A stretch of DNA of 64,000 bases, from NCBI GenBank assembly GCA_001829315.1, contig MIAY01000001.1, forward strand, positions 572,927-636,926, given 5' to 3'. A model generated the notes under the pieces. It was not told where the DNA came from and did no database searches. It saw only the letters and a list, made by a program, of their open reading frames with translations. Both the position numbers and the translations under genes were made by a program. Of this stretch, positions 1-64,000 are shown piece by piece. The first letter of the stretch is position 1, and each line of letters opens with the position of its first letter. The DNA is from Spirochaetes bacterium GWE1_32_154. GTDB lineage: Bacteria; Spirochaetota; GWE2-31-10.

Positions 1-664
1 TGTAAAGTTCAGCAAGGTATAACCAAAGACGATCTTTTAAAGGGTATTTACTTGGATTTTCCTCTATTCGTGTTGCCCATTTTGATAAGAATGAAATACC
101 ATTTTCCAGGTCATTTAGTTTTATGAGTATATAGCTATATAAAACCGATGCTTCTTCAAACTTTTCGCTTTTTTCGTTCGTTACAATTATTCCTAATGTT
201 TGCAATGCTTCTTTGTATTTACTTTGTTCGTATTGGCAATTTGCAACAGCAAGATGTGCCCTGTCTAATAAATCCGAGCCGGGCATTGAATAAATAAATC
301 GTAAAAATAATTCCTCGGCGTTTTTCCATTCCTTTTCATTTTGATTAATAAGTCCGAGCCAGAAATACGCCTGAATTCCAAATTCTGATGTTTTGTATCT
401 TGAAATTAATTCATCAAGATTGATTTTTGACTGAGAAAAATTATTTTCAAAATAATAACTTAGGCTAAGATAGTATAATGCTTTTGGTTTATTTATATCA
501 TTACCTGATAATAATAAATATTTTTTCAAATTGGTAACGGCAAAATTATACTGACCTTTTCTAAAATCTTCCATACCGGAGTCAAGAATTCCCATCCATT
601 TTGTTGATGAAAAAGATGAAATCGATATGCAAATAATTATTATTACAAAAAATATTTTTTTCAT
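1..664 (-). CDS. TPR-repeat exported protein (C-terminus beyond window)
   Basis: The reading frame is open from an ATG at 662-664 (minus strand) to the window edge, giving 221 residues; the C-terminus is outside the window. An AAAGGA Shine-Dalgarno lies about 7 nt before the ATG. Residues 1-20 are a typical signal peptide (MKKIFFVIIIICISISSFSS). The rest consists of repeated helical units with TPR character, for example the blocks beginning FRKGQYNFAVTNLKKYL, KALYYLSLSYYFENNFSQSK, WLGLINQNEKEWKNAEELF and AVANCQYEQSKYKEALQTL. This pattern is known from periplasmic scaffold proteins such as YbgF/CpoB and BamD-like proteins, but no specific family is recognised. The function is unknown; a periplasmic adaptor role is inferred only from the architecture. 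Confidence 0.75.
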   Translation of the reverse strand, partial: MKKIFFVIIIICISISSFSSTKWMGILDSGMEDFRKGQYNFAVTNLKKYLLLSGNDINKPKALYYLSLSYYFENNFSQSKINLDELISRYKTSEFGIQAYFWLGLINQNEKEWKNAEELFLRFIYSMPGSDLLDRAHLAVANCQYEQSKYKEALQTLGIIVTNEKSEKFEEASVLYSYILIKLNDLENGISFLSKWATRIEENPSKYPLKDRLWLYLAELY

Positions 665-760
665 TAGATTTTCCTTTCTTAATTAAGATAGTGTGAAAAT
701 AATACAAATAAAATAGATTTTTATCACTAAATTTACATTATTTTTTAAAAAAACAAGAAA

Positions 761-808
761 AGTACACTAAATCTACCCCTAAATACCCGAAAGTGTACTG
801 TTTTTTTT
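761..808. terminator. Bidirectional Rho-independent terminator
   Basis: A perfect 8-bp stem (AGTACACT at 761-768 with AGTGTACT at 792-799) encloses a C-rich loop. It is followed by nine nearly uninterrupted T on the plus strand and flanked by an A-rich run on the left. It can therefore stop transcripts from either side, including minus-strand readthrough from the nucleosidase gene. Confidence 0.6.
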
Positions 809-817
809 CTAAGAAAT

Positions 818-846
818 ATGACATAACTACTGTATCATAATATTAT
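818..846 (+). promoter_or_regulatory. Predicted promoter of a candidate small RNA
   Basis: ATGACA at 818-823 and TATTAT at 841-846 are separated by 17 bp, close to the sigma-70 consensus. The predicted start is near 853, immediately before the long closing stem of the structured RNA described next. No open reading frame follows on this strand. Confidence 0.5.
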
Positions 847-852
847 CCCAAA

Positions 853-950
853 TATGGAAGTCAGGAAGGATTATGTTATTGTGATGGTTTCACCCGTAAT
901 AAACCATCATAATCAATTATCTGTTAATTCCTGACTTCCGCTTTTTTTAG
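853..950 (+). ncRNA. Candidate ~95-nt structured small RNA with terminator tail
   Basis: The 5' and 3' ends pair through a perfect 12-bp stem (GGAAGTCAGGAA at 856-867 with TTCCTGACTTCC at 928-939). Inside it is a second hairpin (GATGGTTT at 883-890 with AAACCATC at 901-908). A GC then T7 tail follows at 940-948, as in a Rho-independent terminator. With the promoter at 818-846 this makes a complete small transcription unit in the 317-bp gap between the TPR gene and the nucleosidase gene. It does not show the conserved SRP RNA apical motif or tmRNA or RNase P signatures. It may alternatively be only a long terminator. The family is not recognised. Confidence 0.45.
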
Positions 951-981
951 TGCTTTTTTTTAGTTATAGAAAAAAATGTAT

Positions 982-1674
982 TTAAAGAGTTTTGATAGAT
1001 TCACATAGATTCAATAAAATTGTATTAAATAAAACAGCCGATTGTTTAACATTTTCCTGCCAGTTTCCTGCTGCCTCATGATTTGCATTGTCAGTAATAA
1101 AGCGAACAGCAATCATATCTTTATTTGTTTCAGATGCAATAATTTTGGCTATCGCAGCACTTTCCATATCAACAAGCTGAGCTTTAAAAAGCGTTCTTTT
1201 TTTTTCGGTTGTAGCAGAATCGCAAATAAACGTATCTCCTGAAATGGTTCTTCCGAATGTGTAATTAAGTTCGCTTTTTTTGATAGAATTTTCTATAAAA
1301 ATTGTTGTTTCTTCTGAACAACGGGAAATAACAGGAGATTTCATACCGCAAAAAGGAGTGACTCCTTCTTCAAATCCTAAACCGGCTACATTCATATCGT
1401 GTTCAACAAATTCATTTACAATATAAATAGAACCAATTGTTTCGTTGCCAAGTCCACCTGAAGTTCCCATTGAAAGTATTATATCAGAATTATTCAGTAT
1501 TTTTGATAACCCGTAAACAGCGTATGCTTTTCCGATACCGCAAATATATAATGAAATTGGAAAGGCGTTGCTTGTGTAAATATTATTTTCATCTTTAATC
1601 CATTTATAACGGTGATCGGCTATTATTTTTGATGCTTCATCCTTTACTGCTATAATTAATCCTATTCTTTTCAT
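982..1674 (-). CDS. 5'-methylthioadenosine/S-adenosylhomocysteine nucleosidase family protein
   Basis: This 230-aa protein has the phosphorylase/nucleosidase (PNP_UDP_1) fold. It starts with a strand of the form IGLIIAVKDEA, has a Gly-rich turn SMGTSGGLG near residue 70, the segment SGDTFICD near 145 and the purine/ribose-site motif VDMESAAIA near 168. Such enzymes split MTA and SAH into adenine plus a thio-sugar in the methyl cycle and are cytosolic. The length matches the family. The ATG has AGGAAA about 8 nt upstream. It is divergent from rny. It could prefer another nucleoside, since identity is judged only by motifs; mtnN is the likely symbol. Confidence 0.75.
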   Translation of the reverse strand: MKRIGLIIAVKDEASKIIADHRYKWIKDENNIYTSNAFPISLYICGIGKAYAVYGLSKILNNSDIILSMGTSGGLGNETIGSIYIVNEFVEHDMNVAGLGFEEGVTPFCGMKSPVISRCSEETTIFIENSIKKSELNYTFGRTISGDTFICDSATTEKKRTLFKAQLVDMESAAIAKIIASETNKDMIAVRFITDNANHEAAGNWQENVKQSAVLFNTILLNLCESIKTL

Positions 1675-1793
1675 AATTGATTTCCTGAAATCTTCTTTAA
1701 ATAATTATTTATAGCATAATATATCAATTTAAATAATAAATTTTAAAAAAATATAATTATAGTTCTATATTAAAATTATGAGATAAATGTTAC

Positions 1794-1822
1794 TTGACAT
1801 TTGATGTATTTTAAATTAATAT
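1794..1822 (+). promoter_or_regulatory. Sigma-70-type promoter of rny
   Basis: A consensus TTGACA at 1794-1799 is followed after exactly 17 bp by TATAAT-like TAATAT at 1817-1822. The predicted start near 1829 gives a roughly 20-nt leader to the ATG at 1850, with GGAGG between them. Confidence 0.75.
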
Positions 1823-1849
1823 ATCAAATAAATTAGAATGGAGGACAAG

Positions 1850-3382
1850 ATGTTATATGGTATCGTTAGTCTTGTGTCCATCCTTCTTGGTGGTCTTACC
1901 GGTTTTATTATTAGAATAGTAATTGCGAAAATCAATCTAAACTCGGCAGAAAACAGGGCAAAGATAATCTTAAGGGAATCTAAATTAGAAGCAGAGTCTA
2001 AAAAGAAAGAGCTTCTATTAGAGTCTAAGACGCTTCTTATACAGGAACGAAATAACTTTGAAAGAGAAACGAAAGAACGAAGAGTTGAACTACAGAGATT
2101 TGAGAAAAGAATTGTTCAAAAAGAAGAGCAATTAGACAAGAAAATTGAGGATGTAGAGAAAAGAGTTAAAGACATCGGTACAAAAGAAAAAGAATCAGAA
2201 GATAAGCAGAGGGATATATTAAACCTTCAACAAAAATGGCAGCATGAACTTGAAAAGCTATCAGGCTTATCAAGCGAGCAGGCAAAAGAAATGCTTATTA
2301 AAAACATTGAAGAGCAAGCAAGAGAAGATGCTCATCATCTGGTTCTGAAAATTGAAGAAGAGGCTAATAGAACGGCTACTAAGAAATCTAGAGAAGTGTT
2401 AATTAACACTATTCAAAGGGTTGCATCTGAAGTTACTTCAGATGTTACGATTTCAAGCGTTTCTCTTCCAAATGACGAGATGAAAGGACGAATCATCGGT
2501 CGGGAAGGAAGAAATATTAGAGCTTTGGAAACTCTTATCGGTGTTGATATAATTATTGACGATACTCCTGAAGCTGTAGTTATTTCCTGTTTTGATCCTG
2601 TTAGAAGAGAGATTGCTAAGATTGCACTGACTAGACTTGTTACTGATGGAAGAATTCATCCTACACGAATTGAAGAAGTTGTTAACAAAGTAATGAACGA
2701 AGTTAATGAGATGATTTTTGATGAGGGAGAAAAGACAGTTATGCAACTTGGTATCCACGGATTACCGGTTGAAGGCATAATTGCTCTTGGACGGCTTTAT
2801 TTTAGAACAAGTTATGGTCAGAATGTTCTTTATCATTCTACAGAAGTTGCTAAAATTGCCGGTATTCTCGCTGCTGAATTAGGTTGTGATGTTGCACTTG
2901 CAAAAAGGGCAGGGTTACTTCATGATATCGGAAAAGGCGCCACTACGGATGGAGAAAGCAGTCATACAGAGGCTGGATATGAAATGGCAAAGAAAATGGG
3001 TGAGTCAGAGCAGGTTTTAAATGCAATACTCAGTCATCATGGTGATGTTGAACCAAATTGTCTTGAGTCTGTTATTGTTCAAATTGCTGATGCAATTAGT
3101 GCAAGCAGGCCGGGAGCAAGAAGGGAAAGCATTGAAGGTTATATAAAGAGACTTGAAAATCTTGAAAAACTTGCGGAAGGTTTTGAAGAGGTTGAAAAAG
3201 CATTTGCAATACAGGCAGGTAGAGAAGTTCGGGTTATTTTAAATAATCTGAAAACTGACGATGTTACTGCGTCTGAAGTAGCAAGAAATATAGCTAAGAA
3301 AATTGAAAGCGAGTTAAGATACCCCGGTAAAATTAAGGTTACAGCCATAAGAGAGTCGAGGTTTATTGAATACGCACGATAG
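1850..3382 (+). CDS. rny: Ribonuclease Y
   Basis: This endoribonuclease initiates mRNA decay and is anchored to the inner membrane. The 510-aa protein shows the full family order: an N-terminal transmembrane helix (about residues 3-22), a long charged coiled coil (about 30-200), a KH RNA-binding domain with GRIIGREGRN near 205, and an HD phosphohydrolase domain with HSTEVAKIAG and the metal-binding LLHDIGKG, then a second HD-type HH segment (LSHHGD). The start at 1850 is preferred over an in-frame ATG at 1838, because GGAGG at 1840-1844 lies 5 nt before 1850 and overlaps the upstream codon. It has its own strong promoter and a terminator just after the stop. Confidence 0.97.
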   Translation: MLYGIVSLVSILLGGLTGFIIRIVIAKINLNSAENRAKIILRESKLEAESKKKELLLESKTLLIQERNNFERETKERRVELQRFEKRIVQKEEQLDKKIEDVEKRVKDIGTKEKESEDKQRDILNLQQKWQHELEKLSGLSSEQAKEMLIKNIEEQAREDAHHLVLKIEEEANRTATKKSREVLINTIQRVASEVTSDVTISSVSLPNDEMKGRIIGREGRNIRALETLIGVDIIIDDTPEAVVISCFDPVRREIAKIALTRLVTDGRIHPTRIEEVVNKVMNEVNEMIFDEGEKTVMQLGIHGLPVEGIIALGRLYFRTSYGQNVLYHSTEVAKIAGILAAELGCDVALAKRAGLLHDIGKGATTDGESSHTEAGYEMAKKMGESEQVLNAILSHHGDVEPNCLESVIVQIADAISASRPGARRESIEGYIKRLENLEKLAEGFEEVEKAFAIQAGREVRVILNNLKTDDVTASEVARNIAKKIESELRYPGKIKVTAIRESRFIEYAR

Positions 3383-3391
3383 AATAAAAAA

Positions 3392-3418
3392 AGCATCCGT
3401 AAAGGATGCTTTTTTTTT
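3392..3418 (+). terminator. Rho-independent terminator of rny
   Basis: A 7-bp GC-containing stem (AGCATCC at 3392-3398 with GGATGCT at 3404-3410) is preceded by A7 and followed by T9, beginning 10 nt after the rny stop codon. Confidence 0.9.
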
Positions 3419-3427
3419 CTAAATGAT

Positions 3428-3655
3428 GAGCCTATTGCAAAAATACTTTCTTTATATCGAATTTTTGCAATAAGTTACAATGGTTGCATACTCAAGCAGT
3501 ATCGATTTTTGGTGCCCCAAAATATCGCGACTTTTACGATTAGGTACAGTTTTCGGTACCCCGAAATACTGCGTAATGCGATCATATCGCAAATGGCGGA
3601 CGCATAAAAAAAGTACTTTTTTTTCATCAAGTACTCTTGATTTTTGCAAAGGCTC
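3428..3655. repeat. Nested inverted-repeat element (copy 1 of a local family)
   Basis: The ends are near-perfect inverted repeats: GAGCCTATTGCAAAAAT on the left and, read in reverse, GAGCCTTTGCAAAAAT on the right. Inside is a perfect 11-bp hairpin (ATTGCAAAAAT at 3434-3444 with ATTTTTGCAAT at 3461-3471). Further small palindromes follow, including one around TTCGGTACCCCGAA. The right part (TGGCGGA.GCATAAAAAAAGTACT through CATCAAGTACTCTTGATTTTTGCAA) is almost identical to 33123-33179. The element has no coding sequence of its own. It lies between the rny terminator and the next gene and supplies a spurious in-frame extension to that gene. Confidence 0.75.
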
Positions 3656-3692
3656 TGATAAAAATATAGTGTTGGAAGGTTTTATTTTGGAT

Positions 3693-4469
3693 ATGAAAAT
3701 AATTAAAGTTCTTATGCTCGGTGATGTTATTGGGAATCCGGGTATGGAGCAATTGTATATAAAGTTACCACAGTTTATTAAAAAAGAAAATATTGATCTT
3801 GTTATTGCAAATGGTGAAAATTCTGATAATGGTTTTGGAATAACAGAAGAAATCATTGATAGAATGAGAGGGTTTGGCGTAACTGTTATAACCTCGGGTA
3901 ATCATATCTGGTCAAATCAGGATGCAGAAGCATTATTAAATCATTATGATTTTGTTTTAAGACCTCATAATTATTATGATTCACCGGGAAAAGGGTTTTG
4001 GATTGGTGAAGTCGCTGGTGAAAAAATCGCTGTTGTTAACTTAATCGGAAGATATTTTATAACACCTGTTGATTGTCCATTTCAAATACTTGAGAAATTA
4101 TTGCGAAAAGAATTACGAGGTATAAAAAATATTATTGTTGATTTTCATGCAGAGATTATGCCTGAAAAAAAATCACTGGCATATTATTTTGATGGTAAAG
4201 TAAGTTTTGTAGCGGGTACTCATACTCATGTTCAAACTGCAGATGATATTATTCTTGGAAATGGTACCGGGTACATTACAGATCTTGGAATGTGTGGTGG
4301 TCTTGATAGTGTTATTGGTATGGAAAAAAAAGGTATTCTTCACAAAATAAGAAGAAATGTAAATGTACCTTATGTTCCTTCAAATGAAAATGAGAAAATG
4401 CAAGGAATTATAATCGATTTAAATCTTGATACAGGGAAAACAGAATCGATTCAACGATTTTCAATGTAG
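3693..4469 (+). CDS. TIGR00282/YmdB-type metallophosphoesterase
   Basis: About 258 aa. The metallophosphoesterase motifs are GDVIGNPG (near residue 10), ANGENSDNGFG, TSGNHIW, VDFHAE and AGTHTHVQTAD, in the order seen in the TIGR00282/YmdB family. Members characterised elsewhere hydrolyse 2',3'-cyclic nucleotides; the cellular role here is not established. In many bacteria the gene directly follows rny, as here. The ATG at 3693 is chosen because it begins the conserved strand. A TTG at 3687 is equally possible, since GGAAGG at 3674-3679 is 7 nt before it. An upstream extension to about 3480 is only the repeat element read in frame. It heads an operon with ispA and tlyA. Confidence 0.88.
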   Translation: MKIIKVLMLGDVIGNPGMEQLYIKLPQFIKKENIDLVIANGENSDNGFGITEEIIDRMRGFGVTVITSGNHIWSNQDAEALLNHYDFVLRPHNYYDSPGKGFWIGEVAGEKIAVVNLIGRYFITPVDCPFQILEKLLRKELRGIKNIIVDFHAEIMPEKKSLAYYFDGKVSFVAGTHTHVQTADDIILGNGTGYITDLGMCGGLDSVIGMEKKGILHKIRRNVNVPYVPSNENEKMQGIIIDLNLDTGKTESIQRFSM

Positions 4470-4474
4470 AGGGT

Positions 4475-5350
4475 ATGATGAATATAATAAATAGTGAAAT
4501 CAAAAAACATGATATTGAAACACAAATTAGTGAATTACTTTTTTTAGATAAATCATTAGATTTATCAATAGAGTGGGGAATGAATCATATTTTATTTGCG
4601 CCATCGAAAAGAATCAGACCACTGTTAGTGCTTGAGTCAAATATGGTATTTGATCCAATTGATGATGATAGTTATGTTTTAGCTGCTGCTGTAGAATTGG
4701 TTCATACGTATTCATTAGTTCATGATGATTTACCTTGTATGGATAATGACGAATTACGCCGGGGAGTTAAAACACTTCATACCTATAAAGGTGAAGCTTT
4801 TGGAGTCCTGGCCGGTGATGCATTGTTGACGAGAGTTTTTGATATATTGTCAAAATATATCAAAGTGGAAAAATTGCCGGCAATACTCAGATTGTTTGGT
4901 GAAAAATCGGGTTATACCGGTATGATTAAAGGTCAAATACTCGATATGGAAGCCGAAGATCAAAAGTTAAGTATTGAAAACATCAACATTATTAATTATT
5001 ATAAAACTGCTAATTTAATTCAATTAGCAATGATGGCCGGAGCAATAAACGGTGGTGCATCTGCTACAGATTTAGTTGTGATTGAAGAGTTGGGGAAATA
5101 CATTGGTTTTATATTTCAGATTCAGGATGATATTCTGGATATTATTGGTGATAGTGCTGTTTTAGGAAAACAAACGGGAAGCGATGATAGAAATAATAAA
5201 TCTTCGATTCCTTTAGTTGCAGGTTTAGATAAAGCAAAAGAGTTAATTGCTGAATATAAAGAAATATCGGTTAATTTGATTGATAAACTTCCGGGAAATA
5301 ATAATTTTTTCAGAGAACTCATTAACTTTTTAGTGACTAGAGAAAAATAA
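4475..5350 (+). CDS. ispA: Polyprenyl (farnesyl/geranyl) diphosphate synthase
   Basis: This cytosolic enzyme condenses isopentenyl diphosphate with allylic diphosphates to make C10-C20 prenyl chains for undecaprenol and quinone precursors. The 291-aa protein carries the first Asp-rich motif DDLPCMDND (near residue 86), the Arg pair after it (ELRRG), GDALLT, and the second Asp-rich motif in QIQDDILD near 214. KQTGSDDRNNKSS precedes the C-terminal helices. Length and the short first motif fit bacterial FPP/GGPP synthases; chain length cannot be set from sequence alone. Two ATGs overlap at 4475 and 4478, and the SD GAGGG at 4469-4473 favours the second. The 5-nt gap to the previous stop and 1-nt gap to tlyA show co-transcription. 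Confidence 0.92.
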   Translation: MMNIINSEIKKHDIETQISELLFLDKSLDLSIEWGMNHILFAPSKRIRPLLVLESNMVFDPIDDDSYVLAAAVELVHTYSLVHDDLPCMDNDELRRGVKTLHTYKGEAFGVLAGDALLTRVFDILSKYIKVEKLPAILRLFGEKSGYTGMIKGQILDMEAEDQKLSIENINIINYYKTANLIQLAMMAGAINGGASATDLVVIEELGKYIGFIFQIQDDILDIIGDSAVLGKQTGSDDRNNKSSIPLVAGLDKAKELIAEYKEISVNLIDKLPGNNNFFRELINFLVTREK

Positions 5351-5351
5351 A

Positions 5352-6104
5352 ATGAAAAGATCATTAAGGGATATTGTTATTGATATTTCAGGTTTTGATT
5401 CAAAAAAAGTCGATTCTATTATAATGTCTGGAAAGGTTCTTGTAAATGATATAATTTGTTATAAACCCGGTGAGAAATATTCAATAGATTCTGATTTTAG
5501 AATTAAAGAAAAAAATGAATATGTTTCGAGAGCTGCTTATAAATTAATCAAGGGGTTTGAGTATTTTTCTCCTCAGATAAAAGACCTTGTTTGCATTGAC
5601 GGGGGGAGTTCTACCGGCGGATTTACTCAGGTTTTATTGCAATATGGGGCATCAAAGGTGTATGCTGTTGATTGTGGAAGTAATCAATTGGATTATTCAT
5701 TAAGAACAGATAAAAAAGTAGTAAGTATGGAAAATAAAAGGGTGCAGGACATTGTTGTTTCTGAACTTAACCCGTTGCCGGTTTTTGCAGTAGCTGATGT
5801 GAGCTTTACATCATGTATACCAATAATTATACACTTTTTTAATGTTTTATCTATAGGTAAGGCAATTATATTATTAAAACCTCAATTTGAATATGCACGA
5901 TTAAAAACTGTTTTACAATTAAATAATGTCTTTAGTGGTATCGTGTCAGATGAAAATGAAAGGGAAAAAATAAGGAATTATGTTATAACTGAAATTATAT
6001 CTTTAGATATTTGTGTTGAGGGATTTATTGAAAGTCCGATTAAAGGTGCAAGCGGGAATGTTGAATATATTCTATACTTGAATCGTTTTATAAAGGAGCA
6101 GTAA
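5352..6104 (+). CDS. tlyA: TlyA-family rRNA 2'-O-methyltransferase (hemolysin A)
   Basis: The 250-aa protein has an N-terminal S4 RNA-binding domain (residues 1-60, with SGKVLVND) and a FtsJ-like Rossmann methyltransferase domain. Family hallmarks are YVSRAAYKLIKG near 55, the SAM-binding DGGSSTGGFTQ near 78, DVSFTS near 150 and LKPQFE near 175. TlyA methylates ribose C2'-OH of 16S and/or 23S rRNA; the historical hemolysin label comes from Brachyspira. It follows ispA by 1 nt and is followed directly by a TTG-initiated lipoprotein gene, so it belongs to the same operon. Confidence 0.9.
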   Translation: MKRSLRDIVIDISGFDSKKVDSIIMSGKVLVNDIICYKPGEKYSIDSDFRIKEKNEYVSRAAYKLIKGFEYFSPQIKDLVCIDGGSSTGGFTQVLLQYGASKVYAVDCGSNQLDYSLRTDKKVVSMENKRVQDIVVSELNPLPVFAVADVSFTSCIPIIIHFFNVLSIGKAIILLKPQFEYARLKTVLQLNNVFSGIVSDENEREKIRNYVITEIISLDICVEGFIESPIKGASGNVEYILYLNRFIKEQ

Positions 6105-7139
6105 TTGCAGAAAATAGTGATCGTAATTATTTCGTTTCTTTTCTTGATAGTGTCATGTTCAGAAAATTCAAATTCAAATATAATGATAAGCCATGATCAG
6201 AAATTATTCAATGAATTTACTACACGATACAATGATACAAGTGATATCGATGAAAAAATTATTTGGGCAGATTCTGGCATTAAATTATTTTCCGGTGTTT
6301 TGATGGCTGAACAATTAAAATCATTGTATATGGATTTGTCAAATACGACAGAGGATGAGTTTTTCAGAGAATATTTATTTTTTTTATTATCGGATATTTT
6401 CTGGAAGTTAAATGATACAGAGTCATTTGTGTATTTTGCCGGAAGAATGAGTGAAAAATCATATCAATTACAATATGATGGTCAATTTATTACCTATATC
6501 AATGATTTAAGAATTATTAAACTGGATAATTATGAGGAATTTAGAATTAAAGCATATAATGAATTACTTTTAAATTATCGAAATCAAATTGATGAAGTTT
6601 TACTTCTGTATGAATTGTCGAAATTATATAAATCAATTTATAATCTTGACGATGCGATTCCTGTGATGCGTGAGTTATTAAAAGTAGCAAATAGTTTACC
6701 TTTAAAAGATGATCGTATCGATTTTGTGAAAATTAAAGATGAAATTGATTTCTATTTTTCAAAAAAAATATGGATAAATCAGGATTTATCACAATTAATT
6801 ACATCGATAAAATATGCTGTGAATTCATATAATATCAGTCTACTTTCAACATATATAACTAAAATTGGTTTTTTTATTCGTTTTTTTAATTCTAGTGACG
6901 ATAAATGGAGTGATAGTAATATTGCATTAAATAGAAGATTTATCGGGCGATACATTCAATTTGCAACAACTTTTGAAGATATTTCAAATGAAAATGAAGT
7001 GTACCTTGAAACAAAAGGATGGTTATTACCACAAATGAGTACGTGGTACTTCTATTTTAAAAGAATAGATTATCCGTATGATGAGAAAATAAATGGGGGC
7101 TGGGAATGGAAAGGAATATATTTGGGAACGTGGTTATAA
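6105..7139 (+). CDS. Lipoprotein with helical repeats, unknown function
   Basis: This 344-aa protein starts with TTG directly after the tlyA stop; AAGGAG ends 6 nt before it, which fixes the start. Residues 1-18 form a lipoprotein signal ending in the lipobox LIVSC, so the mature protein is predicted to be acylated at Cys18. The remainder is helical and rich in Tyr, Leu and Asp, with a possible TPR-like stretch around ELSKLYKSIYNLDDAIPVMREL. No family is recognised. Its 3' end overlaps the start of the lytic transglycosylase by 34 nt, so the two are translationally linked, suggesting an envelope or peptidoglycan-related role (inference). Confidence 0.7.
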   Translation: MQKIVIVIISFLFLIVSCSENSNSNIMISHDQKLFNEFTTRYNDTSDIDEKIIWADSGIKLFSGVLMAEQLKSLYMDLSNTTEDEFFREYLFFLLSDIFWKLNDTESFVYFAGRMSEKSYQLQYDGQFITYINDLRIIKLDNYEEFRIKAYNELLLNYRNQIDEVLLLYELSKLYKSIYNLDDAIPVMRELLKVANSLPLKDDRIDFVKIKDEIDFYFSKKIWINQDLSQLITSIKYAVNSYNISLLSTYITKIGFFIRFFNSSDDKWSDSNIALNRRFIGRYIQFATTFEDISNENEVYLETKGWLLPQMSTWYFYFKRIDYPYDEKINGGWEWKGIYLGTWL

Positions 7140-8485
7140 TATTTCTGTTATTTTTAAATATTGTTTTATTTGCTGATATTGAAGATAAGACATTTGATAA
7201 CGATATTGTACAAGATACTACTTTAGAAACATATTTTTTAGAATTTGCGGAAACAATCGATGGCGAACTCAATGTAAATGATATGACTGAAGATGTAGTA
7301 ATTGATAATAATTATACAAACGAACAAAATATCCAGGATGTAACTATTGATTTTACTCTAAATCCTAAAGAATATTTTCCTTTTTCAATGAATGAGTTGG
7401 TAGAAAGTGAAATAAAATATTTAACACAGACAAAAAGAGATTTCTTAATACGATCAATAAAAAAAGCTGAAGATTATGTTGTCGATATGAGAAAAATATT
7501 TAAAAAATATGGCATCCCTGAAGATTTAGTATATTTACCAATAATAGAATCAGGTTTTAATTATCATGCATATTCAAGAAAAGGCGCTGCCGGTATGTGG
7601 CAGTTTATGCCGTCAACAGCAACATGGATTGGTATGAAAAGAAATGAATGGCTTGATGAAAGGCTTGACCCGTTAATCTCGTGTGAGTTTGCAGCAAAGT
7701 ACTTAAGTTCTTTATATGATTTATTTGATGATTGGTATTTAGCTCTAGCCGCATACAATTATGGCAGAGGAAATGTAACAAAAGCGATTAGGCGAGTGGG
7801 TAAGAAAGATTATTATTCAATGGTTTATAAAAAAATTATTCCTGTTGAAACGAGAAAGTATGTTCCACGATTTAAAGCTACTGTATATATAATGAAGCAT
7901 TTAGATGAATTTGGTTTGGAATTTACTGAAAAACAAGATGAATATGACTATCAAAAGCTTTCTTTTACCAGTCCGATACGATTGGTTGCAAAGTATTCCG
8001 GTTTATCTATAGTTGAATTTTCAAAGTATAACCCTTCATTGCGATCTCAATTTGTCCCGGGAGGCAGAGTTCCGTATAATATCCGTCTTCCAAAAGAAAA
8101 TGCGGATATGTTACGAAGTAATATCGAAGTTTTGAAGAAACAATCGTCTTCTGATTATATGGTTTATTTTATTAAAAATGGTGATAATCTTTCCAGCATT
8201 GCAAATTCATATGGAATTTCAATTTCAAATTTAATGAGTATAAACGGTATATCAAATTCAAATTTAATATGGGAAGGGCAAAAAATATATATTCCAGTTT
8301 TAAATAGAAATAGAGCTCATGTTGCGACAAGAAGAATGCTGAAAAATTCTCATGTAGTAAACCATGGTGAAACAGTGTCTCAAATAGCTTTATTATATGG
8401 TGTATCTGCCGATATTATAGCAAGATTAAATAATTTAGATAATTCCTATTTCATTAAAATAGGACAAGTCTTAAAAATCAGGTAA
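7106..8485 (+). CDS. Membrane-bound lytic murein transglycosylase D-like, with two LysM domains
   Basis: The 459-aa exported protein cleaves or remodels peptidoglycan glycan strands in the periplasm. After a signal peptide (about 1-23) and an acidic linker comes an SLT domain. It has the catalytic Glu in PIIESGFN (near 148), GAAGMWQFMPSTA, LAAYNYGRGNV and ETRKYVPRF, all typical of MltD. Two C-terminal LysM repeats follow (about 352-397 and 412-459, with GDNLSSIANSYGIS and GETVSQIALLYGVS). The gene overlaps the preceding lipoprotein gene by 34 nt and is 2 nt before the next gene. Confidence 0.92.
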   Translation: MERNIFGNVVIIFLLFLNIVLFADIEDKTFDNDIVQDTTLETYFLEFAETIDGELNVNDMTEDVVIDNNYTNEQNIQDVTIDFTLNPKEYFPFSMNELVESEIKYLTQTKRDFLIRSIKKAEDYVVDMRKIFKKYGIPEDLVYLPIIESGFNYHAYSRKGAAGMWQFMPSTATWIGMKRNEWLDERLDPLISCEFAAKYLSSLYDLFDDWYLALAAYNYGRGNVTKAIRRVGKKDYYSMVYKKIIPVETRKYVPRFKATVYIMKHLDEFGLEFTEKQDEYDYQKLSFTSPIRLVAKYSGLSIVEFSKYNPSLRSQFVPGGRVPYNIRLPKENADMLRSNIEVLKKQSSSDYMVYFIKNGDNLSSIANSYGISISNLMSINGISNSNLIWEGQKIYIPVLNRNRAHVATRRMLKNSHVVNHGETVSQIALLYGVSADIIARLNNLDNSYFIKIGQVLKIR

Positions 8486-8487
8486 TT

Positions 8488-9324
8488 ATGATACAAATAA
8501 AAAAATGGATAGTAATTTTACAAATCATCTCAGTTGCGTTTATCTTTTCTCAGGAACACTTTAATGTTGATTGGTCAAATAATAAAGTTTATTCGTCTAC
8601 TATTGTAAAAATGCCACTATCAAATGATTTTGTTCATAGACGATTAAAAGTGCTTGAAGAAGCCAAAGAGAAGGCTCGAATAAATTACTATAGAGCTTTA
8701 CGAAACATAAGGCTTTCTGATAATGGTGAAAATCTTTATGAATATTTTGATATGTTAGGTGATAGAAAAAGTTTGCTTTTTACATTACTTGATAATGCAA
8801 AATTATACAGGTTAGAGTATCCGGATATTAACACAATTAAGGTAACATATTATATTGATATTTATGGTAAATCAGATTCTATTTTGAATATTATTATGGG
8901 TGGAACTTCTCATTATACAGAGGAGCTCACTCCGTATATAGGGTTCAATTTTGAAAATAATTTCACAGGTATAGTAATTGATGCCCGTGATGAATTGTAT
9001 TCATTTGAAAATAAGAGTGTAATTGTAAAACCATCTATATTTTTAACGATAAAAGATACCGAAGGAAATATTGTATTTAATAGATATAATGTTTTATCTG
9101 AAGTAATTCAGGATAGAGGAATGGTGCGGTACTCGTATGATATAAATGAAAGAATACCTGAAAGGGTAGGACGTAATCCGTTACAAATTGTTGCGTATGG
9201 AACAGGTGATGAGTTTGGCTCAGTGCTTGTTGTTTCAATGAAAGATGCAAGATTAATCTTGTCCTCAACAGCAACAAGAAATGCAATAAAAAATGGCAAG
9301 GTTAATGTAATAATTAACAATTAA
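8488..9324 (+). CDS. Exported protein of unknown function
   Basis: This 278-aa protein has a signal peptide (residues 1-22, ending near FSQ). A Lys/Arg/Glu-rich helix follows (LKVLEEAKEKARINYYRAL), then beta-rich segments. The N-terminal layout of an Ala/Glu/Lys helix followed by a beta domain recalls LPP20/FlgT-N type proteins. The C-terminal part (VVSMKDARLILSS) resembles motifs in spirochaetal hypothetical proteins. Neither resemblance is enough for a name. It is the last gene of the operon begun by the phosphoesterase and follows the lytic transglycosylase by 2 nt, so an envelope role is inferred. Confidence 0.6.
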   Translation: MIQIKKWIVILQIISVAFIFSQEHFNVDWSNNKVYSSTIVKMPLSNDFVHRRLKVLEEAKEKARINYYRALRNIRLSDNGENLYEYFDMLGDRKSLLFTLLDNAKLYRLEYPDINTIKVTYYIDIYGKSDSILNIIMGGTSHYTEELTPYIGFNFENNFTGIVIDARDELYSFENKSVIVKPSIFLTIKDTEGNIVFNRYNVLSEVIQDRGMVRYSYDINERIPERVGRNPLQIVAYGTGDEFGSVLVVSMKDARLILSSTATRNAIKNGKVNVIINN

Positions 9325-9347
9325 TCTATCGAACCCCAATGTGTTAT

Positions 9348-12110
9348 TTATTCTTTACAATATTTTATTATTCCGATAATAAAATCAAATTCTCCGTCAT
9401 CTTCAGATATTAATGAACTTTTAATAGATTTTTCTATCTCAGCTACGGTTGTCTCATTAATTGAATAATCAGTACGAAGATTTGAAAACTCGAGATTCTT
9501 TGTTGTTTTAATCCCGGTTGATGTTTTGTAGATAACAAACAAACCGTCAGTTTGTCCAAAAAGAGAAGTGTAAATTGGCCTTTTAAAATTTGAAATTGAT
9601 AATTTTAATGTTTCTTCGGATATGTTTAAAAATTTAATAAATTCACGCAAGGTTATATCTTCTTTTGATAACGATGGTGTAAATTTTGATTTAATTTCGT
9701 CAGTATTTTTTTTTGCAAAAAAATCTTTATATTCTTTCGTTAATAAATAAAAATCTCCTGTATGACTTTCTGATATTTCGTTAATATGTTTTTCATCGAG
9801 TGACCAGAGAATAAAATCAATACCATAATATGCAATCAATTCATGTAAAGGAATTTTTAATGTTTCAAATAGTAAAATTTCTTTGTCTATTCTTCTGTCA
9901 GATTGAAAGTTATATATTTTAGTTTTGTTGCTATTTGGTTGAGCTGAAGCAATACGGTTTCTTTTACTCAGGGACGATGGATTAATTGGCATGTCAAAGT
10001 TTATAATAACTTTTGCTCGGGGTAATTTAATTTCTTCAGCAATAGAATCATTAGTAATTAATATATTATATAATCCCTGTTCAAATTCACTGCAAATTTC
10101 TTCAATAGCGGTATTGTCCCGTGTTAAAATATCGTCCCCATCTATGCCGGTCGTTTCACCGGAAATAGTTGCAGATTTTAAATTTCCATATTCAATCAAT
10201 CTTCGTTTTAAATAAGCTATTGTATCATCTGATTCAGAAAATATAACGGTTGGTTTGCTTTCTGTATTAAGAATTTTTAAGAGATTTGTTACTTTTTCAT
10301 CACGGTTTTCAAGATATTTTATTGATTGAGATGATAATAATAAATTATTTAATATTGAAATATCAGAATTTAATCCATCTATTATTAATTTTTTTTGCTC
10401 ATCATTCGCTTGTTCAAAAGAATTTTTTATGTTGATAATCTGATCTTCAGTAAAAAAATGAATAATATTATTAATGTGAGAGTCGTCTGAAATTAATTGT
10501 AGTGTAATTTCTGTTTTTATTATTAATTTTTTTAGTGATTCGGTAAATGCCACGAGGCTTGATTCAATTGTCCGGCATAAACGCCACTTGTACCAGTTTG
10601 TAAGATTTTCATCTTCATGATATCCGTTAAATTTTAGTTTGCAATATTCAAATTTGAAATCAGAAATTGCAGGTATAAGTTTTTCGTATATTTTCATTGA
10701 TATATCATGGTCGTAGGCATATTTTACTGTTGTAATAGATGGTTTGTTTAAGTCCTGTTGTAGCGGATCAACAATAGAATCTAAATTTGTCCACTCAATT
10801 TTAACCATAAACGTATTGAGTATCTTTTTTATTGACTCAATTGTTTTATTTGATATATTCTTTTTTTCAATATCATCAATAAGATTATTTACTTCATTAT
10901 CAACCCCATCACTTTTTAATATTTTTTTGTATTTTCCGCGGGAAAACATATTGTATATTGTGATTAAGTCATAAAGAGAATCATTGATGATATTTTTTGA
11001 AATCATAAGAATATGTGCGTCAGGGTTATTTAATAAAATAGTTTCAATATGTTTTTGTCTATTATTTCTTTCTTTTGAAATACTGAAATACTCAGCGTTA
11101 TCGATAATTATGAGATCAATATCAGAAATACTTTCTGATGAGAATGAGTTTTGTTGAAGTTCTGATCGATTAATAAAGCGTGCAAATGATTTTTTTAATC
11201 CCGTTTTAATAAAATTTTGTTCCCAAGTCTGTTCGCTTTCTTTTGAACAAATAACAAGAGATTTTTTGTTTTTTTCAAAATAAAATTTGATAATCATACT
11301 TGAAATATATAATTCACTAAGTCCGATTGAATTTGCAAATATTACACTGCCGTATTTTTGCATTTTCTCAATACATGAATAATAACCCATATTTTTATAT
11401 TCTGCTATTTGTGATAAATCTGTACTTATATTTTTTACAAGATAATCTTTCGAAATACTTTTTAAAATAACTGCAATAAAATTTCTTGGATTAAGATTTA
11501 TTACTTCTGCATTTGCGAATATTTTTAAATAGTTAATAATTCTCAAATTGTTTATTCGGGGGTCAGATAAATTCCATAATTTTTTAAAAAGTAAAAAATG
11601 GATTGATTTTTTACTTTGAGGTGTTAAAACCGGCGTTAGAAAATTAATTGAATTAAAAAAATGGTTGTCTGGTGAGAAACTTGTGTTCCCGGTAAAAGAA
11701 TAGTAATTATTATTATATTTTATTAAATACAATAATGTATTTATATTATCTTTATAATTAACTCTAAATCGCAGAACACCTGAGTTATTTAACAGGTTTA
11801 AAATAAAAAAATCATTTTTATCTAAACTTATAGCATCACTTTTTAATTTGAAAAGAAATTCTTTAGGATTTACCGCTGTACGTGATGAAATTATTATTGA
11901 AAATTGGCTAAGTAAATCTTTGTCAAATAACTTTTTTAATAATGGCAGAATTTTTATTAGGGAATCAAAAAACCTGAAATCTGCAACCATATACAATGAA
12001 ATTGGCTTGTTTTCAGTAAAAGATAAATTCAGATATTTTTCAATAATTTCAAGAGTCGTCTTTTCATTTTTAACGACACCGCATTTATTGTCTATCAAAA
12101 AATTTAACAT
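9348..12110 (-). CDS. Degenerate SNF2/RapA-like helicase with PLD-like N-terminal domain (predicted ATPase-inactive)
   Basis: The 920-aa protein follows the order of PLD-SNF2 helicases but the catalytic positions have changed. Residues 1-150 resemble a phospholipase D-like fold (GNTSFSPDNH at 141-150 in place of the GSSNLT segment) with no HxK motif before it. Residues about 250-400 match the first RecA domain. Walker A is VIFANSIGLSEL (256-267) instead of LADEVGLGKT, and Walker B is LIIIDNAE (333-340) instead of DEAH. Residues 618-735 match the second RecA domain (ILITNDSIAEEIKLP, then VIINFDMPINPSSL). Its motif VI is KRNRIASAQPNSNK, lacking the paired arginines. ATP hydrolysis is therefore unlikely, and a structural DNA-binding role is inferred. 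The SD is AAGGGG. It converges with the preceding operon. Confidence 0.7.
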   Translation of the reverse strand: MLNFLIDNKCGVVKNEKTTLEIIEKYLNLSFTENKPISLYMVADFRFFDSLIKILPLLKKLFDKDLLSQFSIIISSRTAVNPKEFLFKLKSDAISLDKNDFFILNLLNNSGVLRFRVNYKDNINTLLYLIKYNNNYYSFTGNTSFSPDNHFFNSINFLTPVLTPQSKKSIHFLLFKKLWNLSDPRINNLRIINYLKIFANAEVINLNPRNFIAVILKSISKDYLVKNISTDLSQIAEYKNMGYYSCIEKMQKYGSVIFANSIGLSELYISSMIIKFYFEKNKKSLVICSKESEQTWEQNFIKTGLKKSFARFINRSELQQNSFSSESISDIDLIIIDNAEYFSISKERNNRQKHIETILLNNPDAHILMISKNIINDSLYDLITIYNMFSRGKYKKILKSDGVDNEVNNLIDDIEKKNISNKTIESIKKILNTFMVKIEWTNLDSIVDPLQQDLNKPSITTVKYAYDHDISMKIYEKLIPAISDFKFEYCKLKFNGYHEDENLTNWYKWRLCRTIESSLVAFTESLKKLIIKTEITLQLISDDSHINNIIHFFTEDQIINIKNSFEQANDEQKKLIIDGLNSDISILNNLLLSSQSIKYLENRDEKVTNLLKILNTESKPTVIFSESDDTIAYLKRRLIEYGNLKSATISGETTGIDGDDILTRDNTAIEEICSEFEQGLYNILITNDSIAEEIKLPRAKVIINFDMPINPSSLSKRNRIASAQPNSNKTKIYNFQSDRRIDKEILLFETLKIPLHELIAYYGIDFILWSLDEKHINEISESHTGDFYLLTKEYKDFFAKKNTDEIKSKFTPSLSKEDITLREFIKFLNISEETLKLSISNFKRPIYTSLFGQTDGLFVIYKTSTGIKTTKNLEFSNLRTDYSINETTVAEIEKSIKSSLISEDDGEFDFIIGIIKYCKE

Positions 12111-12199
12111 TTTTACCCCTTATTTTTATAACTTTTTTCCATTATAAACAATTTATCAGATAATACATAGTCTTAAATAAAAAATAGAGGCCAGACGCT

Positions 12200-13423
12200 T
12201 TATTTTGCATGTACCATCATATCAGTAAACACCAAAGCATCAGTGATGCAATTTTTTATTGATGAATTTTCATTTGGTCCATGCAGTGTTTCGTTTAATG
12301 TTGACCACAATGTAGCATGAATACCACGCATTCTAAAATATGCAGCAACTGTACCTCCACCTATTCCATACGTTTTAGCTTTTTTATGTAGAACTCTTTC
12401 AATTGAATTCATAAGAAGTTGAACGATCGGTGCTTCATCAGGAGTCGGGGCAGGTGACTGAACCTTTTGCCCGATTTTCAAGGAAATAGTTGTTCCTGTT
12501 TCCTTTTCAATCCCTTTCACAATATGATCAACTTTTGAAAGAATATCATCAAGCTGATAGCAGGGTAATATTCTACAGTCATAGCAAAGAATTTCACTTC
12601 CTGGAATTGTATTGTAATTAGTTACGGAGCCGATTCGTTTTGTAGGTTCGAATGTTGATGTTTTTGTATCAAACTTTGCATCCTGAGCATTGAATATGTC
12701 ATATAATGTACTGAGGCTGATATCAAGTTTTGAAGATGCCCGTGCTGCATTAATGCCAAGATCGGGTCTTGAACCATGAGACTGTTTTCCGGTTATTGTG
12801 AATTCAAGCCATAAAATAGATTTTTCGGCAACTTCAATAAAGTCACCATTCGGGTCGCCCACATCAGGAGTTAAAATTAAATCATCTTTTTTAAATAACT
12901 GAGTATTTTCTAAAAGATACATAATTCCGTATTCACTACCCATTTCTTCATCGGCCACAAATAATAATTTAATATTAATATCAGGTTTTACTTTTTTCTC
13001 AAGCATTGCTTTTGCTGCAATAAGCGATGAAACTAAGCCTTGTTGATTATCTTCGGTTCCTCTTCCATAAATTAAATCATCTTTTACGACAACTTTAAAT
13101 GGATCAGTATCCCATAATCCGATGTCTCCCGGAGGAACGACATCAAGATGCGAGATTATCCATAAATTTTTAGACGTGTTTTTTCCTTCAATTGTTGCAA
13201 TAAGTGAAGGTCTTTTACCTGAACTGACTCTATTATCAGGAGCCATTATTTCTTCGATTGAATCAAAACCCCATTGACTGATTTCTGATTTTAAAGCCAT
13301 GGCTTTTTTGAATTCTCCGTCACCGCCATTTTCAGGCCCGACAGCAGGGTTTTCTGTTAAAATTGTTTGCAATCTGATTATTAATTCCCGTGAATCATTG
13401 ATAAAGTCAGTTAGTTCTTTCAT
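12200..13423 (-). CDS. M20-family metallopeptidase / metallohydrolase
   Basis: The 407-aa enzyme belongs to the di-zinc M20 family (DapE, ArgE, PepV relatives) that hydrolyses N-acyl or peptide bonds. The motifs are HLDVVPPG near 93, GRGTEDNQQG near 121, the catalytic Glu pair in VADEEMGSEYG near 156, a dimerisation domain after SHGSRPD, and a C-terminal metal-binding His in NETLHGPNENS. The family is well supported. Substrate specificity is not visible; a general dipeptidase or acyl-aminoacid hydrolase role is likely. It follows alaS with a 2-nt gap and is probably co-transcribed with it. Confidence 0.85.
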   Translation of the reverse strand: MKELTDFINDSRELIIRLQTILTENPAVGPENGGDGEFKKAMALKSEISQWGFDSIEEIMAPDNRVSSGKRPSLIATIEGKNTSKNLWIISHLDVVPPGDIGLWDTDPFKVVVKDDLIYGRGTEDNQQGLVSSLIAAKAMLEKKVKPDINIKLLFVADEEMGSEYGIMYLLENTQLFKKDDLILTPDVGDPNGDFIEVAEKSILWLEFTITGKQSHGSRPDLGINAARASSKLDISLSTLYDIFNAQDAKFDTKTSTFEPTKRIGSVTNYNTIPGSEILCYDCRILPCYQLDDILSKVDHIVKGIEKETGTTISLKIGQKVQSPAPTPDEAPIVQLLMNSIERVLHKKAKTYGIGGGTVAAYFRMRGIHATLWSTLNETLHGPNENSSIKNCITDALVFTDMMVHAK

Positions 13424-13425
13424 AG

Positions 13426-15213
13426 TTATTCCTTAACGAGTATTGCTTTAATTCTTCTGACACCGGCTGAAGATGATTGTTCTTTTTGAATAATAAATTT
13501 CCCCAGTACACCGGTTCTTTCAACATGTGGTCCGCCACAGACTTCCATTGAAAAATCACCAACAGTGTAAACCTTAACATTTTCTTCGTATTTGTCGGAG
13601 AAAAATGCAAGTGCACCTTTCTTTTTTGCTTCTTCCAATGTCATAACCTGCATAGTTATTGGCATATCCTTTTTTATTTGTTCATTAACCATATTTTCTA
13701 CTTTTTTTAAAGTTTCATCATCAATTTTGTCGTTATGAGTAAAGTCAAACCGTAATCTTTCAACGGTGATATTAGATCCTTTTTGCTGAACATGGTCACC
13801 TAATATTTTTCGTAGTGAAGTATGTAACAAATGAGTTGCTGTATGTAATTTTGTTGTTTCTTCCGAGTGATCTGCTAAACCACCTTTAAAATTTTGTTGT
13901 TGGGCAGTTCGTGAGAGTTCTTTGTGTTTTTCAAATTCCTTATGAAAACCATCTTCATCTAAAGAGAGTTTTTTCTCAACCGCTAATTCTTTTGTTAATT
14001 CAAGCGGGAACCCGTATGTGTCATATAGTTTAAATGCGAGTCTTCCTGAAATCGTATTCTGATTGTTTTCAAGAAGTTTATCAGCTACTTTATTGAATTC
14101 ATTCATACCGTGCTGAAGAGTTGATTCAAACTTGGTTTCTTCTTTTTCAAGTTCATCAAGAATACGTGCTTTGTTTTGAATGAGTTCGGGATAAAATTCT
14201 CCCATCAGGTCTATAACAACTTTTGAGATCTCAGAAATAAATGTTTTATTAATGCCGATTTTCATCCCGTAGCGGACAGCTCTTCGTATGAGTCGTCTTA
14301 GTACATAACCGCTACCGACATTTGAAGGCGGAATACCTCTTTCATCGCCTATGATAAAAGTAGCAGTTCTTGTATGATCTGCAATAACTCTGATTGCATG
14401 AGTAACCCAGTCGGATTCGCCGTATTTTTTACCTGATAATTCTTCGATTTTAGCGATAATTTCTGTAAAACTCTCTGTTTCATACACTGTTTTCTTGCCG
14501 GTAAGCATAGCAACGGTTCGTTCGATACCCATGCCCGTATCAACATTCTGCTGACTTAAGCGTGAAAATGTTCCGTCATCGTTTTTATTGTATTGCATGA
14601 AAACATCATTCCATATTTCAATAAATTTACCGCATCGACAACCCGGGCTGCATGTTTTAGAACACGCTTCTTTACCCGTGTCGATAAACATTTCAGTATC
14701 AGGTCCGCATGGTCCTGTTTTACCGGCAGGTCCCCACCAGTTGTCTTCTTTCGGTTTATAATGAATATGATTTTTTGGTATACCAAGTGCTTCCCAGATA
14801 CCGGCAGATTCTTCATCCCGTGGGGCATCGTTATCGCCTTCAAAAACGGTAATATGCAGTTGGCTGGTTTTGAAACCAAGAATTGCTGTGAGAAACTCGA
14901 AAGACCATGAAATCGCTTCTTTTTTAAAGTAATCACCGAGTGACCAGTTTCCGAGCATTTCAAAAAAAGTCAAATGTGACGCATCACCGACATCTTCGAT
15001 ATCGCCGGTTCTTATACACTTCTGAAAGTTGACAAGTCTTTTGCCTTCAGGGTGAAGTTGCCCTGTTAAATAAGGAACAAGCGGGTGCATACCGGCTGTT
15101 GTAAATAAAACAGTCGGGTCATTTTCAGGTATGAGTGAGGCAGGTCTGATATTTTTATGCCCTTTTGACTCAAAAAATTGTATGTATTTATTGCGTAATT
15201 CTTTATAATTCAA
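13426..15213 (-). CDS. alaS: Alanyl-tRNA synthetase, short form lacking C-Ala
   Basis: This enzyme charges tRNA-Ala and edits mischarged tRNA. About 595 aa, far shorter than the usual 870. It has the class II catalytic core (FTTAGMHPLVPYL, FFEMLGNWSLGDYFKKEA, NVDTGMGIERTVAML) and the editing domain (HTATHLLHTSLRKIL with the zinc site CGGPH). It ends there, without the C-terminal oligomerisation domain. This shortened form is known from spirochaetes. The TTG at 15213 is chosen because GAGGTG lies 6 nt upstream; an in-frame GTG at 15222 is part of that SD and has none of its own. It is expressed from a strong promoter at 15243-15271. Confidence 0.95.
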   Translation of the reverse strand: MNYKELRNKYIQFFESKGHKNIRPASLIPENDPTVLFTTAGMHPLVPYLTGQLHPEGKRLVNFQKCIRTGDIEDVGDASHLTFFEMLGNWSLGDYFKKEAISWSFEFLTAILGFKTSQLHITVFEGDNDAPRDEESAGIWEALGIPKNHIHYKPKEDNWWGPAGKTGPCGPDTEMFIDTGKEACSKTCSPGCRCGKFIEIWNDVFMQYNKNDDGTFSRLSQQNVDTGMGIERTVAMLTGKKTVYETESFTEIIAKIEELSGKKYGESDWVTHAIRVIADHTRTATFIIGDERGIPPSNVGSGYVLRRLIRRAVRYGMKIGINKTFISEISKVVIDLMGEFYPELIQNKARILDELEKEETKFESTLQHGMNEFNKVADKLLENNQNTISGRLAFKLYDTYGFPLELTKELAVEKKLSLDEDGFHKEFEKHKELSRTAQQQNFKGGLADHSEETTKLHTATHLLHTSLRKILGDHVQQKGSNITVERLRFDFTHNDKIDDETLKKVENMVNEQIKKDMPITMQVMTLEEAKKKGALAFFSDKYEENVKVYTVGDFSMEVCGGPHVERTGVLGKFIIQKEQSSSAGVRRIKAILVKE

Positions 15214-15224
15214 TTGTATCACCT

Positions 15225-15236
15225 CACATTAATGTG
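15225..15236. promoter_or_regulatory. 12-bp perfect palindrome in the alaS leader
   Basis: CACATTAATGTG is a perfect palindrome between the -10 box at 15243-15248 and the Shine-Dalgarno at 15220-15225, covering the predicted transcription start. It could be an operator for a dimeric regulator or a chance palindrome in AT-rich DNA. Confidence 0.3.
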
Positions 15237-15242
15237 ATTGAC

Positions 15243-15271
15243 ATTATATGGTAAATATTAAAATTAGTCAA
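15243..15271 (-). promoter_or_regulatory. Sigma-70-type promoter of alaS
   Basis: On the minus strand TTGACT (15266-15271) and a perfect TATAAT (15243-15248) are 17 bp apart. The predicted start is near 15236. Confidence 0.75.
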
Positions 15272-15274
15272 ATA

Positions 15275-15317
15275 TGCCTCATGCAAAAATCTAATTTTTA
15301 TGCAGAATATGAGACCT
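15275..15317. repeat. Short relic of the GCCTCATGCAAAAAT repeat
   Basis: GCCTCATGCAAAAAT at 15277-15291 is identical to the left end of the element at 33049. It is followed by an imperfect reverse copy (ATTTTTATGCA then ATATGAG), forming a compact hairpin. It abuts the -35 box of alaS. Confidence 0.5.
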
Positions 15318-15384
15318 TATAAAATATAAAGATAGTTCATGATTATTGGGTGGAATATTTGATTTAATTTTCCAAAGTACAGAT

Positions 15385-15394
15385 GGGGGGGGGG
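15385..15394. repeat. G10 homopolymer
   Basis: Ten consecutive G lie in otherwise AT-rich DNA, 8 nt beyond the stop codon of the minus-strand gene ending at 15403 and in the region between that gene and alaS. The 180-bp gap otherwise holds the alaS promoter and the repeat relic. Confidence 0.6.
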
Positions 15395-15402
15395 CAGGAG
15401 AA

Positions 15403-16203
15403 TTATACTTTTCTAATATCTTTGAGTCTGAAGTCTGAAATGAGTTGTTTTAACATGGAGTAGCTGAGTGTAACAATTTCGAGACATGTTTTTTTTGAAA
15501 AATCAGTTTTCTGGTTTGAAATAGTTTTGAAAAGTACCGTCGCATTTGGTGATTCAGATAAGTAGGATAGTGCATTGGTTATTATATCGATAGTTGAATT
15601 TAATAAAAAACCGATATTTTGTATTGATCGCTGATATTCAAACATTATTTTTGATTGAATTGAATTGGATAGAATAGCAGCAATGTAATGTTTTAAAATC
15701 GGAACATCACCCTTGAAGTCTATGTTTTCAATAATTTCATTATATAAAGTATTTATTTTTATTTTTAATGATGAATTATTGGTATGGTTAAAAATTAAAA
15801 CTATTATTGATAAATAAGTATTAAGAAATTCTCTACTTCCGCCACAAAGATATGCAATTTCTTCATCAATATCATAAACTGAGGATATTTTCGGATATTT
15901 TGAATAACGCAGTTTATTTTGTTCAAGGACTTTATCTGCAAATGAAACTTCCGGTTTTTTGTTTACTTCTCTCTGTTTTTCTTCCTGTTTTGTATTTTCA
16001 TTCTTATAAATTTCCTCAACAGCTTCAATTTCCGCCAGAAGAAAAACAGTAAGATTTCTGCGCATTTTCAAAGTGAAAATATAACGGTCTTCAAAAGCGT
16101 CTTTGAGAGAAACCGGTTTTTTATGTTCTGAAATAAGTTTGTTATATTTTGTTCGTATTTTCTCAAGAACAAGATTGATTTCTTTAGTGGTTAAATCTTT
16201 CAT
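15403..16203 (-). CDS. Hypothetical protein, mainly helical
   Basis: This 266-aa protein has no signal peptide and no family that I recognise. The first 100 residues are highly charged, with a Lys/Glu-rich linker near 75-90 (NTKQEEKQREVNKKPE). The last 160 are helical and hydrophobic-patterned (for example SVYDIDEEIAYLCGGSREFLN), suggesting a soluble helical-bundle domain. It lies downstream of the tRNA-Asn terminator and upstream of alaS on the same strand. Coding is supported by the long uninterrupted frame and normal codon usage. Nothing in the sequence indicates its function. Confidence 0.6.
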   Translation of the reverse strand: MKDLTTKEINLVLEKIRTKYNKLISEHKKPVSLKDAFEDRYIFTLKMRRNLTVFLLAEIEAVEEIYKNENTKQEEKQREVNKKPEVSFADKVLEQNKLRYSKYPKISSVYDIDEEIAYLCGGSREFLNTYLSIIVLIFNHTNNSSLKIKINTLYNEIIENIDFKGDVPILKHYIAAILSNSIQSKIMFEYQRSIQNIGFLLNSTIDIITNALSYLSESPNATVLFKTISNQKTDFSKKTCLEIVTLSYSMLKQLISDFRLKDIRKV

Positions 16204-16239
16204 TAAGAACCTGGTATGTACATTTTTTTAAATAAAAAA

Positions 16240-16257
16240 GCCGTCTATAAAGACGGC
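16240..16257 (-). terminator. Rho-independent terminator downstream of tRNA-Asn
   Basis: A perfect 7-bp stem (GCCGTCT at 16240-16246 with AGACGGC at 16251-16257) with a 4-nt loop is followed, on the minus strand, by six T. It ends the tRNA transcript. Confidence 0.85.
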
Positions 16258-16262
16258 ATATG

Positions 16263-16335
16263 CTCCTCCGGAGGGGCTCGAACCCCCGACCTAGTGATTA
16301 ACAGTCACCCGCTCTACCGGCTGAGCTACAGAGGA
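16263..16335 (-). tRNA. tRNA-Asn (anticodon GTT)
   Basis: The minus strand folds into a 73-nt cloverleaf. The 7-bp acceptor stem is TCCTCTG with CGGAGGA and the discriminator base is G. The D arm is AGCTCAGCCGGTAGAGC, the anticodon loop CTGTTAA gives GTT, and the T arm is GGGGGTTCGAGCCCC. The CCA end is not encoded (the genome reads CATA after the discriminator). A promoter with TTGACG and TATATA 17 bp apart precedes it, and a terminator follows. Confidence 0.95.
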
Positions 16336-16346
16336 AGGATGTTGTA

Positions 16347-16375
16347 TATATATACTATATCCAATCGGTCGTCAA
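16347..16375 (-). promoter_or_regulatory. Promoter of tRNA-Asn
   Basis: On the minus strand TTGACG (16370-16375) and TATATA (16347-16352) are separated by 17 bp, placing the start about 5 nt before the tRNA. Confidence 0.65.
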
Positions 16376-16417
16376 TAGTTTTTTTTAAAATATTATTAAG
16401 ATAAATATGAGATTATA

Positions 16418-16436
16418 TGATATAATCAACGCCATG
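16418..16436 (+). promoter_or_regulatory. Extended -10 promoter directly before the start codon (leaderless candidate)
   Basis: TG-A-TATAAT (16418-16426) is a perfect extended -10 element. The ATG of the next gene begins 7 nt after it, where transcription should start, and no Shine-Dalgarno is present. The -35 region is weak. Confidence 0.5.
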
Positions 16437-18626
16437 AAAAAATTATTAATTTTCTTTTTTATTTTAAAAACTCTTTTAGTATATTCGGATGAATTTATAT
16501 CAATGACTGATTATACGATAATGAGAGAGTTGTTTTTTCCTGTTGAAGAGGGTGGCGAAAATGAAGTTAAACTTATTAGTTATATAGAGCGATTTTGTAA
16601 AGAATTTGATATTACATATAATAAAGTTAAAATTGATAATGATGATCTTGTTACTAATTCATGGAATATTGAATTAATACTGCCCGGAATAAAATCAGAT
16701 ATTTTTAATGAAGTAATAATTGTACCTCTTGATAGTATAATTGATAAAGGTCGTTTATACGATGTTTCTATCAATCAATTTATTGCACTGGAATTGGCAA
16801 AGTTTATAAAAGAAAAACCATTGTATAGAAATGTTTATATAGTTTTTACCGGAGCAAATAGTTTTATAAATGAAGAATCCTGGGGAGTAAAGCAGTATTT
16901 AGAAAATAATTCAGGAAAATTTGATTCCTCACTTGTTACCGTTTTGAATTTAAGTGGTGATAAAGGGGGTATAAATATAAGCGGATCAATTAAAAATCGT
17001 TCTTTATCAAGGGATATGCTTGATGTTATTTTAAAGAATAAATCTAAATATTCGTTTATTCAATTTGACTTTTTTGAAATAGTAACAGCAAGGCTTGGCT
17101 TTTTTCATCCTCATAACATTATTAATGAGTTGTCAGAGGTTTCTAAAACATCAATTATTATGTCAAACCATAAAAATCAAGTGAGTAATGGTGTTTTTTA
17201 TTATAATGTTGATGCCCAAAATGAAATAATTCGTTTTTTTAAAGAATGGGTTACTGATTTGTCATTTTATGATGTTGCAAAAGATTCTGATTATAATTAT
17301 CAATTATTGAGATTTGGCAGTAAATATCTGTTTATTTCAGAAGTACATCAGGTAATTTTTTATATGTTACTTATCGTTTTGTTAATCCTATCAAGAAGAA
17401 TAGTTTTTTATTTCAGACCTTCAGTGAGATATTTAACTCTAAAAGCTTTTCCATATTATATTTTTTTGTTTGTAATTTATTATATTTTATCATTATCGAT
17501 ATATTTTATCGGAGCGTTGTATAATCTGATTACAAATCACACGATTGATTATGCTAATTTATCATTGTTTTATTTTTTTATTATTTTTTTTATGCCCTTA
17601 TTTATTGTATTGGCTTTATTTGATAAGATTCAAAATTTCCCGGTTCCAAAACATAATGTAATATACATGCATGGAGCTGTATTTTTTGCACATATAAATT
17701 TTATTATTTTTTTAATTCTTAATGTTTCACTGGCATATATATATATTACTGTGATTTTAATGTTGTTTTTTTCTCATTTAACCGGAAAAAATATTTTTCT
17801 TAAATATTTGATATATATTCTGGCTTCTGTGCCTTTTGTGCTTGCTGTTTTTACAGTAGGAAACGGGCATGATGAAGTTATACAGGCATTTTTCCAAAAA
17901 CCATATATGTTGCATTTGTTTTTTTGTTATTTCTCTTTTTCTTTTTTTCTTCTATTAATAAGAGTCAGCATTATTAATAAAATTAAGTTGGGATTAAATA
18001 TAAGTCGTTTTGTAATGATTATCTGGATTTCTTTTTTTCTTTTTTCTTTTTTTCTTTTTTATTCTATTGCATTGTATCGAACGTATGGTATAGAAAAAAT
18101 AGCGGTAATTACGCAATATTTTGATCGTGAAAAAAATATTGCTCAATTGGAAATTGATCCAAAACAAAATATCGGGCCGGTTAGTTTTGTATTAAATGGC
18201 GAAAATGTTAGTTTTACTACAAAAAAATATATAAAAACTATAAGTGAAGTTCAAAAGCCGTTTGTAATTTCTCAATCATTAAAAGATGGGGTTTTCAAAT
18301 TAAAAATTGAAAGCTCAAAAAATATTCGTAATGCAAATCTAATTCTTAAGTGCCCGAAAGGTGTTTCTTTTTCGAGAATAACGCATAAGTATTCTATAGA
18401 AACAAATGAAGTTGATAATGAATATGACTTTTATAAAATATGGATTGCCAGGAATATTGGAAAAATAATTCAGGTTGAAATTGAATTAGTTGTCGGTAGT
18501 TACTATGAAATGTTAGTCGATATTGAATATAATGAATTAATAGGAGATTTTAACATACAAAGTAAATTTGATTATATTGATTATAAATCTGTTTTTTCAG
18601 AAAAAATTGAAATAATAGCTGATTAA
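16434..18626 (+). CDS. Polytopic membrane protein with inactive-looking M28 peptidase domain
   Basis: This protein of about 730 aa has a signal peptide (residues 1-18), an exported domain resembling M28 aminopeptidases (about 30-280), some eight transmembrane helices (about 305-545) and a C-terminal beta-rich exported domain. The M28 match is in the order VIIVPLDSI, then ALELAKFIKEKP, VYIVFTGANSFINEE and VLNLSGD. The metal ligands appear lost: Pro replaces His in the HxD motif and Ser replaces Asp in LNLDM. Peptidase activity is therefore doubtful. The start at 16434 begins the signal peptide; an ATG at 16407 would overlap the promoter. Confidence 0.7.
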   Translation: MKKLLIFFFILKTLLVYSDEFISMTDYTIMRELFFPVEEGGENEVKLISYIERFCKEFDITYNKVKIDNDDLVTNSWNIELILPGIKSDIFNEVIIVPLDSIIDKGRLYDVSINQFIALELAKFIKEKPLYRNVYIVFTGANSFINEESWGVKQYLENNSGKFDSSLVTVLNLSGDKGGINISGSIKNRSLSRDMLDVILKNKSKYSFIQFDFFEIVTARLGFFHPHNIINELSEVSKTSIIMSNHKNQVSNGVFYYNVDAQNEIIRFFKEWVTDLSFYDVAKDSDYNYQLLRFGSKYLFISEVHQVIFYMLLIVLLILSRRIVFYFRPSVRYLTLKAFPYYIFLFVIYYILSLSIYFIGALYNLITNHTIDYANLSLFYFFIIFFMPLFIVLALFDKIQNFPVPKHNVIYMHGAVFFAHINFIIFLILNVSLAYIYITVILMLFFSHLTGKNIFLKYLIYILASVPFVLAVFTVGNGHDEVIQAFFQKPYMLHLFFCYFSFSFFLLLIRVSIINKIKLGLNISRFVMIIWISFFLFSFFLFYSIALYRTYGIEKIAVITQYFDREKNIAQLEIDPKQNIGPVSFVLNGENVSFTTKKYIKTISEVQKPFVISQSLKDGVFKLKIESSKNIRNANLILKCPKGVSFSRITHKYSIETNEVDNEYDFYKIWIARNIGKIIQVEIELVVGSYYEMLVDIEYNELIGDFNIQSKFDYIDYKSVFSEKIEIIAD

Positions 18627-18670
18627 AAACCTGATAAAATATTGAATTTATACAAATTACTGTAATAACC

Positions 18671-18699
18671 TTGACTTAATTCTTCATAAATGATATTTT
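18671..18699 (+). promoter_or_regulatory. Promoter of the yajC-secD-secF operon
   Basis: TTGACT (18671-18676) and TATTTT (18694-18699) are 17 bp apart. AAGGGAG at 18723-18729 follows in the leader. Confidence 0.6.
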
Positions 18700-18738
18700 T
18701 TTTAACTAAAAATGATGTTTACAAGGGAGAATAAAATA

Positions 18739-19131
18739 ATGCTCGATTTGTTTTTTATCGCACAGGCTGCAGGAAAAACTGCACCGAATAGCCAGTTGAT
18801 GTCACAGATTCAATTAATGGCAATGCTTGTACTAGGTCTTGTTGCATACTGGCTACTTTTTCTTAGACCGCATAACAAGAAAAGAAAAGAAATGCAGGAT
18901 AAAATGAGTAAACTTACGAAAGGTGACAAGGTAGTTACTATCGGCGGTATTCATGGAAAAGTTTCATCAGTTAAAGATAATCTTGTTGTATTAAAAATTG
19001 ATGATAAAACAGAAATTACTTTTGATAAAACTGCTATTGCTACAGTAGTTAATCAGAAAGCACAGTCAGAAAAAGAATCAGCGGATTCAGATACAAAACA
19101 AAAGATGGAGATTGAAGATGAAAAAAAGTAG
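18739..19131 (+). CDS. yajC: Preprotein translocase subunit YajC
   Basis: This single-span inner-membrane subunit of the SecDF-YajC complex supports Sec protein export. About 130 aa. The transmembrane helix is at roughly residues 26-46 (LMAMLVLGLVAYWLLFLRP), followed by the family motif KKRKEMQDKMSKLTKGDKVVTIGGIHGKV and a charged C-terminal tail. The start at 18739 is preferred over 18712 because AAGGGAG is 9 nt before it. The end overlaps the start of secD by 14 nt. Confidence 0.93.
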   Translation: MLDLFFIAQAAGKTAPNSQLMSQIQLMAMLVLGLVAYWLLFLRPHNKKRKEMQDKMSKLTKGDKVVTIGGIHGKVSSVKDNLVVLKIDDKTEITFDKTAIATVVNQKAQSEKESADSDTKQKMEIEDEKK

Positions 19132-20887
19132 TAGATTTATAATTCTATTATTATCAGTTATTGCTGCAGCCTATTTTTTAAAGCCTTCATTTGTGTGGTA
19201 TTTCGTTTACACGGAAGCAGATAGAAATGAGGCAGGTTTAAGTGGCTTATTATTGAAAAGTGAAGTTAATTCGAGAGTTGAAATGAGTATTACTAATTTT
19301 TCTGAAAATAAGGAAATTGAAAAATCAATTATTATTAAAGAATTAAAAAAAGAAGTTAATAACTATAACAGAGTGAAAAAAAATAAGTTAACTATTGAAA
19401 CAAAATCTGAAAGAAAAGATATTGAATCAGTTTTAGCTACATTAAAAATAACTCCGGATGATTATTATAAAAAAGCATTTGAAGATCATTTTGTTGCTCT
19501 TTTTGAAAGTAAAAGAAAATTAAGACAAAGTATTATTAAATTAGGTCTTGATCTCCAAGGTGGGGCTTATGCGGTTGTTTCAGTGAATTTTGATCATCCT
19601 TCAGTTGAAGGTAAATTTACGACAGATAAAGAAAAAACTGACGCTCTTGATAACGCTGTTTTAATGATTGAAAATCGAATAAATAAGTTTGGTGTGTCAG
19701 AAACTACAATTCAAAAAATTAAAGAACAAAATAAAATCGTTATTAATCTGCCCGGTGTGAAAGAAGCTACCGAATTAAGAAAAATAATTGAAACTGTCGG
19801 TGTTCTTGAATTTAAAGTTGTTTCTAAAGAAGGATCAGAATTACTTTCAAATTTAAAAAGAAAATATGATTTGGAAGGTAACGCCTTTATTAATAATAAA
19901 GGTCAGATTGTTCCTGAAATTATCGCTCAACTTCCTCCTGATACAGAAGTACTTCCTGTTGCCAATAAAGATAAATGGGGGGATGATTTAGATAATACAC
20001 CATATCTTGTTGTTCAGAAAGAGTCTTTACTGGGTGATAGTCCGCAAGTTGAAAACGCAACGGTTGATCCTGATAATCTTGGTCGTTATGTTGTCAATTT
20101 TACGTTAAAAGGCGATGCCGTTGACAAATGGGCTCGAGCGACAAGAGAAAATATCGGACGACAGATAGCAATTATATTAGATGATGTAATTCTTCAAAGT
20201 CCGGTTGTTCAAAGTGAGATTCCTAATGGTAGAAGTCAGGTATCACTTGGTTCATTATCATTTGAAGAACTTAGTGATATGGCAAAGATATTAAGATCGG
20301 GCAGTTTAAATGTTCCTCTTGAGATCGCTGAAGAAAATACAGTAGGTGCTTCTCTTGGTAAAGATACAATCAAGATGGGCCTTACAGCTATTACTATTGG
20401 TTTTACCTTAGTAGTTCTTTTTATGATGGTTTATTATAGTCTTGGTGGTTTTATAGCAGATATTGCATTGTTTCTTAACTTTTTCTTTTTAATTTCAGGT
20501 CTTGCAATGTTTAGCGGGACATTAACTTTACCGGGTATTGCAGGTATAATATTAACAATGGGTATGGCAGTTGATGCTAATGTTATTATTTATGAACGTG
20601 TAAAAGAAGAAATGCGTGCCGGCAAAACTTTTAATACTGCTATGATTTTAGGGTATGAAAAGGCATTCTGGACAATTTTAGATTCAAATATAACTACATT
20701 TGCCGCTGCAATCGGTATTTCATTATTTGGTACCGGTCCAATAAAAGGGTTTGCGGTAACTTTATGTATTGGTATCGTATCTACATTGTTTACAGCTTTA
20801 TTTATTACAAAGCTTATGTGGGATGGAATATTATCAAAAAGTAACTTTAAAACGTTGAGACCACTTTCATTATTGAGGGGGAAATAG
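19118..20887 (+). CDS. secD: Protein translocase subunit SecD
   Basis: SecD uses the proton motive force to pull preproteins out of the Sec channel on the periplasmic side. About 589 aa. It has a first transmembrane helix (residues 7-25), a large periplasmic domain with LGLDLQGGAYAVVSV (conserved D1) and ENRINKFGVSE, and five C-terminal helices with the D5-region motif LTLPGIAGIILTMGMAVDANVII. GGAG at 19107-19110 lies 7 nt before the ATG at 19118; a TTG at 19112 is too close to it. The periplasmic domain is longer than in E. coli-like minimal forms at its N-terminus (charged segment about 40-130). Confidence 0.96.
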   Translation: MKKSSRFIILLLSVIAAAYFLKPSFVWYFVYTEADRNEAGLSGLLLKSEVNSRVEMSITNFSENKEIEKSIIIKELKKEVNNYNRVKKNKLTIETKSERKDIESVLATLKITPDDYYKKAFEDHFVALFESKRKLRQSIIKLGLDLQGGAYAVVSVNFDHPSVEGKFTTDKEKTDALDNAVLMIENRINKFGVSETTIQKIKEQNKIVINLPGVKEATELRKIIETVGVLEFKVVSKEGSELLSNLKRKYDLEGNAFINNKGQIVPEIIAQLPPDTEVLPVANKDKWGDDLDNTPYLVVQKESLLGDSPQVENATVDPDNLGRYVVNFTLKGDAVDKWARATRENIGRQIAIILDDVILQSPVVQSEIPNGRSQVSLGSLSFEELSDMAKILRSGSLNVPLEIAEENTVGASLGKDTIKMGLTAITIGFTLVVLFMMVYYSLGGFIADIALFLNFFFLISGLAMFSGTLTLPGIAGIILTMGMAVDANVIIYERVKEEMRAGKTFNTAMILGYEKAFWTILDSNITTFAAAIGISLFGTGPIKGFAVTLCIGIVSTLFTALFITKLMWDGILSKSNFKTLRPLSLLRGK

Positions 20888-20891
20888 GTTT

Positions 20892-22139
20892 ATGAAAACA
20901 CATATAAATTTTATTAAAATACAACTTGTTGTTGCCACTATATCAGTAGCTGTTGTATTAGTTGGTTTGTGGTCAATTTTTGGGCCTGCTAAATTTAATA
21001 TAGGTCCGCTTACAGCAAAGAATTTCAACCTTGGTATAGATTTTCAAGGTGGTGTCAGTCAGGTAGTGACAATTTATTCAGGTATGAATATTGAAGAGGT
21101 GCGATCATTATCTGCACAAGCAGGTCTTGGTGATACTATTCAGGAAATTGTAATATCTGAAAAAGATAGAATTGGTAATGCAACTTCATTTATTATTAAA
21201 ACAATAATAAATAAAGATGAGCAAAAACAAATTATTGAAACACAAAAAACACGAGCTGAGTATACGTCAGCTAAATTTTTACAGGATAAAACTGATGCTT
21301 TATTTAATTTAGTTGCATCGAAATATGGTAAAGAGTTTGTGTTGGAAGGTGATGCTTTTGCTAAAGCAAAAAAATATAAAGAATCGGGTAATATTTTTTC
21401 CGGTGAAATTGAAGAGCAGGAATCAAAAATAATTCTTGAAAATATTGTAAGAGAAAGTGCTAATACCATTTCTCCTGCATCATCTGAAAAAATGAAATCA
21501 GATTCTATATTTTTAATTTTGTTTGTCTTATTTATTATGCTTGTTTATATTTCATGGAGATTTAAATTTGCCTATGCAATGGGGGCTATTGTTGCTCTTA
21601 TTCATGATACGGTAATAATGCTTGGTGTAATCAGTTTAACAGGAACCGAGTTGGATTTAACCGTTGTTGCTGCAATATTAACGATCATTGGTTATTCAAT
21701 AAATGATACTATTGTAGTTTTTGATAGAATTCGAGAAAATTATACTTTAATGAAAGAGTCACGACCTGAAGATATATTCAATATCTCAATTAATCAAACA
21801 TTAAATAGAACAATAATTACTTCGCTTACAACGATTTTATCTGTTGTTGCATTATTTTTATGGGGTGGTCCGAAGATTCATGCTTTCTCTTTTACACTTT
21901 TAGTCGGTTTATTTGTAGGTACTTATTCATCAATTTTTATTGCATCCCCAATCGTTTTGTATGCAGATAAATTGATTGGTAAAAATAAGTTAAAATATAA
22001 AAAACTTGAAGAAAAAGCATTAAAAGAAGAACAGAAAGCACTTGAAAATAATGGTGTTGAAGAAGATGTGGCTGAAGAAGATGACGGTGTTGTTTCAAAG
22101 AAAACATTATTAAGACTTCAAAGTAAGAAGAAAAAATAG
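20892..22139 (+). CDS. secF: Protein translocase subunit SecF
   Basis: The partner of SecD in the export motor, 415 aa. After the first helix (about 12-30) comes LGIDFQGGVSQVVTI. A periplasmic domain and five transmembrane helices follow, with DLTVVAAILTIIGYSINDTIVVFDRIREN. It is about 100 residues longer than common SecF. The extra length is a periplasmic insertion (about 100-195) and a charged cytoplasmic tail ending in SKKKK. It starts 4 nt after the secD stop, with a G-rich SD inside the secD end. Confidence 0.96.
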   Translation: MKTHINFIKIQLVVATISVAVVLVGLWSIFGPAKFNIGPLTAKNFNLGIDFQGGVSQVVTIYSGMNIEEVRSLSAQAGLGDTIQEIVISEKDRIGNATSFIIKTIINKDEQKQIIETQKTRAEYTSAKFLQDKTDALFNLVASKYGKEFVLEGDAFAKAKKYKESGNIFSGEIEEQESKIILENIVRESANTISPASSEKMKSDSIFLILFVLFIMLVYISWRFKFAYAMGAIVALIHDTVIMLGVISLTGTELDLTVVAAILTIIGYSINDTIVVFDRIRENYTLMKESRPEDIFNISINQTLNRTIITSLTTILSVVALFLWGGPKIHAFSFTLLVGLFVGTYSSIFIASPIVLYADKLIGKNKLKYKKLEEKALKEEQKALENNGVEEDVAEEDDGVVSKKTLLRLQSKKKK

Positions 22140-22150
22140 AAGTTATTAAC

Positions 22151-22179
22151 TTGACTTATATTAAAAAAATATATATATA
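22151..22179 (+). promoter_or_regulatory. Promoter of infA
   Basis: TTGACT (22151-22156) and TATATA (22174-22179) are 17 bp apart. The GAAGGGGA ribosome site precedes the ATG at 22214. Confidence 0.7.
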
Positions 22180-22213
22180 GCTTTTAAACTATATATTAGT
22201 TACGAAGGGGACT

Positions 22214-22432
22214 ATGGCAAAAGAAGAAGCAATAGAAATTTCAGGCATTGTAATGACAGCATTGCCGAATGCTATGTTTAAAGTTAAAACTGATAGTGGT
22301 CATGAGATTCTGGCTCAGTTATCCGGTAAAATGCGTAAGTATTATATTCGTATTGTTCCGGGTGATACTGTAGTTGTTGAAGTTTCTCCGTATGATCTTA
22401 CCAGAGGCAGGATCGTGTATCGAAGCAAATAA
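22214..22432 (+). CDS. infA: Translation initiation factor IF-1
   Basis: The 72-aa OB-fold protein occupies the ribosomal A site during initiation. The family sequence is complete: [19 protein letters not shown] at the N-terminus, then [38 protein letters not shown] at the end. It has its own promoter and a strong SD. Next to it is rpsU on the same strand, a small translation-gene cluster after the Sec genes. Confidence 0.98.
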
Positions 22433-22501
22433 AATTTGTTTTCCTTATTATAATTGGTAAAATGATTGTTTTTAATTTATAAAAAAAAGGTGGTGATTTA
22501 C

Positions 22502-22705
22502 TTGGCACAAATTTTTGTTGGAAGTGATGAAAATATTGAAAAAGCTATTAAAAAGTTCAAAAAAGTTATTGATAGAGAAGGTATTCTTCTAGAAGTTAAG
22601 AAAAGAAGATATTTTACAAAACCTGCTGTTGAAAAACATGAGAAGTCAAAAAAACTTGAAAGAAAGAAAAGAAAAAAAGTTATGAAAACTAAGAAATTCT
22701 TCTAA
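22502..22705 (+). CDS. rpsU: Ribosomal protein bS21
   Basis: This small-subunit protein of 67 aa is very basic. The family start AQIFVGSDENIEKAIKKFKK follows a TTG codon at 22502. The AAGGTGG sequence upstream supports that codon, whereas the in-frame extension to 22466 is AT-rich and not conserved. The C-terminal tail (RKKRKKVMKTKKFF) is typical. It lies 69 nt after infA. Confidence 0.93.
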   Translation: MAQIFVGSDENIEKAIKKFKKVIDREGILLEVKKRRYFTKPAVEKHEKSKKLERKKRKKVMKTKKFF

Positions 22706-22710
22706 AAAAA

Positions 22711-22739
22711 TTGTTTTTTTGTGGTAAATGTATTATACT
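22711..22739 (+). promoter_or_regulatory. Promoter ending 6 nt before an ATG (leaderless candidate)
   Basis: TTGTTT (22711-22716), 17-bp spacer, TATACT (22734-22739). The lipoprotein ATG is at 22746, where transcription should begin, and no Shine-Dalgarno lies between. Confidence 0.55.
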
Positions 22740-22745
22740 AAGTAT

Positions 22746-23102
22746 ATGAAAAAGATAACAATATTTATAGTGATATTAGTACTAATAATTTCTTGTAAAG
22801 GGGTATATACCTCGAATTCAGGTGATTTCATTCTTAAAAACAATTCTGATAATGTTATTCAGTTTGTTTGGCTGGCTCCTGTTGGTGAGTTTTATCCGAC
22901 CGCAAAGGAAGTTTCAATTGCTAAATCGGGTATATATGAATTAAAAGGTTTAAAAGCCGGTGTATATGATATTGCTATAGACTTTTTTGGTCAATTTAAT
23001 ACATTTAATTCTAAGAAAAATCCTGCTTATAGATTAAAAGTAGAAGCTGGTGTAACCTCTATATGGATAATTGATGAAGCCGGGAACATTGTTGTTCAAT
23101 AA
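22746..23102 (+). CDS. Small lipoprotein
   Basis: About 118 aa. The start at 22746 opens a lipoprotein signal, MKKITIFIVILVLIISC, with predicted lipidated Cys17. The mature part is a compact beta-rich domain (for example FILKNNSDNVIQFVWLAP and ELKGLKAGVYDIAIDF), similar in feel to transthyretin-like or PEGA-like carriers, but not assignable. A longer start at 22728 would place extra polar residues before the signal and falls within the promoter. The stop codon overlaps the base of a terminator. Function unknown. Confidence 0.7.
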   Translation: MKKITIFIVILVLIISCKGVYTSNSGDFILKNNSDNVIQFVWLAPVGEFYPTAKEVSIAKSGIYELKGLKAGVYDIAIDFFGQFNTFNSKKNPAYRLKVEAGVTSIWIIDEAGNIVVQ

Positions 23103-23106
23103 AAAA

Positions 23107-23132
23107 AGCTGCCTGTTTGGCAGCTTTTTTTA
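23107..23132 (+). terminator. Rho-independent terminator
   Basis: A perfect 7-bp stem (AGCTGCC at 23107-23113 with GGCAGCT at 23119-23125) is flanked by A7 and T7, just after the lipoprotein stop. Confidence 0.9.
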
Positions 23133-23149
23133 TTATTATTGAGAGCCTC

Positions 23150-24091
23150 TTGTTATTAGTTTTAGAAAAGGATTCTATCATAGAAAAAAAAGAATTTAAA
23201 AATCATTCCGGTTCAATAAAACTTGTAAAATTTATAATTAGTAATTCAAATAGTACAATAATTGCTTCAGACGTTTTTAAAGCTTTACGAAATAAAGATG
23301 TGCGGGTTAATAATGTTAAAGTAAAAGAAGATATTATTATAAAAAATGATGATTTAGTTGAGATATTTTTACCTGATACATTGAATGTAATTCACAAAAA
23401 AAATGAATTATTTTATAATATAATCTATGAAGATGAAAATGTATTAATTGTGGATAAAAAACAGGGTTTTGCCGTTCATGCAGAAAAAAATAATGATTCA
23501 ACGAATCTTATCGATGAAGTTAGAAAAAATATTTCTTCAGCAAAGAATTCTTCTCTTTGTCACCGAATTGATAGAAATACCGGTGGATTGGTCATCATAG
23601 CAAAAAATGAAAATGCTTTAAAAGAATTGTTACGAGCTATAAAAGAAAAGAAAATAATAAAAAATTATTATGCTATAGTTTCCGGTAAGCCAATCGATAT
23701 TACTGGTACATTAATTAATTTTCTTTCAAAAAATGATAAAATAGGTCAGGTTTTTGTACATGAGAAAAAAGAAAAGGGTGATTTAACCGCAATTACACAT
23801 TATAAAGTTTTACAATCAGAAAAAAACATTTCATTACTTGAGTTAGAATTAGAAACTGGAAGAATGCATCAAATAAGAGCGCAAGTTGCCAATGCAGGGT
23901 TTCCGATTATTGGTGATGGAAAGTATGGAAATACCGTAATTAACAGAAAATATAAAGTTAAAATGCAACTTTTATTTGCCTTTAGAATTAAATTTCAATT
24001 AGATAAATCTTCCTTTCTTTTTTACTTAAATAAAACAGTTTTTGAAATTGATTGCGGGGTTGAATCATTATTTAAAAAATTGACGCAATGA
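23150..24091 (+). CDS. RluA-family pseudouridine synthase
   Basis: The protein isomerises uridines in rRNA (or tRNA). About 313 aa, with an N-terminal S4-like domain (residues about 15-75, with DVRVNNVKVKEDIIIKNDDLVEI) and the RluA catalytic domain. The key Asp lies in the CHRIDRNTGGLVI block (typical HRLDRDTSG), followed by KNYYAIVSGK and the RNA-binding ETGRMHQIRAQVANAGFPIIGD. The start is uncertain: a TTG at 23150, after GAGAG, is the best candidate. Any start before about 23135 would be inside the terminator. Its stop codon lies 1 nt from the stop of the convergent gene. RluC or RluD specificity cannot be told. Confidence 0.85.
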   Translation: MLLVLEKDSIIEKKEFKNHSGSIKLVKFIISNSNSTIIASDVFKALRNKDVRVNNVKVKEDIIIKNDDLVEIFLPDTLNVIHKKNELFYNIIYEDENVLIVDKKQGFAVHAEKNNDSTNLIDEVRKNISSAKNSSLCHRIDRNTGGLVIIAKNENALKELLRAIKEKKIIKNYYAIVSGKPIDITGTLINFLSKNDKIGQVFVHEKKEKGDLTAITHYKVLQSEKNISLLELELETGRMHQIRAQVANAGFPIIGDGKYGNTVINRKYKVKMQLLFAFRIKFQLDKSSFLFYLNKTVFEIDCGVESLFKKLTQ

Positions 24092-24092
24092 A

Positions 24093-24752
24093 TTATATTT
24101 CAGCTGATTTGTTTTCAGCTAATAAAATTGATATTTCGTTTTCTATCTGATTATAAAAATCTTGAAATACTTTTGTGTTATCTCTATCCAACTGATTATT
24201 TCCCTTATTAAATTTTTTAGAAACAATATTTGATATGTTGATTATGGCTGAAATATTTATATATTCTCCAATATATGAAGATTGAGAAAAACGTGTAAGA
24301 AGATCAAACATATTCTGTTTATTAAAATCGTTCAGTGAAATGAAAGTGCTGGTTATTACATTAAAATCAATATGGCTGTATACCTCATAAAATTCTTTAG
24401 CAATTTCGGGGTTTCTGTGGAGTATGAATTTATCAATTAGCATTTCTAAAATGATATGACAATTAAAATGGGATAGGTTATGTTGTGTGTTTGCTTCAAA
24501 CATCGATTGAAGTAAAAGTGTATTTTTCTTAAAAAAATCACTTGTATGAAATTTTTTATCAAGTTTTAAGTGAGCCCGCATACCATTCAATAGATCGTTA
24601 TTCATATTTAGATTTTGTAATTGGAGGATTGTTTTTTCAGTTAAACGAATTCTACCTTTGTGAAAACCAAGAAGATCGGGAAGTGTTAAACCTGCGTTGT
24701 AGTAATGATTATTTTTAATTCTATCAAGATAATAATGACTCAAAAAGTTCAT
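24093..24752 (-). CDS. AcpH-like (DUF479-type) protein
   Basis: This 219-aa protein begins with MNFLSHYYLDRI, like acyl-carrier-protein phosphodiesterases (MNFLAHLYLA). It continues with LPDLLGFHKG in place of the usual LGDF segment and MRAHLKLDKKFHTSDFF, matching the GIxxHxxID.xTDxxP block with its His and Asp. The family is a helical HD-like hydrolase that removes the 4'-phosphopantetheine arm from ACP in E. coli. The match is distant, so activity is uncertain. It shares one nucleotide with the start of the upstream adenosine-specific kinase gene and ends 1 nt from the RluA gene. Confidence 0.55.
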   Translation of the reverse strand: MNFLSHYYLDRIKNNHYYNAGLTLPDLLGFHKGRIRLTEKTILQLQNLNMNNDLLNGMRAHLKLDKKFHTSDFFKKNTLLLQSMFEANTQHNLSHFNCHIILEMLIDKFILHRNPEIAKEFYEVYSHIDFNVITSTFISLNDFNKQNMFDLLTRFSQSSYIGEYINISAIINISNIVSKKFNKGNNQLDRDNTKVFQDFYNQIENEISILLAENKSAEI

Positions 24753-25234
24753 TAAAAGGTGTACCCTATTTTTTTAAGTAAAGCTCTTCTGTTGATTATG
24801 TCATTTTCATTTTCTACACCCTTTGGTGATGTACCATCAATAACGCCTATTATTCCAGCACCATTTTCGTTAGAGACAGTAAGAACAGTTACTGGATTTG
24901 CTGTTGCACAATAAATATTTACAACTTCGTCACATGCTTTTACTTTTGATAAAATATTAATCGGGTAAAAATTACCGAGGAGAATGACAAATGAATGTCC
25001 GGCTTTTATATCCTGCATTATAGTGATTGCTTTTTGTTTAAGGTTGTCATCGTTAGAGTTATGCCTGATAAGTGCTTCCCCTGATGCTTCACAAAATGCA
25101 ACTGCATATTGTGCGTTAGGAACTGTTGTTACAATAATTTGTGATAAATCATCAACAGTTTTAATAAAATGGCTCTGTCCAAGTATAATATTAATAGAAC
25201 CGTCAAAATTAATGGTCTGTGATTTAATTTCCAT
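24752..25234 (-). CDS. Adenosine-specific kinase family protein (DUF355)
   Basis: The 160-aa protein matches the PF04008 family, whose member from Pyrobaculum was reported as adenosine-binding. It has the conserved FCEASGEALIRHNSND, GHSFVILLGNFYPINIL, CATANPVTVL and GVIDGTSPKGVENENDI blocks along its full length. The family is best known from archaea and thermophiles with scattered bacterial members. The biochemical function is weakly established. It overlaps the downstream end of the flavoprotein gene by 11 nt, so the three genes at 24093-26804 form an operon. Confidence 0.8.
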   Translation of the reverse strand: MEIKSQTINFDGSINIILGQSHFIKTVDDLSQIIVTTVPNAQYAVAFCEASGEALIRHNSNDDNLKQKAITIMQDIKAGHSFVILLGNFYPINILSKVKACDEVVNIYCATANPVTVLTVSNENGAGIIGVIDGTSPKGVENENDIINRRALLKKIGYTF

Positions 25235-26804
25235 GAAGTAACTCCTCTAATGAATTGTTGTTTATGTTAGGACGCGGGTTAATATGGTTATTTAATTGAT
25301 TTTCAAATTTATATCGTTTAATAATTTTCTCAGATGCCAATATTCCGCTTAACATAGCACCGCCAACTCCGCCACCGGGTGATGTCCAGGCACTTGAAAA
25401 GTAAAGGTTACGATTTTTGAATTCATTAGGAAACCTGAATAAATTAGTCTGGAATGTTTCCTGTGCTGCTCCATATACGGCACCGGCGTTATTATTGCTA
25501 AATCGTTTCATTGTGTATGGAGTTCCAATTTCCAGTATTTCAATTGCATTTTTAAAACCGGGGAATTTCTTCTCAATTTTATCAATTAATAAACCGGCAA
25601 TACGATTTTTTTCAGCTTTGTACAATTCTTTATCATCTTTATAATGCTCCCAATAATCTTCATTATCAGCAATACAAATATTGAGTACAGTTTTATCTTT
25701 TGTTACAAGTGATTCATCAAGGATATATGCTGTCACGACCATTGGGCGTTTTTCGTGTGGAACATTTTTTCCTTTCCAGGCACAATCTTTTAAATCATCA
25801 AACTCATTGAAAATGTAACAATAGTTTTCTATACCAAGTGATTGGGCATTTGCTTTAAGCCCGATGTACATAGTAAAAATTGAAGTTGATGGAGTGATGT
25901 GAAGTGCGCGATGTCTGAAAAAACCGCCAAAATCTTTTTTATCGATTAATCGTTCAAAAGTGTCATTTATTGGTGTATTACATATTGTAATATCTGAAAA
26001 ATATTTTTCATCATTGTTCACTTCAATACCGATTGCTTTTTTCTTATCAAAAATTATTTTAGTGACTTTCTTTCTGGTACTAACAGTCCCGCCATTCTCA
26101 ATGATAATGTCACGAAGTGCATCAACTATTGTTCTTGATGAACCGGATACCCAATATGAATTTATAAGGAGCGAAAATGTAGGAACGGCAAAATATACAA
26201 GGTTGAATTTATTGATGTTGTCTGAGTAATATAAATATAGTTGAGACATTATTGTTTTTAGTCGTGGATTTTTAATTCGATTTGAAATAAATCTATTAAG
26301 TGTCGAAAAAGATGCAGGAATTAAATGAGGATATTTTGATGGAACCTGCAAAATTGCTTTTAGAATATTTGTTTCATTCATATACAAAGTGCCTGTTTCT
26401 GCAATAATTTGCATATCCTTTAATACTTTTTTTATACCCTTTTCCTCATCGGGAAATGTTTCGACTAGCTTTTTCCGATATTCATTTAAATCATGGGGAA
26501 CGGTAAAATCAAAATCTTTAAAAACCGATGTATATAATGAAGGCACTTTGAGCAATTTGATTCGATCAAATAACCCAAGAAAGCGAAATGTTCGCAGACG
26601 TTTTTCATCAGGATAAAAACCGTTCATTTCATGAAGTGAAGATTCAAAGGTATAATCACCTCGTTTCCATGAAGAACAATAACCGCCGATTTCTACTCTT
26701 GATTCAAATATATGTACTTCAAAACCATGTTTTGCAAGAATTGCACCGGAAAAAAGTCCACCGATACCAGACCCTATAATGTTAATTTTTATTTTATCAG
26801 ACAT
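25224..26804 (-). CDS. CrtI/RetSat-like FAD-dependent oxidoreductase
   Basis: The 526-aa flavoprotein has an N-terminal dinucleotide-binding motif (IIGSGIGGLFSGAILAKHGFEV, then FESRVEIGGYCSSW). It shows the layout of phytoene desaturases, carotenoid isomerases and retinol saturases, including the C-terminal FAD motif LYFSSAWTSPGGGVGGAMLSG. Such enzymes saturate, desaturate or isomerise polyene lipids at membranes. No crtB or other carotenoid gene is in the window, so the substrate is unknown. The SD CTGGAG precedes the ATG. It is the first gene of a three-gene operon. Confidence 0.8.
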   Translation of the reverse strand: MSDKIKINIIGSGIGGLFSGAILAKHGFEVHIFESRVEIGGYCSSWKRGDYTFESSLHEMNGFYPDEKRLRTFRFLGLFDRIKLLKVPSLYTSVFKDFDFTVPHDLNEYRKKLVETFPDEEKGIKKVLKDMQIIAETGTLYMNETNILKAILQVPSKYPHLIPASFSTLNRFISNRIKNPRLKTIMSQLYLYYSDNINKFNLVYFAVPTFSLLINSYWVSGSSRTIVDALRDIIIENGGTVSTRKKVTKIIFDKKKAIGIEVNNDEKYFSDITICNTPINDTFERLIDKKDFGGFFRHRALHITPSTSIFTMYIGLKANAQSLGIENYCYIFNEFDDLKDCAWKGKNVPHEKRPMVVTAYILDESLVTKDKTVLNICIADNEDYWEHYKDDKELYKAEKNRIAGLLIDKIEKKFPGFKNAIEILEIGTPYTMKRFSNNNAGAVYGAAQETFQTNLFRFPNEFKNRNLYFSSAWTSPGGGVGGAMLSGILASEKIIKRYKFENQLNNHINPRPNINNNSLEELLHGN

Positions 26805-26882
26805 ACATACTCCAGAAACATAGTTTTATCAAATCAATATTCTATTATAACCTTTTATCTTCTAATTGACAAATTGATATTT

Positions 26883-27404
26883 CTATTTACCATGGCTCCA
26901 TACACCGGTGCCTGTTTTGGTCGCTTCATTTTCAAATTTGATTAAAAATGATTTGTATTTGTAATCTGGATAAATCATTAATGTTTTGGCGTAACCATTT
27001 AGTATTAAATATGAATTAAATGATTTTGTTCTCATTTCCTGTTCATTTACTTCTGCAGGTTTTTTAAGCCACACATAACGCAGAAGTCTACCGTATTTAT
27101 CTCTATCGGAGACATCTTTTTCTAAATATACAGTGAGGTTTTCAAGCATCGCTTTTGTATAGTTAAAAGCCTCAATAGCATACAATTCTGATATTGTTTG
27201 TGTTTTTAATTCAGGTGCATCAACTCCGATAAATCTTACTTTTTCAATTTTCCTATTACATAGTTGCACAACTATAGTATCACCATCGATACATTCAATA
27301 ACTGTAGCTTCATCAAATTGCACAGGTTCTATAATTTCTTTTTCCCGTTCTAAATGACATGAAAGAAAAAAAGTTATAATGCACATTGATAGAATATATT
27401 TCAT
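26883..27404 (-). CDS. Thermonuclease-like (SNase) lipoprotein
   Basis: About 173 aa. The lipoprotein signal MKYILSMCIITFFLSC places the lipidated Cys at 16. The staphylococcal nuclease domain follows, with CIDGDTIVV, the catalytic VRFIGVDAPEL, and DKYGRLLRYVWL; the last conserved region ends in TKTGTGVWS. It probably degrades extracellular or periplasmic nucleic acid in a Ca2+-dependent way. The start at 27404 is set by GGAG 8 nt upstream and by the signal peptide; the longer reading frame to 27485 overlaps the divergent gene. It is divergent from the LuxR-type regulator. Confidence 0.88.
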   Translation of the reverse strand: MKYILSMCIITFFLSCHLEREKEIIEPVQFDEATVIECIDGDTIVVQLCNRKIEKVRFIGVDAPELKTQTISELYAIEAFNYTKAMLENLTVYLEKDVSDRDKYGRLLRYVWLKKPAEVNEQEMRTKSFNSYLILNGYAKTLMIYPDYKYKSFLIKFENEATKTGTGVWSHGK

Positions 27405-27507
27405 TGAAAACTCCATAATTACTAGGAAAATTGAATGTAATAATAATTTGTTATATAGTAAAGAAATTGATATAATAATTTTCATTGAGCAAGGAAAGGG
27501 TATTCAA

Positions 27508-28695
27508 TTGAATTACTTAACATTTATTTCTGCTGTAATTTTAACGATTTCATTAATACAGGGTTTTTATATTATTCATTTAAATTCTAAAAGTGTACCA
27601 AACCGGTTATTTTTTATGATTAATATTTGTCTTGTTGTATGGTTAACCGGAGCTTCACTTGGTTATGTATCACAGACTAAAAATGAGGTGTTATTCTGGT
27701 TCAGGTTTTCTACATTTGGATATATATTTCTGCATTCTTTCACTCTTCATTTTTGTATTTTATTTTCAGGGCAGAAAAAATCAAACAGGTTTTTAGAAAT
27801 TCTGATTTATACTCCATCAGTTATATTGTATATAGTGAGTTTTTTCCGATTAATAGTTTTCAGCGATTTTGTATTTGATCATTCTATCTGGATAGGAATA
27901 CCGAATTTTAATTCAATACTTTTTAGAATTCTTGTTTTACAATATGTGACTTATTATATATTGTCATTTATTATTTTAATTCGATGGGGAATACGTGCAC
28001 AATTAAAAAGAGATAAAAGAAATGCATTCACTTTGGCAATTTCGATGGGTATCACAATTGTTTTATTTAATCTTGAACCGTTTATTTTACCCTTTTTTAC
28101 ACCATATAAAACTATAATGTTGTCACCTAATTTTGGTTTTATATGGATTACAGGAATCTGGATTAGTTTAAATCGTTATAATTTTCTTGCAAAAAATGAG
28201 ACTATTATTAAAAATATTTTATTGGATAATATGGAAAGTTATGTTGTGATATTTGACGCAGCAATTAATCATATTGAAATGAATAAAAAAGCATCCACAT
28301 TAGGTATGCTTGATTTTAAAAGTTTCTTTTTTACTCAATTTACCGGTGATTTGATAAAAATGAGTCGTAAAATTAGTATTCCAACAAATACCGGTACCAG
28401 ATTGTTAGAATATCGAGTAAATACCATTAGAGATTCATATAATGATATTGCCGGATTTGTTTTGATTGCAGAGGAAATTGAAGCGTTATCGGGTATGCAG
28501 TCTAAATATAAAATTACGGTAAGAGAATTTGATGTGATAAAAATGATTGTTTCGGGGTGTAATAATAATGAAATAGCAGAAAAGTTATTTATTTCATTAC
28601 GAACTGTTAAAACGCATATTACCAATATATATCAGAAAATTGGTGTTAATAATAAAGTTCAGTTATTAGCAATTCTTTCACAATATGAGTATTAA
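27508..28695 (+). CDS. Membrane-anchored LuxR-type transcriptional regulator
   Basis: About 395 aa. The N-terminal 215 residues contain seven hydrophobic helices resembling the sensor part of 7TM histidine kinases (HKN_7TM). A short PAS-like cytoplasmic stretch follows (ENILLDNMESYVVIFDAAINHIEMN region). A C-terminal GerE/LuxR helix-turn-helix closes it: KITVREFDVIKMIVSGCNNNEIAEKLFIS then LRTVKTHITNIYQKIG. There is no kinase or receiver domain, so it is a one-component sensor that binds DNA from the membrane. The TTG at 27508 is chosen because AAGGAAAGG precedes it by 9 nt. A likely target is the membrane protein gene just downstream (inference). Confidence 0.8.
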   Translation: MNYLTFISAVILTISLIQGFYIIHLNSKSVPNRLFFMINICLVVWLTGASLGYVSQTKNEVLFWFRFSTFGYIFLHSFTLHFCILFSGQKKSNRFLEILIYTPSVILYIVSFFRLIVFSDFVFDHSIWIGIPNFNSILFRILVLQYVTYYILSFIILIRWGIRAQLKRDKRNAFTLAISMGITIVLFNLEPFILPFFTPYKTIMLSPNFGFIWITGIWISLNRYNFLAKNETIIKNILLDNMESYVVIFDAAINHIEMNKKASTLGMLDFKSFFFTQFTGDLIKMSRKISIPTNTGTRLLEYRVNTIRDSYNDIAGFVLIAEEIEALSGMQSKYKITVREFDVIKMIVSGCNNNEIAEKLFISLRTVKTHITNIYQKIGVNNKVQLLAILSQYEY

Positions 28696-28777
28696 TCTAA
28701 AAATACGACTTTAGTACGATGTTTTTTTTATAATTAAGTATTAAATTAATATTATAATTTGGAAAGAGGAGATTTTT

Positions 28778-29410
28778 ATGAAAAAAATAATTATTCTATC
28801 GCTCATGTTGTTTATGATTCAGACAACTGTTCTTTTTTGCAATGAATTACCCGTTGCAAATACTTCTTCATCAACTGAGTCATTAAAAAAAGTTGATTTC
28901 ACTTCAGGTTGGTCATCTGATAAAAGCTCTTTGTTTGATCTTACCGAACGATATGCCACATCAACAAAATACAAAACATTCTCGGTTGTAGGTTTTGTCG
29001 GGTTAGGCAATTTTGTAGCAATTTATGCTTTTTACTTATTTCTTGGTTTTATTGGAACTCCCATTATTGGTCTTGCTTTAGAGGCAGAAGGATCGACATG
29101 GTTTCCACTACTCGGTTTAATGGGAACATCGTGGATTCCATTTATTGGTCCGTTCGTTGGAGCCGGGATGATGAATATAATGGCTGGAAATAAAAGTATG
29201 GTGCCGGATGGATTTTCGAGAAGTCCATATAGTTTTTATGGACCTTTTATTGCATTTTTTATTTTAACAGGTATATTAGAAATACCATTTTTTATTATGA
29301 TGATTGTTGGTTTTGTCGGCAGACAAGCAGCGAAAAATGATAAAGTTTCAATGATTCTTGAAACTGATAATAAAGGTAATAAAATAATCGGGTTATCTTT
29401 TGCCTTTTAA
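28778..29410 (+). CDS. Membrane protein of unknown function
   Basis: The 210-aa protein has a signal-like N-terminus (residues 1-21), a Ser-rich polar stretch, then about four hydrophobic segments rich in Gly and Phe (such as FVGLGNFVAIYAFYLFLGF and SFYGPFIAFFILTGILEIPF). It ends with a basic turn and GNKIIGLSFAF. It is not recognised. AAGAGGAG precedes the ATG, and the gene lies 82 nt after the LuxR-type regulator. A terminator shared with the convergent ABC-F gene follows. Confidence 0.6.
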   Translation: MKKIIILSLMLFMIQTTVLFCNELPVANTSSSTESLKKVDFTSGWSSDKSSLFDLTERYATSTKYKTFSVVGFVGLGNFVAIYAFYLFLGFIGTPIIGLALEAEGSTWFPLLGLMGTSWIPFIGPFVGAGMMNIMAGNKSMVPDGFSRSPYSFYGPFIAFFILTGILEIPFFIMMIVGFVGRQAAKNDKVSMILETDNKGNKIIGLSFAF

Positions 29411-29437
29411 ATAGCTTTATTTGGAGATGATTTCTAT

Positions 29438-29478
29438 GAAAAAAAGTACAAATAGTTGCATATTTGTACTTTTTTTGT
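29438..29478. terminator. Bidirectional terminator
   Basis: A perfect 10-bp stem (AGTACAAATA at 29445-29454 with TATTTGTACT at 29461-29470), flanked by A7 and T7, sits between convergent genes and can serve both. Confidence 0.9.
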
Positions 29479-29484
29479 TCATAA

Positions 29485-31311
29485 TTAGCCTTTAACGTCA
29501 TTGAGTCTTTCATCAAAAATTTTTACTTCATTATCATACAAAACGGTAATCGCCTCAAGTTCTTCATACAATGTATTTATTTTCACTTCAAGTTCGGTAA
29601 TTGTAATAGATAGTTCCTGAATTGTTGAACCGATACCTGATTGAGTTGCTTTCTCAAATGCAGCATTTGTATCAGAGAGTTCTTTTTCTTTTTCCGATAT
29701 TGAGTTCTCAAGTGATTTGATTTTGTTCTCAACCGGTTTTAGTTTTTTTGATTTTTCAGCAATTATGTCGGCACGAAGTTTTCTGATTTCTTTATTATTT
29801 GACGACTCTTTTTTGGAAACCTTTACATCATCTTCTGAACCCCAGCCGATTTTCTCGAGGAAGTCCTGATAACAACCGTCAAATACAACAATTTTTTCTT
29901 TATCAAAAACAATAAGTTTATTAGGGATGGCGTGTAAGAACATTTCATTATGCGTGGCAATAATAACTGCCCCCGGGTAACTGTCAATAGCTTCAAGAAT
30001 TGAGTCGCATGATTGCATATCAAAATGATTTGTCGGTTCATCTAAAAGCAGAATATTGGATGGTGAACATAATAGTTTACCAAGTAAAACCCTGCTTTTT
30101 TCACCACCTGATAAGCTTTTAATTTTTTTTAATGCAGAGTCACCTTCAAACATCATTAAACCGGCAATATTTCTGGCACGGTATGTTGACCGGTCAGTAA
30201 TAGAACAATCTATTTCTTCTTCAACGGTATTTCTATCATCCAATAATTGAATATTAGTTTGTTCAAAATAACCTATTTTTGCAGCAGAATGTTTTTTTAC
30301 AGTCCCGGTATTTTGAGGAAGTTTTCCCGTGATGACTTTAAGAAGGGTTGTTTTCCCTTTACCGTTTTTACCAATAATAGCAATGCGGTCGTCTTTTTCA
30401 ATCTTTACATTGAGATCTTTAAACAGAAAGTTTTTACCATCGTAACTAAAACTGAGATTTTCAATTTCCATAACAACTTTTGGTTCAATTTTGTCGTATT
30501 TAAACTGAAAATCAAGGTCTTTAATGTCAACAAGTCTTTCTTTTCTCGATTGTTTCTGCAACATTTTTTCTTTTGATTTAACACGGGTTGCTAAAGATGC
30601 TTTTGCTCTAAATCGTTCAATAAATTGTTCAACATCTTTTCGTTTTTTCTCATCATTAAGTCGTGTTTTCTCATATATTTCTTCATCAAGAATAATTTGT
30701 TCATAAAATTTTTCAGTATTTCCGGCAATTTTTCGTATGCCGTTTCGATGAATTCCAATTGTATGAGTAATAACGCTATCCATGAAACCTCTATCATGAG
30801 TTATCAGTATAAGTTCATTTTTCCACTCACGCAAAAATTTAGAAAGCCATCGTATAGAAATAACATCAAGGTAATTCCCCGGCTCATCTAACATGAGTAA
30901 ATCAGGATCAGACGACAGGACTTTTGCAAGATTAATACGAATCTGGAAACCACCGGAAAATTCTGCAGGATTTCTTTCCATATCATCACTTGAAAAGCCG
31001 AGACCTGATAGTATTTTTTCAACCATCCATTGTTCATCAAGATTTTTAAGATTTTTTGAAGCCTCTTCCAACACTGTCGGTTTGGTAAATTTGATATGTT
31101 GTTCAAGGCAACCTAATGTGTACCCTTTTGGAACCGATATGTCACCCGCATCAGGATGTTCCTCACCAAGTATCATTTTGAATAAAGTTGACTTTCCGGT
31201 ACCGTTTCGACCGACTAACCCGATTTTTTCTCCGCTGTTAATATTAAACGAGACATTATCTAAAAGTATTTGTGTACCGAAAGATTTAGAAATATTTGTT
31301 GCAATTATCAT
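29485..31311 (-). CDS. ABC-F family ATPase
   Basis: This soluble protein of 608 aa has two ABC domains and no membrane part. Walker A motifs are GRNGTGKST (near 35) and GKNGKGKTT (near 318). Signatures are FSGGF and LSGGEKSR. Walker B with D-loop are LLMLDEPGNYLDV and LLLDEPTNHFD. An inter-domain linker (about 215-285) and a C-terminal coiled coil (about 525-608) resemble Uup/YheS types. ABC-F proteins act on the ribosome; the subtype sets whether it gives antibiotic protection or translation control. The first D-loop GNYLD differs from the usual TNHLD. The SD AGGTAG precedes the ATG. Confidence 0.88.
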   Translation of the reverse strand: MIIATNISKSFGTQILLDNVSFNINSGEKIGLVGRNGTGKSTLFKMILGEEHPDAGDISVPKGYTLGCLEQHIKFTKPTVLEEASKNLKNLDEQWMVEKILSGLGFSSDDMERNPAEFSGGFQIRINLAKVLSSDPDLLMLDEPGNYLDVISIRWLSKFLREWKNELILITHDRGFMDSVITHTIGIHRNGIRKIAGNTEKFYEQIILDEEIYEKTRLNDEKKRKDVEQFIERFRAKASLATRVKSKEKMLQKQSRKERLVDIKDLDFQFKYDKIEPKVVMEIENLSFSYDGKNFLFKDLNVKIEKDDRIAIIGKNGKGKTTLLKVITGKLPQNTGTVKKHSAAKIGYFEQTNIQLLDDRNTVEEEIDCSITDRSTYRARNIAGLMMFEGDSALKKIKSLSGGEKSRVLLGKLLCSPSNILLLDEPTNHFDMQSCDSILEAIDSYPGAVIIATHNEMFLHAIPNKLIVFDKEKIVVFDGCYQDFLEKIGWGSEDDVKVSKKESSNNKEIRKLRADIIAEKSKKLKPVENKIKSLENSISEKEKELSDTNAAFEKATQSGIGSTIQELSITITELEVKINTLYEELEAITVLYDNEVKIFDERLNDVKG

Positions 31312-31428
31312 TAAAACTACCTGTTTTTTTTATTTATCTAATTATGATAAATAACACTACATTGTCAAGTAATTATTCAAACGGGTAAAACTGTTTTACA
31401 AGATTTTATTTTTTTGTTAAAAAAAACT

Positions 31429-31896
31429 ATGAGCATAAAATATATTGAAACACCAATTGGCATTGTAGAACTTAAATCAAATCAAAATAATTTAGCAGGT
31501 CTTTCAGTGGTTAATCAGAAAGGTATTGACATTGATATTGAACCGGTTTTGTTAGAAGCTGAAAAACAAATTCATGAATATTTCGCCGGTACAAGAAAAA
31601 AATTTGAACTTGATTTGTATCTATCGGGAACAGAATTTCAACTCAAAGTGTTTCAAGCCGTTTTAAAAATCCCCTATGGGATGAGTGCGAGTTATAGTGA
31701 CATATCCAATGCGATTGGCAACCCTAAATCTATGAGAGCAGTAGGTATGGCAAATCACAAAAACCCGCTTCCAATTATAATCCCCTGTCATAGGGTAATC
31801 GGAAAAAACGGGTCTTTAACCGGTTATGTATTTGGTGTTGACGTTAAAAAATATGTACTTGATTTGGAAAAATCATTTGATTCTGTTTCTTCTTGA
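31429..31896 (+). CDS. Methylated-DNA-protein-cysteine methyltransferase
   Basis: The 155-aa suicide enzyme removes O6-alkyl groups from guanine in DNA. The active-site Cys lies in IIPCHRVIGKNGSLTGY (near residue 120). The preceding helix-turn-helix (MSASYSDISNAIGNPKSMRAVG) binds DNA, and TEFQLKVFQAVLKIP opens the domain. The start at 31429 is favoured over 31414 since the segment from SIKYIETPIG is the family N-terminus; no clear SD is seen. The length equals the ogt type without an Ada N-domain. Confidence 0.88.
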   Translation: MSIKYIETPIGIVELKSNQNNLAGLSVVNQKGIDIDIEPVLLEAEKQIHEYFAGTRKKFELDLYLSGTEFQLKVFQAVLKIPYGMSASYSDISNAIGNPKSMRAVGMANHKNPLPIIIPCHRVIGKNGSLTGYVFGVDVKKYVLDLEKSFDSVSS

Positions 31897-31921
31897 CTCT
31901 GATAGTAAATTGAATTATCAT
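31893..31921 (+). promoter_or_regulatory. Promoter of the Ldh2-family dehydrogenase gene
   Basis: TTGACT (31893-31898, overlapping the stop of the upstream gene) and TATCAT (31916-31921) are 17 bp apart. AAAGGGG follows before the ATG. Confidence 0.5.
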
Positions 31922-31939
31922 TTTTTAAAGGGGAATGAA

Positions 31940-33046
31940 ATGACAAATAATACTGCGTATGTTGATTTTAATACATTAGAAAGATTTATGAAAGAAGTGT
32001 TTATAACTGTCGGTGTACCTGAATCTGATGCACAAATATGTGCAGAAGTATTAATTGCCGCTGATATGCGTGGCATTGATTCTCATGGAATTAACCGTTT
32101 AAAACCCATTTATATAGATAGAATAAAACAAGGTGTTCAAAATCCTGTTACGAATTTTGAAATTATAAAAGATTTTGCTGCAACTGCTGTAGTTGACGGA
32201 CATGATGGGATGGGACAGGTTATCGGAAAAAAAGCTATGCAAATGGCTATTGATAAAGCAAAAATGTATGGCATCGGTATGGTTGCAGTCAGGAACTCGA
32301 CTCATTATGGAATCGCAGGGTATTATCCGCTTATGTGTGTGGAACAAAACATGATTGGTATGACCGGTACTAATGCACGCCCTTCGATTGCACCGACATT
32401 CGGTATTGAAAATATGCTCGGAACCAATCCGCTTACCATAGCAATGCCGAGTGATGAAGAGTTTCCGTTTTTTCTCGACTGTGCAACATCAATCAGTCAG
32501 AGAGGAAAAATAGAAGTATACGCACGAAAGGGTAAGAAGTTACCTGACGGTTGGGTGATAGGGAATGATGGCGAGTCTAAAACTGATTCAAAAGAAGTTT
32601 TAAAAATGCTTGTGGATGGAACTGCAGCACTTGTTCCTCTTGGCGGAATCGGTGAAGAACTTGGCGGATATAAAGGGTATGGGTATGCAACGGTGGTTGA
32701 AATCTTATCTGCTGCATTGCAAAGCGGAAGTTTTTTAAGTATGTTAAATGGCATTGAAAATGGTAAAAAGATACCATTTCATCTTGGGCATTTTTTTATA
32801 GCAATAAATATTAATGCATTTACTGAACCTGAAACATTTAAAAAAATCACAGGTGATATTTTAAGGGAATTACGGGCATCAAAAAAAATGCCGGGTAAAG
32901 ATAGAATATACACTGCCGGTGAAAAAGAGTGGCTTGTTTATAATGAACGAAAAAAGACCGGCGTGCCAATTGATCTTGATTTACAGAAAGAGATTGTTCA
33001 ACTTCAAACAGATTTAGGAATTAAAGGTTTTAATTTCCCATTTTAA
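31940..33046 (+). CDS. Ldh2-family malate/L-lactate dehydrogenase
   Basis: The 368-aa NAD(P)-dependent oxidoreductase belongs to the Ldh_2 (YbiC/ComC/AllD) family that interconverts 2-oxo and 2-hydroxy acids. Visible motifs are DMRGIDSHGINRL near 50, VDGHDGMGQVIG near 87, VRNSTHYGIAGYYPLM near 122 (His as catalytic candidate), GTNPLTIAMPS and a C-terminal GYGYATVVEILSAALQ. The ATG at 31940 has AAAGGGG upstream; the frame extends further into the preceding gene but without conservation. Which 2-hydroxy acid it uses cannot be told. Confidence 0.88.
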   Translation: MTNNTAYVDFNTLERFMKEVFITVGVPESDAQICAEVLIAADMRGIDSHGINRLKPIYIDRIKQGVQNPVTNFEIIKDFAATAVVDGHDGMGQVIGKKAMQMAIDKAKMYGIGMVAVRNSTHYGIAGYYPLMCVEQNMIGMTGTNARPSIAPTFGIENMLGTNPLTIAMPSDEEFPFFLDCATSISQRGKIEVYARKGKKLPDGWVIGNDGESKTDSKEVLKMLVDGTAALVPLGGIGEELGGYKGYGYATVVEILSAALQSGSFLSMLNGIENGKKIPFHLGHFFIAININAFTEPETFKKITGDILRELRASKKMPGKDRIYTAGEKEWLVYNERKKTGVPIDLDLQKEIVQLQTDLGIKGFNFPF

Positions 33047-33048
33047 CA

Positions 33049-33187
33049 GAGCCTCATGCAAAAATACTCTTTTTATCTCGATTTTTTGCATGAGGCTACT
33101 TCTAACGCAATTTTATTGCGTATGGCGGAAGCATAAAAAAAGTACTCTTTTTTTCATCAAGTACTCTTGATTTTTGCAAGAGCCTCA
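33049..33187. repeat. Nested inverted-repeat element (copy 2), with direct GAGCCTCA at both ends
   Basis: It starts 3 nt after the dehydrogenase stop. GAGCCTCA occurs in the same orientation at 33049-33056 and 33180-33187. Next to these, TGCAAAAATA on the left and GATTTTTGCA on the right are inverted. An inner hairpin pairs GCCTCATGCAAAAA with TTTTTTGCATGAGGC. The right two thirds are nearly identical to the right part of 3428-3655. Within the flanking 211-bp gap the remaining DNA holds the promoter of the next operon. Confidence 0.7.
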
Positions 33188-33241
33188 ACAGATACAAAAT
33201 TATAGAAAAATTACAGAACACAAAAAAGAGTACAAATTTTC

Positions 33242-33269
33242 TTGTTAAAAATTAAATGTGTTGTATAGT
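33242..33269 (+). promoter_or_regulatory. Promoter of the ABC/radical SAM operon (leaderless candidate)
   Basis: TTGTTA (33242-33247), 16-bp spacer, TATAGT (33264-33269). The ATG at 33276 begins 6 nt further on, at the expected transcription start. No Shine-Dalgarno is present. Confidence 0.55.
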
Positions 33270-33275
33270 ATCGAT

Positions 33276-34385
33276 ATGATGTATGGTTTTAAAATATTTA
33301 TAAAGTTAAAAAGAAAGTTCTTTCCTTTGATACTTATATTATCTCTATCCTTTTCGCTTCTATTAATTGTATCCTCATTGACTGAGAAGTTGAAATTTTC
33401 AATTAATAGCTATTATAATACAATTGATGGCGGTTATATAGTAAAAAAAGGTGCTATTGATCCTGTGTTTTCAATAGTTGACAGTGTAATCCCTGTTTTT
33501 CTTCAGAAATACCCCGATCTTCAACTTGAACCTGAAATATGGCAGGTTGTTTCAACTGTCGATAACAGGTCGCCGTTTAAAAATGGTCTTTTTTCATTTA
33601 TCACCATAGGCGGGGTACATCTTCATCCGGGCAATATTTATTATGATTCACTTTTACAAGGTTTATCAGGCGTACAAAACGGTTGTTTAATCAGTGAGTC
33701 AATTGCATTGCGCTATGCTAAAAAAACAGGTGATACTATTACAGTAAATAATCATGAACTGAAAGTTTCCGGTATTTATAAAACAGGCTCATTCTATCTT
33801 GATTGTGCGATTATAATGGATTTTAATGTAATACGCTCTTATATTTCTATTGCTGATGACAAAGTGTCTTCATATTATATTTCATCGGATACCATTTTTG
33901 ACTTTAACACTTTGAAAAATGATATTGATATTAATCTCCCTGATTATGAATTGAAAAATGCCAATGTTTTTTCTGAAGATTTTAAAGGTGTAATTGATAC
34001 AGTGAAGAATTTTTCATTAACAATACTTGTTATTATTTTTGTTTTTATCATTATGATATTTATTAATACAACATCAATTATTTTGAAAGAATATGAGAGT
34101 GATATTTATATTATGCTCAGGGAAGGGTGGGGGCGAAAAGATCTTTTTGGTTTATATTTTTCGATATTAATTGCCGCTTTATTTGTATCGGTAATAACCT
34201 CTTTGATTTTATATGAAGTGTATTCATTATATTCAAAACTTATTTTTGCTCAGGGTGATGTATTTCCATTTGCTCATTTTCTCATGGCCATTATTTTTTC
34301 AATAGCATCACTGACCGTGTCATTGTTGTATGGCTTAATAAAACTTTCTGTGAAATCACCGGTTGGTCAAGGCGGTATTTCATGA
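33276..34385 (+). CDS. FtsX/MacB-type ABC transporter permease
   Basis: About 369 aa. An N-terminal transmembrane helix (about 12-32), an extracytoplasmic domain of about 220 residues, then three helices near the C-terminus (about 247-270, 300-322 and 335-357), as in FtsX/LolC/MacB permeases. These export or extract lipoproteins, peptides or cell-wall signals rather than importing small solutes. The start is at 33276 or 33279 (two tandem ATGs) directly after the promoter. The ATPase gene overlaps its end by 4 nt. It heads a six-gene operon with modification enzymes. Confidence 0.78.
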   Translation: MMYGFKIFIKLKRKFFPLILILSLSFSLLLIVSSLTEKLKFSINSYYNTIDGGYIVKKGAIDPVFSIVDSVIPVFLQKYPDLQLEPEIWQVVSTVDNRSPFKNGLFSFITIGGVHLHPGNIYYDSLLQGLSGVQNGCLISESIALRYAKKTGDTITVNNHELKVSGIYKTGSFYLDCAIIMDFNVIRSYISIADDKVSSYYISSDTIFDFNTLKNDIDINLPDYELKNANVFSEDFKGVIDTVKNFSLTILVIIFVFIIMIFINTTSIILKEYESDIYIMLREGWGRKDLFGLYFSILIAALFVSVITSLILYEVYSLYSKLIFAQGDVFPFAHFLMAIIFSIASLTVSLLYGLIKLSVKSPVGQGGIS

Positions 34386-35062
34386 CTATACATTGTAGCG
34401 GTATAACCCGGGAATATATAAGTAAAACTGATTCAATTGTTGCATTATCATCAGTTTCATTAACCATCCAATCAGCTCTTATGACGATTATCAGGGGGCA
34501 ATCCGGTTCGGGCAAGTCAACGTTATTAAATATTTGCGGTCTGATTGATAATAACTTCGATGGAACATTAATATTTGAAAAAGACGGGATAATCGAAAAT
34601 TTTAATAAAGTAACTATAACAAATAAAATAAGTGATTTCAGAAAAAATAAAATTGGCTATATTACTCAGGATTTTGGACTGATAAACTTTCTGACAGTGT
34701 ATGATAATATACTTCTGCCGTTTCATACAAAGCCTGTTGAAAAACAATTAATCGATAAAGTTAACGAATTATCACGGATGATCGGGATATTTCATCTTTT
34801 AAAACGGTATCCTGAAAGTTTGTCGGGTGGTGAGAAACAGCGTGTTGCATTATGCCGGGTTTTCCTCAAAGGCCCCGATATACTTCTTGCCGATGAACCA
34901 ACTGCGAGACTGGATAAAAAAAATGCAGATACAGTTATTGGATATTTGAAAGAACTGCAGAAACAGTATAATAAAACGGTTGTCATTGTCACTCATGATG
35001 AGTCAGTGCAAGGTGACAGAGTTATTACATTAAAGGAAGGTGAAGTTGAAAGCATCATTTGA
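34382..35062 (+). CDS. ABC transporter ATP-binding protein (LolD/MacB type)
   Basis: The 226-aa ATPase energises the FtsX-like permease upstream, with which it shares a 4-nt ATGA overlap. Walker A is GQSGSGKSTLL (near 39), the Q-loop lies in GYITQDFGLI, the signature is LSGGEKQRVAL (near 143), Walker B is LLADEPTARLD, and the switch His is in VTHDE. All residues for hydrolysis are present. The family is that of lipoprotein- and peptide-exporting ABC systems; the cargo is not known. Confidence 0.88.
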   Translation: MTIHCSGITREYISKTDSIVALSSVSLTIQSALMTIIRGQSGSGKSTLLNICGLIDNNFDGTLIFEKDGIIENFNKVTITNKISDFRKNKIGYITQDFGLINFLTVYDNILLPFHTKPVEKQLIDKVNELSRMIGIFHLLKRYPESLSGGEKQRVALCRVFLKGPDILLADEPTARLDKKNADTVIGYLKELQKQYNKTVVIVTHDESVQGDRVITLKEGEVESII

Positions 35063-35072
35063 TAAGGTTACA

Positions 35073-35234
35073 ATGATGTTAAAGTTGTTTGAAGAAAATT
35101 TATTTGGAGAGAAAATGTTTTTTCAGACGTATGAAGATGCAATTGCCTTGATTCAATCTCACGGGTTTACGGTAAAACAGAGTGTTACTGAACGAAATAT
35201 CTATAGAGCGAGTTTTAGAAAAAAGGATAAATAA
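35073..35234 (+). CDS. Small protein within the ABC/radical SAM operon
   Basis: About 53 aa, with no recognised family. It contains a helical, Phe/Tyr-rich middle (MFFQTYEDAIALIQSHGF) and a basic, polar end (TERNIYRASFRKKDK). AAGG lies 6 nt before the tandem ATGs at 35073 and 35076; a shorter start at 35115 with GGAGAG upstream is also plausible. Its stop overlaps the ATG of the methyltransferase gene, so it is translated with its neighbours. It may be a chaperone or adaptor, or less likely a substrate peptide, since no Cys/Gly-rich core is seen. Confidence 0.5.
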   Translation: MMLKLFEENLFGEKMFFQTYEDAIALIQSHGFTVKQSVTERNIYRASFRKKDK

Positions 35235-36202
35235 TGAAGCTTAAAAGTTTTTTAAAAAGTATTTGTATCGGTTACCCGGTAATAGCTTATAAATATTGTA
35301 TGAATCAGAAAGTGTCATTGTCAGAATATCGCACCGGTTATGATAGGGCAGCTGTTACCTATGAGAGATGGCTTTGGCTTATGGGAAAAAATACTGATAA
35401 AATATTGAATGAAAAAACCATTCCCATACAGGAAAATGCTGTTATTGTTGATTTGTGTTGTGGAACGGGATACGTAACAAGAAAAGTAGACAGTTTCTTT
35501 CTGAAAAAAAACATAAAGAACTATACGATAAACTCTTGTGATTTATCAGAGCAAATGCTTACTGAGGCTTCGGTTTATAATTCACCCCATATTAATTATA
35601 TTGTAGATGATGCTATTGTGTTTTTAAAAAGTCTTGAAGCTGATTCTGTTGATGCTCTTTATTGTGCATGGGCTATTTATTATTGTAATCATGCGGCATT
35701 ATTTTTTCAGTTAAATCGAGTGATGAAAAAAGACGGGATTGTTGGTTTTATCGCAAATTGCAAAGGGACGCTTGAGGATATAGAAAAGATTTTTCTTGAA
35801 ACGATGGTGGAATCTCCTGAAAATATCGCAAAGATAATGGATATTAAATTTTCTATTCCTTCGTCAGTGAATTCAATAACGAAAGGGTTATCACAATATG
35901 GGTTTGAAATTCACTCCTCCGGTGAAGGTGAGGAAATTATGAAATTTGATACACCTGAGGAACTTGTTACCTGGTTATACGAAACCGGTGCAATTGCCGG
36001 AACAAAAGAGATTTTCAAAGATGGAAATAAGGCGATCAAAACAATTGTTGAAAAAGTAAAAAAATACAAAAAGCAAGGTGAGTCTTTTTGCATTAACCAT
36101 AGATTTATCTATGGTGTTTATAAAAGAAGCGTGAGTAAAATTAAAAAGAGGAAAGTGTATGATTGTAAGAAATATAACTGTTTTATTAAGAATGATATTT
36201 GA
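35234..36202 (+). CDS. Class I SAM-dependent methyltransferase
   Basis: The 322-aa protein has a Rossmann methyltransferase core: motif I VIVDLCCGTGYVTR (near 72), motif II INSCDLSEQMLTEA, and a following ALYCAWAIYYCNHAALFFQLNRVMKKDG segment typical of the UbiE/Methyltransf_11 type. A C-terminal basic tail (about 270-322) is extra. It may modify a small molecule, lipid or peptide made with the radical SAM protein whose gene overlaps by 44 nt. The start overlaps the stop of the small gene upstream. Confidence 0.78.
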   Translation: MKLKSFLKSICIGYPVIAYKYCMNQKVSLSEYRTGYDRAAVTYERWLWLMGKNTDKILNEKTIPIQENAVIVDLCCGTGYVTRKVDSFFLKKNIKNYTINSCDLSEQMLTEASVYNSPHINYIVDDAIVFLKSLEADSVDALYCAWAIYYCNHAALFFQLNRVMKKDGIVGFIANCKGTLEDIEKIFLETMVESPENIAKIMDIKFSIPSSVNSITKGLSQYGFEIHSSGEGEEIMKFDTPEELVTWLYETGAIAGTKEIFKDGNKAIKTIVEKVKKYKKQGESFCINHRFIYGVYKRSVSKIKKRKVYDCKKYNCFIKNDI

Positions 36203-37427
36203 TATTCGATCATATCGATTGTTAAAAAGAATTCATTCCATGTATAAAAATGATCCTCTGTATAGCCTGAAAAAAATTATTGTTTCATCACTCAATACGG
36301 TGAAAAATGATAAAATTAATTATTTCAATAATGATTATATAGTAACTTCTTTTTTACCGCCATTATTTTCAAACGCGTTTATATCGGTACTTGAGGCGGT
36401 GCGGGAAAGCGAAAATAAATTTACCCAACAGGCACATGCCAAACGATGTGGACCGATTTCGTTTTTTCTTTCAATTACCGATCGTTGCAATTACAATTGT
36501 ATTCATTGCAGCGCCAAAAATAGAGCAGGAAATAATGAACTGACAACTGATGAATGGTTACAAACTATTAAAAATATACAGGATATTAAAACCGCAATAA
36601 TTGGTTTTACCGGTGGTGAAGCATTAATGAGAGATGATTTAACCAGGATGATACGTTCTGTTCATGATGATTCAATAACAATTTTGTATACGAATGGCAG
36701 ATTGTTATCATACGAAAAGGCAGTTGAGCTTAAATCTGCCGGGTTATATGCGGTGGGTGTCAGTTTTGATTCTTTTAATGAAAATGAACATAATGCCATA
36801 CGAAACAATCAATCAGGGTTTTCAGATGCCGTTTGCGCTTTACAAAATGCGTCAAGAGCAGGTCTTTATACAATAGCTCAACTTGTGCTTTTACGAAATA
36901 GAATTGATAAAAAATTTGTATATGAATATATGAAATTTGTTAAAAAACTCGGAGTACATGAGGTTCGAATATTAGAACCGATTAAAGCCGGGCATCTTCT
37001 TAATGAAAATGATGATTTCTTTCTTACTAAAGATGATAGAAAAAGGCTTATTAATATTCAAAAGTATATTAACAATATACCGGGTATGCCCAAACTTACC
37101 ACATTTGCACATACAGAAAGTTTTGAACAATTCGGATGCGGTGCCGGGACTCAACATTCATATATTACATCAGAAGGCGAGTTGCTTCCTTGTGACTTTG
37201 TTCCTTTGTCATTTGGTAATGTAAAAAGAAAACCACTTAGTAGATTATGGCGTGAAATGAATGATACAATGGGTAATCCGAAAGACGGTTGTTTTGCATT
37301 TACGATACAGAATGACTTGCAGAAAAATAAATCACTTCAATTCCCGTTGCCGGAAGAAATATCAAAAGAAATTTGTGCCGCACATAAGAAAGAGGAATTT
37401 CCCAAATTTTATCGTATTCTAAGGTAA
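36159..37427 (+). CDS. Radical SAM protein with SPASM-like C-terminus
   Basis: The 422-aa protein has a CX3CX2C cluster (DRCNYNCIHCSAK, Cys110, 114 and 117) for the SAM-binding [4Fe-4S] site. Downstream it has GFTGGEALMRDD and VGVSFDSFNENEHNAIR as in PqqE/AlbA-type enzymes. The C-terminal FGCGAGTQHSY to GELLPCDF segment, with later Cys residues (DGCFAF, EICAAH), resembles a SPASM/twitch auxiliary cluster domain, though shorter than usual. About 95 N-terminal residues are basic and unassigned. Such proteins modify peptides or cofactors. AGAGGA lies 6 nt before the ATG. Confidence 0.85.
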   Translation: MIVRNITVLLRMIFDIRSYRLLKRIHSMYKNDPLYSLKKIIVSSLNTVKNDKINYFNNDYIVTSFLPPLFSNAFISVLEAVRESENKFTQQAHAKRCGPISFFLSITDRCNYNCIHCSAKNRAGNNELTTDEWLQTIKNIQDIKTAIIGFTGGEALMRDDLTRMIRSVHDDSITILYTNGRLLSYEKAVELKSAGLYAVGVSFDSFNENEHNAIRNNQSGFSDAVCALQNASRAGLYTIAQLVLLRNRIDKKFVYEYMKFVKKLGVHEVRILEPIKAGHLLNENDDFFLTKDDRKRLINIQKYINNIPGMPKLTTFAHTESFEQFGCGAGTQHSYITSEGELLPCDFVPLSFGNVKRKPLSRLWREMNDTMGNPKDGCFAFTIQNDLQKNKSLQFPLPEEISKEICAAHKKEEFPKFYRILR

Positions 37428-37430
37428 GCT

Positions 37431-38210
37431 ATGCCATATATAGAATATTGTAGCAGTTTAATTTTTTATGAAACATGCGGTGAGGGGAAGCCTTTACTTT
37501 TTATTCATGACTGGAATACTTCAAGCCGTCTATTTAAACGGTTTTGTCCTGCACATTTTTTTAAAAATTATATGGTAATACTTTTTGATTTACCGGGTTT
37601 CGGAAAATCAGAAATGATACATACAATGGAACCTGATACTATTCGATGTATTATTAATAAAATATTGGATGAACTTTGCATTAATGAAATATCTGTTATG
37701 GGGTTATGTCTCGGAAGTGTATTTGCTCTTGATTATGCAATAAAAGAGAGTCGAAGAGTAATTCGTTTATTTCTTCTTGAGCCGATTATTACATTCCCTT
37801 GTATTTTCTGTCTTTTTTTCAGTCCGGTCGCCGGGCGATATTTTCTCAGGTTTTGTCTAAAAACCAAACCCGGTTTATGGTTATTTAATAGAATTGCATT
37901 AAAACATGATGGTTTCTACAGTAAAATGCTTAATGGTATCGTTTCAAAGGTAAATGCAGATAATTCATTGTATTATTTGAAAATGCTTTATGTATATTCT
38001 ACAATTAATCATTATGAAAAAGCAAAGAATATTAATGCAAAAACGGTAATTATAACGGGAAGTAAAACATTTAAACACATTAAAAAATGTGCAATAAAAT
38101 TAAATGTCGTAATACCTGATTCTACTGAAAAAAAGCTTGGTGGTGTAGGACATTTTCTTCTGCTTGAAGCGTTTAATGAGATCTGCAGTATAATTGAGAA
38201 TGATTTATAA
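37431..38210 (+). CDS. Alpha/beta hydrolase-fold protein with Cys at the nucleophile position
   Basis: The 259-aa protein has the hydrolase fold: LLFIHDWNT (oxyanion strand), VILFDLPGFGKSE, the nucleophile elbow VMGLCLGS (91-96) and a C-terminal His in GGVGHFLLLEAF. The elbow holds Cys93 instead of Ser. The usual Asp after the sixth strand is missing (VIITGSKTFKHI). Activity as a thiol hydrolase, acyl-transfer or binding protein is possible. It closes the ABC/radical SAM operon (3 nt after the radical SAM stop) and overlaps the 3' end of the convergent lipoprotein gene by 6 nt. Confidence 0.75.
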   Translation: MPYIEYCSSLIFYETCGEGKPLLFIHDWNTSSRLFKRFCPAHFFKNYMVILFDLPGFGKSEMIHTMEPDTIRCIINKILDELCINEISVMGLCLGSVFALDYAIKESRRVIRLFLLEPIITFPCIFCLFFSPVAGRYFLRFCLKTKPGLWLFNRIALKHDGFYSKMLNGIVSKVNADNSLYYLKMLYVYSTINHYEKAKNINAKTVIITGSKTFKHIKKCAIKLNVVIPDSTEKKLGGVGHFLLLEAFNEICSIIENDL

Positions 38211-39179
38211 ACGATTAATCTTAAAGGTATAGTATCTTCTATATCCATCAACGGCTCGAACAATGGCTATAAATTCTTCCGGCTGGTCAGCTATTTTAAA
38301 TTCATATTTACTATTTACAGGGAGTGTTATTTTCTGTGGTGTTTTTTTATTATACATTGAAATGGTTGCATTAGGATCAGCCGGGAATAACTCAAAAGTC
38401 ACTGCCGTTTCAGCAGGTTTTATCAGTGCGGTGTAGCTTGAATTTTCCGGTGATAATTGCTCTGCAAATATTCCCGGTGTTATGGCGATGCTTTTTAAAT
38501 CAGCATTTTCATATCGTATAACATTAAAAGAATAATTTGATGATGTGTGCTCTTCTTTTTCAACCTGGATTTGTAATGTGTTTGCTCCGACTTTTATAGC
38601 AATGGGGGGGGAATATTTTCCCTGATCCAATACGGTGAAAGATGAATTATTAAGGGAATATGAAACAACACCTTCATCTGAAACAGGATTTATATATATA
38701 TATCGCCCCCGGTTAGGAACGCCAAGTTTGTATTCAGTAATTGAATTCGAAAAAGCAGGAACTAAAAGACCCGGTGTTATTTTTAAAGCAGATAATTCTA
38801 TTGATTTTTTTGTTTTATCACCGGATGAAACTTTATATGTTTTAATGTGGTTTTTATTAATAACTATAATGACAAATGTGTTTGTTTTTGATGTCAGTTC
38901 AATATCCGGTGAGATATCGCCGTTACTTATATAGGTAAAATCGCCTTCATTTAATGAATAAAATATTTTTGCTCCATATCCGGAAGAAACTACGCTCATA
39001 TTTGTTTTGGTGATAATAGTATCAGATGAGAATGAATATTCAAAAATATCATTTGAAAACGCAGGTGTTAGTTGACAGTTTGATAATTCTATATCAAGTA
39101 ATTCCGGTTCAATATTTCTTGAGCACGCAATAATGAAAAGAAGAAAAAATATAGAATACATGCCAATTTTATTATTCAT
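38205..39179 (-). CDS. Lipoprotein with three cadherin-like beta-sandwich repeats
   Basis: The 324-aa protein has a lipoprotein signal (MNNKIGMYSIFFLLFIIAC, Cys19). Three repeats of about 90 residues match the Cadherin-like (PF12733) pattern LxxLxITPGxLxPAFSxxxxxY: LSNCQLTPAFSNDIFEYSF, ALKITPGLLVPAFSNSITEY and SIAITPGIFAEQLSPENSSY. Such domains occur in exposed envelope proteins. Codons TCC-CCC-CCC within repeat 2 give a C8 run (38604-38611). Slippage there would truncate the protein. GAGGT precedes the ATG. Confidence 0.78.
   Translation of the reverse strand: MNNKIGMYSIFFLLFIIACSRNIEPELLDIELSNCQLTPAFSNDIFEYSFSSDTIITKTNMSVVSSGYGAKIFYSLNEGDFTYISNGDISPDIELTSKTNTFVIIVINKNHIKTYKVSSGDKTKKSIELSALKITPGLLVPAFSNSITEYKLGVPNRGRYIYINPVSDEGVVSYSLNNSSFTVLDQGKYSPPIAIKVGANTLQIQVEKEEHTSSNYSFNVIRYENADLKSIAITPGIFAEQLSPENSSYTALIKPAETAVTFELFPADPNATISMYNKKTPQKITLPVNSKYEFKIADQPEEFIAIVRAVDGYRRYYTFKINRL
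38604..38611. repeat. C8 tract inside a lipoprotein gene
   Basis: Eight consecutive C on the coding (minus) strand encode Ser-Pro-Pro in the second beta-sandwich repeat. Homopolymers of this length can vary by slippage, which would shift the frame. Confidence 0.5.
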
Positions 39180-39212
39180 AGTTCTACCTCAACGTATTGC
39201 TTTTTTAATAAG

Positions 39213-40199
39213 CTATATTAAAAGACCGGTCATTGTTAATTCATCTCTATCATGATAAAGATGAATTAACGTATATTCTGTTTTATTAATGATACTATTT
39301 TTTTCAATTTCGTCAATTAAAGTTATCGGATTAACATGTCCGAATTTAAAATTTATTACAAATGCCCGGCATCTTCTTTGAGTAAACCACTGTTCAATGA
39401 TCTCTATGATTCTATGAGGTTCCTCAACCATATCGCAAAAGAGCCAGTCTATTTTTTGTTCGGGTACATATTTAAATGCATCACTTTTTAAATGAATAAT
39501 ATGGTTATTATCTTTCGCACCGCCCTTTAACGGGCCATTATCAATTGCATAAGAAATAGCACCACGCTTTGCTGCACTATAACTCCAGCCACCAGGTGCA
39601 GCACCCAGATCAACGATTATGTCACCTTCGCCCGGAGAATTGCCTGAGATACCATACGCTTCTTCAACTTTCAAATATGATCGTGAAGGAGCGGCCTGGT
39701 CATCAGCCATTCTTCTTTGCCCGTTATAATAATAATTAATACCAACTGCAACTTTATTAAAATCAAAAAAATAAACAAAAAGCCCCCGGTGTTTACCTTT
39801 TTCAAGTTTATTACCGGTATTCATCAGTTTTGAAATTCGTGACATTCTTTTTTTTATAATTACATCAAATGCATCAGACACCGATGATGATCTTCGTGAT
39901 AAACCATTGATAACTTTTGATTCAATGAATATTGAATTCCAGTTGTTTTCAAATTGATGGTTTTTATTAGCATTAATAAAAAAATCAAAAATTGAACCTG
40001 CTAAATTATTAACAGTATCTGCTTCAATTATTGAAACTGCCTCACAAATAAAATGAGGAAAAACTGTTTTGTGAAGCATTTTATCGTTATATAAAACTGC
40101 AGAATCATCTTTCTCCTGACACTTTACACCACGTAAAACGGTAAGTTCTTCTTCTAAAAGTGCAGAAAAACCACTTTGACCAACTGCAATACTAATCAT
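39213..40199 (-). CDS. rlmM: 23S rRNA C2498 2'-O-ribose methyltransferase RlmM-like
   Basis: The 328-aa protein carries an N-terminal THUMP-like region and an FtsJ/RrmJ-type methyltransferase domain. Diagnostic RlmM blocks are APSRSYLKVEEAYG, VDLGAAPGGWSYS, AIDNGPLKGG and WLFCDMVEEPHRI, with FVINFKFG at the end supplying the catalytic Lys region. It methylates the 2'-OH of a 23S rRNA cytidine. It starts 2 nt after the carbonic anhydrase stop and is co-transcribed with it. Confidence 0.85.
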   Translation of the reverse strand: MISIAVGQSGFSALLEEELTVLRGVKCQEKDDSAVLYNDKMLHKTVFPHFICEAVSIIEADTVNNLAGSIFDFFINANKNHQFENNWNSIFIESKVINGLSRRSSSVSDAFDVIIKKRMSRISKLMNTGNKLEKGKHRGLFVYFFDFNKVAVGINYYYNGQRRMADDQAAPSRSYLKVEEAYGISGNSPGEGDIIVDLGAAPGGWSYSAAKRGAISYAIDNGPLKGGAKDNNHIIHLKSDAFKYVPEQKIDWLFCDMVEEPHRIIEIIEQWFTQRRCRAFVINFKFGHVNPITLIDEIEKNSIINKTEYTLIHLYHDRDELTMTGLLI

Positions 40200-40201
40200 A
40201 T

Positions 40202-40825
40202 TTATTCTATTACCTCAAAAAAGCCTGTTTCTTTATTATAGTTATAAACTTCGCCTGTTTCTATTATATAATACCAGCCAAATATTTTTAATTTCCCGTC
40301 AATATATTTATCAGCAATAAAAGGATACGTTAACAGATGTTTTATCTGTTCAACAATATTAATTTGTTCCGCCATCCATTCCATTCTCTCAACTGATTCA
40401 TCTTCCAGTTTCTGCATTACTTTATCGCGTACAGGGGAGGCAAGTTCAAGCCATTTTTTTACATGAGGAACTTTGTCTAATTCAACAGGATCATCAAAAA
40501 GTGAAGCGCACCCGCCACAATTTGAATGTCCGCATACAACAATATTTTCGACATTTAATATTTGAACAGCATATTCTATTGCCGATGTAGTAGCAACAAA
40601 CTCTTCTGTTTCACGATAAGGTGGAACAAGGTTTGCTATATTTCTAACGACGAATAATTCGCCGGGGAGTGTATTTGTAATAAGATTTGGAACGACCCTG
40701 GAATCTGAGCATCCTATAAAAAGGGTGTGGGGAACTTGAGTGTTTCCTAAATTAGTAAAAAGATTTTTATGTGATTCAAAATCAATGTTTTTGAATTTAA
40801 CAATTCCTTCTTTTAGTTTATCCAT
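40202..40825 (-). CDS. Beta-class carbonic anhydrase
   Basis: The 207-aa zinc enzyme interconverts CO2 and bicarbonate in the cytosol. Zinc ligands are in GCSDSR (Cys near 39 with Asp/Arg pair) and VCGHSNCGGC (His and Cys near 98-101). RNIANLVPP and the C-terminal INIVEQIKHL are family hallmarks. AAGGAGGG is 5 nt before the ATG. It is followed by rlmM with a 2-nt gap and preceded by tcdA. Confidence 0.95.
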   Translation of the reverse strand: MDKLKEGIVKFKNIDFESHKNLFTNLGNTQVPHTLFIGCSDSRVVPNLITNTLPGELFVVRNIANLVPPYRETEEFVATTSAIEYAVQILNVENIVVCGHSNCGGCASLFDDPVELDKVPHVKKWLELASPVRDKVMQKLEDESVERMEWMAEQINIVEQIKHLLTYPFIADKYIDGKLKIFGWYYIIETGEVYNYNKETGFFEVIE

Positions 40826-40898
40826 TGTGACCCTCCTTGATATATTTATAGTTTATTTTGAGATTGAAATCAACCTTTTGTTTTGATAGATAATTTAA

Positions 40899-41657
40899 TT
40901 ATCGTATTCCGAGAAGTTCACGAATGACAACACTGGCAATAATCATACCGGCAGCCGGCGGAACAAACGAAATACTACCGGGTACTTTGTGGCGTGTTGT
41001 GCATTTTCGGGTTGTTCCAACCGGGCAAACGCAGGAAACTGCACAATCATTTGATTCTGTTAGGACGGTTTTTACCGGTTCTTCTTTTGAATAAATAACT
41101 TTTAATCGTTTCACACCGCGTTTTTTTAATTCCTGTCGCATAACACGGGCTAATGGGCAAACAGTCGTTTTATATATATCAGTTATCTCAAGTCGTTCGG
41201 GATGAAATTTATTACCGGTTCCCATTGAGCTGATAATCGGGATTTTTCGTGCAATACTTTCCATAACAAGGCCGATTTTCGCAGTTACCGTATCTATGGC
41301 ATCTATTATGTAATCAGTATCATCAGTTACTAAAGATTCATTGTTGCCGGGCAGGTAAAATTGCTGATGAATTACAACATTGGCATCGGGATTTATTTCA
41401 AGAATTCTATCACGCATTACTTCAACTTTTGGTTTTCCGATAGTTTTTCTTGTTGCGATAATTTGCCTGTTCAGGTTAGTTAAGCACACAAGATCATCAT
41501 CCACAAGTATAAAACTGCCAATTCCTGCTCGTGCTAAAGCCTCGACTGCATACGAACCGACACCGCCGACACCAAATACTGCAATTTTACTGTTGCGTAG
41601 CGTATGTAACCCGTCTGTACCTATAATCATTTCTGTTCTTGAAAACTGATGAAGCAT
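40899..41657 (-). CDS. tcdA: tRNA threonylcarbamoyladenosine dehydratase (TcdA/CsdL)
   Basis: The 252-aa E1-like enzyme cyclises t6A to ct6A at position 37 of tRNAs reading ANN codons. It starts with FSRTEMIIGTDGLHTL. The ATP-binding loop is VFGVGGVGSYAVEALARAG (near 30), followed by DDDLVCLTNLNRQ and the SMGTGNKFHPERLEI and YKTTVCPLARVMR blocks specific to TcdA. A Cys-rich stretch near 215 (NDCAVSCVCPVG) differs from the usual sequence and may bind metal. GAGGGTGG precedes the ATG at 41657. Confidence 0.9.
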   Translation of the reverse strand: MLHQFSRTEMIIGTDGLHTLRNSKIAVFGVGGVGSYAVEALARAGIGSFILVDDDLVCLTNLNRQIIATRKTIGKPKVEVMRDRILEINPDANVVIHQQFYLPGNNESLVTDDTDYIIDAIDTVTAKIGLVMESIARKIPIISSMGTGNKFHPERLEITDIYKTTVCPLARVMRQELKKRGVKRLKVIYSKEEPVKTVLTESNDCAVSCVCPVGTTRKCTTRHKVPGSISFVPPAAGMIIASVVIRELLGIR

Positions 41658-41771
41658 TTTATTCCACCCTCTGAACTCTTGTAACAAAAAAATATAAATA
41701 TTGCAAATTTGAAAAATTTAATAGCTAAGAATACTATATTTTTGTATAAAATTTTTTAATCAGGAGCGGTT

Positions 41772-42467
41772 ATGAACCAAAATACAATACCAAAAAAGAT
41801 TAAGGCAGTAATTTTTGATTTTGATGGTACTATAGTTGATAGTGAAGATAATTATTATGAGGCTGATAGATTGCTTTTGAAAAGTTTTGGATATGATTTT
41901 ACAAAAGATATGAAGAAGAAATATGTTGGTATTGGCAATTTTCCAATGATGCAGGATATTAAAAAAGTATATAACTTAACTGCCGGAGTTGATGAGTTAT
42001 TACTTCTGAAAAATAATTTGTATCTTGATTTAGCACGTAAACAAACTATTGTTTTTCCTGAAATGAAAATCTTTTTGAAATTATTACATGAGACCGGATA
42101 TATAATTGCATTAGCTTCAGGTTCATCACAGATAATATTAAATGAATTAACAGATGCTCTTGGTATCAGTAATTTTTTTAATACGATTGTTTCAACTGAA
42201 GCCGTTGGAAAAGGGAAGCCTGATCCCGCTGTTTTTATCTATGCTGGTGAAAAAATATCCGTCAGTTCAGATGAGATTGTTGTTGTTGAAGATTCAATAT
42301 ACGGAGTTGAAGCAGCAAAAAGAGCTTTTATGCGATGTATCGCAGTTCCTTATCTTACTGAAAAACCATTAGCTGATATCTTTTATAAAGCTGATTTGCT
42401 ATTTGAAGATGGAATGAAATCATTTACCGGTGAGAAAGCTTTTGAATGGGTTTCAAATATTCAATAA
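41772..42467 (+). CDS. HAD-family phosphatase (beta-phosphoglucomutase-like)
   Basis: The 231-aa hydrolase has HAD motif I IFDFDGTIVDSED (nucleophile and acid Asp), motif II LASGSSQ, motif III Lys in GKGKPDPAVF and motif IV VVEDSIYGVEAAKRA. The helical cap between residues 20 and 90 puts it with phosphoglycolate phosphatase, beta-phosphoglucomutase and sugar-phosphatase proteins. Substrate unknown. AGGAG precedes the ATG. It overlaps the convergent rseC gene by 7 nt. Confidence 0.85.
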   Translation: MNQNTIPKKIKAVIFDFDGTIVDSEDNYYEADRLLLKSFGYDFTKDMKKKYVGIGNFPMMQDIKKVYNLTAGVDELLLLKNNLYLDLARKQTIVFPEMKIFLKLLHETGYIIALASGSSQIILNELTDALGISNFFNTIVSTEAVGKGKPDPAVFIYAGEKISVSSDEIVVVEDSIYGVEAAKRAFMRCIAVPYLTEKPLADIFYKADLLFEDGMKSFTGEKAFEWVSNIQ

Positions 42468-42868
42468 TCATCTTTTGAAATTGTACCGGTTAAACTATTT
42501 AATAAACCTTTTTTATAAATCAAAAATAGTAGTAATGAAGTGCATGTAACCGTAATAAATGCACCGGCAATACCGGCTAATTCATTGTGAGCTATTGTAT
42601 TTCCAATAAAAAAACCTGCAAAAAGTGATATAACAGGAGTTAAGAATATCAGTAAAGACGCAATAATTTTTTTCTCAGGGGTAATGTCGAGTGTTATTTT
42701 ATCGCCTGTTTTCAACCCGGGAATCAGTCGTGCCTTGAAAATATTCTCTGATTCCGGTGGCCTTGATGCACATCCGATTTTACAGTTATTGCAACTGTCA
42801 TACCCATGTCTTTTTATTGTGACCTCATTTTTTTTGTAATCAATTGATTCTACTACACCTTTTATCAT
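42461..42868 (-). CDS. rseC: RseC/MucC-family membrane protein
   Basis: The 135-aa inner-membrane protein has an N-terminal domain with the Cys motif CNNCKIGCAS (near 26-35) and two transmembrane helices (about 67-87 and 95-117), as in RseC. Family members support sigma-E regulation or electron transfer through the Rnf-type/SoxR-reducing system. No rnf genes are in this window. AAAGGA lies 6 nt before the ATG. It is downstream of the coiled-coil protein on the same strand (23-nt gap). Confidence 0.8.
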   Translation of the reverse strand: MIKGVVESIDYKKNEVTIKRHGYDSCNNCKIGCASRPPESENIFKARLIPGLKTGDKITLDITPEKKIIASLLIFLTPVISLFAGFFIGNTIAHNELAGIAGAFITVTCTSLLLFLIYKKGLLNSLTGTISKDDY

Positions 42869-42891
42869 TTAATTTCCTTTATCGGTTCCCT

Positions 42892-45800
42892 TTATTTTTT
42901 TATTATATCAGTCATTTGAATTTTTTCACCTTTGGTAACCTCCATAATTCGACCTCTGCCAAATAGTGAATATCCTGAAGTATAGGTGATTTTAATCTTA
43001 GCAATTTCTTTTTCAGTACCACCGGACATTCTTACAACTTTTACCATATCACCTACTGACAGATCTTTAATCATCGATTCTGATAAAAATTGGAATGTAA
43101 CAGAACTGTCAATAGATTCAATAACCCGGGCAGATATTTTATTCTGGTTTGATGTTAATTCAACAGGACCTGATGGTGATTTAGGTGTCGAATCAATTCC
43201 TGATGTGTCTTTTAATTTGTTTATTTCATTAGAAAATTCATCCTGAAGTCTTTCTTTTTCTAATTCAACAGTTTTTTCATAATCTTTTTTAATTTCTTCG
43301 GTAATTTGTCTTCGTAATTCATTTTCATTTAATCTTGATTTAGCAGATTGCTGTTCAAGTTTTGTATATTTATCTTTAATATCTTTAAGCTCTGTCGATA
43401 TTTTTTCATTGGCTGTTTTAACCATTTCTTCTGAATTCTGTTTAACTTCTTCATTTTTTTTATATGAATCAAGTAATTGATTTTGTAAACTTTGAATGTA
43501 TTTTTTTCCGTCTTCAATTTCTTTTTCTTTATTAGCATACTCTTTTTTGAGATTTTCAAGTTCATCACCTGTTGATGATTTTGAATCCTCTAAATTTTTC
43601 TTAAGTTCTTCAAGTTCCTTATTTTTTTCTGCAAGTTTTGTTTCATATTCTGTTTTGAGACTCTCTAATTCTTTTTGATCAACTTGAGGTTTTGCATTTT
43701 TAAGATCTGCAATAATTGCGTCTTTTTCAGCTAGTCTTTGATCGAATTCTCTAGTAATTGAAGCAATTTGAGTTGTGTCATTTGTAGTAGCATCTAATTT
43801 TTCGTTGTATTGTTTTATTAATTCATCCCGTTCTAATTTACTTCTATTGATTTCTTCTGCGAGTTTTGCATTAAATTCATCTTCTTTTGTTTGTATCATC
43901 TCACTATATTTTTTTTCAATTGATGCTTTAGCTTCTTCAAGTAATTTTTCTGATAAAACTGAAGTATCGCTTGAAGAAGATTTTAATAGAGATTGAATAT
44001 ATTCATTTTCTACAGATATAAAATCATTTACCGATTCATTTGCATAAAGATTGAAAGCGGTATTTAACGCTGCAAAATAGAAATTTCTGGCAGCTGATAA
44101 ATCACCTGCTTTATATGAGTCAGTAAAATTTTTATAATTCTGATTAAATCTGCTTCGCAATCGGTCTTCAAACTGTGCAAGTTCTCTTGATTGCAAAATC
44201 TCACGGATATTTATTGATTCATCAAGTGATTTTTTTGTCAAACCCGATTGCGGATACTGTATGATGACTTTCTCAAATTCAGCAAGAGCTTCTCTATATC
44301 GGCTGTTTTTTTGAAGAGAAATTGCGTTTTCGTATATTAATGTAGCTTGAGCTTCAATTTGCTTTGTTTTGCCTGACTCATTCAAAAGTAAAGAAAGTTT
44401 TGTGATATTATCAAGTGCTTGAATTGTATAATCACTATTTGGAGATTCTTTAATAACCTGTGTTAATAAAACAAGTGCATTTTCATAATTTCCGGCACGG
44501 AGATTTGAAATTGCATCGTTATATGAATTAAGTGCCCGTGCATTTTGAATTTCTTTTTCAATACTCGAAATTCGTAGGTATGAACTGTTTACGTTATCAA
44601 ATTCTTTAAGTACTTTACCGTATTTTTGCATAGCGTCAGGAAATTTTTTACTCGCATAAGATTCTTCCGCACTATTGTAAAGCTCATTCATTGTTTTAAA
44701 TTTATTCAGTGTTTTGATAAATTCTGCATCATAATAAACAGAATTCTGGCTTGCCTTAACAAGACTGCTGATTGTATTAATCATAAAGATGTCAGTTGTC
44801 ATTCTATCGCGTAAAGAAGGTTCATTAAGTACAAATGATTTTTGCGAATCATAGAATTGAATTACCATATTGAGTTTGGTAATTCCTTCTGAATTGTTAT
44901 TCTTCTTAAAATCTTCAATAGAGGATGAAACTAACTGAAAAATCTTTGAATTAAAATCTTTAATTTTATCATTATACAAACGTAATTCATCAAGTCTTTT
45001 TGTGACTTCATCCCGTTCTTTGTTTTTTTCTTCAAGTCTTTGTGACAGGTTATCACGAATTTTTTGTAATTCAAAATCTTTATTTTCTATGGCGGATTGA
45101 ATCTGGTTTTTTGCCTGTTCGATTTCTTTGTTCTTTTGAACAAGAATTTTATCCTGTTCTGATAGTTTCGTTGTTTTTTCAGATTCAGCACGAGCTAACG
45201 CGGTTGCTTTTTCTATATCAAGCAATTTTTTAAATTTTAAAAACTCAGATTGAGGTAAAGATTGAGCAATTAAATCCTGAAGTTTTTTTCGATAGATATT
45301 TTCAATTTCAATTCTTCTTTTGTTAAGTTCCTCATTGATTGATGCTTCAATTTTATCTCTTTCGGTGCTTACTTTTCTTAGTTCTTCTTCTAAAACCATT
45401 TTCATCTTTTTTGCTTCTTCTTCTTTTTGTTTTGCAATTCTCGATAAAATTGAGGTGTCAGTTTTCAAGTTTTCATCAAGTGATGAAACCGATGCTTTTT
45501 TAAAGTATGAAGACATTATTGGAATGCTTATTAATAATAATAGTACAGGAATTATCGCAGCGAAAAAAGGTGCCGTAATTCCCGTACTGATATTTTTATT
45601 CAGTGATAAACTTAATGTTTTTTTTGCACGCTTGTTATAAATCTGCTTATCAATATTATAGTAAATTTCAGCTTTATTAACACCGAATACATCAATATCA
45701 TGGGTATTTTCTGTATCAATCTCAGTATCTAATTCTTTATTTCGTAACGTATCATCAATCGAATTGATATCAATTAATCCGGGGTTTTCAACAAATTCAT

Positions 45801-46314
45801 TTGTTTTGTTGATTTTAGTAAGTAAATACGAAACGTCGTCAATTTCTTCTGATAAATCTTCGGTAATATCACTAACTTCAATTGTATTTTCAGCAATTTC
45901 TTCTGCGTGATGATTTTCTTGTTTTTTAACAGGAATCGAAATGGACCTGCCAGCGGTAATTGGTTCTGTTTTAGCTGTATTTTCTTCTTGTTTTATTGTA
46001 GTTTCTTTCTTTGTGAGATCATATAAAATATAATCCACTTCATTATGAGCTGTATATGTAATGTTATCAATTTCACTTTTATTCTTTAATAATTCGTAGT
46101 TATTATTTGTTGATGTTTCTTCTAAATCTTTAAAATATGTTGAGTACGTTGAATTAATAGCAGGAAAATCTGTTGTTTGATCTATTAAGTCCGAGAAATT
46201 AATTAAATCACTTACTTCAGTTGAATTAGTCTGAAAATAATCATTTATCGATTTAAGGTTAATTCCTTTAGAAACAGGTAAGTTAGTAAAATTATCGTTA
46301 TCGTTATTATTCAT
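42892..46314 (-). CDS. Large membrane-anchored coiled-coil/TPR protein
   Basis: The 1140-aa protein has an acidic, low-complexity N-terminal part (1-235), one transmembrane helix (about 246-268), a long coiled coil (about 285-460), TPR-like repeats (about 560-760, with NYENALVLLTQVIKESPNS and RYREALAEFEKVIIQYPQS), a second long coiled coil (about 800-1040), and a C-terminal beta domain (about 1065-1140). It lacks a signal peptide, so it probably spans the inner membrane with the coiled coils in the periplasm (inference). It resembles structural or scaffold proteins of spirochaetes but is not recognised. GGGA lies before the ATG. It follows the PEGA/TPR gene by 36 nt. Confidence 0.65.
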   Translation of the reverse strand: MNNNDNDNFTNLPVSKGINLKSINDYFQTNSTEVSDLINFSDLIDQTTDFPAINSTYSTYFKDLEETSTNNNYELLKNKSEIDNITYTAHNEVDYILYDLTKKETTIKQEENTAKTEPITAGRSISIPVKKQENHHAEEIAENTIEVSDITEDLSEEIDDVSYLLTKINKTNEFVENPGLIDINSIDDTLRNKELDTEIDTENTHDIDVFGVNKAEIYYNIDKQIYNKRAKKTLSLSLNKNISTGITAPFFAAIIPVLLLLISIPIMSSYFKKASVSSLDENLKTDTSILSRIAKQKEEEAKKMKMVLEEELRKVSTERDKIEASINEELNKRRIEIENIYRKKLQDLIAQSLPQSEFLKFKKLLDIEKATALARAESEKTTKLSEQDKILVQKNKEIEQAKNQIQSAIENKDFELQKIRDNLSQRLEEKNKERDEVTKRLDELRLYNDKIKDFNSKIFQLVSSSIEDFKKNNNSEGITKLNMVIQFYDSQKSFVLNEPSLRDRMTTDIFMINTISSLVKASQNSVYYDAEFIKTLNKFKTMNELYNSAEESYASKKFPDAMQKYGKVLKEFDNVNSSYLRISSIEKEIQNARALNSYNDAISNLRAGNYENALVLLTQVIKESPNSDYTIQALDNITKLSLLLNESGKTKQIEAQATLIYENAISLQKNSRYREALAEFEKVIIQYPQSGLTKKSLDESINIREILQSRELAQFEDRLRSRFNQNYKNFTDSYKAGDLSAARNFYFAALNTAFNLYANESVNDFISVENEYIQSLLKSSSSDTSVLSEKLLEEAKASIEKKYSEMIQTKEDEFNAKLAEEINRSKLERDELIKQYNEKLDATTNDTTQIASITREFDQRLAEKDAIIADLKNAKPQVDQKELESLKTEYETKLAEKNKELEELKKNLEDSKSSTGDELENLKKEYANKEKEIEDGKKYIQSLQNQLLDSYKKNEEVKQNSEEMVKTANEKISTELKDIKDKYTKLEQQSAKSRLNENELRRQITEEIKKDYEKTVELEKERLQDEFSNEINKLKDTSGIDSTPKSPSGPVELTSNQNKISARVIESIDSSVTFQFLSESMIKDLSVGDMVKVVRMSGGTEKEIAKIKITYTSGYSLFGRGRIMEVTKGEKIQMTDIIKK

Positions 46315-46350
46315 TAACTAAATCCCAAAGATAAATAATCCTATTTAACA

Positions 46351-47661
46351 TTAGAAGTAAGATAATGTTAATTCTTTTAAATTTTTGTCTATGTTTAAAT
46401 TATTAACTTCTTCTTTTAATGTAATTAACTTATCGGTCAGATTTTTTGATTTGTAAAGTGTTACCAGCATAAAATAATAAGTATCCAATTTTTCAGAATT
46501 AGGAAAGGTCTCAATAAGTGATTTGTAACCTGATTCTGCCAGACCCATATTCTCATCAGAAGCATTTTTGAGGTATTTTTCATAATCTATTCTTGATTTT
46601 AATGAAATAATTGATTCTTTTGTCAGCATGTTGTCAGTGTAAACAGCTTTATCAAGCATAAAACGTGCTCTGTCAAAATTACCTTCGATGAAATAAATAT
46701 CTGCCAGATTTTTTAATACATAGTCGTAATAACTTGAAATAGGGTAATCCTGGATAAAAGTTTCCCAGTAATTTCGTGCTTTTTCCAGTTCTCCGGTTAT
46801 ATAATAATTTTGTCCTATCTGATAATGAATAAGCGGTAAATGTTCACTGTCAGGATAAAGAGAAATAATGGTTCTCATTATTTGAGTAGATCGTTCAATC
46901 TCACCTGAGGCAGTAAATTGCATGGCAGTTAAGAATAATGTATCATCCTGATTTGAAGGGGATTTGTTTAATAATGTATATTCCTTTTTTCTATTATTTA
47001 CACGTGTTGCAATGTCTACAGCAATAATTGAAGAAAATGCAACGCCGAGAGCAGCTGTTGTTGCTATACTGGCAAATTTGGCAATATCTACATTTGCAGT
47101 TGATCGTGCATAAAAGTCATAATCAGCTTGATTTATTCCTTTAGCAAGGTATGCTTGATTTGCACAATATTCAGATATAACTATCGTACTAATCATCGAA
47201 GCAAATGATAATGCTATTGCAGTACCAAGTGATGCTTCAAAAGGAAGGAAATTATTTGTTTTGGAAAAAGTCATTTTATCATTAAGAAGATCAATCTCGT
47301 AGGTGCCGGGTTTTAGTTCTGATACAAAAACAGGCCCTTTCATTTGAGTTGATCCGATTTTATAGGTGTTTTTCTCCGGAAAATAAATATCAAATGAAGT
47401 AGGAATTAATGTTAAAGTAACATTTTTAGATTCTATATCTCTGTTGTTTAATTTGTAATTTTTGTAACCTGATTTAGAAATAGTAATAACTTTCTCAATA
47501 AGTTGGTCATTTTTTAATAAGCACGGTGTTATTATTTTAGTATCAATTCCATCAATTAGTATCTTGGCACGAATCGGATATGTATTGATAAAAAGATACC
47601 CACCTGCTTGTAACGACAAGGTAAAAAACATGTATAAAAATAATAAGTATTTTGTTTTCAT
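46351..47661 (-). CDS. PEGA-domain and TPR exported protein
   Basis: The 436-aa protein has a signal peptide (about 1-20), a PEGA-like beta domain (about 20-85, with GGYLFINTYPIRAKILIDG), two hydrophobic segments near 145-215 and TPR-type repeats in the second half (GEIERSTQIMRTIISLYPDS, GELEKARNYWETFIQDYP, GNFDRARFMLDKAVY). Such proteins are common in spirochaete envelopes. Function unknown. It has no Shine-Dalgarno but a near-consensus promoter whose -10 ends 6 nt before the ATG. It is divergent from the SurA-like gene. Confidence 0.7.
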   Translation of the reverse strand: MKTKYLLFLYMFFTLSLQAGGYLFINTYPIRAKILIDGIDTKIITPCLLKNDQLIEKVITISKSGYKNYKLNNRDIESKNVTLTLIPTSFDIYFPEKNTYKIGSTQMKGPVFVSELKPGTYEIDLLNDKMTFSKTNNFLPFEASLGTAIALSFASMISTIVISEYCANQAYLAKGINQADYDFYARSTANVDIAKFASIATTAALGVAFSSIIAVDIATRVNNRKKEYTLLNKSPSNQDDTLFLTAMQFTASGEIERSTQIMRTIISLYPDSEHLPLIHYQIGQNYYITGELEKARNYWETFIQDYPISSYYDYVLKNLADIYFIEGNFDRARFMLDKAVYTDNMLTKESIISLKSRIDYEKYLKNASDENMGLAESGYKSLIETFPNSEKLDTYYFMLVTLYKSKNLTDKLITLKEEVNNLNIDKNLKELTLSYF

Positions 47662-47667
47662 AGTGTT

Positions 47668-47696
47668 ATTATATACGCTTTTTTCAAAAAGTACAA
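47668..47696 (-). promoter_or_regulatory. Near-consensus promoter 6 nt before an ATG (leaderless candidate)
   Basis: On the minus strand TTGTAC (47691-47696), 17-bp spacer, perfect TATAAT (47668-47673). The ATG at 47661 is reached after 6 nt, with no Shine-Dalgarno between. Confidence 0.6.
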
Positions 47697-47821
47697 TAAA
47701 ATAAAAAAATAAAAATTGATTATCGATATTAATAATGTTATAAGACTTTTATTGTGAATAATCTTATAATTAAGCTTTTTTGCAAGATATCTTTAAGTTT
47801 AAAATATTAATGGAGTTATTT

Positions 47822-48985
47822 ATGTCTAAAATCAGAATAGCAGTTTCTGTTTTTTTAGTTTTATTGCTTAATGGTGCTTATGCGCAAAATACGAACAAAA
47901 GATTACTCAATTTGAAAGATAATAATGTTGTTAAAGTTGGTAAAAATATTATTACTCTTGATGAATTAGATAAAACATTCAATGAAATGAATAATCTGGC
48001 ATCAGTTTATGGTAAGAACATAACTAAAAAAGAAGTTCTTGATTTAATGGTAGATGATTACATCATTAAGGATAGGATAAAAGAAGAAAAACTTGTTCTT
48101 GATGAAAGTATGTATAATCAGGAACTTAATATGATGAAATATCAGTATTCAATGATGAAGCAGGAAAAAAATCCTAATTTTCAGTTTGATGAAGCAGAAT
48201 TCAAAAAGTACATAGAACAGGAAGGTAAATTAAATTATGTAGATTTTGAAGATAAAATCAAACAAAAAGTGCTGGTAAAGCAATTTTTATATAAACAAGC
48301 CGGTCCTAAATTACAGGAATTAGCACGAAAGACATTTGAAAGCTCAAGAGAGTTTCCTGTATCAATACCGAACCAGCAGGGTGGTGTCGATACATTTAAT
48401 TCATTAAAAGAAATTTATGATCAAAATGAAGAGAGTTTTATTCAACCGAGTATGGTTGTGTTGAAACATATTTACTTTAGAACAATTGATCAGGCAGGTC
48501 CTATGAATGCTGCTGACAAAAGTGCTATTAAATCAAGAGCTGAAGACGCGTTAAAACTTCTTAAAGCCGGTGGTGATTTTGATACAATTTGTTTGCGTTT
48601 TTCAGATGATCCTACTGCAAAAGAATTAGTTGAAGATCCTGATACAAAAACAAAACATAGAGGTTATATAGGACCGTTTCCAATAAGCGGGAAAATGGCA
48701 AAAGCAACAAGAGAAAAATACGGGGATGTTATTTATTCTGCTTTAAGTTCATTACAAAAAGGTAAAATGACTGATATTGTTGAGTCTCAATATGGTTATC
48801 ATATTTTTTATGCTGTTAATAAAAAAGACAAGTCTTTTGTGGCTTATGAAGAAGCAAAATCTCAAATTGTGCAGCAATTAAAATCTTTCGAAGAACAAAC
48901 AGTTGTTCAAAATACATATCTTGATTTAATTAAAGATCTTAGAAAGAAAACAGATATTAACTATTTTATGAAAGAATATGAGTAA
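47822..48985 (+). CDS. SurA-like periplasmic peptidyl-prolyl cis-trans isomerase
   Basis: About 387 aa. A signal peptide (1-22, ending NGAYAQ) is followed by a SurA N-terminal chaperone-like helical region (about 35-150). A parvulin domain follows (about 200-330, with VVLKHIYFRTID, GGDFDTICLRFSDDPTAK, GYIGPFPISGKM and the closing SQYGYHIFYAV). It likely assists folding of outer-membrane proteins. TGGAG is 6 nt before the ATG at 47822. Its last codons overlap nusB by 8 nt. Confidence 0.88.
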   Translation: MSKIRIAVSVFLVLLLNGAYAQNTNKRLLNLKDNNVVKVGKNIITLDELDKTFNEMNNLASVYGKNITKKEVLDLMVDDYIIKDRIKEEKLVLDESMYNQELNMMKYQYSMMKQEKNPNFQFDEAEFKKYIEQEGKLNYVDFEDKIKQKVLVKQFLYKQAGPKLQELARKTFESSREFPVSIPNQQGGVDTFNSLKEIYDQNEESFIQPSMVVLKHIYFRTIDQAGPMNAADKSAIKSRAEDALKLLKAGGDFDTICLRFSDDPTAKELVEDPDTKTKHRGYIGPFPISGKMAKATREKYGDVIYSALSSLQKGKMTDIVESQYGYHIFYAVNKKDKSFVAYEEAKSQIVQQLKSFEEQTVVQNTYLDLIKDLRKKTDINYFMKEYE

Positions 48986-49427
48986 TAAAGTCGGAAAAAA
49001 TCACGAACATAAAAGAGCCGGGAGAGTTATTGCTTTCCAGGCAATATATTCCTATGAAATTCAAAAGAAAGAAGTTTCTGAACTTCTTTCTTTTGTGTCA
49101 ACAGTAGAAACCAATCCTGACGGTTTAAGTTATGGTAAATTCTTATTGGAAGGAACAATTAATAATATTCATGTAATTGATGCTTTGATTAAAGAAAAAT
49201 TAATCAAGTGGGATTTTAATAGAATTTCTCTTATAGATAAAGCAGTATTAAGAACAGCTGCATTTGAGTTGTTATTTAGTGATGTTCCTGATGTAATAGT
49301 AATTAATGAGGCTGTTGAGATAGCTAAACAGTTTGGTAATGAAGAATCATATAAATTTATTAATGGGATACTCGATGCTATCAATAAAACTAAAAAACAG
49401 AATCTCAAAAACTGTCAGGAACATTAG
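48978..49427 (+). CDS. nusB: Transcription antitermination factor NusB
   Basis: The 149-aa helical RNA-binding protein joins NusE (S10) on boxA RNA to allow rRNA antitermination. The family blocks are HKRAGRVIAFQAIYSYE at the N-terminus, LIKWDFNRISLIDKAVLRTAAFELLF, and the C-terminal VINEAVEIAKQFGNEESYKFINGILD. It overlaps both the preceding surA-like gene and the following TPR gene. Confidence 0.95.
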   Translation: MSNKVGKNHEHKRAGRVIAFQAIYSYEIQKKEVSELLSFVSTVETNPDGLSYGKFLLEGTINNIHVIDALIKEKLIKWDFNRISLIDKAVLRTAAFELLFSDVPDVIVINEAVEIAKQFGNEESYKFINGILDAINKTKKQNLKNCQEH

Positions 49428-51300
49428 AAAGGCAGTTACAGGGAAAAAAATTTTAACTTTTTTTATTTCATCAATTTTGGTTTTATGTTGTGCAACAGGG
49501 GTTCTTGTTCTTTATTATTCAAAAGATATATTAGCATATTCAATTGGTAAAAAATCTGATAACCCTGAAAATAATTTTATGAAAATGGGTCAGGATGCAT
49601 ATAATAAAGGGTATCTTGAGAATTCTGCTATACAATTTCAAACTTATTTATCTACTAATCCTACTAAAATCAATAAAATTATAGTGTATAAAAAACTTTT
49701 TGAAATTAATGTATTAAGAAAAAATTATGATGATGCGTTTCTTGCACTTAAAGAAATTGAGTTGTTAGATTCAAGGGATAGTTCAGTTTATATTAATAGA
49801 ATCAAATTGTTATTAAAAATCGATCAGCTAAAAGGTGCTAAGTTCGAAATTGACAGGATGTATAACAGGTTTAAAAAATCACCTGAATTTTTGGAATTAT
49901 CTTCAGTGTATTATATAAAAACTAACGAATATGCAAACGCAATTAATGAAATTTTAAAAATTCCATATCGAAAACGCGGGTATGAGATAAATATAAAAGT
50001 GGTGCATTGTTATGTTAAACTCAATCAGATTTCAAGAGCAATTTCTTATTTACATAAAATGGAACCTGTTGTCAGAACGTATGAAGATAAGTTTCAAAAA
50101 GGTGAATTTTTATTAGTGCGAAGTATCGCAAATATGCTTAAAGGTGATTATGATTTGATATATAATGATTTACGACCGGGTATTCTGGAAGGTGAGTTAA
50201 GAAATATATCATATCGATTAATGATTTTCAGTTATATTATGCAGGATTCAATGAATGATTTGAATAACTATCTAACTAATCCTGAAGTTACGGCTGTTAT
50301 TGATACAAAATTATTTTCATTGCTTGGTAATTATTTTTTTTATAAAAAACAATATGAAACTGCAGCGTTGTATTATGAAAGAATTAAAGATGCAAGAAAT
50401 TATACACAGGATGAGTTATTGGCGTTGGTTGATATTTATTATTGGAATTCAGACTATGCTGCAGCCGAGAAAATAATTAAAGAACTTAATGAAAAGTTTG
50501 GTTTCAAAAATCCTTCGTATTTTAAAAATATATCGAGATTACGTTTGTTGCAGGATGATTTTCCTCAAGCCTATTTATATTTAAAGCAAGGTATTTTAGA
50601 ATATCCTGATGATGATGATTTTTATTTCCGGCTTGCATTAATTAATTATAATGAAGGATTACTGGAAAATGCTTCACAGTATGTTAAGGACGGTATCCGG
50701 GCATCAAAATTATTACGAAATGAAAGCTCAAAAAAATTTGACATACTGCGATTGATGTTGTCCGGTGATAAATCACGATCGTTGACAGAACTTGATTTGC
50801 TTGAAATGAGAAATCAGAATGATGCTGATGTTCAAGCATATTATCGAATTATCGAGTTCTATTTGCAGCATAATAGACTTTTTGATGCAAAACGGGAAAT
50901 GGATACAGTTCGTAATTTACCATTAACCAATGAACAGCAAAGAATTTTTAATGTGTATTCATTAATTTATTCAATTAATTTTGGTGAATACCAAAATTAT
51001 TCTACTATTAGAGAATTAATACTAAGTGATGAACATTCAGATCCGCTTTATAAATCAGTATGTTATTTTCTTGACGGTGAATATGATAAAGCTTTATCAG
51101 AGATTTTATATGTGGAAAACAATCATTCAGTAAGTAAAATAGAGAAATTATCAATACTTTATTATATTAAGTCATTAGCGTATTATTTTAAAGCCGATTA
51201 TTCATCAACAAATATTTCATTAATGCAGTTACTGGAAATTGACCCGTTCAATAGAAAGGCATTGTATTTAAAAGGTTTGTTGAATAATAAAGTTGAGTGA
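49375..51300 (+). CDS. Membrane-anchored TPR protein
   Basis: The protein of about 641 aa has a single transmembrane helix near 24-46 (TFFISSILVLCCATGVLVLYY) after a basic N-terminus, then an all-helical repeat array of about 15 TPR-like units (for example ENSAIQFQTYLSTNPTK, NYDDAFLALKEIELLD and QYETAALYYERIKDARN). It is probably an inner-membrane protein with a periplasmic repeat domain. The ATG at 49375 lies 5 nt after GGGAT; a TTG at 49333 is also in frame but deeper in nusB. Function unknown; its genetic link to nusB, surA-like, map and htrA suggests an envelope-assembly operon (inference). Confidence 0.7.
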   Translation: MLSIKLKNRISKTVRNIRKAVTGKKILTFFISSILVLCCATGVLVLYYSKDILAYSIGKKSDNPENNFMKMGQDAYNKGYLENSAIQFQTYLSTNPTKINKIIVYKKLFEINVLRKNYDDAFLALKEIELLDSRDSSVYINRIKLLLKIDQLKGAKFEIDRMYNRFKKSPEFLELSSVYYIKTNEYANAINEILKIPYRKRGYEINIKVVHCYVKLNQISRAISYLHKMEPVVRTYEDKFQKGEFLLVRSIANMLKGDYDLIYNDLRPGILEGELRNISYRLMIFSYIMQDSMNDLNNYLTNPEVTAVIDTKLFSLLGNYFFYKKQYETAALYYERIKDARNYTQDELLALVDIYYWNSDYAAAEKIIKELNEKFGFKNPSYFKNISRLRLLQDDFPQAYLYLKQGILEYPDDDDFYFRLALINYNEGLLENASQYVKDGIRASKLLRNESSKKFDILRLMLSGDKSRSLTELDLLEMRNQNDADVQAYYRIIEFYLQHNRLFDAKREMDTVRNLPLTNEQQRIFNVYSLIYSINFGEYQNYSTIRELILSDEHSDPLYKSVCYFLDGEYDKALSEILYVENNHSVSKIEKLSILYYIKSLAYYFKADYSSTNISLMQLLEIDPFNRKALYLKGLLNNKVE

Positions 51301-51344
51301 GTCTCAAGAAATTGAAATAGAGAAAAAACTGGAGTAAGCATTAA

Positions 51345-52130
51345 ATGATCAGATTAAAAACAAAAGAGCAAATTGAAAAAATCAGAGAGTGCGGGATAAT
51401 ATCTGCAAAACTTTTTAAGTATTTACATACAATTATTCATCCCGGCATAAGCAGCTTGGAAATCAATAAGGCATCTGATGCTTTTATAAGAGATCACGGA
51501 GCAATTCCTTCCTTTAAGGGGTATCAGGGTTTTCCTTATTCAATATGTGCCTCGGTAAATGAAGAGGTTATTCATGGCTTGCCTTGTAAACGAATTCTTC
51601 GTGAAGGTGATATCATAGGGATTGATGTGGGTGTCTTGAAAAATGGTTTAATTAGTGATAGTGCACGAACATTTGCTGTTGGTGAAATAAGTGTTGAGAA
51701 TAAAAAACTTTTGGAAGTGACAGAAGCGGCTTTATACAGGGCGATTTCAAAAGTAAAACCCGGTGGTGTTATTAATGATATTGGTGGAACTGTTGAAGAT
51801 TTTATTAAACCGTACGGCTATGGAATCGTTAAAGATTATTGTGGTCATGGCGTTGGTTTTGAGAATCATGAAGACCCGGAAGTTCCGAATTATCGGTATA
51901 AAGGCGGTAAGAAAAAACTTGTTCCGGGAATGGTTTTGGCTATTGAACCAATGATAAATATTGGAGACAGTGATTTCTTTGTGTTAGAAGACGGGTGGAC
52001 AGTTGTTACTGTTGACGGTAATTTCTCAGCACATTTTGAAAATACAATTGCTGTTACTGATAAAGGATTTGAAATATTAACGATTGAACCTCAGGATTTA
52101 ATTGAATTAAAGAAAAAATACAATTTTTAA
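51345..52130 (+). CDS. map: Type I methionine aminopeptidase
   Basis: The 261-aa dinuclear metalloenzyme removes the initiator Met. The metal-binding residues lie in DIIGIDVGVLKNGLISDSART (two Asp), CGHGVGFENHEDPEV (His), LAIEPMINIGD (Glu) and NFSAHFENTIAVT (Glu). The length and N-terminus (IRLKTKEQIEKIRECG) match type Ia. TGGAG precedes the ATG. Confidence 0.97.
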   Translation: MIRLKTKEQIEKIRECGIISAKLFKYLHTIIHPGISSLEINKASDAFIRDHGAIPSFKGYQGFPYSICASVNEEVIHGLPCKRILREGDIIGIDVGVLKNGLISDSARTFAVGEISVENKKLLEVTEAALYRAISKVKPGGVINDIGGTVEDFIKPYGYGIVKDYCGHGVGFENHEDPEVPNYRYKGGKKKLVPGMVLAIEPMINIGDSDFFVLEDGWTVVTVDGNFSAHFENTIAVTDKGFEILTIEPQDLIELKKKYNF

Positions 52131-52148
52131 GGTAAGGATTTTAATAGT

Positions 52149-53486
52149 ATGAAAGTTCACACTGTAGTTATAATTTTATTCATTATGGTTTTATCTAATC
52201 TTAATTGTGAAACAAATAATGCAGTTGCTATACAAAATGTTTTTAGAGAAATAGCAAAAGATAATATTCCTGCTGTAGTTAGAGTCGACGCGTTAAATAA
52301 AGATGGTTCTCAATTATCTTTTGGTTCAGGGTTTATTTTTAGGCAAACTGAAGAAACCGTGTATGTTCTTACTAATAATCATGTTGTGAAACCTGACAGT
52401 GTTATGAGGATCACAATGCATAATGATAAACAATTTGATACTGTTTTACTTGGTCGTGATAAACGAACTGATTTAGCTGTTATGAAATTCACGAGTAAAG
52501 AAAAAGTTAAAACGGTAAAAATGGGGAAATCATCAAAAATTGAAGTGGGTGACTGGGCAATCGGGATAGGTAATCCTTATGGTTTTAATGGCTCTGTTAC
52601 CGTTGGAGTTATAAGTGCATCAGGCAGAGCAATGATTGGCGGTTCGCAGGCAACTGATTATATTCAGACAGATGCTGCTATAAATCCCGGAAACTCGGGG
52701 GGGCCTCTTTTAAATATTTATGGTGAAGTAATCGGTATAAATAGCTGGATTGCTTCAATGACCGGTGCTAATACCGGGCTTAGTTTTGCGATACCGATTG
52801 ATATGGCTTCAAATATACTTGAAGCATTAATCAGTAATAAAGAGGTTCAATATCCATGGTTGGGAGTGTATGTTAATTCTTTGACTGATAGTGTTTTTCG
52901 TGAAAAAATGGGGATAGCTTTTGAACATGGTGCTTTTATAATTCAGATTATTGAAGGTTCACCTGCAGATAGCGGTGTTTTATCAGTAGGTGATATAATT
53001 ATAAGTGTTGATGATAAAGAAATCAAGGATGCTAATACACTTATTTGGACGGTTTCAAAGTACCTGCCAGGGGATAAAGTTAAACTTAAAGTGTATAATA
53101 ATGGTGAGACTAGAATTGTAGAGATTACTCTTGGTATGCGTCCGACTGCGGGTGAAGATGGATCGGTTAATACAACGAGTGAGTTGCAAAAATCAGAATT
53201 TCTGGGTGCAGAAATTTCTTCGGTCAATAATGATTTGATAAAATTGTATGAGCTTAATAAAGAAAGCAAAGGAGTTGTTGTCGTAGCATTTAAAGATAAT
53301 TCTCCAGCGTTAAATTATGGTGTTCAGGCTGGTGATGTAATAATAAAAATCAATAAAACAACCATAGAAAATATTAGTGATTTAAATAATTTTATTACAT
53401 CAGATAAAGAAGCTCCGGCTGGTTTTTATTATACGAAAATAGTAAGAAAAGGTCGTGAAATGATTATTGGCATAGTTAGTAAATAA
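52149..53486 (+). CDS. HtrA/Deg-type serine protease with two PDZ domains
   Basis: The 445-aa periplasmic protease degrades misfolded envelope proteins. The signal (about 1-19, ending SNLNC) may be a lipoprotein signal. The catalytic triad is in TNNHVV (His), KRTDLAVMKF (Asp) and NPGNSGGPLL (Ser). Two PDZ domains follow (about 230-320, with GSPADSGVLSVGDIIISVD, and about 350-435, with NSPALNYGVQAGDVIIKIN). Close to DegP/DegQ by order. It follows map by 18 nt and precedes the 53487 inverted-repeat element. Confidence 0.95.
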   Translation: MKVHTVVIILFIMVLSNLNCETNNAVAIQNVFREIAKDNIPAVVRVDALNKDGSQLSFGSGFIFRQTEETVYVLTNNHVVKPDSVMRITMHNDKQFDTVLLGRDKRTDLAVMKFTSKEKVKTVKMGKSSKIEVGDWAIGIGNPYGFNGSVTVGVISASGRAMIGGSQATDYIQTDAAINPGNSGGPLLNIYGEVIGINSWIASMTGANTGLSFAIPIDMASNILEALISNKEVQYPWLGVYVNSLTDSVFREKMGIAFEHGAFIIQIIEGSPADSGVLSVGDIIISVDDKEIKDANTLIWTVSKYLPGDKVKLKVYNNGETRIVEITLGMRPTAGEDGSVNTTSELQKSEFLGAEISSVNNDLIKLYELNKESKGVVVVAFKDNSPALNYGVQAGDVIIKINKTTIENISDLNNFITSDKEAPAGFYYTKIVRKGREMIIGIVSK

Positions 53487-53647
53487 AGGGCACCTCTAAT
53501 AACCCAATTTAGTTTTAAACTCGATCTTTTTTTTACCTACTTCTTCGCCAAAGTTATCATATAATGCAATTATATGATAACTTTAGCTCATCGTAAGTGA
53601 AAAAAATCTCTTCGTTTAAATTCTAAAGCGGTTTTTAGAGGTGCCCT
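53487..53647. repeat. 161-bp element with 13-bp perfect terminal inverted repeats
   Basis: AGGGCACCTCTAA at 53487-53499 and TTAGAGGTGCCCT at 53635-53647 are perfect inverted repeats. Centrally, AAGTTATCATATAAT (53551-53565), loop GCA, then its perfect complement (53569-53583) form a 15-bp palindrome. No reading frame or transposase is present. It directly follows the htrA stop. It shares CTCGAT, T-rich and CTACTTCT segments in the same order with the 33049 element. Confidence 0.75.
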
Positions 53648-53672
53648 GAAAAAGAGGCTTAAAGCCTTTTTT

Positions 53673-54491
53673 TTATTCGTTTGAAGAAATTGCATTGAGC
53701 AATTTTGTTTTAATTGTTTTAAATTTATTATCAACACTTCTATTTGAGAACTTGTTTGAGAAAATAGTTCCTTTTTCTTTTTTATCAAGCAGTAATACCG
53801 GCTTTTCATCGTTGAAACCTTCAATAATTGCTTTAACTTCAAGATCTGTTTTATTCTCAGAAAAACCAAGTTTACCAAGTTTTTCACCACACTCGTCACT
53901 GAAAGTTTCCTTTGACATTGGTACTCGTACACTCATAAACTTAATCTTTTCACCGGATAATTCTCTTCGTGCAGATTCGAAGAAACCGTTATATGCATAG
54001 GATGCAATGTTAGTAAGTGAAAAATAAGGGATCCCGACAGATTCTGTAAAATCACTTATTGTAATAATTGATGGTTTTTTTGCAGATTTTAATTCTTTTA
54101 TAAGTAACTTAATGAAAATTAAATTAAATTTTAAATCCTTATCGATTACTTTTTCAATATCAGCATTGGTAATATCATCAATTTTTTTTATTACCGGATT
54201 TATGCCATTAAATACAAGAATATCAAATCCGCCGGCAATTTTTTTCATAATGAGTATTGATTTTTCAATATCAGAAACAGAATGCCAATCACATACAACC
54301 GGTGATATTCTTCCGGATTTCTTTTTTATATTTTCAAGTACTTTAACGGGTTTTTCTAAATTTTCTTTCTTTTTTCCGATTAGAATAACCTCAGATTTTG
54401 ACAATGCGATTTCCAGTGCTAATTTTTGACTTAGTTCAGAGTCTCCTCCTGTGACGATAATTACTTTGTTTCTTAATAAGTTCGCTTTCAT
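53673..54491 (-). CDS. SDR-fold protein with altered cofactor and catalytic motifs
   Basis: The protein of about 272 aa has the short-chain dehydrogenase fold: IIVTGGDSEL at the N-terminus, VCDWHS, VFNGINP (for NAG) and IITISDFTES. The glycine-rich motif TGxxxGxG has become TGGDSELS. The catalytic YxxxK position, aligned by the following ASYAYNGF, reads TNIAS (Thr160 and Ser164). Reductase activity is therefore doubtful and a binding or structural role is inferred. It starts at 54491 after GGGGGG. It ends near the 53487 element. Confidence 0.65.
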   Translation of the reverse strand: MKANLLRNKVIIVTGGDSELSQKLALEIALSKSEVILIGKKKENLEKPVKVLENIKKKSGRISPVVCDWHSVSDIEKSILIMKKIAGGFDILVFNGINPVIKKIDDITNADIEKVIDKDLKFNLIFIKLLIKELKSAKKPSIITISDFTESVGIPYFSLTNIASYAYNGFFESARRELSGEKIKFMSVRVPMSKETFSDECGEKLGKLGFSENKTDLEVKAIIEGFNDEKPVLLLDKKEKGTIFSNKFSNRSVDNKFKTIKTKLLNAISSNE

Positions 54492-54618
54492 GTATTCCCC
54501 CCAAATTATTTTATACATTTTATTTTAACTTTTGAATTTTAAATTATTTTGTAATAAACTGCAATAAAAATGTTAATTATCTATTTTTCGGGCTATTTTC
54601 TTTACTTTTTTTTAATTT

Positions 54619-54627
54619 TGGTATACT
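54619..54627 (+). promoter_or_regulatory. Extended -10 promoter of the response regulator gene
   Basis: TG-G-TATACT (54619-54627) is an extended -10 element. TTTACT at 54601-54606 is a possible -35 with a short spacer. Confidence 0.45.
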
Positions 54628-54663
54628 ATTAAAGTGTAATTTATAATTAAATGGTGGAATTAT

Positions 54664-55041
54664 ATGACAAAATCGTATCTATATAGAAAGATTCTCATAA
54701 TTGAGGATGATGAAATATTTTTAAAACCGCTTGTGAAGTTTTTAACAACAAATCAGTTTCAGGTAAATATAGCAAATAACGCATTAACCGGCATTGATTT
54801 GCAGGATAATATAAAGTTTGATATTATTATAACAGATTTAAGAATGGAAGGGATGAGTGGTGCTGAGGCGATTACAAAAATTTCCGCAAAATATCCGGAT
54901 TCAAAAATAATTGTTGTTTCAGGTTTTGTAAAAGAAGATGAGGAATTTAAGCAGATAAAAAATAATACTCAAGTTTGTGCAGTCTATGAAAAACCTGTTG
55001 ACTTTAATGAATTATTAGATAAGATTAAAGAATCTTTATAA
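54664..55041 (+). CDS. Stand-alone receiver-domain response regulator
   Basis: This 125-aa protein is a complete CheY-like receiver. It has acidic residues IIEDDE (Asp15-Asp16), the phospho-Asp58 in IIITDLRMEGMSG, Ser86 in VVSGF and Lys110 in YEKP. It has no output domain, so it acts through protein contacts with a kinase or motor-type partner. No kinase gene adjoins it. GGTGGA is the SD, 6 nt before the ATG. Confidence 0.88.
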   Translation: MTKSYLYRKILIIEDDEIFLKPLVKFLTTNQFQVNIANNALTGIDLQDNIKFDIIITDLRMEGMSGAEAITKISAKYPDSKIIVVSGFVKEDEEFKQIKNNTQVCAVYEKPVDFNELLDKIKESL

Positions 55042-55125
55042 TTTATGTATCCCCATAGCTATACTTTACTATTCATACAAATTATTTAATATTTTATTTA
55101 TTGAAAAATCCGATTGGTAAGAAAA

Positions 55126-55193
55126 GCGACTTCCATGTGAACAGTACGAATTATTTACCCGGAAGTCGCCAGTTGCGAAGGCATTATGCCTAT
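55126..55193 (+). promoter_or_regulatory. Structured RNA element upstream of a lipoprotein gene
   Basis: A perfect 9-bp stem (GCGACTTCC at 55126-55134 with GGAAGTCGC at 55161-55169) encloses a 26-nt loop. A second small hairpin follows (AGGCA-TTA-TGCCT). It lies in the 220-bp gap before the 55262 gene and carries no reading frame. It could be a leader regulatory element, a termination site without a clear T-run or a small RNA. No riboswitch class is recognised. Confidence 0.35.
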
Positions 55194-55261
55194 GAAGTTA
55201 ATTATAGTATGTTTTTTATATAAGTGGGAAAAAATATTAATATTTCTTATAGAGGTCTATT

Positions 55262-55801
55262 GTGTTGAAGTTCAATACTAATTTTTTTTTGTATTTTTTT
55301 TGTTCGATAGCGGGTCTTTTTTTATTCATTACCTGTTCTCATAAAGAAGTCAAAGAAATTTATGTAGAACCGATACCTGTTGTTATTGTTGAAAAAGAAT
55401 CTGATTATTCAAATGATATGATTGTTGTTTATAAAAAACTTGTTTCATCAATAAAAAAAAGAGATATTGATGGTATTATGACATGTTATTCAGATGTAGC
55501 ACAATATTCTTATTCTGATACTGTTTTTTCTGAACTAAGATGCTATAATAATGAACTGAATGTAACCGGTGTTGATACCATTAGATTACAGTATGGTAGT
55601 ATGTTTAGAAAAAAATATCTTGATAGTATTGAATATGAAATAATTAATGTAAACAACAGTAAAAAACAATTAAAAATAATTAATTTATGGGCTAATAGTG
55701 ATTATGGTGTTTACGAATATTTACATTTTGATATTATTGATGGTAAATTTCTTATCGATTCACATTCTATAGTTAAGGAGAGAAAGGGTGCTAAAGGATG
55801 A
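55262..55801 (+). CDS. Lipoprotein, possible NTF2-like domain
   Basis: The 179-aa protein starts with GTG (AGAGG 6 nt upstream). A lipoprotein signal ends in LFLFITC, predicting lipidated Cys25. After a linker (KEVKEIYVEPIPVV) comes a domain starting YKKLVSSIKKRDIDGIMTCYSD and ending in a strand-rich region (EYLHFDIIDGKFLIDSH), a layout like SnoaL/NTF2 folds. Unassigned. It overlaps the next gene by 14 nt. Confidence 0.65.
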   Translation: MLKFNTNFFLYFFCSIAGLFLFITCSHKEVKEIYVEPIPVVIVEKESDYSNDMIVVYKKLVSSIKKRDIDGIMTCYSDVAQYSYSDTVFSELRCYNNELNVTGVDTIRLQYGSMFRKKYLDSIEYEIINVNNSKKQLKIINLWANSDYGVYEYLHFDIIDGKFLIDSHSIVKERKGAKG

Positions 55802-56231
55802 CAAGAAAATTGATATTGAGATGCTCGTTTTTTTTATGGGAGTCTCTTTATTCAGTTCATCATTTTATTTGTTTAAACATCCTTTATTTTATATAACAAG
55901 TTTAACTGTTAATAGAAGAGCATTATTAAGTATTTATATGCCTGATTTATTAATTTTTTTATCTGTTTTAATACCTTATTTATTAATTGTTTGTGTATTA
56001 ATTATCAGATCATTTGTCTGGAAAAAAATAGTTAGAAATAAATATTTTCTTATTTTGTTTTTTCCGTTATTTGCTTTTTTTTCAAAAGGTATGGATATGC
56101 CTACGGTTTATATAGATTTTAAACCATACACATTATTAGTAAATAATTTTGGTTTTATTTCATTTATTTTGCTCGGTTATATTTTAACAATTATTCAAAA
56201 CAAATTAAGGAAGATACATGGTAACGATTGA
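55788..56231 (+). CDS. Small integral membrane protein
   Basis: The 147-aa protein starts with GTG and has about four hydrophobic helices (roughly 13-30, 50-75, 83-97 and 115-137) with basic loops. No family is recognised. AAGGAG precedes the GTG. It is sandwiched between the lipoprotein gene and era with overlaps on both sides (14 nt each), so it is translated together with them. Confidence 0.55.
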   Translation: MLKDDKKIDIEMLVFFMGVSLFSSSFYLFKHPLFYITSLTVNRRALLSIYMPDLLIFLSVLIPYLLIVCVLIIRSFVWKKIVRNKYFLILFFPLFAFFSKGMDMPTVYIDFKPYTLLVNNFGFISFILLGYILTIIQNKLRKIHGND

Positions 56232-57132
56232 AAATGAAAAAGGTTTTAAAAGCGGGTTTGCAGCTTTAATAGGAAGACCATCATCCGGTAAATCAACTTT
56301 GGTTAATGCTGTATGTGGCTTTAAAGTTTCAATTGTTGCGTCTCAACCTCAAACAACCCGATATACTGTCCGCGGTATTTATACAGAAGATAATTTACAG
56401 CTCATTTTTATTGATACTCCGGGGTTCCATCATTTTACATCATATCTTAATAAAGGGTTAAGTGATTTAGCTGCAGCAACAATGAATGACGGGGATATAG
56501 TTTTGTATGTTGTTGATTTATCAAGAGACTTCGGTGAAGAAGAGGAAGCTATTGTTAATCTGGTATTGAAACATAAAGACCGTTTAATAGTGGTTTTTAA
56601 TAAATCTGATGAGGTTTCTGATTATAAAAATAGTTCTACAAATTTCAAAGAAATTAGAGAACGGCTTTCTGATATTCCGTACGTTGTTATTTCTGCAGCT
56701 AAGGAAAAAGGGCTTCGTGAAATGATAGATTTGATTTCTTCAAAATTTAAAGAAGGACCATTATATTATCCTGAAGAATTTGTAACCGATCAATCAATTC
56801 CATTTAGAATCGAAGAGGTTGTCAGGGAATCAATGTTTGATTTTACTAAAGAAGAGATTCCTCATTCTGTGTATGTCAAAGTTGATGATTTAGAGGTCAC
56901 TGATAAAAAAATAATTGCAAGTGCAACTATTTTTACTGACCGAAATAGTCAGAAAGGTATTATTGTTGGTAAAGCAGGTGCTAATATTAAAGGTATTGGT
57001 TCTTCAGCACGAGTTAAATTGGAAGATATTTTTGAGAGAAATGTAAATCTCTTTCTTAATGTAAAAGTGCATGAAAATTGGCGAAAAGATGAAAAATTTA
57101 TAAAAAAACTTTTTAAATTAGATAACAGGTAA
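56218..57132 (+). CDS. era: GTPase Era
   Basis: The 304-aa GTPase helps 30S ribosome maturation at the 3' end of 16S rRNA. G1 GRPSSGKSTL (near 19), G2 QTTRYTVRGI, G3 DTPGFHH, G4 NKSDE and the C-terminal KH domain with KGIIVGKAGANIKGIG are all present. The overlap with the upstream membrane gene is 14 nt, and the lipid-kinase gene follows after 2 nt. Confidence 0.97.
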   Translation: MVTIENEKGFKSGFAALIGRPSSGKSTLVNAVCGFKVSIVASQPQTTRYTVRGIYTEDNLQLIFIDTPGFHHFTSYLNKGLSDLAAATMNDGDIVLYVVDLSRDFGEEEEAIVNLVLKHKDRLIVVFNKSDEVSDYKNSSTNFKEIRERLSDIPYVVISAAKEKGLREMIDLISSKFKEGPLYYPEEFVTDQSIPFRIEEVVRESMFDFTKEEIPHSVYVKVDDLEVTDKKIIASATIFTDRNSQKGIIVGKAGANIKGIGSSARVKLEDIFERNVNLFLNVKVHENWRKDEKFIKKLFKLDNR

Positions 57133-57134
57133 TT

Positions 57135-57755
57135 ATGGCTGTGGTAAAAAATAAGCTTGTTCATAAACTTCTTAATGTTTCTGATATGATTAAAAAAGAA
57201 TTATTTAGAAAAACAATTCATATGATGTCTTCTTTTTTGCCTTTTTTTTATTATTTTAATAAAGCTTTTGTTATGATTGGTTTATTATCAATTACTTTGT
57301 TATATTTTATATCAGAAGTATTACGGTATAATAATATTAAAATCCCAATTATTTCAGGAGTAACCGAGCTTGCTGCCCGGTCAAGAGATGAGGGGAAAAT
57401 TGTTTTAGGTCCAATTACTTTAGCACTTGGTGTGTTTCTTTCATTTACATTTTTTGATTATAGAATCGCGATTATAGCAATTTTTGCATTGTCTTTCGGT
57501 GATGGTGTTGCCAGTTTGTTTGGTAAAATTATTGAAGGTCCGAAGATTCCGTTGACATTTGGTAAAACGCTTAGCGGTTCATTAGGGTGTTTTGTCGTTT
57601 TATTTATAGTGTATCTTTCATGCGGAATTGAGCTGAAACAATCGTTTTTGATAGCGCTGTTTGCTACTTTTATTGAAGCATTCCCCAGTGGTGATTATGA
57701 TAATCTTCTTATTCCGGTTGCAACCGGTTTATTTGCCCAAAATGTTATGTTTTAA
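57135..57755 (+). CDS. Polytopic lipid kinase (CTP-dependent dolichol/diacylglycerol kinase family)
   Basis: The 206-aa protein has six or so membrane helices and the blocks EVLRYNNIKIPI, ARSRDEGKIVLGP, FGDGVASLFGKI and FGKTLSGSLGC typical of phosphatidate cytidylyltransferase-like/dolichol kinase proteins (Sec59, DgkA-like yeast Dgk1 relatives). These phosphorylate polyprenols or diacylglycerol with CTP. The substrate is not visible from the sequence. It follows era by 2 nt. Confidence 0.78.
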   Translation: MAVVKNKLVHKLLNVSDMIKKELFRKTIHMMSSFLPFFYYFNKAFVMIGLLSITLLYFISEVLRYNNIKIPIISGVTELAARSRDEGKIVLGPITLALGVFLSFTFFDYRIAIIAIFALSFGDGVASLFGKIIEGPKIPLTFGKTLSGSLGCFVVLFIVYLSCGIELKQSFLIALFATFIEAFPSGDYDNLLIPVATGLFAQNVMF

Positions 57756-57764
57756 ACCGGTTTT

Positions 57765-58358
57765 TTAAGCATTTAACAACTTTCGACATTCAGTTAAAAT
57801 TCTTTCTTTTATAACGTCAAAATGATCGGGATTTGTTGTAATAAACGTTTCCAGTTGACTTTTGAATATATCATTTTTGATATAAGGCAAATTAATAATA
57901 ATATTGAATATGCTTGTTTCAAAACTTGCTGCTGCTAATGATACGCCACACGCTGCATCACTTATCAGGAATTTATTACAGTAGGGTAGGAACTCATCAA
58001 TTGTGTACAACAGTTTCATTGAATATTCAGCGGTTAGCAAAGGTACTTTTGCACATTGCTCTGCAGCATTGTTAATTTGTTGTGTTCTATGTGCTTTTTC
58101 AGTTTCAGTAACTTTTGGCAATTTCTTCATTTCCTGCCAATGTGAGAATGCATTTTGATCGTCAATACAAAGTTTGTTACCTTCTTCTCTAAGAAATATT
58201 AATTGTTCACAAATTTTTTCTGATATGTCTGATATTGAAAAGCGGACTGCTTTTTCTGCACAGGCAGCTGCAAGTGCCAAAGTTAAACCGGATGCAGCTC
58301 CACCACCGGGTGTCGGGCTGGTTGACCCCAGTTTTTCTGTAAATTCATTAAGTTTCAT
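57765..58358 (-). CDS. Cyclodeaminase/cyclohydrolase (FTCD_C) family protein
   Basis: The 197-aa helical protein shows the FTCD_C hallmark STSPTPGGGAASG at its start and VPLLTAEYSMKLL with the later LISDAACGVSLAAASFE segment. Family members are formiminotetrahydrofolate cyclodeaminase or methenyltetrahydrofolate cyclohydrolase (FchA). No folate-histidine genes are adjacent, so one-carbon folate metabolism is inferred. AAGGA lies before the ATG, and the gene follows the double-receiver gene by 9 nt. Confidence 0.85.
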   Translation of the reverse strand: MKLNEFTEKLGSTSPTPGGGAASGLTLALAAACAEKAVRFSISDISEKICEQLIFLREEGNKLCIDDQNAFSHWQEMKKLPKVTETEKAHRTQQINNAAEQCAKVPLLTAEYSMKLLYTIDEFLPYCNKFLISDAACGVSLAAASFETSIFNIIINLPYIKNDIFKSQLETFITTNPDHFDVIKERILTECRKLLNA

Positions 58359-58367
58359 TGTTTTTCC

Positions 58368-59603
58368 TTACATAGTCATTTTTAAAAGTTCTTCAGCTTT
58401 ATTTATAAGTGCTTCAGCCTTAATCGGTTTTGTCATGAAATTGGTTATCCCGAATTCCCGTGCTTTAAAAACCATTTCTTTTTGAGAAAGTGCTGTTACG
58501 ATTACTATTGGAATATAAATATTTTTTTCAATTAAATATTTAGTAAGTTGAAACCCGTTCATTTGCGGCATCATAAGATCAAGAAATAATAAATCAGGTT
58601 TGTTATCAGTCACATCACGTAAAAACGCATGCGCATTCTCATAGGTACTGATTATCCAGTTTTCACGGTCTAATACCGTTGCCATAAATTCAAGAATATA
58701 TAAATCATCATCAACAATTGCAATTTTGTATGAATCCTTTACCTGGATTTTCTCTGACGAAAAAGCGAATTCTATTGAATGTTCATGGTTATTTGAGTCT
58801 TCAATAGTTGACAATAATTGAGCTTTAATTTCATCAAGTTCATTTCCGTAAGCAAAGATATCAACTTTACCAAGAGAGTCAATTGCTTTGGCAAAATCAT
58901 TGAATATTTCAATGTCCGAGTAATTGGTTTTACTCATAAGAGCTTGTATAGAGTCGGATGATGACAGGATTTTAATTCCTCGATTTACGGAAGACGTTTC
59001 TTCGGTAACAATATCAAAAAGTAAATTTAATTTGAGTGAATACTCTTCATAATAGTCAATATGTGTCAAAATGACGAGAACTTTGGTTATTGATCTGTTG
59101 TATATTTTGTTAATTTGGGATATTCGATACCGCAAAATTTCAATTTTTTCTATATTAAGACCATTTGCTATTTCAATGAATAAAACATCATCATTTAAAT
59201 GCACATCAATTAATGATGGTGTCTGATCAATAGTTAATTTAATTTTGAATAATTCACTGACGTATTGCCATAACAAATCAATTTTTAATGGTTTAAATAA
59301 AACTTTATTCACTTTAAGTTTATTAAGTTTTTGATTAACTTCCGCATCATTGTTTTGAGCAATGACAATAACCGGAATATTATTTGTTGTTTTATAATCG
59401 AGTTTTTCTTTTAATAATTTAAAGGCATCCATTCGTTCAAGAATAAGATCCATTATTATAAGGTCGGGAAGTTCATTTTTTATTTTAATAATACCTTCAA
59501 AACCGTCGCGACAAAGAATGACATCAAACTTAAGTTGTTTAAGTTTTTCAGATATATATTTACGAAGTGCATCATCACTTTCGATTATTAGAACTTTACT
59601 CAT
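58368..59603 (-). CDS. Response regulator with REC, STAS-like and REC domains
   Basis: The 411-aa protein begins with a receiver (Asp10-Asp11, phospho-Asp52, Lys104). A middle segment (about 130-245) follows, with the alternating strands and helices of a STAS domain (LFIEIANGLNIEKIEILRY through FNDFAKAIDSL). A second complete receiver ends it (Asp298-300, phospho-Asp342, Thr370, Lys392). It has no DNA-binding output. It probably relays signals through protein binding. The ATG has ATGGA upstream. It lies 9 nt before the cyclodeaminase gene, on the same strand. Confidence 0.75.
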   Translation of the reverse strand: MSKVLIIESDDALRKYISEKLKQLKFDVILCRDGFEGIIKIKNELPDLIIMDLILERMDAFKLLKEKLDYKTTNNIPVIVIAQNNDAEVNQKLNKLKVNKVLFKPLKIDLLWQYVSELFKIKLTIDQTPSLIDVHLNDDVLFIEIANGLNIEKIEILRYRISQINKIYNRSITKVLVILTHIDYYEEYSLKLNLLFDIVTEETSSVNRGIKILSSSDSIQALMSKTNYSDIEIFNDFAKAIDSLGKVDIFAYGNELDEIKAQLLSTIEDSNNHEHSIEFAFSSEKIQVKDSYKIAIVDDDLYILEFMATVLDRENWIISTYENAHAFLRDVTDNKPDLLFLDLMMPQMNGFQLTKYLIEKNIYIPIVIVTALSQKEMVFKAREFGITNFMTKPIKAEALINKAEELLKMTM

Positions 59604-59709
59604 TGACTATTCCATTTTTGTGTTTAGAAACCCGTAATTCAGATATAAAACTGTAGATAATATGCAGTAAAAAATATAATTAATCGATTGTTATGTCAAC
59701 CTTTTAATT

Positions 59710-59985
59710 TTATATTGCAAATTTAACATCAGGATTGGCTTTAATTTCTGTATAAAGCAATCGAAGAATTATTAATGTCTCAACCGTAATATCAACTGAA
59801 TAACTTGTATATTTGCCTTCACCTGATTTTTTTTTTGACCAGTTTGAAAAGGGAATATTCATTGCAATTAATACTTCTGTGATAAAGTTTATATTGTTTT
59901 CATCACCTTTTGATGTTTCCATTATTACTTTTAAAGTGTATGAAACCGGAAATTCTATTGTATCTGATGTAAGGCCTGGAATCAT
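59710..59985 (-). CDS. DUF493 (YbeD-like) protein
   Basis: The 91-aa protein has the ferredoxin-like DUF493 pattern: an opening IEFPVSYTLKVIM, a central segment NWSKKKSGEGKYTSYSVDITVE and a closing helix RLLYTEIKANPDVKFAI. E. coli YbeD lies near lipoate genes and has been suggested to regulate them, but no lipoate gene is nearby here. GGGAG lies 8 nt before the ATG. Confidence 0.7.
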   Translation of the reverse strand: MIPGLTSDTIEFPVSYTLKVIMETSKGDENNINFITEVLIAMNIPFSNWSKKKSGEGKYTSYSVDITVETLIILRLLYTEIKANPDVKFAI

Positions 59986-60158
59986 TTGTAAGCTCCCTTT
60001 TTTAATGAATCGACAGAGTTTTAGTTTAAAGGATTTTATAAGCTTTAATCTATTAAAGATATTGGATTATGTCAATTTAATTTTAAAATAACTATATTTA
60101 TTAATTGAAAAAAAATCTGTTTGAGTGTATTATCAATTCAATAAAAATGAGGTGTTCT

Positions 60159-61031
60159 ATGATAAACAGTTTGCTAAAATATAGAGGGTTTGCCTTAAAT
60201 GCTATTAAAGAACAGTACGCTTATAAATTTAAAGCTATGATTTGGGTTATGTATGATATGATATTATTGTTTGTTCAATATTTTTTGTGGAAAGCGATAT
60301 TTGATGCAAATGGCGGCAGTTTATATGATATTTCAATTAAGCAGTATGTTAATTATATAGTTGTCGGTATGGTTACAGCACGGTTTTTAGTCTGTTTTAT
60401 TGACGGTGTAATAGCTGATGAGATAAAAAGCGGTAATATAGCGATGAATTTCATTAAGCCATACAGCTATATTCTCATGAATATAGCAAAACAGGTCGGT
60501 GTTGTGGTGGGTGGCATTATTGCTTTGACTCCGCTTCTTATTGTTTCTTTTTTATTAGTCGGTTTTATTGATGTAAGTTTATTAACAGTTTTTTATTATA
60601 TCATCAGTGTTATTTTGGCTTTTTTTATAATAATATTTTTTAATCTGATTCTCGGGATTTGTGCTTTCTGGATTACCAATTATTGGGGGCTTCGATTACT
60701 TAAATGGCATTTTTTTGTTATATTTTCCGGTGAGATGATTGCGATTACTATGTTTTTCAAAATAGCTGAAAATGGTATTAAAAACTTTCCGATTTCTGTC
60801 TCAGAGCCTATTATACAAGGTTTTTTTAAGATTCTCGGTATTATGTCCTACTGTCTTCCGTTTCAGGCGATGGGTTATACACCGACTGCAATTTTTACCG
60901 GTTTGATTACGGGAACTCACTCAATTCTTTTGCATCTCGGTTTACAGGTTATTTGGGTTGTGGTTATGCTGGTTTCGCTGATTCTGATCTGGAATGTTGC
61001 TAAAAAACAAGTTACTGTCTTAGGAGGCTGA
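60159..61031 (+). CDS. ABC-2 type transporter permease (DUF990-like), first subunit
   Basis: The 290-aa protein has about six transmembrane helices (around 22-48, 58-80, 105-130, 145-175, 185-210 and 258-282) in the ABC-2 layout, with loops such as KSGNIAMNFIKPYSYI. GAGGTG is 5 nt before the ATG at 60159. The frame extends upstream into 60105 without conservation. It is followed directly by the second permease gene (ATG at the next base) and then the ATPase gene, forming a complete exporter. Confidence 0.82.
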   Translation: MINSLLKYRGFALNAIKEQYAYKFKAMIWVMYDMILLFVQYFLWKAIFDANGGSLYDISIKQYVNYIVVGMVTARFLVCFIDGVIADEIKSGNIAMNFIKPYSYILMNIAKQVGVVVGGIIALTPLLIVSFLLVGFIDVSLLTVFYYIISVILAFFIIIFFNLILGICAFWITNYWGLRLLKWHFFVIFSGEMIAITMFFKIAENGIKNFPISVSEPIIQGFFKILGIMSYCLPFQAMGYTPTAIFTGLITGTHSILLHLGLQVIWVVVMLVSLILIWNVAKKQVTVLGG

Positions 61032-61862
61032 ATGTTAAAATTTTTTAGAATGTATAGTGCTTTTATTAAACAGCAAATTAAAACTCTCATTGAATATAAA
61101 GTTGATTTTCTTCTTGGTTTCATAGCATTAGGTGTCAGTCAGATTTCAACTTTTTTGATAATTTTGGCTGTATTTACACAAATTAAGTCAATTGCAACAT
61201 ATTCATTTGATGAAGTTTTGCTTTTCTTCGGATATTCACAAATTATCAGGGGTATTGATCATATTTATAATGATAATATCTGGGTTACTGCCTGGAATAA
61301 AGTAAGAGACGGTTCATTCAGTAATTATCTTATACGACCAATTAATGTAATTACTCACATTATTATGGAGCGTTTTCAGTTTGATGGTTTTGGAGAAGTG
61401 GTTATCGGTTTGATAATTTTTTTCTATGCTAAAGCAAAAGTTGGTCTGGTGCTTGGTTTTTCAGGGAGTGTAACTCTTGTATTTTTTATACTGTGCGGGT
61501 TAGCTATTTATTTTGCAATTAAATTGGCTACTTGCGCCGTTTCATTCTGGACAGTTTCAAGTGGTGAGTTTATGTCTGTTATTTATGAAGTAAATACATT
61601 CACTAAATTTCCGTTGGATATATACAAAAATTTCTTTTTAAAGAATTTACTGATTTATTTATTACCATTTGCTATTGTCAGCTATTTTCCGATAGCTTAT
61701 TTTTTAAGAGACAGCAGTTTTTTAAAATCAGTATTAGGATTTGATTATCATTATAAAGAGTTTATGATTGTATTTATAGGTGTCGTTTCAGCTTTATTTT
61801 TATCATTTAGTTTCATGATCTGGAATATCGGTGTTAAAAGATATAATGCAACAGGATCGTAA
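61032..61862 (+). CDS. ABC-2 type transporter permease (DUF990-like), second subunit
   Basis: The 276-aa six-helix protein has the conserved DGSFSNYLIRPINVITHIIMERF region and a central VNTFTKFPLDIY segment typical of ABC-2 permeases. With the preceding gene it forms the membrane heterodimer. GGAGG is 4 nt before the ATG, within the stop region of the first permease. The cargo is not known; homologous systems export polysaccharides, drugs or lipids. Confidence 0.85.
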   Translation: MLKFFRMYSAFIKQQIKTLIEYKVDFLLGFIALGVSQISTFLIILAVFTQIKSIATYSFDEVLLFFGYSQIIRGIDHIYNDNIWVTAWNKVRDGSFSNYLIRPINVITHIIMERFQFDGFGEVVIGLIIFFYAKAKVGLVLGFSGSVTLVFFILCGLAIYFAIKLATCAVSFWTVSSGEFMSVIYEVNTFTKFPLDIYKNFFLKNLLIYLLPFAIVSYFPIAYFLRDSSFLKSVLGFDYHYKEFMIVFIGVVSALFLSFSFMIWNIGVKRYNATGS

Positions 61863-61881
61863 TTAAAAAAGGAGTTTGTGT

Positions 61882-62871
61882 ATGATAGAAGTTTCAGGAT
61901 TATCAAAAGAATTTAAGATATATAAAAAATATGAAGGTTTCAAAGGTGCTGTAAAGTCTTTGTTTTCTTCAGAATATTCAGTTAAGAAAGCAGTTGACGA
62001 TATGAATTTTCATATTGATGAGGGTGAGAGTGTTGGTTATATCGGCGTTAATGGAGCCGGTAAGTCAACGACAATTAAGATGATGACAGGGATTTTAACC
62101 CCTTCTCACGGATATTGTAAAGTTAACGGATTGGTTCCCTATGAAAATAGAAAAGTTAATGCGAAAAACATAGGTGTCGTTTTTGGACAAAGGACTCAGT
62201 TGTGGTGGGATTTGCCGGTATCCGAGTCGATGAATATTTTACGTGATATTTATGATATACCGCATGCACAATTTAAGTCAAAACTCGGGTATTTAAAAGA
62301 GTTGTTAGGTCTTGGTGAATTTTATCTGACACCGGTGAGAAATCTGAGTCTCGGTCAGAAGATGAGAGCTGATTTTGCAGCATCACTTCTTCATGAACCT
62401 AAAGTTCTGTTTCTCGATGAACCGACAATCGGTTTGGATTTACTCGTTAAAGATAACATCAGATCAGCAATTCGCCATGTGAATGAAACAATGAAAACGA
62501 CGGTTATATTAACAACACATGATCTTGCCGATATAGAAGAAATTTGCAGTAAAATCATTGTTATTGATGATGGTAAAAAGGTGTATGAGGGGAGTGTAGC
62601 TGATTTAAAAAAGCAGTATAATAAATATAAATTAGTTAAGTTTGAATTAAAACCGGGGCAGACAGTGAGTAATAATTCTTTATTTAATGCCAGTTCTGAT
62701 GATATACAAACAATCGTTGAAAATGATTATATAACAGTACAATTTCTACGGGATAAATTCGAAATAGCAGATATAGTATCAACTGTTTTGTCTAAATTCC
62801 AGATTCGTGATATCACAATAGAAGAGCAGGGAATGGAAGATATAGTAAAAGCGATTTATCAGAGAAAATAG
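61882..62871 (+). CDS. ABC-2 type transporter ATP-binding protein
   Basis: The 329-aa ATPase has Walker A GVNGAGKSTTIKMMTG (near 60), Q-loop GVVFGQRTQLWW, signature NLSLGQKMRADFA (near 155), Walker B VLFLDEPTIGLDL, and switch His in TTHDLADIE. A C-terminal extension (about 245-329) is typical of exporters with a regulatory tail. The ATG at 61882 follows AAAGGAG by 7 nt; a TTG at 61876 is less likely. Confidence 0.92.
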   Translation: MIEVSGLSKEFKIYKKYEGFKGAVKSLFSSEYSVKKAVDDMNFHIDEGESVGYIGVNGAGKSTTIKMMTGILTPSHGYCKVNGLVPYENRKVNAKNIGVVFGQRTQLWWDLPVSESMNILRDIYDIPHAQFKSKLGYLKELLGLGEFYLTPVRNLSLGQKMRADFAASLLHEPKVLFLDEPTIGLDLLVKDNIRSAIRHVNETMKTTVILTTHDLADIEEICSKIIVIDDGKKVYEGSVADLKKQYNKYKLVKFELKPGQTVSNNSLFNASSDDIQTIVENDYITVQFLRDKFEIADIVSTVLSKFQIRDITIEEQGMEDIVKAIYQRK

Positions 62872-62934
62872 TTTCTTCTTGTTATGTATCTAAAAAATGT
62901 CTATATTGTTATGAGATGTATGGAGATAAATACG

Positions 62935-64000
62935 ATGAAATTGTTAACCGGTTTATTTTTTATGTTACTATTGATTTCGTGTGTTGTTCAAACAGATAAG
63001 GTAGATGATATCGTAAATGATCCGGTTCCTTCTTTGCCTCCTGTTCTTAGTGTTTTCGACACCATTGAAACGGATGGTTTTTTATTAAAATGGACGGCTG
63101 TCCCGAAAGTGACTGAATATACTATATATGAGTCGGCAGTTGATAGTGATGCTGATTATACTGTTCTTGATACAACAGGTGATACTTTGTATAAAAAAAC
63201 CGGTCTTTCGCCAAATACAGGTAAATATTATAAAATTGAATGTGTTGTTGACGGGAAATTACTCACATCTAAATCTGTCCGTGCGGAAACTGCCGGAGTA
63301 CTTACAAGTACTGGTGATATAACAGATCTAACAACTGATGCTAAAGGAATATTAACAACATTCGATTCAACAAAGAATAAAAAATCACCCGAAGAACTTA
63401 TTGTGTTAACGCTAAATCTTCATACCTATCAGGAAACTGCCCAGGATGAAAAATTTGACATAATTGTGAAAGCAATTGCTGAGTATGATGTTGATTTAAT
63501 CGCATTTCAGGAATGTGCTCAAAAAAAAGACAGTCCATTTATCGATGGTTCTACAACAATACGAAATGATAATATGGCATATATTATTACAAAGAGACTA
63601 AAACAGTATTATAATCTTGATTATGATTTTAAGTGGGACTGGGCTCATTATGGCTGGAGTGTATACGAAGAGGGGGTTGCTGTTGTTTCAAAACATCCGA
63701 TTACCGCTTCACAATCAACCTGGATTTCAACAAGTGCATCCACATCAAGCATTATATCAAGAAAAGCTGTTTATTCGTCAGTTACCCACCCTGATTTTGG
63801 AAGAATCAATTTATTTTCAGCACATCTTCACTGGCGAACAACTATTAATAATGATCAGACTATTCAAATACAAAATCTGCAGAAATTTGTTAATGACAAT
63901 ACAGGTGATTCTGTTGCTACATTTGTTTGCGGTGATTTTAATATGCAACCGACTGAATATGCACCATGGGATGAGGGGTATAATGCAATGACTGATTCCG
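62935..64000 (+). CDS. Endonuclease/exonuclease/phosphatase-family lipoprotein (C-terminus beyond window)
   Basis: The frame is open to the window end (355 residues seen). TGGAG is the SD and MKLLTGLFFMLLLISC a lipoprotein signal with Cys16. Residues about 30-115 look like a fibronectin type III domain (LLKWTAVPKVTEYTIYE). From about 155 the EEP fold is visible with VLTLNLHTYQE, LIAFQECA, YEEGVAVVSKHPI, FSAHLHW and CGDFNMQPTE; these contain the metal and catalytic residues. Substrates may be nucleic acids, phospholipids or phosphoinositides. The C-terminus is unseen. Confidence 0.82.
   Translation, partial: MKLLTGLFFMLLLISCVVQTDKVDDIVNDPVPSLPPVLSVFDTIETDGFLLKWTAVPKVTEYTIYESAVDSDADYTVLDTTGDTLYKKTGLSPNTGKYYKIECVVDGKLLTSKSVRAETAGVLTSTGDITDLTTDAKGILTTFDSTKNKKSPEELIVLTLNLHTYQETAQDEKFDIIVKAIAEYDVDLIAFQECAQKKDSPFIDGSTTIRNDNMAYIITKRLKQYYNLDYDFKWDWAHYGWSVYEEGVAVVSKHPITASQSTWISTSASTSSIISRKAVYSSVTHPDFGRINLFSAHLHWRTTINNDQTIQIQNLQKFVNDNTGDSVATFVCGDFNMQPTEYAPWDEGYNAMTDS

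Follow-up and report, generated by a model that had tools for sequence, protein, structure and literature searches.

The closest described relatives of the protein analyzed here are archaeal PLD-SNF2 helicases such as METOK_RS08260, encoded on plasmid pMETOK01 of Methanothermococcus okinawensis, and proteins from Aenigmatarchaeota and Nanoarchaeota MAGs. These helicases have the same domain order as the protein analyzed here, belong to its sister clade, possess all helicase and PLD motifs, and usually have a methyltransferase neighbor; our protein has neither the motifs nor the neighbor, and is ~90 residues shorter in its C-terminal region. A related helicase core occurs in PADLOC C3a139 (HKD+Snf2), NF042964, and DISARM DrmD, which are among the top-scoring named profiles for the family; a SNF2-type two-lobed core is shared with RapA, which lacks a PLD domain; and a similar N-terminal fold, recognized by a weak structural match (E 0.006–0.01), occurs in the PLD restriction enzymes SauUSI, BfiI, and NgoAVII, all of which are active enzymes (according to its description, SauUSI is an ATP-dependent restriction endonuclease). 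A literature search on SNF2-PLD helicases found nothing specific.

We analyzed a 64,000-nucleotide stretch of DNA (the window) from the 4.0 Mb genome of Spirochaetes bacterium GWE1_32_154 (Spirochaetota; G000). The gene of interest, the domains of its product, and its neighbors are:

9348–12110, minus strand: pseudohelicase gene; 920 aa, ATG start, ORF intact; orthologues in genomes G001, G002, G003, and G006
12116–12120, minus strand: Shine-Dalgarno-like AGGGG just 5' of the ATG, read from the sequence
11541–12110, minus strand: PLD-like N-terminal domain, residues 1–190, aligned to the PLD domain of active relatives; active-site residues replaced
10911–11420, minus strand: RecA-like lobe 1, residues 231–400
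9831–10310, minus strand: RecA-like lobe 2, residues 601–760; Pfam Helicase_C; by domain identities, the best-conserved lobe within the dead clade
9351–9830, minus strand: C-terminal domain, residues 761–920; constraint relatively higher than in active relatives
12200–13423, minus strand: M20-family peptidase gene (Pfam), upstream neighbor; adjoins the pseudohelicase gene also at loci L017, L019, and L022
13426–15222, minus strand: alaS, upstream of the M20 gene on the same strand; conserved at L017 and L019
8488–9324, plus strand: g8488, convergent downstream gene; beside the pseudohelicase gene also in G001 (48% identity; L018/L097)

The first-pass annotation of this DNA had described a frame intact over 920 codons and a two-RecA layout with a PLD-like N-terminus, and the ORF is indeed uninterrupted from its ATG, with both RecA lobes, the PLD-like part, and a C-terminal domain present. 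The sole Pfam match of the window protein is Helicase_C (PF00271; residues 606–716; above the gathering score); the SNF2-rel_dom and DEAD models do not match it, and lobe 1 matches no Pfam ATPase model. A full-length structural model predicted from seven sequences (pLDDT 71; pTM 0.57) is SF2/SNF2-like and matches ISWI, RapA, Chd1, and MDA5, with low global TM-scores that make domain placement uncertain; in the comparison with RapA that had been proposed as a check, Foldseek matched 6bog (RapA) with E 1e-11. A model of residues 1–235 weakly matches BfiI, SauUSI, the NgoAVII R-protein, and polyphosphate kinase (E 0.006–0.01), mostly members of the PLD superfamily. Assignment to a named family by profile failed in each case: the window protein scores 35.7 bits against an NCBIfam cut-off of 1100 for NF042964 (a PLD anti-phage protein) and 29.4 bits against an NCBIfam equivalog cut-off of 610 for DISARM DrmD, with no DISARM partners seen, and the RapA equivalog is absent among its matches up to E 10. 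RapA, named in the original reading, is not the nearest kin of the window protein; PLD-SNF2 helicases paired with DNA methyltransferases are.

Alignment with active relatives places the former catalytic motifs as follows:

11727–11741, minus strand: former HxK motif of the PLD domain, NTLLY, residues 124–128 (NTL replaces HxK)
11673–11690, minus strand: former GSANLT motif of the PLD domain, GNTSFS, residues 141–146 (GNTS vs. GSAN)
11310–11330, minus strand: former Walker A (motif I), SIGLSEL, residues 261–267 (SxGLGKT in active relatives)
11085–11102, minus strand: former Walker B (motif II), DNAEYF, residues 337–342 (DEAHHF in active relatives)
10983–11003, minus strand: former motif III, ISKNIIN, residues 370–376 (ITATPIN in active relatives)
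10032–10055, minus strand: former motif V, TNDSIAEE, residues 686–693 (TTDxxxEG in active relatives)
9939–9965, minus strand: former motif VI, KRNRIASAQ, residues 716–724 (QRxGRAIRI in active relatives)

An active PLD-SNF2 helicase has intact Walker A, Walker B, and motifs III, V, and VI, together with an intact PLD HxK and GSxN; in the window protein, none of these is intact. The initial readings of GLSEL in place of GLGKT, and of a PLD part without HxK, agree with the alignment. Two others require amendment: Walker B, read as DNAE for DEAH, is degenerate, but its first Asp (D337) is retained; and motif VI, said to lack both Arg residues, has lost the GRxxR arginines, but keeps R717, the Arg of 'QR', which is invariant across the whole clade. 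Judged by sequence, the window protein is a pseudohelicase, that is, a protein that has a helicase fold, has replacements of key ATPase residues, and is conserved across its clade; both its ATPase site and its DNA-cutting site are lost, and it would carry out no catalysis.

The homology of the window protein to active PLD-SNF2 helicases extends over the whole length (PLD domain, two RecA lobes, and C-terminal domain), with 34–35% identity to L020 and L021. The closest relatives with intact motifs are encoded in DPANN archaeal MAGs (L020, L021), in one more genome of an archaeon (L073), and on plasmids of the archaea Methanothermococcus okinawensis, Natronococcus, and Haladaptatus. Full-length relatives found in a search of plasmids are archaeal, with motifs intact wherever read, and a search of viral contigs found no relatives. 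The archaeal affinity is thus not a matter of MAGs alone, as the plasmids were sequenced from isolates. The helicase motifs are intact in all of ~35 other aligned PLD/SNF2 helicases, including the sister clade from DPANN archaea and archaeal plasmids. In a tree of 40 proteins, which is midpoint-rooted and includes several rows with unusual composition, the five dead proteins form one clade (100/100) that is sister to DPANN-type proteins (100/99) and is nested inside an archaeal group, among archaeal plasmid proteins. The first-pass annotation had held that relatives with canonical GKT and DEAH would count against loss of catalysis; archaeal proteins of ~35% identity literally have both, but these constitute the active sister clade and show the source of the protein. 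The window protein either descends from the PLD-SNF2 family or is sister to it. We read it as deriving from a restriction-type helicase that was probably acquired from archaea, with transfer that would have run from archaea to spirochaetes.

A DNA methyltransferase gene immediately adjoins the active relative at L021 (an Eco57I-type enzyme), L069, L070, and L100, and lies two genes away from it at L068; the L020 locus is cut by a contig end. The pseudohelicase gene has no DNA methyltransferase partner among the window neighbors checked, and a query for the cognate methyltransferase in spirochaetes gave, in genomes of the order, partial, generic matches only (best E 2e-13, in G000). One archaeal relative with active motifs (L099, 7917–10931, in G570) also has no methyltransferase neighbor and lies beside a glutamine synthetase-like gene; it could represent an early stage of separation from the methyltransferase partner. 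Separately, genome G007, which has no pseudohelicase, encodes a 1112-aa SNF2-like helicase beside a 1174-aa methyltransferase-like ORF (C105, 11076–15237), likely an active restriction or DISARM-like pair.

In four of the five genomes that contain it (G000, G002, G003, and G006), the pseudohelicase gene lies directly behind the M20 gene, and in the fifth (G001) the g8488 side is kept; alaS precedes the M20 gene in G000, G002, and G003. In G004, G005, G007, and G008, the M20 gene has different neighbors. Because G006 belongs to a different family from G000–G003, arrival of the gene at this locus probably predates the split between the families. Two further observations concern the window itself. 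A short alaS is a known trait of some spirochaetes, and here, as at L017 and L019, the alaS product is short: its 598 aa comprise just the synthetase and SAD domains. A 1140-aa ORF at 42892–46314 (minus strand) has no Pfam match at 1e-5.

All close active relatives resemble restriction-type defence proteins, and the window protein might still act in defence: with no catalysis of its own, it could bind DNA of foreign origin or a protein from a phage, serving as sensor, decoy, or regulator, while another nuclease acts in trans. Activity could come from other SNF2 proteins, of which G000 has at least four, and AddB provides a precedent for a dead helicase domain as a DNA sensor (PMC4824097). We nevertheless regard a role in defence as unlikely: the neighborhood is housekeeping, with no defence island; inheritance is vertical and pN/pS is low (see below), whereas defence genes usually turn over fast; and the search of the order's genomes yielded no cognate methyltransferase.

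Within the order, the gene is present in five of nine genomes, with orthologues 34–44% identical to the window protein, and absent from four; the gene is thus not universally needed, with the caveat that these four genomes are 77–95% complete. Alignment with the four orthologues, a check suggested in the first reading, shows that all are degenerate too, each in its own way, and that none has GKT and DEAH together: G001 has GLSKH and DRAE; G002 and G003 have GISEN and DEAE; and G006, the deepest-branching, has a perfect Walker A (GVGKT) and a lost Walker B (SDIH). Conservation, across an order, of orthologues with similar damage indicates that the motif damage is not due to chance. Walker A has outlived Walker B in the G006 lineage, and in the other family the motif II Asp is kept and the His is lost; from these lineage-specific states, the order of loss being read solely from living members, loss of catalysis looks gradual and partly parallel. 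The G003 orthologue has a frame break in a T run near its 5' end (L003; L019 near 7690), a break that may have arisen in assembly; the gene is intact elsewhere. No further dead copy was found among the matches examined from a phylum-wide profile search (393 genomes) and from a scan of 84,980 species, which relies on short conserved peptides and can overlook distantly related copies; the scan yielded one weak fragment, in Aquimarina, and the single match listed by the phylum-wide search in G000 is the dead gene itself. A second PLD/SNF2-like helicase, apparently of another clade and with intact Walker motifs, lies at a contig end in G002 (C164; L015).

To define conserved positions we used, as reference, positions invariant in four active relatives. 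Motif positions are 41–50% kept in the dead proteins vs. 84–86% in active haloarchaeal homologues at similar distance, and non-motif positions are 46–59% kept vs. 51–57%. A motif-vs-rest test strongly favors motif positions in the active homologues (p 2–3e-4); the corresponding loss test in the dead proteins alone is non-significant or marginal (p 0.05–0.68). Hydrophobic core positions are 79–85% kept in dead vs. 81–82% in active proteins, and Gly/Pro positions are 40–49% kept vs. 83%. The ratio of C-terminal to RecA identity is 0.88–0.95 for dead pairs vs. 0.52–0.63 for active pairs; at 24 positions, the dead clade has an invariant residue that differs from those of all four active relatives. 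The raised C-terminal constraint indicates that selection has shifted from the ATPase core to the C-terminal domain, which is what one would expect of a protein that now works by binding. Conserved charge does not clearly favor DNA binding, and, because net charge is not above that of active relatives, nucleic-acid binding is not positively supported.

The retention of GVGKT suggests that nucleotide binding may persist in G006, and this retention, together with D337 and R717 in the window protein and DEAE as motif II in G002 and G003, would fit a protein that is not dead: one that binds nucleotide through a rebuilt site, or that switches on nucleotide binding without hydrolysis. Such activity is improbable in our assessment, since the window family lacks the Walker A Lys, the motif III Thr-Pro, the GRxxR arginines, and the motif V Gly, and since Gly/Pro positions of the active form have been kept to so small an extent (40–49%).

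The pN/pS of the pseudohelicase gene is 0.128 (one pair, G002 vs. G003, with synonymous sites saturated), a value indicative of purifying selection. Values for control genes in the same pair are 0.137 (M20), 0.067 (alaS), 0.155 (hisC), 0.155 (EamA), and 0.293 (histidine kinase). The dN/dS check that had been suggested, run here as pN/pS on this pair, thus gives a value comparable to those of neighboring housekeeping genes. Neutral simulation to the G002–G003 divergence produces at least 19 stops per gene (mean about 35). Although motif erosion that differs by lineage, the frame break in the G003 orthologue, and branches longer in the dead clade than in the active sister clade might be taken to indicate a pseudogene in slow decay whose frame has yet to break, we give this very little credence, since frames are intact in four lineages merely 35–44% identical, non-motif positions are retained at the rate of active homologues, and pN/pS at the level of housekeeping neighbors, together with the at least 19 stops predicted by neutral simulation, leads us to reject pseudogene drift. 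The proposal that the product is kept for a non-catalytic role is well supported by five orthologues at essentially one locus, by saturated synonymous divergence with pN/pS 0.13, and by normal conservation of non-catalytic positions.

Given the homology, motif loss, ancestry, retained selection, and constraint shift documented above, the explanation that we favor, and consider reasonably probable, is that a restriction-type helicase, probably archaeal, was domesticated into a pseudohelicase that would serve as an ATP-independent binding or scaffold protein. According to this explanation, a PLD-SNF2 restriction-type helicase, of the methyltransferase-adjacent kind found on archaeal plasmids and in DPANN archaea, would have entered the ancestor of the spirochaete order, settled behind the M20 peptidase gene, and lost its methyltransferase partner; loss of the PLD nuclease site and of the ATPase site would have followed, in steps that two families took partly in parallel; and the protein would now most likely act as an ATP-independent clamp or scaffold, in which the RecA core with its two lobes and the C-terminal domain bind a fixed partner (DNA, RNA, or protein), with no translocation and no cutting. 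In broader terms, which we offer tentatively, a bacterial order may have turned a mobile archaeal-type restriction helicase into a fixed, non-enzymatic part of its cells; catalysis would have been lost in parallel in two families once the gene had settled at one locus.

If this is true, the family forms a natural gradation that begins with an active defence enzyme and ends with a protein of structural or regulatory role, in which G006 is an intermediate that keeps only the P-loop; with an active sister clade in a cultured methanogen and a living P-loop intermediate, it is a testable case of reuse of a defence motor after loss of its chemistry. One caution is that, by profile alone, such proteins may be mislabeled as helicases or anti-phage enzymes.

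Few dead helicases retained by cells are known, and none of the cases that we cite has a relationship to restriction-type defence genes, whereas the descent proposed here is from a restriction-type, plasmid-associated enzyme. RecC is a parallel to AddB as a case of a dead helicase domain used as a DNA sensor. Dead helicase folds act as scaffold or sensor in Utp25 and in the AddB domain, but these belong to other families, have no PLD domain, and do not derive from a restriction-type gene: in Utp25 a dead helicase fold has been reused (PMC9539457), and in AddB the helicase-like domain reads Chi (PMC4824097). Deinococcus radiodurans PriA is, like the window protein, a bacterial helicase with eroded motifs that is kept in its lineage; it lacks ATPase and unwinding activity and, by experiment, binds DNA and DnaB (PMC4504706), but it belongs to an unrelated helicase family and derives from a housekeeping enzyme.
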